Source: Bacteriovorax stolpii
GTDB lineage: Bacteria > Bdellovibrionota > Bacteriovoracia > Bacteriovoracales > Bacteriovoracaceae
Assembly (NCBI GenBank): GCA_945905815.1
Contig: CAMDQH010000001.1
Coordinates: 1-64,000 of the forward strand
DNA length: 64,000 nucleotides
Direction of reading: 5' to 3'
Shown: one piece after another, positions 1-64,000 of the stretch
Layout of the letters: each line of letters opens with the position of its first letter
How positions within the stretch are numbered: the stretch's first letter is position 1
Made by a program: the position numbers and the translations under genes
Notes under the pieces: model-generated
Told to the model about the DNA's origin: nothing
What the model saw: only the letters and a program-made list of their open reading frames with translations
Databases searched by the model: none

Positions 1-57
1 TTAATTATCTGGCAACAAGAAATTGCGTGGTGCAATACTGACACCGAGGAAGTCTAA

Positions 58-303
58 ATGAGCAGTGAAAAGCAACAAATTCTTACATCTTTCTTCACTT
101 CACTGGAGAAAATGGAATCTGAAGACATGATGGCCGTGGTTGAAAAGCATCTCAAGGATGATGATGTAGAAATCTTTGTCCATCATATAGAAAATTTTTA
201 TGGCATCACTGATGATGAAGAATTAGGAATGTTAGCGCAATTAATGGTTACTGGTTATCTTGCTGCCAAGCATGAAGAAAGTTTAAAAACGTCCAAGCAC
301 TAA
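58..303 (+). CDS. hypothetical small acidic protein
   Basis: 81-aa ORF in an otherwise uncovered stretch; no recognised family. Confidence 0.6.
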   Translation: MSSEKQQILTSFFTSLEKMESEDMMAVVEKHLKDDDVEIFVHHIENFYGITDDEELGMLAQLMVTGYLAAKHEESLKTSKH

Positions 304-310
304 GACTTCA

Positions 311-1156
311 TTAATTAATTAAATCATACTGAACTTGAATCCAGAATCTTCTCATGGCAGCGATTTCATTTATGTAAAGCCAAAGAGTTTCTAATTGAGA
401 ATGACCATTAATCCTACGGGCAAGAAGCTTAAAGAGATTTTCCAGGCCCTCGCCTATTAGTCCAAACTCAAAAAGATCTTTAAGTTCCTCAAGTAGAAAT
501 TCTTCACCATCATTAAACTGAACTCGGTTCGTTTCATTTTGAATATTGAGATTCAGTCCCGCCTTCTGCAAAAGTGTTTCCATCAGCTGAAAACTTCTTA
601 AGGCCATCTGCTGGTCTCCAATCGGTCCGAGCTTTACGGTATCATCACTGGAAGTCACTGAGAGAGTGAATGAAATTTGAAACCCATTAGGTTTTTTTGT
701 AAGCCACCAGCTAAAGCCAGGATCAGATAAATTACACATCATTTCTTCATTTACCGGAAAGCGGCGATTAGAAATTTGATCATGAATAATTTCGGCTTGG
801 AGGTGATTATCAAGTAGAAAAAATCTTAACTTTTTCTCAAGATCAATCGTCCCACCTTCAAGGAGTCGAAGGCTTGGGTATTCTTCTGGATGATCCATAA
901 TTTTCTGATAATCATCACGGATGTTTTGGGAAACCAAAGTTCTTATAACAAAAAGTGAGGGTGACTTTTGTAAATGATAAAGAATCCCAGGTTCTGCTGG
1001 ATATTCATTGACGTCGTCTTCAATAACAGAAGTTGTGGCCAACGGAGCAAGTTCACCTTGAGAATAGTTTTCATGTAAATGTTTAAAGGTCTCGGCGACC
1101 ATTAATTCAATAAAGTCCATTCTTCTCCCTAAAACAAATACATTAACATCTGACAC
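311..1156 (-). CDS. hypothetical protein
   Basis: 281-aa ORF, overlaps start of next gene. Confidence 0.65.
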   Translation of the reverse strand: MSDVNVFVLGRRMDFIELMVAETFKHLHENYSQGELAPLATTSVIEDDVNEYPAEPGILYHLQKSPSLFVIRTLVSQNIRDDYQKIMDHPEEYPSLRLLEGGTIDLEKKLRFFLLDNHLQAEIIHDQISNRRFPVNEEMMCNLSDPGFSWWLTKKPNGFQISFTLSVTSSDDTVKLGPIGDQQMALRSFQLMETLLQKAGLNLNIQNETNRVQFNDGEEFLLEELKDLFEFGLIGEGLENLFKLLARRINGHSQLETLWLYINEIAAMRRFWIQVQYDLIN

Positions 1157-1350
1157 AAAATAATAACGATAATTGGTGCAGGATCTATTGGAATATCTTT
1201 AGGAAATAAATCTCTTATCGGTTTCTGAGGAATATTGGCAAACTCATGCAGTTTTTGCGCCCAAGGTTGCTTCCTAACATCAGGAACCCAGCTCAAAAGA
1301 ACATCGGCCATCGTAATATAAATGAAAATCTGCAAAACACCGTGAATCAT
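1129..1350 (-). CDS. YggT family membrane protein
   Basis: 73 aa; YggT-like pattern (ADVLLSWVPD...P...PIRDLFPK...IDPAPIIVIIL). Confidence 0.75.
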   Translation of the reverse strand: MIHGVLQIFIYITMADVLLSWVPDVRKQPWAQKLHEFANIPQKPIRDLFPKDIPIDPAPIIVIILCQMLMYLF

Positions 1351-1392
1351 AAATTAAATTGTCGGCCTATTGCAGAGAAATGAAAAGAAAAA

Positions 1393-1743
1393 TTATTCGA
1401 ACTTATAATTGGCCATCATGCTCGCAACTGTAAAAAGCAGAATCGAAAGAAAATAAGCAGGCTTTCCAAATTTAGGAAATCGTTTAGCAACAATTGCTCC
1501 ACCAATTCCAATTATAAACCAAATCGCCATTTTTATCTGAATCCAAAGTGGCCATCCACCCTTGTGACCAATTCCTAGACGGGCCATCAAGCCCATTCCT
1601 CCAACCAGACTAATGAGAGTGGCAATACCAGTAAGAATTTTAATATGTTTTTGCTGGGCCCCATAGAAACTTATGGATAATCCAGTGAGAAGAATAACGA
1701 TCGAAACTAAATGAATAATCTTGTAATTTTCGTAAGAGATCAT
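1393..1743 (-). CDS. small multi-TM membrane protein
   Basis: 116 aa with about four hydrophobic segments. Confidence 0.6.
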
Positions 1744-1752
1744 AAATATCCT

Positions 1753-3204
1753 TTAAAGTGATTTTAAAACGGCCTTAAGCAATTCCCAAAAAGGTAAGAC
1801 TGTTGGGATATGAAGTCTTTCCTGAGGAGAATGTGCTCCCATAATTGTTGGACCAAATGAAACTGCATCAATTGGACCTATTTTATCTCTTAAAATACCA
1901 CATTCGAGTCCAGCATGAATAGCAGTAACCTTCGCTTTTCTCTGAAACAGTTCTTGGTATTTATCGGCCACTAGATCCAGGAGCTTGTTCTCACGAATCG
2001 GTTTCCAACTTGGGTATTCACCATTTTTAGAAAAATCCATCCCAAAACCGTGGGCCAGTGCAATGACCTGGTTTTCTAATCCTACACATTCCCCACGATC
2101 AAAAAACCGCAAAGAACTCTCAAGATAAAACTGCCCTCTTACTAAGAGAGAAATCGCTAGATTATTACTCAAGGCCACCAGCTCTTTGTTGCTGGCCAAG
2201 TCATAACCATGAACTCCATGTGGAAAAGCTAAAAGAAAACTCAGGATATTTGTCATATCTTTACCGGCAACAACTTCTGCAAAAGTTGTATCTTGGATTT
2301 CAATTTTGCCAAAAAATTGACGATCGCTTTCTGGCATAAAAGATTTCCACCGAGCGGTTACTTTTTGAAGTGCTTCATCAGCAACTTTAACATCATTTAA
2401 ATTAACTAAAGCAAAGGCATCTCGGGGAATAATGTTATGCGCTTTGCCCCCTCGCCACTCATTCAATTCAAATGAATCCTGCGGCATCGAGCTTATCCAA
2501 TCCATTAAAAATTTCAAAGCATTTCCACGTTGCTCATGGATATCCACACCTGAGTGGCCACCAAGAAAACCGCCAACAACCAATTTTGCGCCGGAACCTT
2601 TTATTTTACTTCCAACCAACTCGACAGATTTTTTAAATTCATAATCAATACCGCCGGCACATCCTATGTAAAGGCTCCCCCATTCTTCAGTGTCTAGATT
2701 GATCATTTTTTTACCCTTAAGGTAAGTGGCGTCCACGCCCCAAGCGCCCTTAAGCCCAGTTTCCTCATCCATAGTGAAAAGTAATTCCAATGCAGGGTGC
2801 TCTATGTTTGAGTCATGCATGAGAGACAAAGCTGCTGCACAACCAATTCCATTATCAGCGCCCAAAGTCGTACGATCTGCTTTTATCCAGTCCCCTTCAC
2901 GAAGAGTGACGATAGGATCAGTATTAAAATTGATATGACGGTCTGGAGTGGCGTCAGTCACCATATCCATATGATTTTGAATAATCACTGCTTCATGATT
3001 TTCATAACCACTTGAAGCTGGAACGTAGACAATTACGTTCCCTACTTCATCCGAATGCGTTTTAAGGCCAAGTTTGCCTGCTTCGTTTAAAATATATTCG
3101 CGAAATTTATCTTCTTTCCTTGAAGGCCTAGGGATCTGATTTATAGCGTGAAAATACGCCCATAAATTCTTAGGTTCAGTTGGAAAGTGATTTGGGATAT
3201 TCAT
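1753..3204 (-). CDS. pepD: aminoacyl-histidine dipeptidase (Xaa-His dipeptidase, M20 family)
   Basis: M20 metal-site motifs NHMDMV, TTLGADNGIG, DEETGLKGA, HAGLECG. Confidence 0.9.
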   Translation of the reverse strand: MNIPNHFPTEPKNLWAYFHAINQIPRPSRKEDKFREYILNEAGKLGLKTHSDEVGNVIVYVPASSGYENHEAVIIQNHMDMVTDATPDRHINFNTDPIVTLREGDWIKADRTTLGADNGIGCAAALSLMHDSNIEHPALELLFTMDEETGLKGAWGVDATYLKGKKMINLDTEEWGSLYIGCAGGIDYEFKKSVELVGSKIKGSGAKLVVGGFLGGHSGVDIHEQRGNALKFLMDWISSMPQDSFELNEWRGGKAHNIIPRDAFALVNLNDVKVADEALQKVTARWKSFMPESDRQFFGKIEIQDTTFAEVVAGKDMTNILSFLLAFPHGVHGYDLASNKELVALSNNLAISLLVRGQFYLESSLRFFDRGECVGLENQVIALAHGFGMDFSKNGEYPSWKPIRENKLLDLVADKYQELFQRKAKVTAIHAGLECGILRDKIGPIDAVSFGPTIMGAHSPQERLHIPTVLPFWELLKAVLKSL

Positions 3205-3341
3205 GACTTACCTCGAATAAAACATGTCATTTTTTCAGAGTTTTATCTTTATTTTAATTGATTGTCAGTGACTATCTTGACATTATGCCCAAAGGCTTTC
3301 TATAAGAAGAAATATAATCTAAATGCAACTTGGAGATCTAA

Positions 3342-3656
3342 ATGAAACTTAAGCTTTCTATTATCGCTTTGATAATCACATTGACTTCATCTGCTTTTGC
3401 TCAGTTCTTCATGGCAAATGCAGCGGTAACAGTTCTTCCAGGACGCGTGAGTGTAGAAGTTTTTAATCCTTACTATGAACCCATTATTTGTAATGGCCAA
3501 GTTTTTGGTCAAACGATAACAGGCCCAGTTTTTACTGCATTTTTTGCTGAACAATTAATGCCAGCTGGAAGCTACCGATATGCAGTCGTATCAACCAACG
3601 CTTTCAATCGTTTTGTAGGTGGATGGGCCGACATTCACTGTCGCTTTATTCGTTAG
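3342..3656 (+). CDS. secreted hypothetical protein
   Basis: N-terminal signal peptide (MKLKLSIIALIITLTSSAFA). Confidence 0.6.
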   Translation: MKLKLSIIALIITLTSSAFAQFFMANAAVTVLPGRVSVEVFNPYYEPIICNGQVFGQTITGPVFTAFFAEQLMPAGSYRYAVVSTNAFNRFVGGWADIHCRFIR

Positions 3657-3680
3657 TAAGATCTTCTTTTCTAAAAACAC

Positions 3681-3715
3681 AAAAAAAAAGCCCCTCGATG
3701 AGGGGCTTTTTTTTT
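3681..3715. terminator. bidirectional rho-independent terminator
   Basis: A9-GCCCCTC-GAT-GAGGGGC-T9 between convergent genes. Confidence 0.9.
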
Positions 3716-3718
3716 CAA

Positions 3719-4093
3719 TTAGTTTAAACCTTTGTCCAGCACCACATCATCCGCTGTCCCGTTATAATAATAAACAAAATGATATCCTAGTTCGGCCAAA
3801 TCATTTGCAGCCCTTCCCGGAGCATCATCACCTTTTTGAAGGCTAAAAAGCATCACATTTTGTGCCTTATTAGGATATTTGGCGGAAAACTCGTTTTTAA
3901 ATTTAGAGCTATAGTTAATGTGATCAACATTCTCAAATTTCACAGGAGTGCGATCTGCAGGCAATAGATCTACGAAAAGAAAATTTAAACGATCTTCAAG
4001 ACGTTGTTTAAACATTTCACGTGGGATTTCGTATTTCATATGAGCACCTTGATTGACAGTTATTGACCTATAAAAGATACTTCGAAATATCAC
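3719..4093 (-). CDS. hypothetical protein
   Basis: 124-aa ORF; internal start at MKYEIPREMF also plausible. Confidence 0.55.
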   Translation of the reverse strand: MIFRSIFYRSITVNQGAHMKYEIPREMFKQRLEDRLNFLFVDLLPADRTPVKFENVDHINYSSKFKNEFSAKYPNKAQNVMLFSLQKGDDAPGRAANDLAELGYHFVYYYNGTADDVVLDKGLN

Positions 4094-4109
4094 AAATGTT
4101 GAGATAAAA

Positions 4110-4634
4110 ATGCCTGAAAATGTAAATCTTGTACCTGTAACTTCTTATTTAAACTGGGACGAGTATTTCATGCTTCAGGCCATGATGGCCTCTTTTAAGA
4201 GTAAAGACCCTAATACCAAAGTCGGCTGCGTCTTTGTAGATGATAATAATCATCAGCTATCAATGGGTTATAACGGACAAATTTCGGGTATCGATGAATC
4301 AAAAATCCCTTGGGGAAATATTAAAACTGTTCCTCTTGATCAACAGAAATATGCTTATGTTGTTCATTCTGAAGCCAATGCGATTCTTCATGCAAAGGCT
4401 CCTTTAGGCAATTCCCGTTGCTATGTCACCCTGTTTCCTTGCCACGAATGTGCCAAAATGCTGGCAACAGTAAAGATTAAAGAGATTGTTTTTCTTTCAG
4501 ACAAATACAATGGGACAGTTGAAAATTCGATCGCCAAAAAAATCTTTGAAATGTCGGACATTAAATACCGTGAATTAAAAATTAGACCTGACTTGATCAG
4601 CGATATGGCGACCTATTTTCAATTTATGACGTAA
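4110..4634 (+). CDS. dCMP deaminase family protein
   Basis: zinc motifs VHSEANAI and FPCHECAKML. Confidence 0.85.
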   Translation: MPENVNLVPVTSYLNWDEYFMLQAMMASFKSKDPNTKVGCVFVDDNNHQLSMGYNGQISGIDESKIPWGNIKTVPLDQQKYAYVVHSEANAILHAKAPLGNSRCYVTLFPCHECAKMLATVKIKEIVFLSDKYNGTVENSIAKKIFEMSDIKYRELKIRPDLISDMATYFQFMT

Positions 4635-5274
4635 AACGATAAAGATCTTCACCTATCATTTCAGGATCATTCATATTTAATTGAGTCGCCAATTTTTTTA
4701 ATGAAGCTAAATTAAAAAATTGAACGTGGGTATTATCACGTTTATAAAACCAATTATCGAATGAATCTTTTTGGTTGGGATGAAGCTTGGTCTTTATAAA
4801 AAATTGCCCACGGGCCAAAAGTATCTGGCGAAGCCCCTGCATTTCCGAAAGGGGATTTCGTAAATGTTCAATAACTTCTGAAAGAATAATAAAATTATAT
4901 TTTTTCTTCCATATGTTTTTTTCTGGAAAAAAATATAAATCAAAAGAATCTACCTCAAAAGATTTAGTTTTAAAGAGCTGACCCATCAGATCGGTGATTC
5001 CGCAGCCAAAATCTAATCCAGTATCTTCTTTTTCAAGCGAGGGTAAAATTTCATTAATTATCTTTTTGAGATAATTTTGATAATTCGAATTTTCTTTATC
5101 ATTTTGATGTGAATCGTAGCGTTTTTTTTCCTGCTCTTGAGTGATCAACTGATCTCTTGGAACAAAAATGAGCTCACAATTGGAACAAATTAAATAGGAA
5201 CGTAGTTTATCTCGAGAATATTCCTGAGTATTGTGGTCTAAACAAAGAGGGCAATTACTCACGTTTATCTTCAC
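4624..5274 (-). CDS. class I SAM-dependent methyltransferase with N-terminal Cys-rich motif
   Basis: CPLC...CSNC N-terminus; LDFGCG motif; FIILSEVIEHLRNP. Confidence 0.75.
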   Translation of the reverse strand: MKINVSNCPLCLDHNTQEYSRDKLRSYLICSNCELIFVPRDQLITQEQEKKRYDSHQNDKENSNYQNYLKKIINEILPSLEKEDTGLDFGCGITDLMGQLFKTKSFEVDSFDLYFFPEKNIWKKKYNFIILSEVIEHLRNPLSEMQGLRQILLARGQFFIKTKLHPNQKDSFDNWFYKRDNTHVQFFNLASLKKLATQLNMNDPEMIGEDLYRFTS

Positions 5275-5848
5275 TGGCCTTAATCCATGCGGTAACTGAA
5301 AGCTTTAGCGCTTGATCAACTGCCATATCGACTTTCTTCACCTTATCTTTTGGCACAATTAGAGTCATTCCACCCAACATATAACTTAATGGAACATAAA
5401 CCGTTACTTTGCTAGTATCATTAAGTTCATCCAAGTCTTCTCTTGTCACTAATCCCAAGACCTCAACTCCAATATGCTCAAGTTGAACTAGAACAACTCG
5501 CTGAGGTTTATCCTTACTACTACTTCTGCCCGGTATAAGTGCCATTAAGTCTTTTAGGGGATTGTAAATTGCTTTAAAAAGAGGAATTCGTTCCAAAGAT
5601 TGCGTCAGCCAAGAAAAGAAGCGACCTGTAATATAGTTATTAACCAATAAGCCTATCAAAAAAATAAAAATAATGGTGAGAACAATCCCTAATCCGGGAA
5701 TATAGAGCTCATGACCCATTAATAGTCTTAGTCCAGATCCAAAAATCGACTCAATATTAATACTGGCCCAAATCAGCAGGTAAAAAGTGAGCGTAATAGG
5801 CAGAACAACAATGAGACCTTTAAAAAATATTTGGTTGAGGTACTTCAT
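5255..5848 (-). CDS. DUF502 family membrane protein
   Basis: two N-terminal TMs, then IYNPLKDLMALIPG... and YVPLSYMLGG(M) typical of DUF502. Confidence 0.8.
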   Translation of the reverse strand: MKYLNQIFFKGLIVVLPITLTFYLLIWASINIESIFGSGLRLLMGHELYIPGLGIVLTIIFIFLIGLLVNNYITGRFFSWLTQSLERIPLFKAIYNPLKDLMALIPGRSSSKDKPQRVVLVQLEHIGVEVLGLVTREDLDELNDTSKVTVYVPLSYMLGGMTLIVPKDKVKKVDMAVDQALKLSVTAWIKASEDKRE

Positions 5849-5936
5849 GAATTTGCCACATTTTCCTGTTTAGTTTTGTTAAGAGAGACGATATTCTGTC
5901 TTAGAACTTTCCTCCAGAATATCATAGGCCAACTAG

Positions 5937-7280
5937 ATGAGCAAAACGGCCCTAATCTCCACTAAGCAACATATTACTGCCTCTTTCAGAGATGCGACCT
6001 ATACCAGTTTAAATATTGGGATGGCAGAAAGTTATTTTTGCGCTTTTATGCTTGCTCTGGGTATTTCGGAAGTGATTGCTGGTCTCGGAACCGTTATTCC
6101 ACAATTTATTGGTGTTATCTTCCAACTTTTCTCTATCCGGTCCTTTTTCAGAAGATATTCGCTTAAAAACCGATTACTTCTTTTTTTGACTATTCAGGCC
6201 TTATCCATGATCCCGCTAATCATGATTGGATGGATGAAAGTAAACTCGGCAGTGGTCGTTATTGGAGTACTAGGCGTTTATTGGGCCAGCCTTCTTTCCT
6301 TAAATCCACCTTGGAATAGGTTGATAGGCCACACGGTTCCTTTAAAGTTTCGGATTAAGTTCTTCTCCATTCGAAGCCAGTTTGCCCAATCTTCAGTTTT
6401 TGTAGGCTTGATAGCTAGTGGCCTCCTTTTATATTGGGCCAAGGATAAAGGTCATGAGCTCCAGGTCTTTGTAGGGATTTTTATTGCAGGCTTTGCTCTC
6501 AAATGTTTTTCCTTGTATGAGGTCAAAAAAAATCATCTGGACTATAATCTGGCGCCGGGAAGCGAACATCGAGTCCAATTCCGCGATTTTTTAAAAAACA
6601 TTCGCAAGACTGATCAAGGTAAACTTATTCTGTTTCTATTTTTCTTTTATATTACCGTGCATTTTTCCGCGCCCTATTTTAATCCTTATATGCTCGGGAA
6701 GCTGAAATTTAACTACCTTGAATACATGATTGTGACTTCGATTGCGTATTTTGGAAGGGTCTTTGCTTTTCGGATATTGCAAAAGCGTGCCAAGTCCCGC
6801 CATATCAATAAGCTTTTGATCTTTTCGACCATCGGAATTGCCACAAGTCCATTATTGTGGTCCCTAACCCAGAATTATTGGCTGATTGTTAGCATTGAAT
6901 TCCTGTCTGGGTGTTACTGGGCCGCTTTTGAGCTCTCAACCATCCTTTTATATTTTCAAAAAATTGACGATCGAGAACGGACTAGCATTATTACCTACAT
7001 TACTTTTCTCAATACGACAGGAATGGTGATCGGATCGATGCTCGGCGCCTGGTTTATGAAAAGCTTGCCCATAGGTTGGAACAATTATTTGGTGTTGTTT
7101 GCAGCTTCATCTTTTCTAAGAATCCTCGTTATTCTATTTGCTCCACACGTAAATTTCAAAGGCCAAATTCCAAGGTTGATGGGGTTGAATAGAACCTTCG
7201 GTGTGGTGCCATCATTTAGTTCACTTGCTAGACAATTTTCAAGAGAAGATAAGAAGGATTCAGAAGAGGATAAAAAGTAG
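5937..7280 (+). CDS. MFS-type transporter
   Basis: 447 aa with about 12 hydrophobic segments and MFS layout. Confidence 0.7.
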   Translation: MSKTALISTKQHITASFRDATYTSLNIGMAESYFCAFMLALGISEVIAGLGTVIPQFIGVIFQLFSIRSFFRRYSLKNRLLLFLTIQALSMIPLIMIGWMKVNSAVVVIGVLGVYWASLLSLNPPWNRLIGHTVPLKFRIKFFSIRSQFAQSSVFVGLIASGLLLYWAKDKGHELQVFVGIFIAGFALKCFSLYEVKKNHLDYNLAPGSEHRVQFRDFLKNIRKTDQGKLILFLFFFYITVHFSAPYFNPYMLGKLKFNYLEYMIVTSIAYFGRVFAFRILQKRAKSRHINKLLIFSTIGIATSPLLWSLTQNYWLIVSIEFLSGCYWAAFELSTILLYFQKIDDRERTSIITYITFLNTTGMVIGSMLGAWFMKSLPIGWNNYLVLFAASSFLRILVILFAPHVNFKGQIPRLMGLNRTFGVVPSFSSLARQFSREDKKDSEEDKK

Positions 7281-7310
7281 ATTCTCGAGGGGAAATTCAA
7301 AAAAAGGAGC

Positions 7311-7342
7311 AAAAAAAAAGCCCTCTTGCGAGGGCTTTTTTT
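7311..7342. terminator. bidirectional rho-independent terminator
   Basis: A9-GCCCTC-TTGC-GAGGGC-T7 between convergent MFS gene and Lys-rich peptide gene. Confidence 0.9.
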
Positions 7343-7349
7343 ACAAAGA

Positions 7350-7463
7350 CTACTTCTTTTTAGAAGCTTTCTTAGTAGCTTTCTTAGCAACTTTTTTAGC
7401 TGCTTTCTTAGTTGCTTTCTTTGCTACTTTTTTAGTAGCTTTTTTTGCTGCTTTCTTAGCCAT
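7350..7463 (-). CDS. Lys/Ala-rich histone-H1-tail-like 37-aa protein (MAKKAAKKATKKVAKKATKKAAKKVAKKATKKASKKK)
   Basis: hand-translated; not in the ORF track (too short); SD GGGAGGAAATC-ATG; followed by a strong terminator. Confidence 0.85.
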   Translation of the reverse strand: MAKKAAKKATKKVAKKATKKAAKKVAKKATKKASKKK

Positions 7464-7464
7464 G

Positions 7465-7481
7465 ATTTCCTCCCAGGAAAT
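7465..7481 (-). promoter_or_regulatory. SD-sequestering hairpin upstream of the Lys-rich peptide
   Basis: minus strand ATTTCCT-GGG-AGGAAAT, perfect 7-bp stem overlapping the SD, 1 nt before ATG. Confidence 0.5.
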
Positions 7482-7682
7482 AGTTGGTACAAGTAATTGA
7501 CCTTTCTTATTTAAAGCTTAAACACATTTTCGATCTAACGCAAATAAAAAATACATATTTTATTTTAATATGATGTTTTTTTTTATCAAACGGGTTTTTG
7601 AGGAGTTTTTTAAGGATCCTCATGCACACATTTTGTTTTTCAACATCGTATGTATGAGGATCGGTAAGATCGCTAAAGATAT

Positions 7683-10019
7683 TTAGGAAAAAATGAATTC
7701 AAGCTCATCATTTTTGATATCGACGACAACTTTTCCACCGCCTTCAAGCTTTCCAAAGAGAATTTCATGAGCAAGCGGCTTCTTAATTTTATCATTTATG
7801 AGACGAGAAATTGGTCTTGCACCTAGTTTGTCATCATAGCCGTTTGAACTAAGCCACTCTTTGGCTTTGGCAGTGACTTCAAAGTCAACTTTTTTATCAA
7901 CGAGTTGGTTTTCAAGCTCCATCAGGAACTTATTAACCACCATTTCAATGTTTTTAGTCCCGAGCTTGTTAAAACTGATGATGGCATCTAAGCGGTTTCT
8001 GAACTCAGGGCTAAAGAAATTTTTGACCGCCTGATCTCTTTTGGAGGAATTTATTTCCCCTCCAACTCTACCTGAAAGGCCAATCGATCCTGCTTCCATC
8101 TCTTTAGCACCAGCATTTGAGGTCAGAATGAGGATGACATTTCTAAAATCTGAGGTCCGGCCATTCGAATCTGCTAATGAACCATGATCCATAACCTGAA
8201 GGAGGATATTAAAGACATCAGGATGCGCCTTTTCGATCTCATCCATCAAAAGAACTGAATAAGGGTTCTTATGTACAGCGTCTGTCAAAATTCCGCCTTG
8301 ATCAAATCCAACATAACCTGGAGGTGCTCCAATCAATTTAGAAACTGTGTGCTTCTCCATATACTCAGACATATCGATCCGAATAAAGTTGATGCCCATA
8401 ATATGTGCCAATTGTTTGGCAAGCTCGGTTTTACCAACCCCTGTTGGACCATTGAACATAAAATTTGCAATAGGCTTATTAGGATGACCGAGTCCGGATC
8501 TTGAAAGAATAAGAGCATTGGAAACTTTATCAATTGCTTCATCTTGCCCATAGATCATCATTTTGAGATCCCGATCAAGAAAGCGTAGCTTCTCTTTCTC
8601 GTTCATAGAGATCGATTTTTGCGGAATTCGGGCAATTTTAGAAACGATGTGCTCAATATCTTCAAGTTTGATCTCAACACCGTTAACACTTTCCGGCTTT
8701 AAGCGAATATATGAACCCACTTCGTCGATCACATCGATGGCCTTATCTGGAAGCTTTCGGTCTGAAACATGCTTATGCGACAACTCAACCGCCGCTCTAA
8801 TTATGCCGTCAGGGTATTTTACTTGGTGATGATCCTCAAACTTGGACTTAAGACCTAGAAGAATCTTAACCGAGTCATCAACAGAAGGCTCTAAAACGTC
8901 AATTTTTTGAAAACGACGGCTCAAAGCCTGATCTTTTTCAAAATATTTTCGATATTCATCAAAAGTAGTGGATCCCATGCAACGAAGTGAGCCTCTAGAC
9001 AAGGCCGGTTTAAGTAAATTTGAGGCATCCATACTTCCACCGGAAGTTGCTCCGGCGCCAATAATCGTATGAATCTCATCAATAAAGAGGATTGAACCAT
9101 GTTCTTCATTTTGTTTTTCTAGTGCCTGAAGGACAAGTTTCAACCTTTCTTCAAAATCACCGCGAAATTTTGTACCAGCAAGTAACGAGGCCATATCCAG
9201 ACTATAAACTGTAGTATTGGCCAAGATGCTTGGCACCTTTTTTTCAACGATTGCTTTAGCTAGACCTTCAGCAATGGCCGTTTTACCAACTCCTGAATCG
9301 CCCACGAGAATTGGATTGTTTTTACGTCTTCTACAAAGAATTTGGATTATTCGTTGAATTTCATCTTCCCGGCCAATAACTGGATCGATCTTGCCTTGTC
9401 GGGCAAGGTTGTTAAGATTCGTTGTAAATTCACTTAAAGCCTTTTCATACTTTTCTTCACGACGAAAAGTCTCCTGCCCATTTTCGGTATTTACTTCATC
9501 TGGACGATTAACGGGCCGATCTATGGAATGAGATATCTTTTCCACCACATCAATTCTACTAATACCTTGTTGCTCCAGAAAATATGTAGCATGAGATTCT
9601 TTCTCACTGAACATGGCGACTAAGATATTAATAGCATTAATTGATTTCTTTCCAGAGCTCTGAATGTGTATAGCTGCGCGCTGGATGACCCTTTGAAGAC
9701 TAAGCGATATTTCAGGCTGATAAAAAATCCCATTTTCTCGAGCTACTTCTCTTAGCTGGTCATTTCCAAACTGCTTCCGGTTAAGATCTTCGATCTCATC
9801 TTGACTAAGAAGAGAGAAATTCGAATCCTCTCCCAAGAACTTAGTAAGTTCTTTTCGAAGATCCGACAAATTTGCACCACAATCCGTCAGGACCTGAACA
9901 ACCGTCTCGTCCTCCATCATGGAAAGTAATACGTTCTCCAAGGTCAAAAACTCATGGCGCTTTTCATTCGCCCGCTTAATGGCCCGATTCAAAATCTGTT
10001 CTAATTTTTGGCTAATCAT
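7683..10019 (-). CDS. clpA: ATP-dependent Clp protease ATP-binding subunit ClpA
   Basis: two Walker A motifs ([18 protein letters not shown]), Clp N-domain, adjacent to clpS. Confidence 0.95.
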
Positions 10020-10094
10020 ATATAAAACCTCACACCTTCATTATACAGAAGATGTGATCGAAAAGAATAAAGACAAGGTTAGTTAAAAGTTTAA

Positions 10095-10427
10095 TTATGA
10101 GTCAGGTTCAGTACTACACTGTAACGGGTGACCATTATCTCGTGCATATTTGACGACTTTAGCGACTTTAGATTCAGCGACCTCGTAGGTATAAATACCA
10201 CAGACACCAAAACCCTTTTGGTGAACTGAAAGCATGATGGCCTGCGCATCATCGTGATTTTTATTAAAAAATTTCTGCAATACGAGGATAACAAATTCCA
10301 TAGTTGAATAGTCATCATTATGCATAAGGACCTTATACATACGCGGAGGCTGCAACTTCTGTTTATTGATAGTTGCGGTGCCTGATTGTTCATCTTTGTC
10401 AGTTTCTGAAGACATAATTTGTTTCAC
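10095..10427 (-). CDS. clpS: ATP-dependent Clp protease adaptor ClpS
   Basis: MYKVLMHNDDYSTMEFV...VHQKGFGVCGIYTYEVAE. Confidence 0.95.
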   Translation of the reverse strand: MKQIMSSETDKDEQSGTATINKQKLQPPRMYKVLMHNDDYSTMEFVILVLQKFFNKNHDDAQAIMLSVHQKGFGVCGIYTYEVAESKVAKVVKYARDNGHPLQCSTEPDS

Positions 10428-10480
10428 ATTGGTATATTAAGGCAGAATGCACCAATTCGAAATGAAAGGCAATACTCCCC

Positions 10481-11428
10481 ATGGATTCTCAACCGTTCAA
10501 AAATAGACTTCAAAAAAACCTAAAAAAGCTTAAGTCTTATATTCAAAAGAATGGAATTGAAGCTTACCGAATATATAATAAGGACATACCTGAGTATCCG
10601 TACCAAATTGATATCTATGGTTCAGATGCTGTTATTTACGAGCAAGGAAAAAAACTAGGCGATGAAGAAGCGCCAATTAGAATTCAACACCAAAAAGACA
10701 TCGAACTCGCAATCCATGAAGTATTCAATATCACTTTAGATAAACAACATTTTAAAATACGGCAAAAGCAAAAAGGAAACGAACAGTACAAACCTCTCGC
10801 TGCCGGTTCAGATGAATACTTTATCGTAAATGAACAACCTTTTAAATTTTGGGTTAACCTGGAACGCTACCTTGATACGGGACTTTTTCTAGATCATCGA
10901 CCACTCAGACAACATTTACTCAAAACGACAGCTGAAAAAAGCGTTCTAAATCTTTTCTCTTATACATGCTCACTTAGTGTAGCCGCTGCCACAGGTGGTG
11001 CCACGGTAACTTCAATTGATATGTCTCGCACTTATCTAGACTGGGGAATGGAAAATTTTGTGATCAATGATCTTGATCCCAAAGTCCATCGCTTTATACA
11101 GGCCGATGTTTTAAAAGAACTTCAGCATATGATTGAAGCAAATGTAAAATTCGACGTGATCCTTCTCGATCCGCCAAGTTTCTCCAATTCAAAACGTATG
11201 GAAGAAGATTTAGATATTGATAGAGATCACCCCATTCTCATTCGTGACTGCATGAAGCTCTTAAATCAAGAAGGTACTTTGTATTTTTCTACGAATAAGA
11301 GAAAATTTGAACTTCATAGAATTATAAGTGAAACCTATGAGTGCAAAGAGATCTCTCAATGGACTATTCCACAGGATTTTCACCAGTCATTCATCCATCA
11401 GGCCTACACTTTAAAGAAGAAAATCTAG
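10481..11428 (+). CDS. class I SAM-dependent rRNA methyltransferase (RlmI/RlmK-like)
   Basis: TGLFLDHRPLR, VLNLFSYTCSLSVAAATGGA, DVILLDPPSFSNSK. Confidence 0.85.
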   Translation: MDSQPFKNRLQKNLKKLKSYIQKNGIEAYRIYNKDIPEYPYQIDIYGSDAVIYEQGKKLGDEEAPIRIQHQKDIELAIHEVFNITLDKQHFKIRQKQKGNEQYKPLAAGSDEYFIVNEQPFKFWVNLERYLDTGLFLDHRPLRQHLLKTTAEKSVLNLFSYTCSLSVAAATGGATVTSIDMSRTYLDWGMENFVINDLDPKVHRFIQADVLKELQHMIEANVKFDVILLDPPSFSNSKRMEEDLDIDRDHPILIRDCMKLLNQEGTLYFSTNKRKFELHRIISETYECKEISQWTIPQDFHQSFIHQAYTLKKKI

Positions 11429-11675
11429 TATTTGCGCATAAAGTCATTAGGATTTCTTATTGCTATCAGTAGTTTTTCTTATATCATTTTCTAACAGTGA
11501 GACTCATTAAGCGCCGTAATTGACTGCTATTACTCATATAACTCTCCGCAAGGGCCATTATTATAAGCATTTAGCTACATCTTGACCAATCGTTTCCTCA
11601 ATTGATAGAAACCACAACAAGGATTGTCGTCTTTGGGAAGAGATTACAATTTGAGGGATAAAAAATGGGGGAACT

Positions 11676-12383
11676 ATGAAAAATTTGATGATGACTCTTT
11701 CACTGGCTCTTGTAACTACAGTTGCTTTAGCGGCTCCGGAAAAATTCACCGTTAAAACAATTGAGGTTAGTGAATTCCCCTCGCAAATGAAAGGAGTAGA
11801 TGTTGGTGGCGTAGGTGGAGGTGGAATGACTACTCCAAAGCCTGGAATGTCATTTGATGAGGTTGGCCAGGTCATTGCTGTGGCAAAAGATATCGTTGCT
11901 CTAGGAGAATCAATTTACACTTTGGTCCAAAAAGGTAAACCATCCAACACTACAGACTTCGCACCAATCTCAATTGTGCCTCGAGATCCTATTACTAAAG
12001 AAGTTGCAGATCCTTTCGAAATGGAAAATTGCTCAATGCCTGCTCAAAAGAAGTTTGTTACCACAATCAATTCCGCTAGCGGAGGAGAAGGGGTAAGATT
12101 TGAGTACATGGTCGTTTATACTTATGGCTGTTCTTATAACGGATCTGGTAAATACATCCAAAATGCAATGGTACAACCGGTTTCTGTTAAAACGAGTTAT
12201 GGTTGGGATTTCAATGCAACAATGAAGCTTAACGGTATTATGAATCACGGATCAAAAGCTCTGCCAGTTGTAGGCGCTATGCTTTCGATTAAGTACTCTA
12301 TGAATTCTTGGCATACTGCTTTTGAAAGAAACGATACAGTTCATATTACGGGTAACGGTGAACTTAAAAACTATTCAAACTAA
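11676..12383 (+). CDS. secreted hypothetical protein
   Basis: signal peptide MKNLMMTLSLALVTTVALA; upstream GGGGGA SD-like sequence. Confidence 0.65.
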   Translation: MKNLMMTLSLALVTTVALAAPEKFTVKTIEVSEFPSQMKGVDVGGVGGGGMTTPKPGMSFDEVGQVIAVAKDIVALGESIYTLVQKGKPSNTTDFAPISIVPRDPITKEVADPFEMENCSMPAQKKFVTTINSASGGEGVRFEYMVVYTYGCSYNGSGKYIQNAMVQPVSVKTSYGWDFNATMKLNGIMNHGSKALPVVGAMLSIKYSMNSWHTAFERNDTVHITGNGELKNYSN

Positions 12384-12412
12384 TTCCCCTTAGACTTAAA
12401 TTTAGACAAGTA

Positions 12413-12445
12413 GAAGGCCACCGCAAGGTGGCCTTCCTATTTTCT
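12413..12445. terminator. rho-independent-type hairpin between convergent genes
   Basis: GAAGGCCACC-GCAA-GGTGGCCTTC, GNRA-like loop. Confidence 0.75.
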
Positions 12446-12455
12446 ACCAAACTAA

Positions 12456-12833
12456 TTATTGGCAATCAGGTATTAAGGCAGAAAGTTTTTTGTATGATTT
12501 GTTAAAGGCTTTTCCATAATCACTTATGCCACAAAGCTGAGTGTAACAAACAATAGATTCTTGAACCTTATAAGGACCCATTTCCAACACGGCAACGGCA
12601 TGGTGAAAGCGTCCTTCTTGCTCGATGCCTTCAAGCTTAAGCACAAAATCGGCAACGTCAGGTGAGTAAACCTCGGTGTATTTTTTATCATTAAGCATTT
12701 TAGTAAAATCGAAAGTGAGCACGTAGCCTGAATTATAGAATTCTTTTTCCGGGGCGTAGACCTGGCAGTTAGCTTGGGCGAAGGCTGCCTGAAACATTAA
12801 TACTGAAGCAATAATTAATATGCGCATAACCAC
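12456..12833 (-). CDS. secreted hypothetical protein
   Basis: signal peptide MRILIIASVLMFQAAFAQA; likely start at the second Met. Confidence 0.6.
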   Translation of the reverse strand: MVMRILIIASVLMFQAAFAQANCQVYAPEKEFYNSGYVLTFDFTKMLNDKKYTEVYSPDVADFVLKLEGIEQEGRFHHAVAVLEMGPYKVQESIVCYTQLCGISDYGKAFNKSYKKLSALIPDCQ

Positions 12834-12880
12834 TCCTTGGAATAGTTAAATTTTATATTGGAAGGCAGGGGGAAGTCTTG

Positions 12881-12910
12881 AAAAAAAAAGGCCCAGATTT
12901 CTCCGGGCCT
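12881..12910 (-). terminator. rho-independent terminator of rpsA
   Basis: minus strand AGGCCC-N10-GGGCCT followed by T8. Confidence 0.8.
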
Positions 12911-12947
12911 CTAGTCATCCAAATAACAGGATGGAACTTATTTCAAA

Positions 12948-14699
12948 TTAAACTTTGAAACCTTTAAGTTTGTCAGCAAGCGTTGATGGCTGAGCTGATT
13001 CTGCTTTGTAGTTCGTCTTATACTCGCCAGAAGCTATAGCTTTCATAGAAAGTGCAATTTTCTTAGCTTGCTTATCGATAGAGATAACTACGGCTTTAAC
13101 TTTATCACCTTTAGCTACTTTATCAGACGGCTTTTCTACACGCTCTTCAGAGATTTCAGAGATATGAACAAGACCTTCAATTCCTGTTTCAAGCTCTACG
13201 AAAACACCGAATTCAGTAATACGAACTGCTTCACCTTCAACAGCTGAACCAACTGGCATACGGTCTTCGATTCTCTTCCAAGGATCTTCCTCAAGCTGTT
13301 TAAAGCCTAAGCAGAATTTTTGGTTTTCTTTATCAACTGTAACAACTACAGCTTTGATTTTTTGGCCAACTTTGTACTCTTCAGCCAAAGTTACAGCTTT
13401 CTTAGTCCAAGAAATGTCTGAAACGTGGATAAGAGCATCAACTTCTTCGCCAAGGTCTATGAATAGACCGAAATCAACGATAGCTTTGATTGTACCTTCA
13501 ACAATTTTACCTGGGTTGTATTTATTAGCTAAATCATCCCAAGGGTTTGGCATAAGCTGTTTAAGACCAAGAGAAATTCTCTTGTTCTCAACGTCTACTT
13601 CAAGAACTACAGCTTCGATCTTATCGCCTACGTTGTAAGTCTTATTAGCAGCTTTTTTGTTCGTCCAGCTCATTTCTGAAACGTGGATCAAGCCTTCAAT
13701 ACCGTCAGAAAGCTCAACGAAGATACCGTAGTCTTTAACAGATACGATTTCTCCTGAAACTTTTGAACCAGGCATATATTTATCTTTAGCAGACTCCCAA
13801 GGATTTGGTTGAACTTGCTTAAGACCCAAAGATACGCGCTCTTTAGAAGCATCGTATTTAAGAATTTTAACATCAACTTCGTCACCAACACCAAGAAGAT
13901 TCGAAGGATGCTTAACGCGACCCCAAGACATATCTGTAATATGTAGAAGACCATCAACACCACCAAGATCGATAAATGCACCGTAGTCAGTAATGTTTTT
14001 AACAATACCTTTAACGATCATACCTTCTTGAATTTGAGTCAATGTTTCATCTCTCATCTTACCGCGCTCTTCAGCGAGGATTGCACGACGAGAAAGAACA
14101 ATGTTTCCACGTTTTTTGTTAAATTTAATAACTTTGAATTCCATTGTTTTACCAATGTATTTATCAAGGTTTTTAACTGGACGAATGTCAATTTGCGAAC
14201 CAGGAAGGAACGCTTTAACACCGATATCAACTGAAAGACCACCCTTCACTTTCATGACGACTGTACCTTCAACAGCTTCACCTTTCTCACAAGCTTCAGA
14301 GATTTTATCCCATGCTTTAAGAATTTCAGCTTTGTCTTTAGAGAGAACTAAGTTCCCCATCGCAGACTCAAGCTTCTCAAGGTAAACCTGGATTTCTTCG
14401 CCGACTCTAATTTTCATAGTGCCGTCGTAGTTTCTGAATTCACGAGCTAAAACAAGACCTTCTTGTTTGTAGCCAATGTCTACAGTTACGAATTCGTCGT
14501 TCATAGCAACAACTGTACCCATGAAAACTTCGCCTTCAGCGAAATTCTTAGCGGATGCAGAGTTGATCAAATCTCCGAATTCAGTTTTAGGTTTAGTTTC
14601 TTCAACTTCCCCTAGTTCAAATTCAAATCCTTTAATCCAAGATGGAATAACGAATTTTGGTGCAGCAGTTGCTGCGGTTGCGGTTTTTGTGGTGGCCAT
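12948..14699 (-). CDS. rpsA: 30S ribosomal protein S1
   Basis: 583 aa with repeated S1 domains (GxVxxxxxYGxFVxL...GLxHxSxxSW). Confidence 0.95.
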   Translation of the reverse strand: MATTKTATAATAAPKFVIPSWIKGFEFELGEVEETKPKTEFGDLINSASAKNFAEGEVFMGTVVAMNDEFVTVDIGYKQEGLVLAREFRNYDGTMKIRVGEEIQVYLEKLESAMGNLVLSKDKAEILKAWDKISEACEKGEAVEGTVVMKVKGGLSVDIGVKAFLPGSQIDIRPVKNLDKYIGKTMEFKVIKFNKKRGNIVLSRRAILAEERGKMRDETLTQIQEGMIVKGIVKNITDYGAFIDLGGVDGLLHITDMSWGRVKHPSNLLGVGDEVDVKILKYDASKERVSLGLKQVQPNPWESAKDKYMPGSKVSGEIVSVKDYGIFVELSDGIEGLIHVSEMSWTNKKAANKTYNVGDKIEAVVLEVDVENKRISLGLKQLMPNPWDDLANKYNPGKIVEGTIKAIVDFGLFIDLGEEVDALIHVSDISWTKKAVTLAEEYKVGQKIKAVVVTVDKENQKFCLGFKQLEEDPWKRIEDRMPVGSAVEGEAVRITEFGVFVELETGIEGLVHISEISEERVEKPSDKVAKGDKVKAVVISIDKQAKKIALSMKAIASGEYKTNYKAESAQPSTLADKLKGFKV

Positions 14700-14782
14700 A
14701 ATATAGCCCCCCTTTTACTAAACATTAATTCTCCTACTGGAGAGAGAAAGTTATAGATCATAATGGGAGAAAAATCAAAGGA

Positions 14783-15955
14783 TTAGGCGAGTTTCTTCTT
14801 CTGGGAATATCTAAGACGCTGAGTGTAAAGTTTTTCATAGTGGGCATAGAGTTCCTCGGCATACCTTTCAAAATGGTGCTGCTCCTGAAGCTCTAGCTCG
14901 ACTCCATTCAGCTCCTCTAAGTACTTGGGATAATTAGTGATGATCCTGATCATTTTGTCTCTGAGCTCTCTACCATCTTCTGGATGATACGTTTCTCCAA
15001 ATTTTCCTTGTTTCACCACCTGTTGACGTGTTGATGTCCGAGGCAAAAGTACTGGTGTTTGAGTAATTAAAGCATAAAGATCCAGGTCCGAAAAAAGTTC
15101 TTTCATGGGAAGACCAACGAAAATATCACAGTCTTGAAAGCTCATACTTGAAAGAGGTCGGGTCTCAAAACTAATATTCATCTCAAGGTGACGCTCTAAG
15201 ATCATCCGTTTCAAGGCATCGTAAATTGGATGATTATACCAAGAGATATCAGTCAGAAAGGTAAAAATTAATTGTTGTTTAAATCCCATTTGTTCCAAAT
15301 GATACAAAAGCGGAGGAATTGTATCTACGAAAAGTCTGAACGATTTTAAATCATGCTCAGTCCTGGATACAAAGGTCATGATTTTCTTTTTTGTTTCGGG
15401 ATGCTGAGCATGAACAATTTTTGAAGAAAAATCAATCCCTGCTCCAGTAACATGGATTTTGCGGGCATTTACTGGAAAAAATTCAATCGCAAGATCCCTT
15501 ATATTGGGAGAAAAAGTAAAAATAGAATCAACACGGGAGACAAACAGCTTATCAAGCAAAGAAGTTTTTTTCCATTCAATCTCCTCATTAAAGGTGAAGA
15601 CCATCGGAATCTGAGGCATACCTTTAAGAATCATCCCAAGTGGCATCAAGCAGGAATAGTTATAAGAATGAATCAGATCAATTTGCTGTTTTTGCAGGAT
15701 TAGTTGAATCTGAAAATAGAAATTTAATTTACTTCGCCACGTAGATAAATCCGTTGGGAAATAAATTCTCGGAATAACTTCTTTTCCGGCTTCTTGGTCA
15801 ATGAGTGATTTTTCATGGCAGAGAATAAATGAAGAACCACCAATGTTGCGAAAATAGCTCGCATCAGAAAGGCATCGTCTCTCCACTGTACCCCATTCTT
15901 CCGATAGACATACATAGAGTACCGTTAGATCAGATAAACGGAGTTTCTCCCTCAT
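14783..15955 (-). CDS. glycosyltransferase (GT4-like)
   Basis: two-Rossmann-like architecture (DLIHSYNYSCLMPLG, VTGAGIDF); ATGA-type overlap with upstream lipoprotein gene. Confidence 0.7.
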   Translation of the reverse strand: MREKLRLSDLTVLYVCLSEEWGTVERRCLSDASYFRNIGGSSFILCHEKSLIDQEAGKEVIPRIYFPTDLSTWRSKLNFYFQIQLILQKQQIDLIHSYNYSCLMPLGMILKGMPQIPMVFTFNEEIEWKKTSLLDKLFVSRVDSIFTFSPNIRDLAIEFFPVNARKIHVTGAGIDFSSKIVHAQHPETKKKIMTFVSRTEHDLKSFRLFVDTIPPLLYHLEQMGFKQQLIFTFLTDISWYNHPIYDALKRMILERHLEMNISFETRPLSSMSFQDCDIFVGLPMKELFSDLDLYALITQTPVLLPRTSTRQQVVKQGKFGETYHPEDGRELRDKMIRIITNYPKYLEELNGVELELQEQHHFERYAEELYAHYEKLYTQRLRYSQKKKLA

Positions 15956-17010
15956 TTATCTTCCGCTATATCTGCTGTTACTGATCCAATTTTAATTTTA
16001 GCTTGGGCCTTAAGAAGCTTGCGATATTTATCATCACTAAACCAGAAGTAAAGATCACCGTCTTTTAAAGTCTCACCTGTGTATTTAGTCGTGGCGTGAA
16101 CTCGTATAGCCTTTTGATTATCTTGTATTGCGGTATCAATTTCTTCACGCCCCTCTATCTCAGCTTTTAGCATCAACATCTTGCCCTTATTTATGACCGG
16201 GATATGGTAAATATCTCCGTCCTTCATAGGAAGACCTTGAAAAAAGAAAAGAAGTGAAAACGGATCAATACTAAAATAAGGAATGAAACCATTTTTTTCT
16301 TTATTTTTTAATGTGCCATCAGCTTTTTTTTGCTTATAGAACCAAAACGATTTCATTTGATCACGATCATGCAGCTGAAGATCATCCACGTCCTGTTTGC
16401 TTTCACGTTGAATTAATGAAAATCGAGTCGAGATAAACTGATCGGTAGTAACATAGGTATCAACAGTATCATCAAGTTCATAAATATTGCTGTAAAAGGG
16501 AGCTGATTTAAAACGTGAGTGAAAATGCCACACCTCTCTACCATTTATAAGCTTTTTCCCGCGGTTGGTTACCATGATTTTTCCAACAGTCATTCCCAAG
16601 TAATGGATATCTAGAAATGTTTTCTCGTCTACAAAATGATTCGATTTATAGGTCTTCCATACATTTTCGGCTTTTGCGTTCAAGGCAAGCATTTCTGCAG
16701 GGTAATCTTTTGGTAATTTACCGACAGGAGTTTCCTGCATTACCGGTAAAGGCAGTCTGATAATTTGTTTGTTATTCTTTTTCTTAATGACACCGGATTG
16801 AGGCATCTTTTTTTGAGATGGAGCAGCTGCCGGTGGCGCTTCAATGACAACAACTTCAAATTTTTCGAGAAGCTTTTCGGGAGCTTTAACCTGCGCTTCC
16901 TGAGTTGATTCACCCGGCCTATCCAAAGATTCTTGAAAATCTTTCTGCTTTTTTTGAGAAGAACAACTACTTAAAAGAAGTAACATCACAAGCCAAATTT
17001 TCACGCTCAT
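15952..17010 (-). CDS. DUF3108 domain lipoprotein
   Basis: lipobox LLLSSCSS; DUF3108-like core (YLGMTVGKIMVTNRGKKLINGREVWHFHSRFKSAPF). Confidence 0.7.
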   Translation of the reverse strand: MSVKIWLVMLLLLSSCSSQKKQKDFQESLDRPGESTQEAQVKAPEKLLEKFEVVVIEAPPAAAPSQKKMPQSGVIKKKNNKQIIRLPLPVMQETPVGKLPKDYPAEMLALNAKAENVWKTYKSNHFVDEKTFLDIHYLGMTVGKIMVTNRGKKLINGREVWHFHSRFKSAPFYSNIYELDDTVDTYVTTDQFISTRFSLIQRESKQDVDDLQLHDRDQMKSFWFYKQKKADGTLKNKEKNGFIPYFSIDPFSLLFFFQGLPMKDGDIYHIPVINKGKMLMLKAEIEGREEIDTAIQDNQKAIRVHATTKYTGETLKDGDLYFWFSDDKYRKLLKAQAKIKIGSVTADIAEDK

Positions 17011-17042
17011 CCTTTGAGATAACTACCTAATAAAATTGTAAT

Positions 17043-18146
17043 TTATTGAGCGGCAGAATCAAGGTGGAGAACTTTGCTTAAGCCCTGTGAAAGTTCTTTT
17101 TCCCCACTAATAAACTCAACTTTAACTTTGGTGAAAAGAATTCTTGAGTCGAGTGAAACTCTCTTGATTTTTACCATGTCTTTCTCACTACAAATAATAA
17201 TGGCCGATTGTTGTGAAGCCTTAATTAAAAGGTCGTTTACGTCATTCGGAGTAAAGAAATAGTGGTCAGGAAAGCTCACCCTTTCGGTAATCTCAACCCC
17301 GAAGCCTTCGAGATAACGATAAAAAGAATCCGGCGAAGCAATCGCTGTAACAGCAATCGTTCTCAGGCCCTTAAGTTCATGGATAGAAAAAATGTATTTA
17401 TCGTAAACATCAAAGATGCCAAGAGGTTTATACCTGGTTAATGCCATCGGTGGACGATGATGAAAATGGCTATTCAAAGTCGAAATCAATTTATTTAATT
17501 TTTCAGGAGTTACCATGTCGGCCCGAGAAATAATTATAGAATCTGCATCTTTAAGAGCAGTAAGTCCCTCTCTTAAATATCCGAGAGGAGCAACCTTATA
17601 AAGATTAAGGGGCATGAGGGCATCAAATAAAACAATATTAAAGCTTCGGTAAATTTGTAAATGTTGAAACCCATCCTCTAGAAGAACGACATCGGGTTTA
17701 ACTTCGGAAAAATACTTAATAAGATTCTCGGCCCTTTTTTTTCCGACAATCACCGCTCCACGACTCATTTTATTCGAAATCATTAGGGGTTCATCACCAT
17801 AATCGATTGGATTGAGCCTGAATTTTTGTCCCGATTTTAAAAGACCAGAGGAGTGCTCAAGAAGACCTTTATAGCCTCTCGTCAGTACCACGGGAGTCAA
17901 ACCTTGTGAGATCATCCATTCTGCGAGCCAGATAATGGTTGGTGTTTTTCCAGTTCCGCCAAATGATAAATTTCCAACTGATATGACGGGCACTTTAAAG
18001 GTAGTCTTTTTAAAAACACCATATTCAAAAAAAGAACGTCGAATTCGGTAAACCCATTCCCAAATGAAGCTCAGAGGAGAAAAGGCCATGGTTTTAAGCC
18101 ATGACTTTACTCTTATTCTAGTTTTGACTTGCTCAACATTACTCAT
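17043..18146 (-). CDS. lpxK: tetraacyldisaccharide 4'-kinase
   Basis: SVGNLSFGGTGKTP and VLTRGYKG; DGFQHLQ. Confidence 0.92.
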   Translation of the reverse strand: MSNVEQVKTRIRVKSWLKTMAFSPLSFIWEWVYRIRRSFFEYGVFKKTTFKVPVISVGNLSFGGTGKTPTIIWLAEWMISQGLTPVVLTRGYKGLLEHSSGLLKSGQKFRLNPIDYGDEPLMISNKMSRGAVIVGKKRAENLIKYFSEVKPDVVLLEDGFQHLQIYRSFNIVLFDALMPLNLYKVAPLGYLREGLTALKDADSIIISRADMVTPEKLNKLISTLNSHFHHRPPMALTRYKPLGIFDVYDKYIFSIHELKGLRTIAVTAIASPDSFYRYLEGFGVEITERVSFPDHYFFTPNDVNDLLIKASQQSAIIICSEKDMVKIKRVSLDSRILFTKVKVEFISGEKELSQGLSKVLHLDSAAQ

Positions 18147-19260
18147 GAATTACCCGTGACATGAATTGAGGAACAGAAAAATCCTCTCCCGAAAGAAGAA
18201 GCTTAGTGTTCTTTAATTTGTTCTTAAGATCATTATAAGCTTTTTCATCTTCTAACCAAGTCCTTATTACCCGAGTAAGTTGATGAGCATTCACCTGATC
18301 TTCTACAAACTCAGGAAAAACCATCTCGCCATGAATAATATTGGTGAGAGAGATGGGTCCCTGATATTTGATGAAATTATAAAAAATAAACACATTTAGC
18401 ATGGAAGCCTTATAACAAACGATAGTGGGCAATTCAAAAAGACCTGTGCTTAGGGTTACGGTACCACTTGCAGCCAGACTTAAATGACAGGCCCGCATAG
18501 CAGTCGTGAGTTCATTCGACTCGTACCAGACATCTATGTCAGATTTAAAATATTCATAAATGTCGTTATCAATATGTGAAACTTTAACTAAGTGAACTTC
18601 AACTGGATAAAATTCTTGGAGTCTTTTTACGGTTTCAATAAATATAGGCAACAGGGCGTGGGTTTCAAATTTTCGGCTTCCGGGAAGTAGAAGAAGTTTA
18701 AGCTTTGTATTCCATGAGCCGAATGGTTTGTTCGGAATGCTAGCCAGTTCATCCTTGTAGGTCAGCATCAAAGGATGAGGTATTGATTTTATCTGCTTAA
18801 CACCCCTTTCCTGAAACCATTTTTTTTCAAAGGGTAAAATTGTAAATAGCGTATGTACCGTGTCCGAAATTACCTGGGCACGATATGCTTTCCAAGCCCA
18901 AGCTTGAGGAGCAACGTAATAAAGAACTTTCACTCCTCGCTTTGAAAGACGCTTTGCGAGTCTCATATTGAAACCTTGAAAATCGACAAGAATGGCAACT
19001 TTCGTACCACGCTTAATCACTTCTTTTTCAAGATTGGAAAGGGCGTTAAAGTAAAATGGAATTTTCCCAATGACTTCAGAAAAACCCATACTGGAAAAAT
19101 CTTTCAAATGATAGAGAAGTTCCATTCCATGGTCTTTGAGTTCGTCACCACCAACACCATAAAAGGCAGTATCAGGCGCTAATGATTTCAGTTCAGAAAA
19201 AAAACTCATGGCATGCTCCTCGCCAGATTTCTCTCCAGCGACAAGCAGACAGCTAGCCAA
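18139..19260 (-). CDS. lpxB: lipid-A-disaccharide synthase
   Basis: AGEKSGEEHA...YGVGGDEL, YYVAPQAWAW. Confidence 0.92.
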   Translation of the reverse strand: MASCLLVAGEKSGEEHAMSFFSELKSLAPDTAFYGVGGDELKDHGMELLYHLKDFSSMGFSEVIGKIPFYFNALSNLEKEVIKRGTKVAILVDFQGFNMRLAKRLSKRGVKVLYYVAPQAWAWKAYRAQVISDTVHTLFTILPFEKKWFQERGVKQIKSIPHPLMLTYKDELASIPNKPFGSWNTKLKLLLLPGSRKFETHALLPIFIETVKRLQEFYPVEVHLVKVSHIDNDIYEYFKSDIDVWYESNELTTAMRACHLSLAASGTVTLSTGLFELPTIVCYKASMLNVFIFYNFIKYQGPISLTNIIHGEMVFPEFVEDQVNAHQLTRVIRTWLEDEKAYNDLKNKLKNTKLLLSGEDFSVPQFMSRVIHE

Positions 19261-20215
19261 GTTTCACCGAAATGGGGCCTAGAGTTTCCATTGCCTTTAA
19301 TGTGCAGTCCACTAAGTGAACAGCATTAAGACCATCCTTCAAGCCAATAATGGCAGGTTGAGAATGACTAATTGATTGATAGAAATGTTGGTGCTCAAGG
19401 AGTAAGTGGTCACGCTTGGCATACGACTCTTCTTTAACAAAAGTACCGTCTTCATACTTTGAACTTGTTGCTTCATAAATTTTATTAGTAAACAGATCAA
19501 CGGTTATCATGCCATCTTTTGAAATTACTTCCAAATCACGCATTTCTTTTACACTATTTCTGCCCACGACAATGGTGACGTCACATTTTTCTTCCAAATT
19601 AAGATAAATATTGGCGTGATCCCATTTATTAGTTCTGATCTTAAATCCATTGGCCTTAACCTGAAGAGGTTTTTGCTTAAATAAATAAAGAACAAGATCA
19701 AGATCATGAATCGCGAGATCTTGAACGACATCAACATCAGTTGCCCTCCCCTTAAAGGGAGCTGATCGGTTTATTCTGACAGAAAAGGGAGTTGGAAGAT
19801 TTTGAAAATGGGAACGTAATTTCTCCCAGGCTTCATGAAATCTCTCACTATGACCTACTTGTAATATGGCATCTTTATTATTGGCAATTAACGCAAGAGC
19901 TGCAGCTTCATCATCGTTAGAGCAAAGAGGCTTTTCACAAAATACACTTTTATTTTTTTCAAGTAAGTATTTAACCAGTTCGAAATGGGTCGATGTTGGC
20001 GTTACTACAAAAGCAGCATCAATTTCATTAATGATATCTTTAATATCGCTAACAACTTTCACATTAGGATGATTCTTTCGGGCCTCTTCCTGATTGGCCG
20101 GAAATTTTTCAACAATAGCAACAAACTCTGCCACTTCACTATTTGCTGCTACTTTTTGGCAGTGCCATTTTCCCAGATGCCCATATCCTAAAACTGCAAT
20201 TCTTATTTTTTTCAT
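19253..20215 (-). CDS. Gfo/Idh/MocA family oxidoreductase (candidate GnnA-type UDP-sugar dehydrogenase)
   Basis: IRIAVLGYGHLGKWH Rossmann, FCEKPLCSN; start revised from 20251 to MKKIRIAV with SD TAAGGGAATTATG. Confidence 0.85.
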   Translation of the reverse strand: MKKIRIAVLGYGHLGKWHCQKVAANSEVAEFVAIVEKFPANQEEARKNHPNVKVVSDIKDIINEIDAAFVVTPTSTHFELVKYLLEKNKSVFCEKPLCSNDDEAAALALIANNKDAILQVGHSERFHEAWEKLRSHFQNLPTPFSVRINRSAPFKGRATDVDVVQDLAIHDLDLVLYLFKQKPLQVKANGFKIRTNKWDHANIYLNLEEKCDVTIVVGRNSVKEMRDLEVISKDGMITVDLFTNKIYEATSSKYEDGTFVKEESYAKRDHLLLEHQHFYQSISHSQPAIIGLKDGLNAVHLVDCTLKAMETLGPISVKLG

Positions 20216-20222
20216 AATTCCC

Positions 20223-21026
20223 TTAGCCTGCCATAAACGGAGCAATTCCAATTTCTGATTTTTTAATGAAAGAAGCTATCTCGCTAATAACCGCATTAGC
20301 TTTGTATTCCTCCATTAATTCCGTGTGAGACACAAAAGCTCTTGGTGAAAGCGCAGAAGCTTCCATCGTTCGGTAAAAATCTACGACTTCAGATACAATT
20401 TCTTTTGAATGGCCCTGACGTTTAAGGCCGATGATGTTAATGCCTTTGAGGCGAACGCGGTTACCGTAAGCAGTACAAAAATGAGGAATATCGCGATCAA
20501 TTCCTGAACCACCACCAATATAAGCACCTCTTCCAATAGTCACAAATTGCGTGACTCCTGTATTTCCACCAATAATAACTCTGTCACCAATGGTTACATG
20601 TCCTGCCAAACCAACGGCATTTGCAAATGTTAGATTATTTCCTAAAGTGCAATCATGAGCGATGTGACAATAGGCCATAAACAGGGAATTAGAGCCAACG
20701 ATCGTTTTTTGATCCTGTTTCATCGTTCCGCGGTGGATAGAAACATATTCACGAAATGTATTATTATCACCAATAATTGTTTCAGTAGGCTCGTTCTTGT
20801 ATGACGTGTCCTGGGGAGGAGCTCCGATAGAACAAAACTGGAAAAATCGATTCCCTTTTCCAACTGTCGTATGGCCATCAACAACAACGTTGGAATGAAA
20901 AATACAATCATCTCCAATTTTTGCGTTTGCACCGATTAGACAAAATGGTCCAATTTGAACATTGTTTCCTATTTGGGCTTCAGGGTGAACAAAAGACATT
21001 GGGTGCGCTTCGTAATTTTTCGACAT
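20223..21026 (-). CDS. lpxA: acyl-ACP--UDP-N-acetylglucosamine O-acyltransferase
   Basis: hexapeptide repeats, IHRGT, HIAHDCTLGNN, RLKGINIIGLKR. Confidence 0.95.
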   Translation of the reverse strand: MSKNYEAHPMSFVHPEAQIGNNVQIGPFCLIGANAKIGDDCIFHSNVVVDGHTTVGKGNRFFQFCSIGAPPQDTSYKNEPTETIIGDNNTFREYVSIHRGTMKQDQKTIVGSNSLFMAYCHIAHDCTLGNNLTFANAVGLAGHVTIGDRVIIGGNTGVTQFVTIGRGAYIGGGSGIDRDIPHFCTAYGNRVRLKGINIIGLKRQGHSKEIVSEVVDFYRTMEASALSPRAFVSHTELMEEYKANAVISEIASFIKKSEIGIAPFMAG

Positions 21027-21036
21027 ATTATTCTCT

Positions 21037-21528
21037 CTAGTTATTAAATTTTAAAGATGCCATGACACTCGTTTGTGACATGAGGTCACCGTTGGCATAA
21101 ATTGCACATTCATACATTTGAATTGGGCCTCTTACTTTCGTGAGAGTTGCGTGAATTTCAAGATCTAATGGCGGGAATATAGGTTTTCTGAATTTAGCAG
21201 AATCGATCCCTAAAAGTGCTACTTCAATTTTTGATTTTTCGTTTGGTTTGCAATACATCGCCAAAAACGAAGCTGCTTGTGCCATCATCTCAACTTGAAC
21301 AACACCCGGAAGAATTGGATCACCGGGAAAATGGCCTTCAAGTACTTTTACAGTACTATCCACTCTGAAAGTACAAATGGTCTTACCACCGATGAGTTGG
21401 GTTGGTGTTAAAGGTACCTTTAGAATGTCTAATCCAGGAGGAATAATAATTTCTGTGACAGTGTCTATGAACAAGAACGGCTCCCGATGGGGAAGAAAAT
21501 CCATCACTTGCTTTTTATTCATCAACAT
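21037..21528 (-). CDS. fabZ: 3-hydroxyacyl-ACP dehydratase FabZ
   Basis: FLPHREPFLFIDTV, GHFPGDPILPGVVQVEMMAQAAS. Confidence 0.95.
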   Translation of the reverse strand: MLMNKKQVMDFLPHREPFLFIDTVTEIIIPPGLDILKVPLTPTQLIGGKTICTFRVDSTVKVLEGHFPGDPILPGVVQVEMMAQAASFLAMYCKPNEKSKIEVALLGIDSAKFRKPIFPPLDLEIHATLTKVRGPIQMYECAIYANGDLMSQTSVMASLKFNN

Positions 21529-21542
21529 AAAAATATCCTTCT

Positions 21543-22586
21543 TTAATCTTTTTTATCTTTTAGAGACATTTTACGAACGTATGCAAAGCCTTTCATCCAC
21601 TCTTTAACATCACGAGCGGGATGCCCGCCAAGCTTCGAACCTGCAGGCCAAACAACTGATTCATTCACCATGGCACCGCCAGCAATTTGCGATCCCATAC
21701 CGATATGAGAATCAGGTCCAACAGCTGCACGACCTCCGAGTACGACAAAATCTTCCAATACAGCACTTCCCGCAATGCCGGCCTGACCGCAAAGGACACA
21801 TCCTTTACCTAATTTTACATTATGAGCAATCTGAACCTGATTATCGATAATACACCCAGCACCGATGACTGTAGGCGAGAAAGTTCCCATGTCGATTGAA
21901 GAATTTGAGCCGATCTCAACGTTATCATGAATGATAACTCCACCCATATGCCAAATTTTGACATGCTGACCTTGGTGAAAAGTATAACCAAAGCCATCGC
22001 TGCCAACGACTGCTCCTGAATGAAGTCTGCAGTTTTTTCCAATTGTCGTAAAAGGGTAAATCGTTACGTTTGGATAAATTTTTGAGTTGTCCCCAATGCT
22101 GACATGAGGAAGTATAGTTGATCCGTGCAAGACCTCAACATTAGCTCCAATTTTTACATGCTCACCTATGAAAACGCCTTGAGAAATACGGGCAGTCGGA
22201 TCAATGTCGGTTGTGCCCATTTGTCTTCCATCCACCTGAGTGTTTAAGCCATTCATTTTTAGGTCATAAAATGGTTTCGAGAGAATGGTCAAACTGAGAG
22301 CGATGTTTGGAGATGTTGCAATCCATGACATCTGTTGAATCATCGTTTTATATTCTTTGCTCATTAATGAATAAAACTTCTCATCAATAACAAGACCAAG
22401 TTTTAAACTCAGTGCTTGTTCCATATGTGGGATAAATTTATCCAGCAATTTTGCATTTTTAATAAATACAAAACTATGTACCTGAAATGTATCTAATGCA
22501 GAAATGGCCAGAATTTCTTCTGGCCATTCAGCATTTTTAGCAATTTCAAGTGACGAATCAAACTTTAAAAGTTCGTTTAATTTCAT
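21543..22586 (-). CDS. lpxD: UDP-3-O-acylglucosamine N-acyltransferase
   Basis: hexapeptide repeats; [21 protein letters not shown]. Confidence 0.95.
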
Positions 22587-23096
22587 TTATTTTCCAGGAT
22601 ATTTTTTATCATATGCTTTGATAACATCTTCAGTAATATCTTTTTTTGCTTCAGCATATATAATTGGTGCTGCAGAAAGTTCAAAAGTCATTGCAACAGC
22701 ATTTGCTTTTGAAATTTCATCGATGATTGGGCGTAGTTTTTCAAGAATAGGCTTTTTCATATCCTGTTCCATCTTCTGTATTTCTTTTTGGAATTCCATC
22801 GTTTTACTTTGAAGCTTCATCATCAATTCTTGAATTTCGCGCTCTTTAGTTATGCGGGCCTGCTCTGCAAGAACCATGCTTTGCTTTTTGTAATCTTCCT
22901 GAGATTTTTTAATTTTATCTTCGTCTTTTTTAAGCACTGACTTCTTATCATTAAATGCTTTTTCAAGTGTCTTTTGGACACCCTTACCTTCTTTAATAGT
23001 AGTAATAACCTTTTGAATATCAACTAAACCAACAAGCACTGTCGCTTGAGCTGAAAAACAAAGCGTGAGGATTAAGATTGTAAATAAAGTTTTCAT
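22587..23096 (-). CDS. OmpH/Skp family periplasmic chaperone
   Basis: signal peptide, GLVDIQKVI, coiled-coil core; between bamA and lpxD. Confidence 0.88.
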   Translation of the reverse strand: MKTLFTILILTLCFSAQATVLVGLVDIQKVITTIKEGKGVQKTLEKAFNDKKSVLKKDEDKIKKSQEDYKKQSMVLAEQARITKEREIQELMMKLQSKTMEFQKEIQKMEQDMKKPILEKLRPIIDEISKANAVAMTFELSAAPIIYAEAKKDITEDVIKAYDKKYPGK

Positions 23097-23134
23097 ATTT
23101 TTTCTCCTTAAATTATCTATTACGTTAGCATTGC

Positions 23135-25453
23135 TTAAAACAATTGTCCTATGTCAAAATTAAACTGGTTACCAGCCTCTTTATGTAACTTCCCGTCATC
23201 TTTAGGGTGAATCGGGAAACCAAATTCAAATCTTAAAACACCAATGGGGGAGAACCATCTAAAACCAAAGCCATAATCCGAACGAAGAGCGTAATTGTTG
23301 CCTTCACCAATTCGCTGCTCGAAGACGTTACCAGCATCATAGAAAAGCACCCATTTGAGTCCAGCTTCTTTAATCAATGGATGCTCGAATTCAATTGTAC
23401 CCAAGAGACTGAATAAACCACCGAAGTTAAATACTTCATCTTTTCCGGTGCTGGTATTCTTGGCAAAACGTCTTGGACCAATGTCCTCAATATTAAAACC
23501 TCTCATATTACGAGCACCGCCCATAGAGAATTTTTCAACTCGTGGAATTTCTCTTTCAGTTGTCTTAAATAATTGCTGCGCGTGAAGTCTTGTTCGTAAA
23601 ATCAGATCCCCCCAAATAGGTCTGTAATATCTTCCTTCAAGTTCAGCTTTCATCCAGCGCATCGATCCACCCAAACCTGTGTATTCCAGGGCTGAGTTGG
23701 TGTAGTAGCCATTTGTTGGTTCAAAAGTATTGTTTCGTTTATCTCTGATAATAGACGCCTGTAGAGATGAAGCAGAACCATTCTCTACTTCTTCTTTAAT
23801 ACCTGAATTGATGACGTTGCTTACCTTGTTATCTTCATAGCGGTAAGTCAGAAATAAACGGGTGTATTCAAAAATGGGATGCCCTACACGAACATCGGCA
23901 CCATGTTTACGGTATGCAAAAGAACGAATGAAATAAGAAACAGTTTGATAGTAATCGGCCCCTGCGGTCCATTTTGTGTCAAAGATATAAGGTTCAGTGA
24001 AACCGAGGTTATAAATCTGCTGTTTATTGGAGTACGAAAGGTTCAAGTTAATATTTTGACCAAGACCGCGAAAGTTATTCTGTGCAACTGAAGCTTGGAT
24101 AAACCCTTGCGTTGCAGTTGAATAACCAGCACCTAAAGAAATCTGCCCAGTCGGTCGCTCTTTTATGGAAACTTCAACATCAAGTATGTTGTCAGTACCT
24201 TTCCGTGTAATGGTGTTAAAGATTACGCTCTCTGGCTGAAAGTATCCGAGACGATTCACGTTATCTTTCGAGGTTCTAAGTTTTGAACCCGAATACATTT
24301 CACCTTCACCAATGCGAAGCTCACGCCGAATTACCTTGTCTCGAGTCTTAGTGTTGCCTTTCATAGTGATCTTACCAAAATAAGCAATTACACCTTTCTC
24401 AAATGAGAAAATAATGTCTACCTTATTCTCTCCAGGTACAATTTCAAGGGTACGGAGAACGTTGGCAAAAGCATATCCTTTGTCCTGATACATCTCAGTT
24501 AATGTCTGAATGTCCTGGCGTAGATTTTCTTCATTATAGATATCGCCAGTTTTAATCTTAAGCTTTTCCATCATTTCATTTTCAGTAAAGAGTAGCTCTC
24601 CATTGAAAGAAACATTATTGACGGAAAATTGTGGCCCCTCGGTCAAACGGACAGTAATAAAAATCCACTTTTTATCTTCAGAAGCTGTCACTTCAGGGTT
24701 TTGAATGTTGACCTGAAGATAACCACGAGTTTTATAGAGGTATTTCAATCGTTCAACGTCTGTCTGAAAATTGATTTCTTTAAAATTTCCTGAACCAGAT
24801 AAAAAAGCAAAATAAGACTCTTCCCTAGTCTGCATAAAGTTCTTAAGCTCTTCATCACCGATGGCCTTACTACCGAGGAAAGTAATCTTTTTAACTCTGA
24901 CTTTATCCCATTCTTTGATATTGAATGTAATTTCAACAGAACCATTCTTATTATCTTTCAATTTGTAAGTCACAAGAGCTAAAAAATAGCCTTTTTCTTC
25001 ATAATGTTTTTGTAATAAGAGAATGTCGTTTTTGAGAGTTGAAATATCCAGAATATTAAATTCTTTTGTTTTAACTTGTTCTTTTAAATCATCATCATTA
25101 ATTTCATCATTTCCTTCAAAAGAAATTTTTGAAATAATTGGCTTTTCCTTTACTTTAAAAAGGAGAATGTTTTTTCCATCTTTTATTTTGTGGTAGGCTT
25201 CAACTTCTTCAAAATACTTCATTTCATAAATTCGAGATAGGTCTTTTCTTAAAAGATAATTGTCGAGCATCATTTCTGCGCGAGTGCTCAACTTTTCAAT
25301 TATGGCCTCTGATTCAACTTTTCTGTTGCCTAGAATTTCAATTGAATCCACACGGAAAAATTCTCGAATCGGCCCAATTATTTCTTGAGCGAAAACGGCG
25401 GATGATCCAAAAGTCATGAACGAAATGAATAACCAAAGCAGAACTTTTTTCAA
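23135..25453 (-). CDS. bamA: outer membrane protein assembly factor BamA
   Basis: tandem POTRA repeats, barrel with GGARNMRGF, C-terminal FDIGQLF. Confidence 0.95.
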   Translation of the reverse strand: MKKVLLWLFISFMTFGSSAVFAQEIIGPIREFFRVDSIEILGNRKVESEAIIEKLSTRAEMMLDNYLLRKDLSRIYEMKYFEEVEAYHKIKDGKNILLFKVKEKPIISKISFEGNDEINDDDLKEQVKTKEFNILDISTLKNDILLLQKHYEEKGYFLALVTYKLKDNKNGSVEITFNIKEWDKVRVKKITFLGSKAIGDEELKNFMQTREESYFAFLSGSGNFKEINFQTDVERLKYLYKTRGYLQVNIQNPEVTASEDKKWIFITVRLTEGPQFSVNNVSFNGELLFTENEMMEKLKIKTGDIYNEENLRQDIQTLTEMYQDKGYAFANVLRTLEIVPGENKVDIIFSFEKGVIAYFGKITMKGNTKTRDKVIRRELRIGEGEMYSGSKLRTSKDNVNRLGYFQPESVIFNTITRKGTDNILDVEVSIKERPTGQISLGAGYSTATQGFIQASVAQNNFRGLGQNINLNLSYSNKQQIYNLGFTEPYIFDTKWTAGADYYQTVSYFIRSFAYRKHGADVRVGHPIFEYTRLFLTYRYEDNKVSNVINSGIKEEVENGSASSLQASIIRDKRNNTFEPTNGYYTNSALEYTGLGGSMRWMKAELEGRYYRPIWGDLILRTRLHAQQLFKTTEREIPRVEKFSMGGARNMRGFNIEDIGPRRFAKNTSTGKDEVFNFGGLFSLLGTIEFEHPLIKEAGLKWVLFYDAGNVFEQRIGEGNNYALRSDYGFGFRWFSPIGVLRFEFGFPIHPKDDGKLHKEAGNQFNFDIGQLF

Positions 25454-25509
25454 CTACTGAATCCTTAAAGCAAAGGCTATCTTGTTAATTTTATTTGCAG
25501 TTCAGAAGT

Positions 25510-26169
25510 CTAGCCAATTATCTGACCATCTTCAATGACTATTTTTCGAGGAAAATGCGAAGCGACTTTGTCATCATGTGTCACAACAAGAAGTGTTGCG
25601 TTAAAATCGGCCGATAGGTTTTTTAAAAGCGTGGTAACCTTCTCAGAATTTTTTGAATCTAGATTTCCTGTTGGTTCATCACATAAAAGTATCTTCGGCC
25701 TTAAACTTAAAGCACGAATAATATTAATGCGTTGTTGCTCACCGCCAGAAATTTCGAACGGATATTTCGACAAACAGTGGTTTACTCCTAATATTTCTGA
25801 AAGCTTCGCAGTGTCGTCTTCAACTTGCTTTAAATTTTTCCCACCAATTCGGGCCGGTAGTAAAATATTGTCACGACATGTCATCGACGGCAAAAGAAAG
25901 TGAAACTGAAAAACAAATCCAACTGACTCGTTTCTAAAGTTTGCAAGACCCTCATCACTCATATCGTGAAGATTTTTATTATCAATAATAACCTTGCCTG
26001 AAGTCGGCTGATCAAGGCCTCCTAACAGATAGAGAAGCGTTGATTTTCCTGAACCTGAAGCTCCACGAATGGCCACAAGCTCCCTTTCCTGAATACTAAT
26101 ATTTAGTCCACGTAAGACACGCGTTTTTCCAAAAGATTTTTCTACCTGCTCCAAACGAATGAAACTCAT
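25510..26169 (-). CDS. lolD: lipoprotein-releasing ABC transporter ATP-binding protein (LolD-type)
   Basis: Walker A GASGSGKST, signature ISGGEQQR, LLCDEPTGNLD. Confidence 0.85.
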   Translation of the reverse strand: MSFIRLEQVEKSFGKTRVLRGLNISIQERELVAIRGASGSGKSTLLYLLGGLDQPTSGKVIIDNKNLHDMSDEGLANFRNESVGFVFQFHFLLPSMTCRDNILLPARIGGKNLKQVEDDTAKLSEILGVNHCLSKYPFEISGGEQQRINIIRALSLRPKILLCDEPTGNLDSKNSEKVTTLLKNLSADFNATLLVVTHDDKVASHFPRKIVIEDGQIIG

Positions 26170-27365
26170 TAGCTAAACTCCTGACGTAAACCTTGCACAA
26201 TTGGCCTCTGTTTTAATCTCCAATAGCCAAAGAGGCCTGGAATTAAAACCCACACTAAAGATACCAGATACACTGTTATGTAGGCAGTACTATCTAGACG
26301 AATTTGAAGAGATGAGAGCACATAAATTTCCCCTGGAATCTGAAAGAATGAAACATTTGCCAGACACCAATTAAAAAACGTGGAAAGGATGTGGGCCCCG
26401 ACACAGGCAACCGCCCAAACTATAAATATAGAAATGAACCAAAAGCTCATTAGTTTTTTTAGCGATAAACCAACTGCACGGAGAAAGAAAAAATCTTGCG
26501 CTTTTTTTTCCATTATATATATAACGAAAGCCATTATATTGAAAACGGCTACCACCACGATCATTTGTAGGATTAGAGAAATTGAAAGTTTTTCAACTTT
26601 CACAGCTTCAATTAAAAATGAGTACTCACTCCAAAAAGGTCTTACAAAATATTCCTGTCTTAAATGTCCTCTGAGCTTTTGTTGATCTTTTTGTATTATG
26701 TCTAAGGACTCAATGGGTTTTGCAGGATTTTGAGTCGTAATAATAAGTAGATTGATGAAATCCCTGACATCTAGAATTTGCGCCAGATCTTTTTTGGGAA
26801 GATATACCATACGTAAATCTTTTTGATAGATGCCATGTTTTATTAAACCGGAAACTTGAAACGAACGGACTGTGGGAAGAGATTCTGACGACTCATTGCC
26901 TCTGCCAAAAGTTAAAGCAATCGTATCGCCTATTCCTACTTTAAGGGCATGGGCCAATTCTTCACCAATAACAAGCCCAGCTTCAGGAAGAACAACATTA
27001 AGCCCAGTGGCATTAGAGAAGTTATCAGCTTCAATTCCTCGTACCAAAACTCCTTTGCTCACGCCTTGATAAAGGGCAAAAGCCTCAGTTTGAATAACAG
27101 GCGCAATCGCCAAAGGCTTAACACTTGCGATTGCTTCTAAAAGGATCTTATCAACTTGAAAAAAACCTTTTTTGGAAGTGATGAGAATGTCACCGGAGGA
27201 ATGTCTGAGACCGGATTTTAACAAATGGTCAAATCCATCCATTAGTCCAAAAGTGCATAAGATAACAGCAATCGAAAAGGTAAAACTAAAAACGGTCGCC
27301 AGCAGGATTTTTCCTGATGAACGACCGTGAAGAACAATTTTTAAAATTGATAAATATGACTTCAT
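26169..27365 (-). CDS. lipoprotein-releasing ABC transporter permease (LolC/E type)
   Basis: MacB/FtsX-like topology; adjacent to LolD. Confidence 0.82.
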   Translation of the reverse strand: MKSYLSILKIVLHGRSSGKILLATVFSFTFSIAVILCTFGLMDGFDHLLKSGLRHSSGDILITSKKGFFQVDKILLEAIASVKPLAIAPVIQTEAFALYQGVSKGVLVRGIEADNFSNATGLNVVLPEAGLVIGEELAHALKVGIGDTIALTFGRGNESSESLPTVRSFQVSGLIKHGIYQKDLRMVYLPKKDLAQILDVRDFINLLIITTQNPAKPIESLDIIQKDQQKLRGHLRQEYFVRPFWSEYSFLIEAVKVEKLSISLILQMIVVVAVFNIMAFVIYIMEKKAQDFFFLRAVGLSLKKLMSFWFISIFIVWAVACVGAHILSTFFNWCLANVSFFQIPGEIYVLSSLQIRLDSTAYITVYLVSLVWVLIPGLFGYWRLKQRPIVQGLRQEFS

Positions 27366-28927
27366 TCTTCTTCAGAAAAGAAATGCTCTTTCTTAAGTAG
27401 TGGAAAGAGAATGACATCTCGGATGGTATGACTATCTGTGAGGATCATGACTAAACGATCGATTCCGATTCCCTGTCCAGCGGTAGGTGGCATTCCATAT
27501 TCAAGTGCACGTACAAAGTCGTAATCTACATCCGAAGCTTCATCGTCACCCGCTTCTTTGGCCATCGCCTGATCTGCAAAACGATCTAATTGATCAGTTG
27601 GGTTGTTTAACTCCGAGAAAGCATTTCCAATTTCCCAGCCATTCATAAAAAATTCAAAACGATCAACAAACTCTGGATGAATATCATTTCTTCTAGATAA
27701 AGGGGAAACTTCAGTTGGATACTCGGTAATGAATGTCGGTTGAATTAGTTTTGCTTCTACCAATTCTTCAAAACAAAGAACCAGAAGTTTGCCCCACGAA
27801 AGGCCTTGTGCTTTTTTAAGATCAGCATTGGTTCCTTTAAGAAGTTCCAAAAGGTGTGGGCGGTCGTTGATCTGATCCATACTTGAATGAGTATGCTTAG
27901 CAACAGCTTCTCTCATAGTCATACGCGCATAAGGACCTTTCAGGTTAATCTCATGCTCACCGAATTTAATGATGTCAGTTTTTAGAACATTCTGAGCAAT
28001 TCCAACCAGAAGATCCTCAGTGAAATCCATTAAGTCTAAGTAAGTTGCATAGGCCCAGTAAAATTCAATTGAAGTAAATTCAGGATTATGCTTAAGTGAC
28101 AGACCTTCATTTCTAAAACAACGATTGATTTCAAATACTTTATTGTATCCACCTACCACGAGACGTTTTAAATGAAGCTCAGGCGCTATACGCAGGGAGA
28201 GTTCCATATCAAGAGCATTATGATGAGTCTTAAATGGTTTTGCAGCAGCACCACCGGCAACTGAATGCATCATAGGAGTTTCTACTTCTAAAAAGTCATT
28301 TTTGTAAAAATACTCACGGATGAAACGAATAATTTCAGAACGTCTGCGCAGTTTCTCACGAGTCTCATGACTCATGATCATATCTACGTAGCGCATACGA
28401 TAGCGAAGTTCGGTATCAGTAAGACCATGAAATTTTTCAGGCAGAGGACGAATTGATTTCGTAAGGATCGAAAATTCACGAGCGTTTAAGGCCAGATCAC
28501 CCTTCATTGTTTTAAACACATCCCCTTCGACATAAACAATGTCGCCGAAATCTAAGTGCTTATATTCTTCTAAACCTTTTTCGGAAGTGAGCTGTTTCGA
28601 AATATAAAGCTGAAATCGACTAAAACCATCATCACATTGTAGGAAAGCAGCTTTTCCAAAATCCCTGACCATCATGACTCTGCCAGCAACTTTATACGTT
28701 GGGGTTTCTCCGATTTCTTCTTTAGTCATGTGACCATATTTGGCAGTTAAATCGGAGAATTTCGTATCAGGTTTAAAACCATTTTTATATGGATTTGATC
28801 CTGACTCCTCAAGCTTTTTTCTTTTATCAAGACGAACATCCATCTGTTCAGAGAATTGTTCAGTCCAGCGTCTGACGTGTTTATCTTTCATAATTTTCCC
28901 CGATGTCGTTAAGTTCATATCACTCAT
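27362..28927 (-). CDS. lysS: lysyl-tRNA synthetase (class II)
   Basis: FLEVETPMM, FEINRCFRNEG, GIDRLVMI. Confidence 0.95.
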   Translation of the reverse strand: MSDMNLTTSGKIMKDKHVRRWTEQFSEQMDVRLDKRKKLEESGSNPYKNGFKPDTKFSDLTAKYGHMTKEEIGETPTYKVAGRVMMVRDFGKAAFLQCDDGFSRFQLYISKQLTSEKGLEEYKHLDFGDIVYVEGDVFKTMKGDLALNAREFSILTKSIRPLPEKFHGLTDTELRYRMRYVDMIMSHETREKLRRRSEIIRFIREYFYKNDFLEVETPMMHSVAGGAAAKPFKTHHNALDMELSLRIAPELHLKRLVVGGYNKVFEINRCFRNEGLSLKHNPEFTSIEFYWAYATYLDLMDFTEDLLVGIAQNVLKTDIIKFGEHEINLKGPYARMTMREAVAKHTHSSMDQINDRPHLLELLKGTNADLKKAQGLSWGKLLVLCFEELVEAKLIQPTFITEYPTEVSPLSRRNDIHPEFVDRFEFFMNGWEIGNAFSELNNPTDQLDRFADQAMAKEAGDDEASDVDYDFVRALEYGMPPTAGQGIGIDRLVMILTDSHTIRDVILFPLLKKEHFFSEEE

Positions 28928-30076
28928 AAATCATCCATCCCTATATCTTGTACAATTCCCCCGAGGCTATGCCACTGAAGGTAAGCTTTCATAAAATCAT
29001 CCAAGTCACCATCTAATACTGACTCAGCTTGCGAAGAGTGAAAACCATTTCTGTGATCTTTCACAAGTTTATATGGATGAAGAACATAAGATCGGATCTG
29101 TGAACCCCAGGCAATATCTTTTTTGCCTGCCTCAACTTTATCCTGCTCTTTTCTTCTTTGTTCCACCATGTAGTCATAGATACGAGATTTTAAAATTTTC
29201 ATCCCCATGGCACGGTTTTGAAGCTGCGAGCGCTCGTTTTGGCACGCCACCACTATTCCTGTCGGAAAATGGGTAAAACGAACAGCTGAATCCGCCGTGT
29301 TTACTGATTGCCCACCTGCTCCGCCAGAACGATAAATATCAATCCGCAAATCTTTATCTAAAACTTCTACTTCAATCGTGTCATCCACTTCGGGCGTTAC
29401 ATAGATTGAAGAAAATGAAGTGTGCCGGCGAGCATTTGAATCAAAGGGAGAAATACGCACCAAGCGGTGGACACCACTTTCAGATTTTAATAGCCCGTAT
29501 GCAAAATCACCATGAACCATTAAAGTTGCTGATTTTATTCCGGCAGAATCTCCATACTGAAAATCGGTAACATTTACTTTGAAGCCTTTGGCCTCACACC
29601 AACGAGTAACCATTCTTAAAAGCATATTGGCCCAATCACATGATTCTGTACCGCCAGCTCCAGCATTGATCGTGACAATGGCGTTGTTAAAATCTGTTTC
29701 TCCAGAAAGGAGTGCTTTCTGTTCGGCTTCAGATAAAGCCGTATGTAGTTTGGGAAAAAGTTCAATTGCTTCTAAAACCGAAGCATCATCTCCAGCTTCA
29801 CCCATTTCAAGGAGAACTTCAAAGTCGTCACTTAAATTTTTTACTTTTGAAAAGCCATTTACTGTCGTTTCAAGAAGTGATTTTTCTTTTTGAATTTTTG
29901 AAGCGTTCTTGGTGTCATTCCAGAATCCATCGAGGGCCTCTAACTCAGAGATAACCTTAATACGATTTTTTTTGCGTTCGACGTCAAAGCGACCTCCGTA
30001 TGGTTTCGAGCGTTTCTTTGACTTGAGAGAACTGTGATTTATATTCGGCTAATTTTAGGCGCAGCGAATCATCCAT
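28924..30076 (-). CDS. prfB: peptide chain release factor 2, programmed +1 frameshift
   Basis: SPF tripeptide (RISPFDSN) and GGAGGQSVN; ORF1 30076..29984 ends at TGA; slippery GGAGG-TCG-CTT-TGA-C at 29983-29989 restores the long frame. Confidence 0.93.
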
Positions 30077-30087
30077 TTCATACCTTC

Positions 30088-30127
30088 CAAAAGTGTCCCT
30101 CACTCTAACAAAGAGTGAGCACTTTTG
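30088..30127 (-). promoter_or_regulatory. hairpin immediately upstream of prfB SD
   Basis: 8-bp outer and 7-bp inner stems; the 3' arm abuts GGAAGG, 6 nt before ATG. Confidence 0.55.
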
Positions 30128-30142
30128 AAAAGAAATCCGTCA

Positions 30143-32497
30143 TTAATCTCTAGGGATATTGTCTGGATCGCGAAGCCAGTTGCAATCAAACGGCTTTTCA
30201 ATGCTTGGGTCGTTAGGATTGGCCTCGTAAGCAGCATCGGCTTTTTTCTTACTCTCTTCGGAGACTATTCTCAAAATAGACGCAATCGTTTTGCGGTGGG
30301 CGGGAGCTTTTTTTGCATTGAATGAAAGCAGGAATTTAACTAGCTTCCAAATATCCTGACCGGTCTTCATTTGTGGAACTTCTTCAAATTTTACCAAATA
30401 AAGGTAAACCTGTTTTGCCAAGGTTTCTCTTATTTTCGGAGTATCCAAAACAGACGGAAGTTTGGGTAACATTCCATTGATTGCAGGTTTATAGATAGCA
30501 TAGGCATCCATAACTTCATCAGAATCCATTGTATTATTCACAGTTTTCACATCCCAACGTGTGATTGTTGTTTCAATGTGCATCATGGCCAGAAGAATAG
30601 ACATAATGTCACCCTTGGAATACTTTACCTCTTCATTGTCGTCAGGATAAACGTGACAAAACCTTGAAGCCTTGGCCGATGCGTTTAGATAATCCATGTT
30701 GTGTTCTGAATTAAAATTTTGTTTATCACAATCCAAACTTCCATTAGCGCCTAAGAACTCAAAAAGTCTTGGGAAATTTGAGCGATAATTCGTACAGACA
30801 GCTTCGTAAAAATGCTCCTTAAAACAAGTTGCATCTAGTCTGTCGAACTGATCTCTTTCACAGTTTTTTGTGGCATAAAAATCGAACAATTTGGTTTGGG
30901 CGTCCATGGCAGTGACTAAACTTATTGCAAACTCTGCAGCTTCATCCACATCAAGAACTTTGTTATCATCTGATTGTGACTGAAATAGAGAACCTAAAAG
31001 AGAGATTGTTTCAGACGTGCTGGTGGACCTACGAGGTAGCATGATATCCATTTCAATCAATTCATTTTCAAATCTCTTCAAAATTCCTTTCAATTGGTCT
31101 GCTCCCATAGAGAGTGAACTTCCGTAATATCCGAAGGCAGTCTTGATTAAGTACTCATAAATTGAAATTTCAGCTGTGCCATTTGCGTTTCGTTTATTAT
31201 CTAACGAGTAATAGGCCATATCAAAACTACCTTTCATATAACGGTAGGTATTAATGATACGACAGAACTCCACCAAAGCAGGTTTATCCTGGGGGAAATA
31301 TAGCTCATATCTTTTTGGGTCAAGATAAACGGACTGAGGCGAATTAAGTAATTGTTTAATCTCTGGAAAATTATAAAACTTATGAAAAGCGAGACTAGTC
31401 GAAGTCATATTGAAGACATGAGAAAACATTTTCTCAAGGTCTTGGCCAGTAACCCATTCTTCCTCGGCCAAATCGAGACCATCATTTCTTTTTTTAGTTA
31501 GAATTTTTTTGGCTTCTTTAATAAGGATACGGTACTTAGCAAGTTTTTTTGAATCGTCCTTAATAAAGCGGTCCATACCATCAATTGCCATATCTATACT
31601 GAAAAGACCTTCATATCGTCTGTCACCGCGCGCAGGGTGAAATAGAATATTAGCGAGATCGCTAACATCATCTTTAAGAAAAGTCATAAGCTCAGGCTGC
31701 TTTAGATTTAAATGTTTGTATCTGACTCCGTCTAAAACCAATGAGAGAAGCTTAGGCAATTGAGAAAATAGAAAACCAAGCTCAATATGATTAATGGTCG
31801 TTGTATCTCCACCCATTAGAATTTTTTTAGCAAAAAGCATGCCCTTGATTTTCTCTAATGTCTCTTCCTCGCCCGGCTGTACAAAGGCCTCAATCAGCTT
31901 CACGATATCTAGAAAATGAATCTCACCACCACGATCTGAAACATATACCTTCTCAAGGCCCTCTTTAATTTCATTAGCGGCTTCTTCTACTCTTTTGCGG
32001 TGTGATTCATGTACAGCAAGATTAGCTGGTGCAGATGATCCAAAAGTGTTTTGGTAGTGACGAGCAGCATGAATGTTAACGGTTTTAACCAAGTCGATAA
32101 TAAGACCGACATTCTTTTTTGAAATATAATCTTTCTCTTCAGCAGTTATCAAATGACTAAGATCAAAAACAGCATTAATTGCAGCGAGCGTACCAGCTTT
32201 AATTTCAGGCCTATTTATTTTCAAATAAGTGAGAAAAGAAGTTCGTGAAAGTCTACCTCCACGACCAAGTTCAGACACATCAATAAAAAGATATAAACTC
32301 TTTTGAAGACAATCCAGAGTTCCAGTAATTGGCCTATCAAGAATATCCTGCAACTCATCCATATCAAGCTCACAACCCGCATTCATACGCGAGGAACCAA
32401 CAGGCTTATCAACCACTTTTTTACCAAAGAGGTCACCACAGCCGGTTAAAGTAAGTTGCATAAGAATGAGAATCAAAAATCCGTATTTGAGTTTCAT
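30143..32497 (-). CDS. large lipoprotein, paralog A
   Basis: lipobox LTLTGCGDLF; homologous along its length to the 835-aa neighbour. Confidence 0.85.
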   Translation of the reverse strand: MKLKYGFLILILMQLTLTGCGDLFGKKVVDKPVGSSRMNAGCELDMDELQDILDRPITGTLDCLQKSLYLFIDVSELGRGGRLSRTSFLTYLKINRPEIKAGTLAAINAVFDLSHLITAEEKDYISKKNVGLIIDLVKTVNIHAARHYQNTFGSSAPANLAVHESHRKRVEEAANEIKEGLEKVYVSDRGGEIHFLDIVKLIEAFVQPGEEETLEKIKGMLFAKKILMGGDTTTINHIELGFLFSQLPKLLSLVLDGVRYKHLNLKQPELMTFLKDDVSDLANILFHPARGDRRYEGLFSIDMAIDGMDRFIKDDSKKLAKYRILIKEAKKILTKKRNDGLDLAEEEWVTGQDLEKMFSHVFNMTSTSLAFHKFYNFPEIKQLLNSPQSVYLDPKRYELYFPQDKPALVEFCRIINTYRYMKGSFDMAYYSLDNKRNANGTAEISIYEYLIKTAFGYYGSSLSMGADQLKGILKRFENELIEMDIMLPRRSTSTSETISLLGSLFQSQSDDNKVLDVDEAAEFAISLVTAMDAQTKLFDFYATKNCERDQFDRLDATCFKEHFYEAVCTNYRSNFPRLFEFLGANGSLDCDKQNFNSEHNMDYLNASAKASRFCHVYPDDNEEVKYSKGDIMSILLAMMHIETTITRWDVKTVNNTMDSDEVMDAYAIYKPAINGMLPKLPSVLDTPKIRETLAKQVYLYLVKFEEVPQMKTGQDIWKLVKFLLSFNAKKAPAHRKTIASILRIVSEESKKKADAAYEANPNDPSIEKPFDCNWLRDPDNIPRD

Positions 32498-32576
32498 TCT
32501 TTAATTTTCTGAGAATTATGGATTAGGGTAAAGACCCGGCAGAAATGCCTAGGTCCATAAATTCGAGCAGTTACAT

Positions 32577-35084
32577 CTAGTTATTGAAAATTTCAGGCCA
32601 AGTTGAGAGAAGGCCGCCCTTAATCCATACATCTGACGCGCTCTCAATCTCCTGAGCCTTTACAATGTCGCCCTGCGTAAGCAAAACAGGGGTCAATACT
32701 GGGGCCTCAGATGCGACAGAAGATGAACCACTTTCCTGGCATGTCTGAAGAGTCGTCGGATCTTTTAAGCACTCACATTTGAAAGTCGATTGTGTGCCTT
32801 GTGCACCAATTGTAACAAGAAGAGAGGCAATTGTTTTGCGGTTTGCAGTAGCACCTTTATCAAAACTCAAAAGAAATTTTACAAATTTCCATATACTGCT
32901 AAAATCTTTTTGATCTGGCACCTGTTCGTACTTCACCATGTATTGATAAATTTGTTTTTTTAATTTTTTTACTATGTTCGGCATTTTCTCGAGGAATCCG
33001 TCGAGGGCCGGAGAATAAATATTATACGCATCCATAACTTCCGCTGGATCCATCACGTTATTATGTATGCGTGTATCCCAACGCAATATGGTTGTTTCAA
33101 TGTGCATCATCGCCAGGAAAGTCGACATCATGTCGCCCTTACCATAATAAATTTCTTCCGTCGTATTTGGATAAACGTTACATGTACGTGCCGCTTTAAC
33201 CGCCCTGTCTAAGTATGCAAGGTTTGCAGCACTTGGTGGAATTCGACATACCAGTTTTTTATTTTCGTAAACTGTTGCCCCAAGAGAAGCAAACAATTTA
33301 GGAAACTGGTCCGGGTAATTAAGGCAAACTCCTTCAAAAAAGTTATTTCTGAAACATTCTGGAGAAACTCGTCCGTACTCATCCATTTCACATTTATTAT
33401 TCTTTGTAAGATTGATAAAATGATTTTGTAGGTCTTTCGAAATATCAATCGCAGTGAAAAGGCTTATCGCAAATTCTGTTGCTTCATTTACATCAAAAAC
33501 TTTGTTTTCATCAGATTGATACTGAAATAGTGACCCAAGCAGAGTGATGGTTTCTGCAGTGTTAATTTCGCGCCCAGGAAGAACCATGTCCATTTCGATG
33601 AGAATCTTTTTTAATTTTAGAACGAGGTTCACGACATGGTCTGTTTTCATGTAAACGCCGTTCAATGTTGGCACAGCATCACATATAACTTTTCCGCCCA
33701 GAGTGTTATTTGGACAACCAAACTTCTTCATAACCAACGTAAGAGCATATTCATAGACTGCAACTTCAAACACTGCATCCGCATTACGCTTATAATCATC
33801 AGTATAGAAAGCAGAGATATTCTCCCCTCTCATAAATCGATATTTCTTGAGGATACGAACAAAACTATCTACACGTGGTTTTTCAACACTAAAAAGTTCG
33901 TATAGATTTTTAAAATCAAAAGTAATTGGACGACCCGGCCTGGCTTCGAGCAGTATTTCTTCTGTTTTCCAGAAACGATGAAACAAAGTTCCAGTTTTAA
34001 GCAAATTGAGACCGTGGGCGAAAAGTCTTCTTAAGTCATCACCTGTAACTTTCTCAGGATCACCATCCATGAGAACTAGTTTAGCTTCTTTCAGAAGGTC
34101 ATAGTATTTATTTAAATCGACCGATTTATCATGTTGGCCGGCAAATATCTCTACTGCATCAATAGCATCCTGAAGCGAGAATAGGAATTCCTTGTTTCGC
34201 TCTCCCAAGCTTGGAGAAAAAACTAAGCTATTCAAAAGTTTAAGATCTGAGTCGAGAAGGCCAATCATGTCTTTTTGATTTAAACGAATATTTTTGTACT
34301 TAATAGCATCAAGGGCCAAAACGACATAAGAACTAAAATTGTCAATGAGATGACCTAGTTCTTTGTGAGTAAGATCATCTTTCTCGCCACCTAAAATGAT
34401 TTTTTTAGCAAAAAGCACTTTTTTAACATTGGCCATGGAAGTTACATTATTCTCAGTCGTAAAAGCATCTAGAACATCATTAAGATTTAAGTGATCGATT
34501 CTACTTTTACGATTGGGTTTAAAAATTTCTTTTAATGCCGAGGAAATAATAATTGCCGCAGGCTTGATACGTTGATCTCTTTGTAGCTGGTAATTGTCAT
34601 AGTCAATTGTGTCCGTATTCATGAAAATTGGCTTAAAGTTGGTTGAAGCCTTTTCGTTGAATATTTTGGCAGCCTTCACCAAAGCATCAATGTTTTTTGC
34701 TGAAATATAGTCGCGATCCTCTCCATAGATAAGAAAGTTGATATCAAAAACAGACTTTAATGCCCTTAGAACTTCTGGTTTAATTTCTTTACGGTTTTCT
34801 TTAATAAAACTGAGCAATGCTGTTCGCGAAAGATATCCTTTGCGTTTAGACTCCACTGAAGTGATAAAGAGCTTTAGATTCTTACCTAAGCAATCGATTG
34901 TTTCTCCAATCGGTTCTTCAAGGATAAGTGAAAACTGATCGATATCTAGTTCGCAGCTTGCCTTAAATTTGTTTGACTCGAGAGCTTTATCTACCATTTC
35001 TTTTTGAAACAAATCGCTGCATCCGCTGATAAAAGTCAGCGAAACTAGTAATCCTGTCATTAAACCTGTTTTCAAAAAGTTCAT
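32577..35084 (-). CDS. large lipoprotein, paralog B
   Basis: lipobox LTFISGCSDLF; shared blocks (CELDID/CELDMD, DCLxKxLxLFI, EVMDAYxIYxPA, LLSF.....RKTIASxL). Confidence 0.85.
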   Translation of the reverse strand: MNFLKTGLMTGLLVSLTFISGCSDLFQKEMVDKALESNKFKASCELDIDQFSLILEEPIGETIDCLGKNLKLFITSVESKRKGYLSRTALLSFIKENRKEIKPEVLRALKSVFDINFLIYGEDRDYISAKNIDALVKAAKIFNEKASTNFKPIFMNTDTIDYDNYQLQRDQRIKPAAIIISSALKEIFKPNRKSRIDHLNLNDVLDAFTTENNVTSMANVKKVLFAKKIILGGEKDDLTHKELGHLIDNFSSYVVLALDAIKYKNIRLNQKDMIGLLDSDLKLLNSLVFSPSLGERNKEFLFSLQDAIDAVEIFAGQHDKSVDLNKYYDLLKEAKLVLMDGDPEKVTGDDLRRLFAHGLNLLKTGTLFHRFWKTEEILLEARPGRPITFDFKNLYELFSVEKPRVDSFVRILKKYRFMRGENISAFYTDDYKRNADAVFEVAVYEYALTLVMKKFGCPNNTLGGKVICDAVPTLNGVYMKTDHVVNLVLKLKKILIEMDMVLPGREINTAETITLLGSLFQYQSDENKVFDVNEATEFAISLFTAIDISKDLQNHFINLTKNNKCEMDEYGRVSPECFRNNFFEGVCLNYPDQFPKLFASLGATVYENKKLVCRIPPSAANLAYLDRAVKAARTCNVYPNTTEEIYYGKGDMMSTFLAMMHIETTILRWDTRIHNNVMDPAEVMDAYNIYSPALDGFLEKMPNIVKKLKKQIYQYMVKYEQVPDQKDFSSIWKFVKFLLSFDKGATANRKTIASLLVTIGAQGTQSTFKCECLKDPTTLQTCQESGSSSVASEAPVLTPVLLTQGDIVKAQEIESASDVWIKGGLLSTWPEIFNN

Positions 35085-35092
35085 GATGTTTC

Positions 35093-36445
35093 CTAAAAAA
35101 TGTATCTTAGACCCGCATACACGGCATCGTTATTTGTAAACGTTGACCAATAAGATTTTCCGCTGTCTGGAGTGCCAATCATATTCACACCAAAAGACAG
35201 AAGCATTTGCTTAGAAACATTATATCCAGCTCGCAACATAACCAACCGGTCAGTGGTAAGCATGTCGTATTTTATATCTCCTGAGAGGCTCACTTCTTGC
35301 GTAAAGTTTCTTGAAGCAAAAAAATTCACGGCCTGATTCCAGCGAGGGTCCTCCGCGAGAGAGTCACGCTCTCTATCGTATGGACTTACACGTGCAACAT
35401 AATTAAAACCTATTCCAAACTTGTCATTTATGCGGGATATTCCTCCCCCAAGGTAGGCTTCACGTCTCTTTTCTGTTTTTATTTCAGTATAGGTCGTAAC
35501 TGTCTGACTACCGTCTGGAAAAGTATTGGGATAAACACCCATACCACCAACGTACATTTCAAGATCAGCATTACGGTATTTAAAATTTCCACCGAACACG
35601 TCATGGTAATAAAATTCTGGTTTCACAAATGCTTTTACTGATTTTGAATCACCTGCAAGGGCAACTTCTACATTCGTTGAAATTTGGTTTTCCGGTTTGC
35701 GAATAAAGTAACCATCGGCAACCCAGTTTTTATGTTCCCAACCAATATTTACACCAAGTGAATAACGATAAATCACGTCAGAAATGCTAGGGTAATCCAC
35801 AATATACTGAATAGGAATTGGGCCTGCACCTATATTGGTGGTTGCTGCAGGCGGTTTAGCCCAAGGGTTTCTTGATGAGATGGTGTTATCACTTTTATCT
35901 ATATCAAGACTTGGGTTTGTTTCAGGCACATACAAACCCGAACCAAATACTTTCCAAAATATTCCGTTAGAAGATCTATTCTCGTAGGCAATACCAACCA
36001 AGCCTTCCTGACCTGGCATAAAACCATCAAAGTTTTTTCTATTATTTATTTTTCCTAAACCCCAAGATTGATCAATATTTGACCAAGCAAGGTTTTGGCG
36101 ACCAATCTTAACTAGATCCCCAGTTTTTTCAGCACGGTCATATGATCTAAAAATACCTTTTTTGGCAACATACGCTTCTTGTAATGACCACATTGTAAGG
36201 CTTTGGTCATTTACCAAAGCTGCAAAATCAAACTTACGTTCTAATTCGTTTTCTCTATCTTTATAATATGTAAAACTTAAATCAGCATTGTACCGGTTAC
36301 CAGGTACATCACCTACATCTTGATTTATCTGATTACTCATTCCGCCAAAATGGCCTTGGATTGTATCGTCGTTAATAGCAAACGCTGAGACCACCGTGGT
36401 GCTCAGGCACAAAGTTAATAGTTGTTTTTTAGTCAAAGTCGCCAT
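35093..36445 (-). CDS. outer membrane beta-barrel protein (porin-like)
   Basis: signal peptide ending VVSAFA; amphipathic beta pattern; C-terminal GLRYIF. Confidence 0.7.
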   Translation of the reverse strand: MATLTKKQLLTLCLSTTVVSAFAINDDTIQGHFGGMSNQINQDVGDVPGNRYNADLSFTYYKDRENELERKFDFAALVNDQSLTMWSLQEAYVAKKGIFRSYDRAEKTGDLVKIGRQNLAWSNIDQSWGLGKINNRKNFDGFMPGQEGLVGIAYENRSSNGIFWKVFGSGLYVPETNPSLDIDKSDNTISSRNPWAKPPAATTNIGAGPIPIQYIVDYPSISDVIYRYSLGVNIGWEHKNWVADGYFIRKPENQISTNVEVALAGDSKSVKAFVKPEFYYHDVFGGNFKYRNADLEMYVGGMGVYPNTFPDGSQTVTTYTEIKTEKRREAYLGGGISRINDKFGIGFNYVARVSPYDRERDSLAEDPRWNQAVNFFASRNFTQEVSLSGDIKYDMLTTDRLVMLRAGYNVSKQMLLSFGVNMIGTPDSGKSYWSTFTNNDAVYAGLRYIF

Positions 36446-36669
36446 GAGAAAACTTACCTTTTGTATTGAGGAGCAGGGATATTAGCTAAATATTGGCCTA
36501 AAATCCTCAATCATTTATTGACCCATTGTACCAAGCCAAATGCCTGCCGATGACGCGTCGTGTAAATGTTTCCTTATATGTCAAAAGTTAGAACCTTTAA
36601 GTTGTAGAAGGTGCATGATTGTTAGTAGATTAAGACCGACTTTTACCTGCACAGAAAGGAAATACCCGC

Positions 36670-38037
36670 ATGAAGAAGCTAACTATTGGATTTTTATTGA
36701 GTTTTTCGGCTATCATGGCCACGGCTGAAGCAGCTGGATCACGTTTTCACCCAAAACATCTCTTCATTAAAATGAAAGAAGGCCAAATTATGGTGAAGTC
36801 GCCGCTTATTAAAAGTTCAAAACGAATAATTGGTCAGCTTTATTTAGTTAAAACCAACAAGCTTGAGGCCCTAAAGCAAGAGCTTGCGGCCAATGAAGCT
36901 GTTGAATATGCTCAAAAAGACTTTTTTGGTGAAAAACGCTTAATGCCTAAGCTTGAGGTATTGGATTTTGCAACACTGGCAATGAAGCGATTTACAGAAG
37001 CAAATTTTGTATCATTCAACGATCCAGACGCCTCTAAACTTTGGGCCTTTAATTCAACTGCTGGAATGAACGTTAGCGAAGCCTACGATTCACTTCCGAG
37101 TACTCAAGCAGAAGAAATTATCGTTGCTGTTGTTGATACTGGTGTAGACCATAACCATGAAGATCTTAAAGACATCATGTGGACAAATGAAAAAGAAATA
37201 GCAGGAAATGGAATTGATGATGATAACAATGGTTACATCGATGATATCCACGGAATTAATACGTTGGTCAGAGACGCTCAAGGTGCCGCAACATTAAATA
37301 CAATGGGAAGCCACTGGCATGGAACTCACGTTGCAGGAACAATTGCTGCTACTCAGAATAACGGAATTGGAATTGCTGGTGTTGCCTCAAACGTAAAAAT
37401 CATGGCCATCCGTACAGTGCCTGATGATGCTGATGAACTAGATTCAAACATTGTGGAAGCTTATCTTTATGCTGCTAAAAATGGTGCTCGTTTAATCAAC
37501 TGTTCATTTGGTAAACAAGTAAACGAAGGTGGAATGGTTGTTCGCGATACGATCAACGAAATTGGCAAAAAATATAACACACTTGTTATTGCCTCTGCCG
37601 GTAATGATTCATCTGGCCCATTTTCTTGGCATAACAATGATACAAGTCCTAAGTACCCTGCAGCTTTTGACAGTGAAAACCTTTTGGTTATCGCTTCAAC
37701 AACTAGCTCTGGTTCACTTTCAACATTCTCAAACATTGGTATAAAGTCTGTAGATATTGCGGCACCTGGCTCAAATATCTACTCAACTATTATTGGTAAC
37801 AAATATGGTATGGCTTCAGGAACTTCAATGGCATCACCCAACATCACTGGTGTCGCTGCTATGGTTCTTAGCTATTATCCTAAACTATCAGCGACTGAAC
37901 TTAAGTCCCTTCTTATGAAGACTGCTACTCCTGTAGCCGCTTTCAAAACTCAGATTGTATCTGGTGGTCGAGTGAATTTAAAAGCAGCTCTCGCGAAAGC
38001 AAAAAATACAAATAACCTTCGTTTCTTCACGAAATAA
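36670..38037 (+). CDS. S8 family (subtilisin-like) secreted serine protease
   Basis: triad VVDTGVDHNHED, HGTHVAGTIA, GTSMASPNITGVAAM; signal peptide and propeptide. Confidence 0.93.
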   Translation: MKKLTIGFLLSFSAIMATAEAAGSRFHPKHLFIKMKEGQIMVKSPLIKSSKRIIGQLYLVKTNKLEALKQELAANEAVEYAQKDFFGEKRLMPKLEVLDFATLAMKRFTEANFVSFNDPDASKLWAFNSTAGMNVSEAYDSLPSTQAEEIIVAVVDTGVDHNHEDLKDIMWTNEKEIAGNGIDDDNNGYIDDIHGINTLVRDAQGAATLNTMGSHWHGTHVAGTIAATQNNGIGIAGVASNVKIMAIRTVPDDADELDSNIVEAYLYAAKNGARLINCSFGKQVNEGGMVVRDTINEIGKKYNTLVIASAGNDSSGPFSWHNNDTSPKYPAAFDSENLLVIASTTSSGSLSTFSNIGIKSVDIAAPGSNIYSTIIGNKYGMASGTSMASPNITGVAAMVLSYYPKLSATELKSLLMKTATPVAAFKTQIVSGGRVNLKAALAKAKNTNNLRFFTK

Positions 38038-38041
38038 TTTC

Positions 38042-38074
38042 AAAAAAAAGGGGCTTCACGGCCCCTTTTTTTTT
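38042..38074. terminator. bidirectional rho-independent terminator
   Basis: A8-GGGGC-TTCACG-GCCCC-T9 between convergent genes. Confidence 0.85.
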
Positions 38075-38607
38075 ATCTTTGAAAAAATACTTAATGCTTG
38101 GTTTTCCAGATCTTCCATCAATTTCTCCTCTTTGGAGGAAATCTCATGATCATATCCCATTAAATGAATTGTACCATGGAGGAAGAGATGAATAAATTCA
38201 TCCAAATAACTTATGTCAAAGTCTTTGGCCTGTTTAATGATCTTCTGATGACAAATAGCAAGATCACCTAACAAGATTAACGTACCAGTAAAATCATTTT
38301 TGGACTTAGCTTTTCGTAAAGTTTCAAAAGTTGGAAAAGATAAGACATCTGTCACTTTATCCTTATTACGATAGTCGCAATTAAGTTTCTTTATTTTGAC
38401 TTCACCACATATCAACACAGAGATTTTGAAGGCAGTCGTTTGCTTCAACCATGAAGGATGAATGATCTGCTTTTTTATAATTAGTTCCTCAATAACCAGA
38501 GATGCCATACCGAGCCATTTGGATATATTAGCTTCCTCTGACCTCGTTAGTTTCACTGATGGATGAAAATCTACCTGTATGAGTGAGTGTTTCTTCATGT
38601 TGGCCAT
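38056..38607 (-). CDS. ybeY: endoribonuclease YbeY
   Basis: HLFLHGTIHLMGYDHE metal motif; VTDVLSFP. Confidence 0.93.
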   Translation of the reverse strand: MANMKKHSLIQVDFHPSVKLTRSEEANISKWLGMASLVIEELIIKKQIIHPSWLKQTTAFKISVLICGEVKIKKLNCDYRNKDKVTDVLSFPTFETLRKAKSKNDFTGTLILLGDLAICHQKIIKQAKDFDISYLDEFIHLFLHGTIHLMGYDHEISSKEEKLMEDLENQALSIFSKIKKKGP

Positions 38608-38650
38608 GTTATCCTTTTATAAGAATCCAGGCAATAATGAAGGGGCCAAA

Positions 38651-39454
38651 ATGAATCATCCTGAACTAATCAGATGCATAGAAGTGATTACAAGGCTTCG
38701 CCACCCGACAAAAGGCTGTCCTTGGGATCTAGAGCAAACTCACGAAACTCTACTAAAGTATTTGATCGAAGAATCATATGAATTCATTGAGGCCACTGAA
38801 CTTAAAGACTCTAAAATGATGGAAGAGGAACTAGGTGATGTACTTTTACAGATCCTTCTGCATTCCACAATAGCCGCTGAAACTAAAACGTTTAATCTTG
38901 AATCAGTTGCCAAAACTTTAGCGGACAAAATTATTCGTCGTCATCCCCACGTCTTTGGTGATGAGATTGGTGAGCTTAGTAGTGAACAGGTTGTTGCAAA
39001 TTGGAAAGAAATCAAAAAAAATGAAAAAGGTCCAAAGAAGTATTCTATTGATACTAAATTTCTTCATGCACCGGCACTAGAGACGTCTTTCAAGATTGGG
39101 CAAAAATCGACAACAGTAAACTTTGATTGGGAAGACTATTATCAAGTAATGTCCAAAGTTGAAGAAGAATGGCAAGAAGTGAAAGAAGAGCTTCCACCTG
39201 GTGGAAAATTTAACAAAGCGAGAGTTAAAGAAGAGATTGGTGACCTTCTTTTCTCAGTCGCCCAATTAGCAAGACATGTAGATTTAAACCCAGAAGAATG
39301 CTTGCGCGATGCCAACCGCAAATTTATTAATCGCTTTCAAAGAGTGGAAGATAAGGTTAAGGCCCTTGGGAAAAATCTAGAGGAAACTTCGCAAGTAGAA
39401 CTTGAGAAGATTTGGGTAGAGGTTAAGAAAGATGAAAATAAAAAAGAAGTTTAA
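38651..39454 (+). CDS. mazG: nucleoside triphosphate pyrophosphohydrolase MazG
   Basis: GCPWDLEQTHETL, EESYEFIEA; start revised from 38579 to MNHPELI. Confidence 0.93.
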   Translation: MNHPELIRCIEVITRLRHPTKGCPWDLEQTHETLLKYLIEESYEFIEATELKDSKMMEEELGDVLLQILLHSTIAAETKTFNLESVAKTLADKIIRRHPHVFGDEIGELSSEQVVANWKEIKKNEKGPKKYSIDTKFLHAPALETSFKIGQKSTTVNFDWEDYYQVMSKVEEEWQEVKEELPPGGKFNKARVKEEIGDLLFSVAQLARHVDLNPEECLRDANRKFINRFQRVEDKVKALGKNLEETSQVELEKIWVEVKKDENKKEV

Positions 39455-40073
39455 CCGTTTGAATAATGAAAGCAGACTTTATAAGTTGAATGTTCCAGTC
39501 ATTGGGTTAACTGGAGGAATCGCTTCAGGAAAGTCTACAGTGACTGCAATCCTTAAAGAAAAAGATCTACCGGTCATAGATGCTGATCAACTAGTCAAAG
39601 GAATCTATGCTCTTCCAGAAACCTTAGATTTTATAAAAAACAATTTCCCGGATGTCATTAAGGATGGTGGTATACAGTTTCCTTTATTAAGGCAAAAAGT
39701 TTTTTCGAATAGTGATGTGAAATCCAAAATAGAAGAATTCATCTATCAGCGATTACCCATGGCCTTTAAGCTCGCTTTTGAAAACTTACATCAACCTTCA
39801 ATGGTTATTTATGATGTGCCCCTATTGTTTGAAAAGAATCTAGAACACCTTTTTGACCTTAATGTACTCGTCTATACACCTCTAACTATCCAGAGGCAAA
39901 GGCTCATGGCCCGTGACAACCACACGGACGAGATTGCCAACAACATCTTAAATCAACAGATGGATATAGAATCAAAAAAATCAAAAGCTGAATTTATTAT
40001 TGATAATACTCGAACACAAGCCGAACTAACGGAAGAAGTGAATAACTTCCTCCGTCAAATAATGGAAAATTAA
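39432..40073 (+). CDS. coaE: dephospho-CoA kinase
   Basis: GLTGGIASGKSTV, DADQLVK, DVPLLFE. Confidence 0.93.
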   Translation: MKIKKKFNRLNNESRLYKLNVPVIGLTGGIASGKSTVTAILKEKDLPVIDADQLVKGIYALPETLDFIKNNFPDVIKDGGIQFPLLRQKVFSNSDVKSKIEEFIYQRLPMAFKLAFENLHQPSMVIYDVPLLFEKNLEHLFDLNVLVYTPLTIQRQRLMARDNHTDEIANNILNQQMDIESKKSKAEFIIDNTRTQAELTEEVNNFLRQIMEN

Positions 40074-41662
40074 TTACTAAGAGTGACTTCGATTTCTCTG
40101 CTATCATTGGCAACATCGAAAGGATTGCGATAAGTTTTCTTATTTATTATCTGACACTTGCCCTTAGCTGCCGCCCACACATATCCTAACAAGAATGTCT
40201 GGCTTTCATACTTAACACACTTAAGACCGACATCACACGCATACTCCCATTGGCCATCTGAAGTATGCTTTCCGTTTTCAAAAACAGGACAATTCTGGCC
40301 TTGAATTCCTCTTAACTGACATGAACGAAATTTCTCACGGCCATTTTCTTCAGCACAACGTGGAAAGTTTTGAATTTTAACGAGGGAGATAATCTCTTTA
40401 TTAAACCAGTCGTAACAATGAGAATCTATAGCACACTTTGTTTTTGGGTGAGAAAAAGTTAAACCAGAAACTATGTTTCTCATCATTACATTTAATGATC
40501 CTGCAACAGTCAATGTGGTAGACAATCTTGCATTTAAAAAGTCCCGGTGACAAATTTCCGAAAGATACTTAATAGTAACACTCTTGCTGGCAACATATTC
40601 AGGCAATCCTATACGTCTTGAAGAAAGATTCACATTGTTTACAAATCTCTTCGAAATGGAAACGTCTCCACCGAGGCCCATGAACTTAAATCCCCCACCT
40701 CCGGCATATTCTGTTTCAAACTGAAGCTCAGCATCACAACTAAAAGATACATAACGGTTTACATTTTTCCCATTTTTAACAACAACTTTACCATTTCCAT
40801 CACGTTTCCAAAAATCGAAATTACCATCTCTCATGAGAACAGGATTTAAGCCTTCAGACATGATTGTTGCATAAGTAGAGTTTTCTCGTTTGAATATGAT
40901 CATTGGTCCCGCTTCAACAGACGCTCCAAGAAATTCAAATTTCACCTGAAGCGAAATCTTTGATTCCGTTTTGGTAAGTTGAGCAGTTTTAATTGTTTGA
41001 TAACTGGTACTAACCCAACGGCTACTTTCTCGATCAGAGACCAAAGTTTCTACAAGCTCTGCTTTCGTATTATATTCCCTACGATCTGAATCCTTGGATG
41101 TATTAGCTTTAGGATTAATAGGATCTGCACCTGTAGAAGCATCTTCTTGATTAAGGAATTGAGTTCTCTGCAAAACTTCTTTTTTCATCAAAACTTCGAC
41201 ATTTGTCAGATCAACTTCTTCACTTGACCCGCCAGCATCAATAGAATCCAATGTCTGAAGCGCAAGATTAATAAGTTCATTTTTTAAACCAGGAGCAGCG
41301 AGATCTAAGTCCTTTTCAATATTGCTCTTAACTTCTTCACGAGCAACAATGGGACTCTTGTTTTGCGCTAAGGCAGCTTTATAGGCCAAATAAACTTGCT
41401 GACGTATTTTATCTGCCAGTAAATTAGTTTCATTTTTTGCACGCGAATCCACTGACAATTCATGCGTCTCATATTCTAGTTCTCTCTGATAAGCCTCGAA
41501 GGCAAGCGAAGGGGCGTGAAATTTAAGCTTCATCAAGGCCTGAACTCGCATTTCTTTCTGCTGGAAACTTACTCCCGCAAAACTTGATGTAGAGATAAGC
41601 GCAGCTAAAATAATCCATCGTGAATTAGACATGAAATCCCCTTTAATTACACAATGCGTCAT
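40070..41662 (-). CDS. secreted hypothetical protein with Cys-rich C-terminus
   Basis: signal peptide MSNSRWIILAALISTSSFA; about eight Cys in the C-terminal ~120 aa. Confidence 0.7.
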   Translation of the reverse strand: MTHCVIKGDFMSNSRWIILAALISTSSFAGVSFQQKEMRVQALMKLKFHAPSLAFEAYQRELEYETHELSVDSRAKNETNLLADKIRQQVYLAYKAALAQNKSPIVAREEVKSNIEKDLDLAAPGLKNELINLALQTLDSIDAGGSSEEVDLTNVEVLMKKEVLQRTQFLNQEDASTGADPINPKANTSKDSDRREYNTKAELVETLVSDRESSRWVSTSYQTIKTAQLTKTESKISLQVKFEFLGASVEAGPMIIFKRENSTYATIMSEGLNPVLMRDGNFDFWKRDGNGKVVVKNGKNVNRYVSFSCDAELQFETEYAGGGGFKFMGLGGDVSISKRFVNNVNLSSRRIGLPEYVASKSVTIKYLSEICHRDFLNARLSTTLTVAGSLNVMMRNIVSGLTFSHPKTKCAIDSHCYDWFNKEIISLVKIQNFPRCAEENGREKFRSCQLRGIQGQNCPVFENGKHTSDGQWEYACDVGLKCVKYESQTFLLGYVWAAAKGKCQIINKKTYRNPFDVANDSREIEVTLSN

Positions 41663-41728
41663 TCTATCGAATTTTCTGCATAATTGGGAATTCTGTGTAG
41701 TTTTTACAAGCTCGACTACGGCTTTATT

Positions 41729-42556
41729 TCAAAGAATTAAGTCCATCGTAACAGCGATTTCGACTGACTTCTTAGTCCACGGATCCATGAAACTCAGTGA
41801 CTTGGCCAATAATTTTAGGCCGTCTTTATTTTTATTGCCTCGGCCATATTTTGGATCACCCATAATAGGACTTCCAATAAATTCAAGATGACGTCGAATC
41901 TGGTGAAGTCTTCCTGTCTCAATTTTGACCAAAAGGAGGCTACATCCATTTCCGTTTGCAATTGCCTCAAAGTGCGTGATGGCCACTTTTCCATCAAGAG
42001 GCTCATTTACAGTTTGCTTGTGACCTCTTTCTATCTCACCTTTAACGATGGCCTGATAGGTTTTATAGACTTTATTTTTTTGAAACAAATCACTTAATTT
42101 GGCAGCACCTTCAACGGTGTATCCAATAATCATTAAGCCTTCAGTTTCCCGATCGATTCTGTGTATTAGGTAGGCTTCCTTTTGCTTAAATTTTTCTACA
42201 TACCTAAGGAGAGAAGTGTGATCTGAGACCTGAGTTCCTTGAGGTAAAACCCCAGCAGGCTTAAGCCATATTCCATAATGTAAAGTTTCGACCAAACATT
42301 TTGCATCGGATAATTCAGGAAAGATGAGAATCCTTGGATCATAATACATAACAAGTTTATCTTCTGGAGAAACTTGCAAGTCCAAGGAGCGAGCACGAAG
42401 TATTTTTCCTTTACCGCCCTTCTGAAGCCAAACAGCTCCCTTCGAGGCGGCATCGGCAAGAACATCTAAATTCATGGAGGTTGATTTTTGAAGCACTTCA
42501 CCTAATTTTGTCTTAATAGTGAAGTGTTTAGAAACCAATATATGAAAAGTTCGCAT
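41729..42556 (-). CDS. RluA-family pseudouridine synthase
   Basis: HRIDRETEGLMI catalytic motif; GRLHQIRRHL. Confidence 0.9.
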   Translation of the reverse strand: MRTFHILVSKHFTIKTKLGEVLQKSTSMNLDVLADAASKGAVWLQKGGKGKILRARSLDLQVSPEDKLVMYYDPRILIFPELSDAKCLVETLHYGIWLKPAGVLPQGTQVSDHTSLLRYVEKFKQKEAYLIHRIDRETEGLMIIGYTVEGAAKLSDLFQKNKVYKTYQAIVKGEIERGHKQTVNEPLDGKVAITHFEAIANGNGCSLLLVKIETGRLHQIRRHLEFIGSPIMGDPKYGRGNKNKDGLKLLAKSLSFMDPWTKKSVEIAVTMDLIL

Positions 42557-44850
42557 TATGAAAGAAAGTTTCCACCCTCAGAGATCATTTTACTGAAGCC
42601 GGCCGGTTGTAAATCTTTTTTCATTAGCCCATGAAGATTTTTAAATTGATCAAGAATTTTTCCTTCTTCAATACTAAGCATCTTTTGAATTTCAAGAATA
42701 GCTTCTCTTAATTCATGGTCTTTTTGCGAAGTCTGAAAAGAAAAAGCACTCTGTTCAGCTGGTTGCTTCTCATTTACCATGCTCAACTTAGATAAAAGAA
42801 TATCTAGTTGCGAAAGCTTTTTATCGAGCGTCGAAACATTAAAATCTAATCGTGCCAGTTCGTCTTTGTACCTGATTGCAAGCTTCTGCTGATTCTCATC
42901 CAAAGGCGGAAGATGGGCCAAAAGCGAATTATTCAGAGAAATTAATTTAGCCTTCACTTCCATTAGTTCAAATTTTATTTTTTTGTAATCCGCTTTAACT
43001 GAATCGAGTTGTCCTAAAATGTCCATAGATTCCCTGCTCTTTTTTATATTTTCAAGTGTAATCTGATGCAAACGAGAAGCTTCCATTTTGAAATCATCAC
43101 ACTGCTGGAGAACTGTTTTATTTATATGAAGAAGGCTTTCACTTCTGTCCAATGTAAGGATAAATGAATCACGCAATTCATTGGCAGTCTTAATTTCTTC
43201 TCGTGTGATTAAGCGTTTTTCTTCTTCCGCTTCTTTCAAACTGGCAATTGTTAAATTACAAGAATGGTTCTCTTTTTCCAAAGCATGTATTGAATGAAGA
43301 CATTCAATCTTCTCATTACTGATACGTTCAAAAATATTGGCGAGATCTGTGTATAGGTCATTCAAATCATGATTTTTGAAATTTCTTTCTAGAATTCTTA
43401 ATTCGTCCTCATTTAACTGGTTTTCATTCCATAAAGAAATGAAGCGATTAATTGAAAACTTAGTCAGAGCGACTTGTTCATTAATGGCTTCTTTAACGGA
43501 AACAAGAGGATAAAAGAAAACCATCACTCTCCCTTCACGATTAGCACTTATTGGTGTCACGTACATTTCGTAAGGTTGAGCAGGAGTTAGTTCATCTTGT
43601 TTAACTTTGACCGGATATATTCCAGCTATTTTATTTACCATTGCCTGGTAGATTGGATCATCATCCAGGTTCAGATAATCTCTAACATAATCCCAATTAA
43701 AAGCATCACTTCGAACTTCTTCCTCGCTTAAGTACAGTTGATCTAGAAATAAGTTATTATGCCATGTAAGTTTAAAATTATAATCTATCATGCAACCAGC
43801 AAAAGGCAGACCTTCATGAAGAAGAGTTCCAAGGTTGAGCTTGATTTTCAAATCGTCTAAGAGGCGAATAATATCCTCACGTGTATTTTCTGAATAGTGA
43901 TCAACCATAAAGCGCTGGTCGCCCATTATGCCCTTTTCAATAACACTCTTCACTTCTACTTCAATCTGAACGGCGATTTTATTTTGCTGCCAGCGAAACA
44001 GGTACGCCAATCCCATCCAAGCAGTAACCAAAAATGCGATTAGACTTGAAAGCATGATGATTAGCTGGTTTTGCTTTTGAGAACGCATTCCTTTCAGGTT
44101 GGCCGATTTTTTATCTGCATCGACTAACCATTGGGCTAAAGCGATTTCGGCCTGTTTAATATGGACTTTAAGATTGCGCGAATGTGAATTGAGATTTTCC
44201 AAAAGATCAAATTCATATCTCATGGATTCAATACGTTCATTAAGAGATTTTTTTTCACCATCTGTTAGAGATGAATTTGCAATAAGCTTGGCCATGTTAT
44301 TTAAATCGTTTTTGAGATACGTTACCTGGATACTCCCGCCCACATTTCTGGAATCAAGATCGCCAATACGATCTTTCATTTTTCCAGTAATAATCGATAC
44401 ATTTTTATATTTTCTTGTGGTTGCAACATTATGCAGGTTGTTTATTTTTTGCTTTAGAACCTTTAAGGCATCTGATGGATCACTCATTCCTGAATTACTA
44501 TTAATAAGCTTGTTGAAAGTCCGAATGTTTAATCCAAGATCAGTGCTTACCTTTAGCTCCAGCATCTCCTCTGTTTCAACAATCGTTTGCGTTAATTCAC
44601 GCATCTTATCGTGCGCTTTATCGGCTTCTGCCCTTAAAAGATACTTTCCGATCTTGTCAAAATTGCTGCCTTGTTTGAGATCTTGAATGAGGGTATTTAT
44701 TTTTGTAACTTGAACTTCTTCCATATTTTCTAGATTGTTTAATCTGAACGCGAAAATGGTAGAACCAACGCATACTATTATGGCGATAATAAAGATTCCG
44801 TGGACGACCCACTGCCCTTGGTTAAAGGTCTTCTTCCAATCCATGATCAA
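42556..44850 (-). CDS. two-TM, PAS-like and coiled-coil signalling-like protein without a recognised output domain
   Basis: N-terminal TM, extracytoplasmic helical region, second TM (LIIMLSSLIAFLVTAWMGLAYLF), PAS-like block, long coiled coil. Confidence 0.65.
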   Translation of the reverse strand: MIMDWKKTFNQGQWVVHGIFIIAIIVCVGSTIFAFRLNNLENMEEVQVTKINTLIQDLKQGSNFDKIGKYLLRAEADKAHDKMRELTQTIVETEEMLELKVSTDLGLNIRTFNKLINSNSGMSDPSDALKVLKQKINNLHNVATTRKYKNVSIITGKMKDRIGDLDSRNVGGSIQVTYLKNDLNNMAKLIANSSLTDGEKKSLNERIESMRYEFDLLENLNSHSRNLKVHIKQAEIALAQWLVDADKKSANLKGMRSQKQNQLIIMLSSLIAFLVTAWMGLAYLFRWQQNKIAVQIEVEVKSVIEKGIMGDQRFMVDHYSENTREDIIRLLDDLKIKLNLGTLLHEGLPFAGCMIDYNFKLTWHNNLFLDQLYLSEEEVRSDAFNWDYVRDYLNLDDDPIYQAMVNKIAGIYPVKVKQDELTPAQPYEMYVTPISANREGRVMVFFYPLVSVKEAINEQVALTKFSINRFISLWNENQLNEDELRILERNFKNHDLNDLYTDLANIFERISNEKIECLHSIHALEKENHSCNLTIASLKEAEEEKRLITREEIKTANELRDSFILTLDRSESLLHINKTVLQQCDDFKMEASRLHQITLENIKKSRESMDILGQLDSVKADYKKIKFELMEVKAKLISLNNSLLAHLPPLDENQQKLAIRYKDELARLDFNVSTLDKKLSQLDILLSKLSMVNEKQPAEQSAFSFQTSQKDHELREAILEIQKMLSIEEGKILDQFKNLHGLMKKDLQPAGFSKMISEGGNFLS

Positions 44851-44966
44851 CCCTTTCTTTCGTGATTTTCAATACTTAATTTTCTGACAAAATGAAACGG
44901 ATTGGGAAGTATTTAATTAGAAGTAGTTCGTAGGGGCAACTTAGACTTCAAAAGACTTGATACTAT

Positions 44967-44997
44967 AAAAAAAGCCCTCTACTGAGGGCTTTTTTTA
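44967..44997. terminator. rho-independent terminator after fliA
   Basis: A7-AGCCCTC-TACT-GAGGGCT-T7. Confidence 0.85.
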
Positions 44998-45017
44998 TAT
45001 TTAATATCGGATTTAGA

Positions 45018-45803
45018 TTAACAAGCAAGATCTTCGTGGGACTCAAACTGGTTACGAAGCTTAGCTTTAAGCTTTAAAATTGCCTGAGTATGAAGCTGAG
45101 ATACGCGTGACTCAGTTACGTCCAAAACCTCGCCAATTTCTTTTAGGTTAAGGTCCTCAAAGTAATAAAGTGAAAGTACTAAGCGCTGCTTTTCAGGAAG
45201 TGATTTAATGCCTTCCTTAATGATCTCTTGGGCGTTTTTATATCCAACAGCTGAATGTGGGTTGGCAGAGCGTGAAGTCTCCATAAGAGAAACCATAAGC
45301 TTCTTATCACCCTTACTCATGGCCGCAGCATCATCAATATTCATAAGAGATACTGACTTTGATTTGTTTAGAAGTTCATGAAAATCATCCATTGAACACT
45401 GAAGATGTTCGCACATTTCCTCATCTGTAGCTGGACGACCAAAATCTTTATCAAGTTTGGCGTAAGCTCTTTCAACTACTTTTGCTTTCTCACGTACTGA
45501 GCGAGGAACCCAGTCCTGAGAACGAAGCTCATCTAGAATTGACCCGCGGATGCGGAATTCAGCATAAGTTTTAAATTTATTATCTCGAGATGGATCAAAT
45601 TTTTCGATCGCATCCATGAGTCCAATCACTCCGCAAGAAATCATGTCATCCAACTCAATATTTGGTGGAAGACGAGAAGCAATTTTTTGAGCGATGTAAC
45701 GCACGAGTGGTGCGTACTCAAGAATAATTTCTTCTTTTACCTTAGGCTCAACAGTGCTGCGGTAATCTTTTAGGTTCTTAAGTTTGGCCGTGAGTGATGA
45801 CAT
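45018..45803 (-). CDS. fliA: RNA polymerase sigma factor FliA/WhiG (sigma-28)
   Basis: FKTYAEFRIRGSILDELRSQDWVPRSVR; region 4 LKEIGEVLDVTESRVSQLH. Confidence 0.93.
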   Translation of the reverse strand: MSSLTAKLKNLKDYRSTVEPKVKEEIILEYAPLVRYIAQKIASRLPPNIELDDMISCGVIGLMDAIEKFDPSRDNKFKTYAEFRIRGSILDELRSQDWVPRSVREKAKVVERAYAKLDKDFGRPATDEEMCEHLQCSMDDFHELLNKSKSVSLMNIDDAAAMSKGDKKLMVSLMETSRSANPHSAVGYKNAQEIIKEGIKSLPEKQRLVLSLYYFEDLNLKEIGEVLDVTESRVSQLHTQAILKLKAKLRNQFESHEDLAC

Positions 45804-45828
45804 TTGGAGCTCTCCTAGCTTTTACAGT

Positions 45829-46710
45829 TTAGTGAACATCGTGTTCATGGGCCATCTGAGTTACTCCGTTTGACAGGAGAGCAGTAGGTCCACCATCTTT
45901 TTCGGTGAACCCATATAAAAGTTTAATAAAGTTTTTCTGTAATTCATTTTTTGTTTCAGATAGGAAAAAAGTATCAAATGCCTCGGCAGAAACTTCCACT
46001 TTTTTGATTCCACCGAGCACATGCGTAGTTGTACCGAGGAAATTCTGGATAGTTTCTGTCAGAGTATTCGTTACATTTTGATACTGTTTCTCATTCTGAT
46101 ACATATTAATCAGGAGGTGATTTTCTTTGACCCCAAAACGAGTTGCGAGCAGCTTTATAAGGGAATATGAATCGGTAATGGAAGATTTATCAGGAGTTAC
46201 AATAACCCATCGGTTATCGCAGAAGGCATTCAAGGTAAGCGCTTCACGAGTGACTCCCGCAGGGCAATCTAGAAGGATATAATCGTATTCGTGCTCATGA
46301 GATGAAATGACATCAATAATAATTTCATCAAACTTCATTTTACTTTCAAATATTTCAGTCGAACCATTACAAGCAGGAAGTAGGTGAAAATTTCCTAACT
46401 GAATCACAACTTCTTCAAAAGTTGCTTCTCCAGAAAGTAGTTTTTCAAATTTATTATCAAGTGGAAGACCAAGTTTAATTGCTGTATTTGAGAGGTTTGA
46501 ATCGCAATCAATCAGAAGTGTACGGTGGCCTGCTTTCGCAAGTTCCATAGCCGTTTTTAAGGCGATAGAGGTCTTCCCTACTCCGCCTTTGCCGCCGGTA
46601 ATAGAAATTTTTCTACAAGGCTTAAAACCATCTTTAAGGAGTGATCTTGAGGGATTCTTGAGATTTTTCTCAGAGGAAAACGATTGTAGCCACTCACTGG
46701 TCTTATGCAT
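45829..46710 (-). CDS. flhG: MinD/ParA-like ATPase, FlhG/FleN type
   Basis: deviant Walker A GGKGGVGKTS; between flhF and fliA. Confidence 0.85.
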   Translation of the reverse strand: MHKTSEWLQSFSSEKNLKNPSRSLLKDGFKPCRKISITGGKGGVGKTSIALKTAMELAKAGHRTLLIDCDSNLSNTAIKLGLPLDNKFEKLLSGEATFEEVVIQLGNFHLLPACNGSTEIFESKMKFDEIIIDVISSHEHEYDYILLDCPAGVTREALTLNAFCDNRWVIVTPDKSSITDSYSLIKLLATRFGVKENHLLINMYQNEKQYQNVTNTLTETIQNFLGTTTHVLGGIKKVEVSAEAFDTFFLSETKNELQKNFIKLLYGFTEKDGGPTALLSNGVTQMAHEHDVH

Positions 46711-46773
46711 AGAACTCCTGTAACTGCATGGCCTAACATCCTGTCGGGCCTTGAAAAACTTAGGAACTAAATT

Positions 46774-48315
46774 TTAGAACTGAAAAAGACCTGCCATCAA
46801 TCTCTCAGCCGTTGCACCTTCGATATCATCTGGAACCACTGGGCCTGTTCCGAAGAATTTTAGAGGCAACTTGTTGTGGGCCTTATGAACGTTGAAAAGA
46901 GCTCCAAAATTCATGCACAGATCCACATGAGAAATGATAACACCATCAACCACGTCCTTATATCGGGCAATTATTTTTCGGTTATATAATTCAGAGTGAA
47001 TTGCCGAAAGTGTGCCTAGTACTTCTACGTACTGGAAACCACGTTTAAGTGTCTCAACGAATTTCTTTGTTTCGTCTGTATACTTAGAATTTAGACGTAT
47101 ATCGACTAGGACAGACTTGCCGGCTTCCGTAGCTTTCCTACATAGGCCCACAACTTCCGAAAAGTTTTGAACTTTCTCAACTTTAATTCCAAACACTTGT
47201 GCTGCGAAATCGGTTGAAGCATTATTTTGGGCGTCTTGGGAATATTGAACCACAACAACATCTTTTTTCAAAACAGCGATTTTCATACCCATAGTACTTT
47301 GTCCCGAAGCGGCTTCAGAAACGAGAACAGTTATTACTGGATCGCCATTATCAACTTTTGCAAAAAGTGGGATTCCAGTATTTATAGAACCGGCCATTTC
47401 TTTCAAGGCAAATTCAAAAATAACATCTGGATTATCCATTTCTTCTTTAGTCAGTTCATAATTCGCTTTTTTAATTAAATCCAAAATATGAGACTCATCA
47501 ACATCCAAAGTTTTTAGTGTCGTTCTCAACTGATACACACCCTTAGCTTCGTTGAGGTGCTTTTGGTTAAATTGATAATTCTGTGAAAGCTCCAAAATCT
47601 TTTGTTCTAAAAGTTCAATTTTGTGTTGTTGGGTGCGCATTTCTTGGCGAATTTCATTATAGGCTTCGCGGCTAACAGCATTCGAAGTTGAAGCAACTTG
47701 TGGGGCCTGATCACGGCGAACAGAGATTTCAACATGATCTTCCACGTCCTGTTTGCTTTGTGCTGGTCGGGCCCTGCTAGTTGGTGCCATTTGTGGCGGT
47801 TCTGAATATTTTCCATGATTTTTAACAGGACGGGAATATGTCACTGGTTCATCATCATTTGAATCGGATTCAAAGCCCGAATCTTCACCATCTGTTAAAA
47901 AATCATCCAAACTGTTTTTAATCATTGAAGATGTTTTATTAGTCACGTCAGCAAGGCTAGCAGTACCTTTGGCAAGAGTATTTACAACTTTATTAAGCCC
48001 GATACTTCCATAGCCAGCATTTTGGCCAGCGTTCTGTGATCCGTTATATTTAGTAATTGTTTCCTTAATATTTGAAGCTGACTTCTGATATAAGGCTTCT
48101 TTTTGATCGTTGTTAAGCACTTTGTCCACCTTTGCCTTTTTCTCGAAACTTCTTTCCGAGATTGCAGCAGTAATCTCTATGCGCTTTTTCTTAAACGCAC
48201 CTTTAAGACCACTGTTAGTAATAGTCTTAAGTATAATTGCATCAGGACCCAATTCAAATTTAACTGCTTTGAGAGCTTCCTCTAATGTATCGGCTTCGAA
48301 TTTCTTAACGAACAT
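46774..48315 (-). CDS. flhF: FlhF-like SRP-family protein with degenerate GTPase motifs
   Basis: N-terminus MFVKKFEADTLEEALKAVKFELGPDAIILKT; position between flhA and flhG; NG-like C-terminal domain lacking GxGKT, DTAGR and TKxD. Confidence 0.82.
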   Translation of the reverse strand: MFVKKFEADTLEEALKAVKFELGPDAIILKTITNSGLKGAFKKKRIEITAAISERSFEKKAKVDKVLNNDQKEALYQKSASNIKETITKYNGSQNAGQNAGYGSIGLNKVVNTLAKGTASLADVTNKTSSMIKNSLDDFLTDGEDSGFESDSNDDEPVTYSRPVKNHGKYSEPPQMAPTSRARPAQSKQDVEDHVEISVRRDQAPQVASTSNAVSREAYNEIRQEMRTQQHKIELLEQKILELSQNYQFNQKHLNEAKGVYQLRTTLKTLDVDESHILDLIKKANYELTKEEMDNPDVIFEFALKEMAGSINTGIPLFAKVDNGDPVITVLVSEAASGQSTMGMKIAVLKKDVVVVQYSQDAQNNASTDFAAQVFGIKVEKVQNFSEVVGLCRKATEAGKSVLVDIRLNSKYTDETKKFVETLKRGFQYVEVLGTLSAIHSELYNRKIIARYKDVVDGVIISHVDLCMNFGALFNVHKAHNKLPLKFFGTGPVVPDDIEGATAERLMAGLFQF

Positions 48316-48318
48316 TCT

Positions 48319-50394
48319 TTATAACCTCACCGTACCTAGGGACCTAATATTTACATCTGGACTAAGCTCATTATGACTCACCACTATCATGTTGGGAATA
48401 AATTTTTCAGTCAACTTTTTAAAGTGACGACGAATAACTGGTGAACAAAGAACCACCATTTTTTCCCCTTGTGATGTTGCTTCTTCAATTTTTTCATTGA
48501 GTGAAGCAAGTATCGTTTGGGTCATTTTTGGATCAAGATTCAATTGGGTCCCATGGTCAGTATGAATAATTGATCTGGCCACAGCTTCTTCAAGTGCTCT
48601 ATCCAGTGTAAATAATGGAACATCACCAGCTGAGCTTTTAATTTTTTCAGTAATTGAACGATAAAGAGATTGGCGCACGTACTCAGTCAAGGCTTCTGGA
48701 TCCTTCGAAGAAGTTCCAAATTCTGCCAATGTTTCAAGGATTGTACGCAAGTCACGTATGGCAACACCTTCTCTTAAAAGATTTTGAAGAACCTTAAGGA
48801 CTGAACCAAGAGTCATGATATCTGGAACAAGATCTGAAACAATTTTTGGATTTTCTTCTTTAAAGTTATCAAGAACCTTAACTAGTTCCTGACGACCAAA
48901 TAGTTCATTTAAATTCGTTTTAAGAACTTCAGTCAAATGTGTAGCAACGATCGTAGAAAGATCGACCACTGTATACCCATTATACTGAGCCTCATCTTTA
49001 CGATCATCGGTTATCCAGATCGCTGGGAGACCAAACACTGGTTCTTTGGTGGCTTGGCCGTCCATTTGCTCGATAACTGTTCCTGGATCCATTGCCATCA
49101 AATGATCTGGTAGAAGTTCGCCCTTGGCAATTTCGACTCCTTTGAGTTTAACAGAGTAGCCACCAGGTTTAAGCTCGAGATTATCCTTAATTCTGACAGA
49201 AGGAATAATAACACCCCAATCAATCGCAAATTGTTTTCTAATATGAGAAATACGCTCAAGAAGGTCACCATTTTGCTCGGCATCTACAATGCTTACGATT
49301 CCGTAACCAACCTCAAGTTGAACCAATTCAACTGGTAAAAGTGATTCAAGTGTTTCAACTTTCGCCTTAGTTTCAGCAACAGAGTTGGATTTCTTCGCTG
49401 CTAAAGCCAGAGCTTTGTTCTTTTCGATTTTAAAACCAGTAAAACCGATGAAACCACCCATTAGGATAAAAGGAAGCCCAGGAAAACCGGGAATAAGTCC
49501 AAACACCGTCATTGAAGCAGCAGTTATATAAAAGGCTTTTGGGTTGGCAGAAAATTCGTTTCCAACCTGTGCACCAAGACCTTCATTGTTTGAGTTTCGA
49601 GTAGCAATAATACCTGCAGCAGTAGAAATAATCAGTGCTGGAATTTGAGCAATGAGACCATCACCAACTGTTAGTAATGTAAAAGTTTGAGCTGCATCGC
49701 TGAAACTCATATCTTGTTGAGCAACTCCAATTATTATTCCGCCAATCATGTTAATTGCAGTAATTAAAATACCTGCAATGGCTTCTCCTCGTACAAACTT
49801 CGAAGCACCGTCCATGGATCCGTAAAAGTCTGCTTCCTGTGCAACCTCTGCACGACGACGTTTAGCTTCTTTCTCGTCAACCAGACCAGCGTTCAAGTCT
49901 GCATCAATTGCCATCTGCTTACCTGGCATTGCATCTAAAGTGAATCGTGCTGATACTTCAGCTACTCGACCAGCACCTTTTGTAATAACCATAAAGTTAA
50001 TAACAACTAAAATAATGAAAATGACAATCCCGACCGCATAGTTACCACCAACAACAAAATCACCAAAAGCTTTGATGATTTCACCAGCGGCAGCCGTTCC
50101 ATCGCTAGCACCATGAAGCAGAATATTTCGAGTTGATGCCACGTTAAGCGACAAGCGAAAGAGAGTTGTAATAAGGAGAACAGTTGGAAAAGTCGAGAAA
50201 TCCAAAGGCTTTTTAGCATAAACAGCTGTTAGTAAAACACCAACAGAAATTGCAATTGAAAGCGAAAGCATCATGTCTAGAAGTAATGGCGGTATTGGAA
50301 CAACCATAACTCCCAAAACAACCATCAGGCCAATCGCAATAACGACATCAGAGTTCTGAGTTAAGGCCTTAAATTTTCCAAAGAATCCTTCCAT
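48319..50394 (-). CDS. flhA: flagellar biosynthesis protein FlhA
   Basis: AEVSARFTLDAMPGKQMAIDADLNAGLV; 691 aa. Confidence 0.96.
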   Translation of the reverse strand: MEGFFGKFKALTQNSDVVIAIGLMVVLGVMVVPIPPLLLDMMLSLSIAISVGVLLTAVYAKKPLDFSTFPTVLLITTLFRLSLNVASTRNILLHGASDGTAAAGEIIKAFGDFVVGGNYAVGIVIFIILVVINFMVITKGAGRVAEVSARFTLDAMPGKQMAIDADLNAGLVDEKEAKRRRAEVAQEADFYGSMDGASKFVRGEAIAGILITAINMIGGIIIGVAQQDMSFSDAAQTFTLLTVGDGLIAQIPALIISTAAGIIATRNSNNEGLGAQVGNEFSANPKAFYITAASMTVFGLIPGFPGLPFILMGGFIGFTGFKIEKNKALALAAKKSNSVAETKAKVETLESLLPVELVQLEVGYGIVSIVDAEQNGDLLERISHIRKQFAIDWGVIIPSVRIKDNLELKPGGYSVKLKGVEIAKGELLPDHLMAMDPGTVIEQMDGQATKEPVFGLPAIWITDDRKDEAQYNGYTVVDLSTIVATHLTEVLKTNLNELFGRQELVKVLDNFKEENPKIVSDLVPDIMTLGSVLKVLQNLLREGVAIRDLRTILETLAEFGTSSKDPEALTEYVRQSLYRSITEKIKSSAGDVPLFTLDRALEEAVARSIIHTDHGTQLNLDPKMTQTILASLNEKIEEATSQGEKMVVLCSPVIRRHFKKLTEKFIPNMIVVSHNELSPDVNIRSLGTVRL

Positions 50395-50421
50395 GGCAAC
50401 CTCGCCCTTCCTGGGCTATTT

Positions 50422-51498
50422 TTACTTCAATGCTTTCTGTTTTCTTCTTAGCTTGTAAACAAAAGCTAAAATTTCTGCGACGGCTTTGTACAATGTTCGC
50501 GGCACTCCATGTCCCACTTTCACTGTTTTATAAAGAGTCCGCGCCAGCATAATGTTTTCAACAATTGGTATGTCATTTTCCTTCGCGATCTCTCGGATCC
50601 TTAAGGCCAAATGATCAGCACCTTTTGCCAATACAGATGGAGCAACCATCTCATTACCATCATACTTCAATGCTACACTAATATGAGTTGGATTAGTAAC
50701 AATTACATCGGCTTTCTTTACATCATTCATCATTCGTTTTTGGGCCATTTGTCTTTGGATAGTTCGAATGCGATTTTTAATTTCGGGATTTCCGTCTTTT
50801 TCTTTGGCCTCTTGTTTAGCTTCTTGTTTAGTCATCATCATTTTCTTATGGTAACTCCACTTTTCCCAAGCAAAGTCCATAAGAGCAATAACTCCAAGAC
50901 CCAGTAAAATGGAAAAACCAAGCTTGACCATCAGGTATTTACCAAACCCTAAGCTCTGAGCAGCATCAGCATGCAGGAAACCAAGAAAAGAGCCAATATT
51001 GTTCTTCATCACGTTGTAGGTGATGGCAATAATCACAGTAAATTTAAAAACACCTTTAACTGCTTCAACCAAAGCTTTTTTGCTAAACAGCCGCTGAAAT
51101 CCCTGAATAGGATTTAAGCGTTCAAGTTTGACTTCAAGAATTTCGGGCGAATAAAGAAACCCTATTTGAATAAAAGTGGAAAGAAAACCAAGGCAAGCAG
51201 ACGCCACAAAAAATGGTCCAACACATTTAACTAATGTCCAAGCCGTAGTGGAGATCACATCTCCAAACTTTTCAGCTGTATAAATAAGCTTAAAATCAAG
51301 TCTGTAAATCCAATCAATGTATTCAGTAAACTGTTCGTAAACAAAGACTCCACTAATTATCAAGGTGAGAAGAGAACCAGAGAGGAGAATAACACTTGAA
51401 AGCTCTCTAGAGACAGCAACTTCGCCTTTATTACGGGATTCATCAATCCTGTGTTGGGAAGGTTCTTCGGTTTTTTCGTCGTCGTTTTCTTCGGCCAT
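50422..51498 (-). CDS. flhB: flagellar export protein FlhB
   Basis: EEPSQHRIDESRNKGEV; autocleavage motif NPTH. Confidence 0.96.
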   Translation of the reverse strand: MAEENDDEKTEEPSQHRIDESRNKGEVAVSRELSSVILLSGSLLTLIISGVFVYEQFTEYIDWIYRLDFKLIYTAEKFGDVISTTAWTLVKCVGPFFVASACLGFLSTFIQIGFLYSPEILEVKLERLNPIQGFQRLFSKKALVEAVKGVFKFTVIIAITYNVMKNNIGSFLGFLHADAAQSLGFGKYLMVKLGFSILLGLGVIALMDFAWEKWSYHKKMMMTKQEAKQEAKEKDGNPEIKNRIRTIQRQMAQKRMMNDVKKADVIVTNPTHISVALKYDGNEMVAPSVLAKGADHLALRIREIAKENDIPIVENIMLARTLYKTVKVGHGVPRTLYKAVAEILAFVYKLRRKQKALK

Positions 51499-51523
51499 CC
51501 TATGCCTCTATGTTCATCATGAA

Positions 51524-52303
51524 CTAGTTGGAAACAAATTGAAACCACTCGCCCAACTTCTCAAGATATAAATCAAAACTCACTTGAAAAAACTCCTCTC
51601 CAATACCCATGAAAAGAAGAAGTCCAAAACCAATATTAACTACAAAACTAACTTGCAAAACGTTCATCTGAGGAACACTTCTGGCAACAATTCCCATGAC
51701 TAGATTCATGAGTAAGTTTGCAAAAATCAGTGGCCCCGCCAGTAGAATAGAGGCACTGAATGCTGACTTAAAGAATAACACAAAATATTCAGGCGTTTTC
51801 AGCAATTTGTCGGCATTTAAGAAATTGACAGAAAAAAAGGATTCGTAGACACCTTTAAACATAGGTACCAGAGCACCAGAAGTGAGTATAAGAATGATCA
51901 TCGTCCACTCAACCAGTCTCTCAAATGGTCCCACTTGCTGTCCCTGAGTAGGGTCAAAATAGCTTACGGATGAAAATCCAATTTGCTGAGTCAATATGCT
52001 ACCAGTTGCGACAAATAAGCTCATAATACATTTCACCAAAAATCCAATAATTAGACCGGTAGTGGTATGAAACATCATGAGGATCCAGATGTTGTCCACT
52101 CCGACCATATTCACTTCTGCAACAAGCGTGCCTTGAGTTCCAGGAAAAAACGCAAATGCAACAAGGAAGCTGGTGAGAACTTTGACTGTCATGGGTACTG
52201 AAACGTTGTCAAATAAAGGTAATTGGAAGAGAACTGCAATCCAACGGGAAAAGCCCATCCAGAAGGCCAGAAAGACTTGCTGATCAGAAATGGTAAGATT
52301 CAT
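51524..52303 (-). CDS. fliR: flagellar export protein FliR
   Basis: position and membrane topology. Confidence 0.92.
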   Translation of the reverse strand: MNLTISDQQVFLAFWMGFSRWIAVLFQLPLFDNVSVPMTVKVLTSFLVAFAFFPGTQGTLVAEVNMVGVDNIWILMMFHTTTGLIIGFLVKCIMSLFVATGSILTQQIGFSSVSYFDPTQGQQVGPFERLVEWTMIILILTSGALVPMFKGVYESFFSVNFLNADKLLKTPEYFVLFFKSAFSASILLAGPLIFANLLMNLVMGIVARSVPQMNVLQVSFVVNIGFGLLLFMGIGEEFFQVSFDLYLEKLGEWFQFVSN

Positions 52304-52575
52304 CAGCGCCTAATTAATTCCGGGATACTGGTAAAGAGTTCTCTGGTGTAACTCACCATTGTCTCCATCATCCACGGGCTAAAAATAACCAGCGTTGCAA
52401 TGATGACAAGTATTTTAGGAATAAATGAAAGTGTTTGTTCATTGATCTGAGTCACAGCTTGAAAAATTGAAACCAGAACACCTACAACTAGTGCGCCAAT
52501 AAGCATTGGAGCTGCAAGCATGAGTGTAATTTTCATTGCCTGGTTAACCACTTCGATAACAAAATTATTTTCCAT
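52303..52575 (-). CDS. fliQ: flagellar export protein FliQ
   Basis: 90 aa, ISIFQAVTQINEQTLSFIPKI-type motif. Confidence 0.94.
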   Translation of the reverse strand: MENNFVIEVVNQAMKITLMLAAPMLIGALVVGVLVSIFQAVTQINEQTLSFIPKILVIIATLVIFSPWMMETMVSYTRELFTSIPELIRR

Positions 52576-52585
52576 ATTTTATTCC

Positions 52586-53329
52586 TTAAGTGTTAAACGA
52601 GCGAAGTATCGCTCCCGTAACTAATTGCCAGCCATCAACAAGAACGAACAACAGAAGCTTGAAAGGCATTGAAACTAACATTGGAGGGAGCATCATCATA
52701 CCCATTGCCATAAGAACCGAGGCAACTACCATGTCGAGTACGATAAATGGTATATAAAGCAAAAATCCAATTTGAAAAGCTGTTTTAAGTTCCGAAATTA
52801 TGAAGGCCGGGATCAGATAATGAATAGGAACAGCATTAATATCATCCGGCGCAGCTTCGCCAGTCACATCAAAAAAAAGTCCAATGTCAGCTTTACGAAC
52901 ATGTTTATTCATAAATGCGCGGAGTTCTTTTTCAAGACCTTTAAGTGCTTGAGTGGCATCGATTTGTTTGGCCTGATAGGGAATAATCGTATCGTTATAA
53001 AGTGCTTTACCAGTAGGCATCATGACGAAGAGTGAAAGAAACATCGCAAACCCAATCAACATCTGATTGGGTGGCATATTTTGCGTGCCCAAAGCTTGTC
53101 TCATGAAAGATAAAACTACGACGATACGAGTAAAGGATGTACATAAAATAATAATGGCAGGAGCAAGAGTTAAAACAGTAAAAAGTAAAAGCACTTCCAT
53201 CGTATCGACAAGATTTGTACCTTGTCCAAAATTTACAGCGACACCTGGAAGATTAGCACTTTGAGCAAAAGCAGCAGAGGTCAAAAGCATTGACCATACC
53301 ACTAAAACAGCTCGAAAAAAAAACTTCAT
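52586..53329 (-). CDS. fliP: flagellar export protein FliP
   Basis: SFTRIVVVLSFMRQALGTQNMPPNQ. Confidence 0.96.
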   Translation of the reverse strand: MKFFFRAVLVVWSMLLTSAAFAQSANLPGVAVNFGQGTNLVDTMEVLLLFTVLTLAPAIIILCTSFTRIVVVLSFMRQALGTQNMPPNQMLIGFAMFLSLFVMMPTGKALYNDTIIPYQAKQIDATQALKGLEKELRAFMNKHVRKADIGLFFDVTGEAAPDDINAVPIHYLIPAFIISELKTAFQIGFLLYIPFIVLDMVVASVLMAMGMMMLPPMLVSMPFKLLLFVLVDGWQLVTGAILRSFNT

Positions 53330-53337
53330 GCTGACCT

Positions 53338-54522
53338 TTAGTTAAACTCAATCGGCTTAAGTTTCTTTGCTCTTTTCTTAAGTTCATCAGAGAACTTCAC
53401 AATATCTTTCGCAATCGCTATTTTAGATAGACCCTTCTCTTCATTAGCAGGTGTCGATTCCATAATATTTTCTTTTAATTTCACTAACAATTCAGCTTCT
53501 TCTTTATCTTCGGCTGATCCAAGATTTAGATCAAAATTAGTACCTGTTACAAATTTCTCGCCTTCCTTCATTAAGCCTGAAGTATCAGTCATTTCTGATA
53601 AAAAAGTCAGACCACTTTCAGAGTTAGCAACTAAGAATATTTGTTTATGTGCCTTAACGATCATGAGAGATCGCTTAGGCGCAATGTATGTAGTGCTAAG
53701 CACTTCAATCATTTTTGTGTTATTTAAAAAGCTGAGTTTGCCACGACTAAAGACTCCTTTTTTAAGAAGTTGAACAACTCCATAAAAAAGACCCAGAACC
53801 AAAGCCAAGAAGAGCATAAATTTTGCCGCATAACCTGCAAAAGAAAAATTATTACTCGAAGAACCTGCTTTAGGAACGTAGCTACTCTGGGCAGGAATTT
53901 TCTTTTCCACCTTAGCAAGAGCAGCTTGCTTAACGTTCACTTCATCCGCCTTAACTGCCACGGTCTCTGCGAGGGCAGCCTTTGGAGCATTCTCTTCTTT
54001 CATTAACTTGTTAAGGTAATCCTCATTGAGAAGATCTTTTGAAACCTTATTTTCAGTCTTTTGATCCAAGACAGTTGCAGGAACAGGTGCAGGTTTTAAA
54101 ATTTCGTTAGGAAAAACTGCTGGGGCAACAAAAGCAGTCTTATTTTCTTGAGCAGCTTTGCCTCGAGGAAAAACAACTTCAATGTTTGAGTTTTTGAAAC
54201 CAACGTTGACTGCATCTGAAGCAATATCATAAGGAAGGATGGCTTTTATCACGGCCTTACCGTTCAAACTATTTGCCGAAAGTTGTGCGCCTCTCACGTT
54301 TTTAAAGATGGCATTAAAGCCCTCAGCATTCGCAAGAGTAAGTTCGATGGTTTTCCCATAAACTTTGATATCCGGGAGATCATTTGACCTCCCATCAATG
54401 GCAATATTTACATACCCATTGGCACCGTTAGTGGTAAGGTCCACTGAGGTCACTTTGACCCCCGCGAGGGCCACCGAAGTGAGTGAAAGGGCCAAAAGAG
54501 AAATTGTGAAAATCTTATTCAT
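53338..54522 (-). CDS. fliO: FliO-type protein with secreted AMIN-like N-terminal domain
   Basis: between fliN and fliP; TM then LSTTYIAPKRSLMIVKAHKQIFLVANSESGLTFL; start revised to MNKIFT. Confidence 0.78.
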   Translation of the reverse strand: MNKIFTISLLALSLTSVALAGVKVTSVDLTTNGANGYVNIAIDGRSNDLPDIKVYGKTIELTLANAEGFNAIFKNVRGAQLSANSLNGKAVIKAILPYDIASDAVNVGFKNSNIEVVFPRGKAAQENKTAFVAPAVFPNEILKPAPVPATVLDQKTENKVSKDLLNEDYLNKLMKEENAPKAALAETVAVKADEVNVKQAALAKVEKKIPAQSSYVPKAGSSSNNFSFAGYAAKFMLFLALVLGLFYGVVQLLKKGVFSRGKLSFLNNTKMIEVLSTTYIAPKRSLMIVKAHKQIFLVANSESGLTFLSEMTDTSGLMKEGEKFVTGTNFDLNLGSAEDKEEAELLVKLKENIMESTPANEEKGLSKIAIAKDIVKFSDELKKRAKKLKPIEFN

Positions 54523-54558
54523 AACAGTCATCCTTCCTGGTTGACGTAAAATCAAATA

Positions 54559-54915
54559 CTACTTTAAAGACTCAATGCGCTCTAACGGACTTATGATATC
54601 AGTGAGACGAATTCCAAATTTTTCGTTCACTACTACCACTTCACCTCTTGCAACCAGCTTGCCATTAACCAGAACCTCTAACGGTTCACCGGCAAGCTTA
54701 TCAAGTTCAAGGACTGAGCCCTGGCCAAGCTGAAGAAGATCTTTAATGACTACTTTTGCTCTACCGAGCTCAACACTAACCTTAAGGGGAATATCCAGAA
54801 TAAAATCTAGGTTCTGGACCTTGAGTTTATTAAGGGCATCATCCCCTGCTTTGATTTGGTCAGCAAGTTCGCGGATTGCATCTTTGTTATTCCCGGAAAT
54901 GTCTGGTGACGCCAT
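54559..54915 (-). CDS. fliN: flagellar motor switch protein FliN
   Basis: [41 protein letters not shown]. Confidence 0.95.
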
Positions 54916-54929
54916 ATGTTTTATTCCTT

Positions 54930-55925
54930 TTAAAGTATTCTACGAGTGACTTGAACAGCGCGGTTGCCCTTATATATGCCAATCAAGCATTTTAATTTTT
55001 TTGCATCTTCAATTTCCAGATCAAGCTCGCCCGAAACCTCTTGGGATAGAGGAATAACATCCCCTACCTGTAGACCAATAAGGTCTCCAATAGTCATATC
55101 TGTTTCACCAAGCTTCACAATGGCAGTTGCTTCCGCATCTTGAACATGTCCCTGCATGGAACGCGTCCAGAGAGTATCAACAACATCGTTGTCGGCCTGA
55201 AAGCTTGAAGAAAGTTTTTGTTTAATCGGTTCAATTGTTGAATAAGGGATTACCACCATGATGGTTCCAGAAGCCGACTCAAACTCAACTTCAAAAGTTG
55301 TCGTGATAATTACGTCTGAAGGAGGAACAACACCCACGAATTGAGGGTTAATTTCAGTTCTTGAATATTGAGCATCAATGCGGTGGACCGGTGCCCACGC
55401 ATCTTCCAAATCGCTGATGGCCATATCCATCACCCGTCTCATGAAGGAAAGTTCAATTGAAGTAAATTCTTTTCCTTCGATCTTGGTAAATGGACGATCA
55501 GTTCCACCGAAGTATGAATCTATAATGGCATAGGCCAACTTTGATTCAAATACGATCAGGGCCGGCCCACGAAGTTCGTTAAAACGCATGATACACATGC
55601 ATGAAGGAATCGGGAGTGTATTAACAAATTCACCAAACTTCAAAAGATCTGTAGAGATCATTGAGATGGTTGAAATTTTCCGAAGTGAGTTTGAAAGAGA
55701 AACACGGAACTGACGAATGAATCGCTCGTAAATAATTTCGAGGATCGGCATTCGACCGCGGATAACCCTGTCCTGATTGGTGAGGTCATAGGGCTGGATG
55801 TTGGCATCTGTCTCTTCAGATTCCTCAGATATCTTTTTACCACCAGCAAGATCGGACTCACCAGTGTCGTCGTTGACGGCATTAAGTAATGCGTCTACTT
55901 CGTCTTGGCTCAGTACTTGGGCCAT
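54930..55925 (-). CDS. fliM: flagellar motor switch protein FliM
   Basis: [31 protein letters not shown]. Confidence 0.95.
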
Positions 55926-55969
55926 TCTCCCCTCCTGGGATCTTACTATCTAGTTAAGCATCCTGCTTA

Positions 55970-56599
55970 CTAGTTAATTTGAAAGCTAATATAGTAAATA
56001 TCTTCGACTCTTCCATCAACCAAAAATGAATTGATAGAGTTTTTAATCTCTTCTTTTAAAAAACTTTTTCCTTCCTTCTTCAGAAGGTCGTCAGCTCTCT
56101 TTGTGTTCAGAATACTGATGATGGCATCACGAATCTGCGGCTTACGTGCTTCAAACTCAGGGACCTTAGCATCATCACTCATTTTAAGAACTGCGTCTAA
56201 ACGTACGTACCTACGCGGACCTTCACCCTGAGCAAGATTGACAGTAAAACTATCGAGTGGAAGAAGATTCTCTTTCTTAACTGTATCCACACTTTTTTGT
56301 TCACCGGTTGCATCGGTAGCCACCTCAGAGGTCGAATCTTTTTCTTTTAGTAATTGGGTCAGGTCTGGTCTCTTCGCTTCAATACCCATAAACCGATACT
56401 GAAAGTAAGCGACTGTTCCCATCGCAAGAATATTAACCACCATAAGTATAGTGAGTAATGGATTTTTTGACGAGGGCTCTGCCTGTGCTGGTTTAATATT
56501 CTCTGCCATTTGTGCCTTTGCTGAAATCCCCAACTCTTGGGTATCTCTGTCAAAATTATAACTTTCACTTGAGTTTGAAGCAAGGATGACCCTATCCAC
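55970..56599 (-). CDS. fliL: flagellar basal body-associated protein FliL
   Basis: TM, then LLPLDSFTVNLAQGEGPRRYVRLDAVL; start may be at MAENIKP (about 56509). Confidence 0.88.
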   Translation of the reverse strand: MDRVILASNSSESYNFDRDTQELGISAKAQMAENIKPAQAEPSSKNPLLTILMVVNILAMGTVAYFQYRFMGIEAKRPDLTQLLKEKDSTSEVATDATGEQKSVDTVKKENLLPLDSFTVNLAQGEGPRRYVRLDAVLKMSDDAKVPEFEARKPQIRDAIISILNTKRADDLLKKEGKSFLKEEIKNSINSFLVDGRVEDIYYISFQIN

Positions 56600-56627
56600 A
56601 GGGAAGAAATTGCCTTATTTAGTTAAA

Positions 56628-56644
56628 GCGGCAAAAACTGCCGC
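56628..56644. other. hairpin in the fliL leader
   Basis: GCGGCA-AAAAC-TGCCGC perfect 6-bp stem. Confidence 0.45.
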
Positions 56645-56750
56645 AAAAAAATGACACCCCGACGTGATTTGGTCAAGTATGCCGATAATTATCGACCGTT
56701 TGAGTAAGTTTATATGTATAATATTGAGTATATTAACCGAGGAATAAAAA

Positions 56751-57077
56751 ATGATTTCAAGTTTTATTGATCTTAAGTCTTTAGGTATGTTTATTGTTGT
56801 TAGCTTACTCTTCACAATTGTTGGTTTTCGCTTTAACTTTAAATCAATCCAGGCCAATCCAGCAAAGTTAAGTTGGATTTTCTTAGTTTCAGGCTTCATT
56901 GTAGGTTTTTCTGATTTGATTGTTTCTCTACAAGATCAGGAAGCAAATCTTTTATCCCCGGATGATCTAGTAGCAGCTAAGCAAACAGGAATTATTTTGC
57001 TTTCACCTTTTTACGGGATGCTTTTTGCAGCCGTTACCTGGATCGGAAGTGATAGCAAAGATTCAAATTCAAAATAA
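56751..57077 (+). CDS. small membrane protein
   Basis: 108 aa, three hydrophobic segments; SD GAGGAATAAAAA-ATG. Confidence 0.65.
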   Translation: MISSFIDLKSLGMFIVVSLLFTIVGFRFNFKSIQANPAKLSWIFLVSGFIVGFSDLIVSLQDQEANLLSPDDLVAAKQTGIILLSPFYGMLFAAVTWIGSDSKDSNSK

Positions 57078-57100
57078 TTTTTTGTATATTTAAATAAAAT

Positions 57101-57130
57101 AAAAAAACCCGGATTAACCGGGTTTTTTTA
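57101..57130. terminator. bidirectional rho-independent terminator
   Basis: A7-CCCGG-ATTAA-CCGGG-T7. Confidence 0.85.
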
Positions 57131-57149
57131 TTTTTACTTTTTAAAAGAA

Positions 57150-57929
57150 CTAAAGAGAAATTTTTCCACGTTTTTTGAGTTCACTAATCAAATCATCAAA
57201 ATGCTGAGTTGGGTATGCACCTTTAACAGGGATACCATTTAGAAGGAAGCCTGGAGTTCCTTGAAAACCGTATTTACCGGCTTCTGCTACGTCCCCAGCA
57301 ATACGCTTTTGTACTGCTTCAGAAGTAACGTCTTTAGCAAGTTTGGCCATATCAACTTTAAGTTTCTTCGCTTCTTCTTTCAGGAATTTTTCTCCGTTCT
57401 GAAGTGCACGTTGATTCTTGTAGATTGCATCGTGAAACTGCCACGCTTTCTCTGGGCTTTGTAAACGAATTGCTTCATAGTACTGAGCAGCAGGCATCGC
57501 TTGTGGGTGAAAGCTTAGTGGAAGATGCTTATAAGCAAAACGAATTTTGCCTTTATACTTTTCCATTAATTCCATAACTGTATTGTATCCACGTGAACAA
57601 AATGGACACTCAAAGTCAGAGTACTCAATCAAAGTAATTGGAGCATCTTTCTCACCACGAAAACTCTCATCAGAGCGAATTTCAGCGAGAACTGGATTAT
57701 TGAAGCTATCTTCAAGAGCTTTCTTTTCATCAACTTCACGTTTTTTGCCTTGGCCTTCCTGGGCAACTTTAACAGCATTGTTAAGTGCATCGATAAATTT
57801 CTCAGGATTAGCTTCAATAGCTTCAGTAATAATTTCTGGATTCTCTTTCATCATTTTTTTCAAATCGTCTTTGGAGGTACAAGCTACGGCCATAGCTAAG
57901 GCCGCAACCAGGAGGATACTACTTTTCAT
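57150..57929 (-). CDS. DsbA-family thiol:disulfide oxidoreductase lipoprotein
   Basis: lipobox AMAVAC; thioredoxin motif FECPFCSRGY; GTPGFLLNG cis-Pro. Confidence 0.88.
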   Translation of the reverse strand: MKSSILLVAALAMAVACTSKDDLKKMMKENPEIITEAIEANPEKFIDALNNAVKVAQEGQGKKREVDEKKALEDSFNNPVLAEIRSDESFRGEKDAPITLIEYSDFECPFCSRGYNTVMELMEKYKGKIRFAYKHLPLSFHPQAMPAAQYYEAIRLQSPEKAWQFHDAIYKNQRALQNGEKFLKEEAKKLKVDMAKLAKDVTSEAVQKRIAGDVAEAGKYGFQGTPGFLLNGIPVKGAYPTQHFDDLISELKKRGKISL

Positions 57930-58005
57930 GCAAATTCCTTTTTATCAAATTAGTGATCAATTATATGTTAATTTAACAATATGTTAATGAATCTAAGGAT
58001 TTATT

Positions 58006-58953
58006 TCAACCCTTGGGTTTCCGTTTCTCAAAATTATTTTGAGCAAAATCGAGGTATTTATTTAATTTACGTGTGTTGTCTCTAATATGAGCGTATCCAA
58101 CAAGATGAACCCGACTAAAATGATCTCCCTTCATAAACGAACGCATCGTAGAAAAAATTCCGAACGCTGCGCCAGAAACTTTACCATAAAGGTGCATCCC
58201 AAGAGCTAAATACAAAGTCGTTATTAAAAAGATTGTAAGACTAATAAGATCGTCCATCACAAAATCCTGTGCATTCAAAAAACGATTAGCGTCTTTTGAG
58301 CTTGTCAGTGTTTTAGATGCTAATTCAATCATACTATGGAAAACAGCACTTCCATTTTCAATAATAAAAACACTACTAGAGATGGCAACAATAACGAGCA
58401 ATAATCCAAAATGGAGCATAAAAACCCGATCGGTTACGGGTTGATGAATTTTAGAAAACTGCGGGGGAACAGTATTTGTAGGTAACTGTTTTTTTTCGCG
58501 GCTGTCCCTAAGAAACTCAAAGAAGAACTCTGAAAAGCGGGTAAGAAGTTTATAGGTACTAAACTCATCTACCATATAAATGGCTTCAGGGTTTTCAATT
58601 ATCTCCTCGCAGTAGTCACCAATCATTCTGAAAGGTCTTAAGATTAGCCAACCTACGTAAGTTCCAATAAAGAATAAGAAGATGTGAAAGAGAAAAAGAA
58701 CAGGGAGATTTTCCAAAGCTTCGCTCGTGATATAATTAAAAAACACCTGGTCATCTTGAAAATCAGGAAATCCTTGTGAACGAAAAAAAACATAATTAAG
58801 TCGCATAACTTCAAAAAGACACGTGTAAATAATAAAATTGATTAACAAGGAAATGCTTGAAACCTTAATGCCAGTTAAAACAACAAATTTCGTGTCATCA
58901 CTTTTAAAAACGCGATTTAGCATTTCTTTAAATTTATTCAAATATTTATTCAT
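58006..58953 (-). CDS. membrane protein with two TM-pair/HAMP-like units
   Basis: four TMs; HAMP-like stretches after TM pairs (LILRPFRMIGDY..., AAFGIFSTMRSFMKGD...). Confidence 0.55.
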   Translation of the reverse strand: MNKYLNKFKEMLNRVFKSDDTKFVVLTGIKVSSISLLINFIIYTCLFEVMRLNYVFFRSQGFPDFQDDQVFFNYITSEALENLPVLFLFHIFLFFIGTYVGWLILRPFRMIGDYCEEIIENPEAIYMVDEFSTYKLLTRFSEFFFEFLRDSREKKQLPTNTVPPQFSKIHQPVTDRVFMLHFGLLLVIVAISSSVFIIENGSAVFHSMIELASKTLTSSKDANRFLNAQDFVMDDLISLTIFLITTLYLALGMHLYGKVSGAAFGIFSTMRSFMKGDHFSRVHLVGYAHIRDNTRKLNKYLDFAQNNFEKRKPKG

Positions 58954-59121
58954 ATACTTTATTATAGCCAGCTAGCTAAAGTGTTAAAACTAGGCAGAAA
59001 TGGCATTGAATTAACCAACTAAAACGGTCACCCTAAGAGGCATAGGGAAATATTCCCTAAAGTTTTTAATGGCAACAAACCGATATGGTAAGTGAATAGT
59101 ATGGGACACCAGGGAGTTTCT

Positions 59122-59724
59122 ATGAAAGCGATACCTAAATTACTCATTTTTTCTGCCATTTTAGCTGCAATAGCAGGATGTGGTAAGGGTAATGAGTCCG
59201 GCAAGAGCAGTGGCTCTAGGTCATGTTTAGCATACGGCGCCAATGGCCAGTGCTCGTCTTATATGTCCAATATTAATTCTAACTACTCTATGAATGGTGT
59301 AAGCCTAAATCAAGTTCAACAAGAAAATCCTTGTATCTTGAGTGGCGGTTACAATGGCCAAGGAAATATGCAGCGTCAGGTAATACAAACGCGTGTTCAA
59401 GTGCAAACGAATCCAAATGTACCTCCAACAATTGTACCACGTGGTGATATGTATGTTGGTGTGACCTCTATGGGTGATGTGGCAGCAGTTATTGGTGATG
59501 GAACAATGAATCCAACTTTTGTTGCTTACCTTTGTCCACGTCCTGTTTCCGGCCAGGGAAATCTCTATCCACAGATTCTGGTTGGTGCAGCAACTGTTTG
59601 TGCCTTTAAATATATTACTGCCGCAAATATGGTTTTCCCTGATGGTACTCAGGCAAATTTCCGCGCTCTATCTCCAGGTGGATCATCTAACAATCGTCAG
59701 AGGTTTTCTTTCTGTCAGCAATAG
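59122..59724 (+). CDS. hypothetical lipoprotein
   Basis: lipobox LAAIAGCGKG; SD AGGGAG; start revised from 59092. Confidence 0.7.
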   Translation: MKAIPKLLIFSAILAAIAGCGKGNESGKSSGSRSCLAYGANGQCSSYMSNINSNYSMNGVSLNQVQQENPCILSGGYNGQGNMQRQVIQTRVQVQTNPNVPPTIVPRGDMYVGVTSMGDVAAVIGDGTMNPTFVAYLCPRPVSGQGNLYPQILVGAATVCAFKYITAANMVFPDGTQANFRALSPGGSSNNRQRFSFCQQ

Positions 59725-59746
59725 ACATTAAAAAATAATAAATTTC

Positions 59747-59773
59747 AAAAGCCCGAAAAATCGGGCTTTTTTT
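59747..59773. terminator. bidirectional rho-independent terminator
   Basis: AAAAGCCCGA-AAAA-TCGGGCTTTTTTT. Confidence 0.85.
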
Positions 59774-59785
59774 ATTTCATCTAAC

Positions 59786-60508
59786 TTATTTCGACTGATT
59801 AATAAAACTCATCACTCCTGACGCAATCGCCTTGGCCAAGTTGTTCATAAATTTCTCTTCGTTAACGACTCTAAGTTCACTAGGGTTAGAAACAAAGCCT
59901 ACTTCAACCAGCAGCCCTGGACGCTTAGAAAGTGCCAAGACATAAAACAATCCAGGTTTGACTCCACGATCATCAATTTTGCTTTGCTTGATGACAGGCC
60001 TAATTTTTTCATGAACGAGTCTAGCGAGGGCTTTTGAATGATGCACAGTCTGTTGAACTACAAGGTCCACCAGTATTTGATTAACTATTAATTCCTCACC
60101 CTTGAGATTTAAGTTTTCAGACCGTTCAACCTTGTTTGCAGCAACATTTGAATTATTATCTAGATAGTACAATTCAAAGCCATGGCTTTTTGCATTTGGT
60201 GATGAATTAAAATGAATCGAAAGAAAAAGATCGGCTTTCACTAAGTCAGCAAGGTCTGCTCTTTCTTGCAAAGACACCGCACGATCAAGACTACGAGTCA
60301 AATAGGCGGAGGTGGTTTTGGAAAGTTCTTCTTTTATTTTTATTGAAAGTCTAAGCGAGAGATCCTTCTCAAAAATTTGTCGGTTTCGATTTGATCCCAA
60401 ATACCCAACAGCACCACACTCTTCTCCTCCATGACCAGGATCAATCAGGACAACTTTTGCTATTATCGATTCAGAAAAAAAGAATAAGCATAGAAAAAAA
60501 TATTTCAT
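59786..60508 (-). CDS. N-acetylmuramoyl-L-alanine amidase (Amidase_3)
   Basis: VVLIDPGHGGEECGAVG, DLFLSIHFNSSPN, LLVEVGFVSNPSE. Confidence 0.92.
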   Translation of the reverse strand: MKYFFLCLFFFSESIIAKVVLIDPGHGGEECGAVGYLGSNRNRQIFEKDLSLRLSIKIKEELSKTTSAYLTRSLDRAVSLQERADLADLVKADLFLSIHFNSSPNAKSHGFELYYLDNNSNVAANKVERSENLNLKGEELIVNQILVDLVVQQTVHHSKALARLVHEKIRPVIKQSKIDDRGVKPGLFYVLALSKRPGLLVEVGFVSNPSELRVVNEEKFMNNLAKAIASGVMSFINQSK

Positions 60509-61662
60509 TGTTGATAGGCTGTTTTTATCTTATGACGAGGAAAATAAAATGAGAGAATCTGACGATAGTCGTAGCCACGTTTAGCCAGTTCCAGAGCTCC
60601 TAATTGGCAAAGCCCCACCCCGTGGCCATAACCCTGACCCTCAACATGAATTTCTTGGTTTTTGTTCGACATAATGAAATTATTTGAAGGAAGAATTCCA
60701 CGACCGGCAAGATTTCTTAGATAAGATTTTTTGACAATGTGGAGTCTGTCTCCTGCGTAAATCCGAAGCTCCGAATTATGCAAAGAATCTGGCATAATCT
60801 TAATATTGTGATCAATGATTTTATCTGAATAATATTTTTTCAATACCTGATCTACCATGTCTACGAGCTTTTTATTCTGGAGTTTTGCATTCCAGTCTTT
60901 CATACCAGTTTTCTGACAAAATGTGCAATTAACCGAACGATATCCTTCCTCCACTCCACCCCAAACTTGATCAGGCCTAAGAGTTTTACCTCCACACTTA
61001 GAATGAAAAAATGCCGGTGCGATTTTCCCACTTGGTCCAATTAAAATCTCACCTTCAGTTTCTTTAGAGGCCCTGAGTGTCTTTTCAGTCGCATCAAAGA
61101 AAGTACCAGACACCTGATCTTTCTCTGAAGATTCTAAATCATATAATTTTCCACCATGAGACTTACGTACTCTGTCGAGGGCATATGTCCTAGCTGCAAC
61201 TGCTTGTGCTTTAAGTGCTTCTAGTGGCCATGTGCCATTCATTTCTTTTGCCAGTAGAGTTGTAATATAGGCTTCCAACGGAATGAAATTCACTAAATCA
61301 CACCTTTCAGTTTTAGGATCGGCCAGCAGATGTAATTCGCCTTGATACTTATGCTTACCCCAAGAAATTAGTCCCGTAGGAGAACTTAATGAAGCAATTA
61401 ACAAAGGACTGCTTTGAACTGTTAGTTTTTTTCTTAACTGGGGCCGACAATTGAACGATATAGACTTGCGTCCTCTGTACTGCTGAGACTTTTTTAAAGT
61501 ATGAATTGTCTTGTGCAAATCCATGCCTTCAACAACAACGTTGCTCAAAGATTTCGCTATTAAAACTTTTAGTGATGGTACTGCAGCGTGAGCACTAGCT
61601 ATTAGTGCAATGAGTAGGAAACATCCTGTTTTAAGCATTAATTCCCTATCCTTGGAAATCAT
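60505..61662 (-). CDS. SpoIID/LytB domain protein
   Basis: LEAYITTLLAKEMNGTWPLEALKAQAVAARTYAL; GHGVGLCQLGALELAKRGYDYRQIL. Confidence 0.92.
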   Translation of the reverse strand: MISKDRELMLKTGCFLLIALIASAHAAVPSLKVLIAKSLSNVVVEGMDLHKTIHTLKKSQQYRGRKSISFNCRPQLRKKLTVQSSPLLIASLSSPTGLISWGKHKYQGELHLLADPKTERCDLVNFIPLEAYITTLLAKEMNGTWPLEALKAQAVAARTYALDRVRKSHGGKLYDLESSEKDQVSGTFFDATEKTLRASKETEGEILIGPSGKIAPAFFHSKCGGKTLRPDQVWGGVEEGYRSVNCTFCQKTGMKDWNAKLQNKKLVDMVDQVLKKYYSDKIIDHNIKIMPDSLHNSELRIYAGDRLHIVKKSYLRNLAGRGILPSNNFIMSNKNQEIHVEGQGYGHGVGLCQLGALELAKRGYDYRQILSFYFPRHKIKTAYQQ

Positions 61663-61703
61663 GTTTGAGTTCTTAAGTATATTACCTATAAACGGTCGAA
61701 AAA

Positions 61704-62552
61704 TCAGAGTTTTTTTAAGTACTTCATGATTTTCTGCATATCTGCCCAGGCCGTTTTTTTCATATTTTGATTATTTTCAATAATACTTGGATGAAATAAG
61801 GGAACAACGGCAAAGGTCCCAATATTTTCTACTTTTCTATTGAAAAACTGACCATGAACCTGCGCTAAGCGTTCTTGCCCTTTCAGAATCTTATGGGTGG
61901 CATTTGCCCCTAGAGTAACAATAACTTCTGGAGAATAGAATCCAGCAACTTTCATGACTTCAGCCGAGATATCGGTTTCATTTATGGTTGTAGGATAAAT
62001 TAGAAGTTCCTCATCGACTAATTTCATCGCTGCTAGCATTCGGCTAAAAAGTTCAGCTGTTTTATAAGCGAAAGCAGGAAGCAATTGATTGATAAAATCG
62101 CTTTGAAGCTCTGCTTGAAAATCCTCGAAACTTCTAAAAGTCTCTGGAACAAACATAATTCTAACTTTTCCAGGTGCTTTCATTTTAAGGCAAATATCTA
62201 AGATTCTGTCTTCAACTGTTAGGTCTTTTTTAAGGTCAGAAAATTGAGCATATTGAGGGATACCTTCCCAAGTAGGCTCTGGCTTAACTCCAATCTCGCC
62301 GCCAGAAATTTTAATTGTAGCCGCTGGATTATCACCTAATTTCTCCTGAGCATATCGCTCAAGTGACTCCATGACCTGAGTTTTCTCAGAAAACTGGGTA
62401 GCCGCAAGCTTATTTGCAACCTTTCTTGGGATCATCTTCTGAACCCATGCCACTTGGCCAAACAGTGCCTCACCAAACGATGTGGGTGCTTGAGGATTGC
62501 GCATTTTCAATAAATTTTGCTTAAACAAGTCGTCCATAACTATTCTTAGCAT
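61704..62552 (-). CDS. uracil-DNA glycosylase superfamily protein with degenerate motifs
   Basis: VIVTLGANATHKIL and PLFHPSIIENN resemble UDG family 4/5; motif 1 altered. Confidence 0.65.
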   Translation of the reverse strand: MLRIVMDDLFKQNLLKMRNPQAPTSFGEALFGQVAWVQKMIPRKVANKLAATQFSEKTQVMESLERYAQEKLGDNPAATIKISGGEIGVKPEPTWEGIPQYAQFSDLKKDLTVEDRILDICLKMKAPGKVRIMFVPETFRSFEDFQAELQSDFINQLLPAFAYKTAELFSRMLAAMKLVDEELLIYPTTINETDISAEVMKVAGFYSPEVIVTLGANATHKILKGQERLAQVHGQFFNRKVENIGTFAVVPLFHPSIIENNQNMKKTAWADMQKIMKYLKKL

Positions 62553-62635
62553 AAACTGGCCGATATTTCCTAGCCATAATAAACCTCAGCTCACAGCTTC
62601 AATCCTCCGAGAAAGTCTCTAAGTGAGGAGAATAT

Positions 62636-62845
62636 ATGTCTGACATTGATTTTAAGTTTGAAAATTTTGAAGAATACTTTGGTGGAGCTGAGCAAGTTAA
62701 GAAAACTATGGACGATTGCAAAGTCTGTGGTTCTAAGCTTCTTCTTTCTCATATGCCAGATTACAAAAATTTATTGGTACAGGAAACGGCTCGATGTATG
62801 GATTGTGGCTGTGGAAATCGACGAGTCATTCACATTCTAAATTAA
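62636..62845 (+). CDS. small zinc-ribbon-like protein
   Basis: 69 aa with CKVC...CMDCGC; SD GTGAGGAGAATAT-ATG. Confidence 0.7.
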   Translation: MSDIDFKFENFEEYFGGAEQVKKTMDDCKVCGSKLLLSHMPDYKNLLVQETARCMDCGCGNRRVIHILN

Positions 62846-64000
62846 TTATCACTGTCTTCATGCAAGTAAGCTCTAAGTGCTTTTGCCTGAGGACTTTTGA
62901 TTCCAAAATAATTCATTAAATCATTAACTGAATAATTTTTTAATTCTTCTTGAGTCATGGACAAGTTCATCAGAACTTTTTTCTTTGCCTCTTCACCTAA
63001 GCCTTTTACGTCATCTACCCACGTAGATAAAACTCTTTTTGATTCGGCTTTATGATGAAGTTTCCTCGAGAAACGATGGGCTTCATCTCTCATAGTAACA
63101 ATAATTTTAAAAAGTGATGGGCACTTCGTAAGAATATAAGGATTTAATCGTCCAGGTATAATAAGTCTTTCCTCAGACCGCACAACCTCGGTAGCTCTTA
63201 AATTTCCAGAGGTAAGGTCCTTAGATTTTGCGATTCCAACCACTGGTAATTCAATTTTTAATTCATTCAAAACTGCCATCACGGTATTAACTTGGGCGAC
63301 CCCTCCATCAATAACTAAAACATCTGGTAGATCACCATGAACAACACGCCTTGATATAACTTCTCTCATCATAGCAAAGTCATTATTACCTTCAGGAAGA
63401 ACCTGAAGATGATAATAGCGATACTTGCTTTTGTCTGCCTTCCCTTCTTCAAACACAATCTGTGCAGCAGTAGGCGATTGTCCCTGCCAAATGGCAACAT
63501 CATAGCATTCAAGAATTCGTGGTCGCTCTTTAAGATTTAAAAGATCCTTCAATTTATTGAGTCCAATGAAAACACTGTCCAAATTTGCCATACGAACACG
63601 TTGCGTTTCTTCAGCATGTTTACGACTCATTTCAATTAATGGCTGGTACTTTTTCGACAACCCCTGAACTTTATCAACTCCAAAAGTTCTCAAGGCTTCG
63701 GACATATCAATAATCTCATTTTCTTCAAAATCCAAAACAACCATATCGGGAGTTATCTCTTCAGGATCAGAATAGTATTGAACAATTTTGGATAAAATCT
63801 CCTGATCAATTTCTTCAATCACTTCGCCTTTCACAAAATTAAAATTTTTATGCCCTAAAAGTAAACCCGAACGGATCATGTAAACGGTCATATCAACTTC
63901 TTCACTTCCATTCCAATATGACCAGACATCAATATTTTTGTCGGTTTGGAGTGACTCAACTTTTTGATCGTATGACTTTTGTAAAAACTCGTCTAAAAGC
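62842..64000 (-). CDS. uvrC: excinuclease ABC subunit C (5' end beyond window)
   Basis: DVLVIDGGVAQVN, IPGRLNPY, FRDEAHRFS-like, C-terminal HhH; frame open to the window edge. Confidence 0.93.
   Translation of the reverse strand, partial: LLDEFLQKSYDQKVESLQTDKNIDVWSYWNGSEEVDMTVYMIRSGLLLGHKNFNFVKGEVIEEIDQEILSKIVQYYSDPEEITPDMVVLDFEENEIIDMSEALRTFGVDKVQGLSKKYQPLIEMSRKHAEETQRVRMANLDSVFIGLNKLKDLLNLKERPRILECYDVAIWQGQSPTAAQIVFEEGKADKSKYRYYHLQVLPEGNNDFAMMREVISRRVVHGDLPDVLVIDGGVAQVNTVMAVLNELKIELPVVGIAKSKDLTSGNLRATEVVRSEERLIIPGRLNPYILTKCPSLFKIIVTMRDEAHRFSRKLHHKAESKRVLSTWVDDVKGLGEEAKKKVLMNLSMTQEELKNYSVNDLMNYFGIKSPQAKALRAYLHEDSDN

Follow-up and report, generated by a model that had tools for sequence, protein, structure and literature searches.

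A candidate pseudo-GTPase form of FlhF maintained by selection across the Bacteriovoracaceae

In the current view, FlhF works as a dimer that depends on GTP and is switched off by FlhG; whether a flagellum truly needs GTP to be placed has been debated on the basis of point mutants, which vary from species to species. What, then, is to be made of an flhF gene in which a sequence-only reading had found every GTPase motif apparently lost? The gene lies in the window, as we call the whole 64,000-nucleotide stretch of Bacteriovorax stolpii DNA analysed here, among the following neighbours:

48319..50394, minus strand: flhA (TIGR01398, 896 bits)
46774..48315, minus strand: flhF, 513 aa, predicted pseudo-GTPase FlhF (ORF, TIGR03499, PF00448, AF2 and Foldseek)
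45829..46710, minus strand: flhG, MinD-like ATPase with intact Walker A and without the DQAxxLR helix
45018..45803, minus strand: fliA, sigma-28 (TIGR02479, 273 bits)

By gene order (flhF directly downstream of flhA and upstream of flhG and then fliA), by its N-terminal B/FID domain and by its SRP-type NG fold, the protein is an FlhF orthologue. The profiles recognise it only in part. TIGR03499 matches its N-terminus (E 2.6e-14) with 53.9 bits, far under the curated equivalog cut-off of 174, and PF00448 matches its C-terminus with 28.1 bits over profile positions 56-195, the P-loop end being unrecognised. The position and N-terminal signature first read from the sequence agree with the ORF, strand, frame, TIGR03499 match and neighbour profiles. 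The gene was also rightly taken to be complete, in frame and unlikely to be a simple pseudogene, as the ORF is intact and the protein is conserved across the Bacteriovoracaceae. Adjoining fliA is a 764-aa membrane coiled-coil protein (42556-44850, minus strand) without a Pfam or NCBIfam family.

The most conserved region of the family FlhF is its N-terminus, and in Shewanella it is the first 44 residues of FlhF that bind FliG (PMC11236974):

48136..48315, minus strand: N-terminal B/FID domain, residues 1-60, mean column entropy 0.76 bits

To read the GTPase motifs we used two alignments, one of 98 FlhF proteins and one of 74 distinct Bacteriovoracaceae sequences with 50 FlhF from other Bdellovibrionota; the 74 represent most genera and were drawn as distinct sequences rather than as every genome. 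The former motifs lie as follows:

47293..47319, minus strand: former G1/P-loop SEAASGQST, residues 333-341, with Lys replaced by Q339 in 74/74 family members
47215..47244, minus strand: former G2 region YSQDAQNNAS (canonical DTxRxxA), variable and shortened in the family (alignment)
47083..47103, minus strand: former G3 DIRLNSK (canonical DTAGR), of which the Asp alone is kept (alignment)
46975..47007, minus strand: SAIHSELYNRK, residues 437-447, a family-specific conserved motif in place of the canonical SATTRDxEL
46915..46932, minus strand: former G4 SHVDLC (canonical TKLDE), Asp kept in 74/74, Lys lost
46819..46854, minus strand: G5/closing loop FGTGPVVPDDIE, retained (alignment)

At the position of the P-loop lysine, all 74 family sequences carry Gln, whereas the other Bdellovibrionota FlhF carry Lys in 50 of 50; 21 outgroup sequences were first chosen with a P-loop filter, and the loci redone without that filter gave 30 of 30. 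The first P-loop Gly has become Ser in 72 of the 74, and the G4 Lys is lost in almost all, mostly to His, so that the pattern is mostly [ST]HxD. None of the patterns of a functional SRP-type GTPase is found: G1 GxxxxGK[ST], G2 DTxRxxA with its catalytic Asp and Arg, G3 DTAG or G4 TKxD. The first readings of SEAASGQST, YSQDAQNNAS, DIRLNSK and SHVDL are borne out by these alignments, but the broader statement that every motif is lost holds only in part. Gone are the P-loop Lys, G2, G3 beyond its Asp, and the G4 Lys; kept are G338, S/T340 (73/74), the G3 Asp D405 (73/74), the G4 Asp D465 (74/74) and the G5/closing loop FGTGxVxPDDIE. With neither the P-loop Lys nor the G3 Gly left, and with the catalytic DTxR of G2 lost, the family FlhF is very unlikely to hydrolyse GTP.

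Could the canonical motifs simply have been misaligned, and be found at some other place in the protein, or in a further FlhF? We found nothing in support of this. The window FlhF has one SRP54-type domain only, and no intact G1-G4 motifs occur elsewhere in it. An AF2 model built from 75 sequences has pLDDT >90 across most of the NG domain and puts SEAASGQST exactly at the P-loop, flanked by strand 328-333 and helix 339-349. A search of the PDB by sequence with the window FlhF alone gave nothing useful; Foldseek with the model returned SRP GTPases and the GDP-bound FlhF 8r9r (target TM 0.83), an NG fold like that of solved FlhF. Furthermore, a search of the entire genome (3.0 Mb, with an estimated completeness of 100%) gave three SRP54-family matches, namely this FlhF, FtsY and Ffh; the latter two have intact canonical G motifs, and there is therefore no spare FlhF. 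Alignment, AF2 topology, the genome search and the intact Ffh and FtsY together refute the misalignment reading, to which we attach next to no probability.

How widely is this form of FlhF distributed? The family, Bacteriovoracaceae, was identified from the named loci, and 129 of its genomes were sampled; the sampled order and class contain Bacteriovoracaceae only, so that searches at wider ranks add nothing beyond the family. An FlhF homologue is present in 119 of the 129 genomes and FlhA in 117, of which 116 also have the FlhF homologue. The TIGR03499 cut-off is reached in 0/129 family genomes, as against 117/293 genomes of the phylum sample. In a tree made without the P-loop columns, all the pseudo-FlhF sequences fall on one side of a single branch (SH-aLRT 100), with one change and a long stem, and the simplest reading of these sequences would be that the loss happened once, ahead of the diversification of the family. 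A shortened FlhF (about 350-380 aa) in another Bdellovibrionota group (L044, L047, L048, L081-L090) has the P-loop Lys intact and G2 and G3 altered.

The long stem also bears on whether the gene is relaxed or decaying, FlhF being jobless in this lineage and a passenger of the flhA-flhG operon. The strong acceleration of the sequence along that branch and the TIGR03499 score far under cut-off both speak for decay. However, the selection data largely refute it: purifying selection on the NG domain is strong, with dN/dS of approximately 0.01-0.05 in most close species pairs (approximate values, dS being high in many pairs), far below 1 and lower than in the linker. The new motifs, moreover, are invariant across the 74 sequences, one genus still has FlhF after losing FlhA and flagellin, and few copies are broken: a premature stop occurs in G011, and another in a weak piece of G138. 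Decay is, in our judgement, highly improbable. Gln in 74/74 against Lys in 50/50, together with this dN/dS, is more than chance, and by sequence the family-wide pseudo-GTPase form of this well-studied protein is real.

New motifs occupy the dead site itself: SExxSGQ[ST][ST]M, LSAIHSExYNRK and SHLDLC. Since the new family-specific conserved residues (H440, E442, Y444, N445 and C467) sit in the same segments as the former motifs, the GTP site appears to be rebuilt and not left to drift.

The partner protein has changed too:

46678..46710, minus strand: FlhG N-terminus MHKTSEWLQSF, with a family-wide WL(L)S motif replacing DQAxxLR

DQAxxLR is the N-terminal helix of FlhG whose Gln activates FlhF (PMC12826062), and none of the family FlhG examined has it at the N-terminus. 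A W-L motif near the start, searched for with a strict pattern, is present in 65/71 family FlhG, and several of the other six look by eye like variants of it; among outgroup FlhG, the W-L motif occurs in 0/17 and DQA in 5/17. Walker A is intact in the family, except in the deviant FlhG of one species of the same genus as the window (L024:3115-3939, plus strand), in which AGSPGSGKT stands in place of GGKGGVGKT and the WLLS motif is absent. We had considered loss of the activator helix as the sole signature of a dead FlhF, and rejected it: sister families whose FlhF is intact also have FlhG without DQAxxLR, as does Pseudomonas with its FleN (PMC12713375). The loss is thus not specific to a dead GTPase, and the FlhG evidence is supporting and not decisive.

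What does the altered protein do? We think it probable that a true flhF orthologue turned pseudo-GTPase once, on the Bacteriovoracaceae stem, and is now an adaptor between basal body and pole without a nucleotide switch. The residues that bind phosphate (the P-loop Lys and the first Gly), those of the catalytic G2 DTxR region and the G4 Lys are gone from the sequence. Under purifying selection, the protein has kept its NG fold and the N-terminal domain that binds FliG, along with the new motifs where G1, G4 and the SAT-loop used to be. FlhF would then be a constitutive two-ended adaptor, its N-terminal domain holding FliG/FliF and its NG domain, in one fixed conformation, holding a polar landmark or itself without GTP-driven dimerisation. 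Control of flagellar number would be left to the FlhG ATPase, which perhaps touches FlhF through its new N-terminal WLLS helix instead of stimulating GTP hydrolysis.

We infer the polar-scaffold role from published work on FlhF, notably the nucleotide-independent binding of the NG domain to the polar landmark HubP in Shewanella (PMC11236974); in our searches TIGR03505, the FimV/HubP model, had no match anywhere, controls included. FlhF of V. alginolyticus and P. aeruginosa does not need hydrolysis for positioning; unlike hydrolysis, GTP binding seems important for localisation in Vibrio and Pseudomonas (PMC6092412, PMC12713375), which counts against a nucleotide-free FlhF. So does the loss of Vibrio T306 or D439, which abolished flagella, as their counterparts S/T340 and D465 are kept in the family, a retention that fits some residual nucleotide binding.

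These same residues are the basis of the main rival account, in which FlhF is a ligand-gated, non-hydrolysing sensor whose altered pocket binds GTP, GDP or ppGpp through D465, D405, S/T340 and the closing loop. The near-invariance of these residues and the retained G5 loop favour it, the pocket segments hold some of the most conserved columns of the NG domain, and a structure of the related GTPase Ffh contains ppGpp (7o9f, among the structural matches). Such a pocket would, however, have to work without the P-loop Lys, lost in all, without the first Gly in 72/74 and the G4 Lys in almost all, and with a deleted or variable G2. We regard the sensor as unlikely, though residual guanine-nucleotide binding is possible given S/T340, D405, D465 and the closing loop, and we consider the family FlhF likely to be free of nucleotide. 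The original proposal of a nucleotide-independent scaffold thus survives as far as hydrolysis goes, which looks very unlikely, and is weakened by the retained residues and loop as far as binding goes.

The genus that keeps FlhF without a flagellum (g53; three genomes, 94-99% complete) shows the protein in another setting. FlhA, the FliG C-domain and flagellin were not found in the three genomes, nor FlhG beside their flhF, and the pseudo-FlhF is kept with most of the new motifs, adjoining FliA (L114, L115, L116). Beside this flhF-fliA pair is a relative of the membrane coiled-coil protein at window 42556-44850. Upstream lies an ORF of about 170 residues whose low-confidence model resembles FliM/CheC, and the fliF loci (L171, L172, L173) carry a shortened FliF-like gene. 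BLASTP of the FliM-like ORF against the window FliM, and of the FliF relic against the FliF of the window genome, gave no or marginal matches, so that these identities rest on fold and Pfam evidence. Across the three genomes the sequences suggest a non-flagellar use of the FlhF module, and FlhF, FliA, the FliM/CheC-like ORF and the FliF-like gene are possibly a non-flagellar relic of the basal body. That the dead GTP site was rebuilt to bind something new, such as a polar partner or the WLLS helix of FlhG, which would leave FlhF free of nucleotide, and that FlhF survived the loss of the flagellum in this genus to make up a non-flagellar polar ring with the FliF-like and FliM-like relics, is a tentative and rather doubtful extension. 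A degenerate FliF-like gene also occurs in a small-genome family member (G118, 1.6 Mb; L174:6096-7691, plus strand) with no FlhF or FlhA match.

Compared with FlhF of B. subtilis (2PX3), S. putrefaciens (8R9R), V. alginolyticus and P. aeruginosa, the window protein has the same gene position, B-NG architecture, FliG-binding N-terminal domain and NG fold, but no P-loop Lys, no G2, only the Asp of G3 and no G4 Lys, and its partner FlhG is without DQAxxLR. Other Bdellovibrionota FlhF share the operon and the N-terminal domain (40-50% identity over residues 1-60, two compared), whereas they have the P-loop Lys in 50/50 and only 14-18% NG identity to the window protein (two compared). A further likeness is eukaryotic: in degenerate septins and the p190RhoGAP pseudoGTPase domains the fold is conserved after loss of nucleotide-handling residues, with compensating changes at the dimer face in the septins (PMC10731463, PMC5593906), although these GTPase families are unrelated to FlhF. 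The literature searched yielded no bacterial pseudo-GTPase of the SRP type.

Members of the Bacteriovoracaceae have been described with a single polar sheathed flagellum (PMC4511183). A whole family in which FlhF has shed its GTP-handling residues but stayed under selection is a natural experiment on what is essential in the FlhF-FlhG circuit, and through it a nucleotide-free positioning mechanism becomes directly testable.
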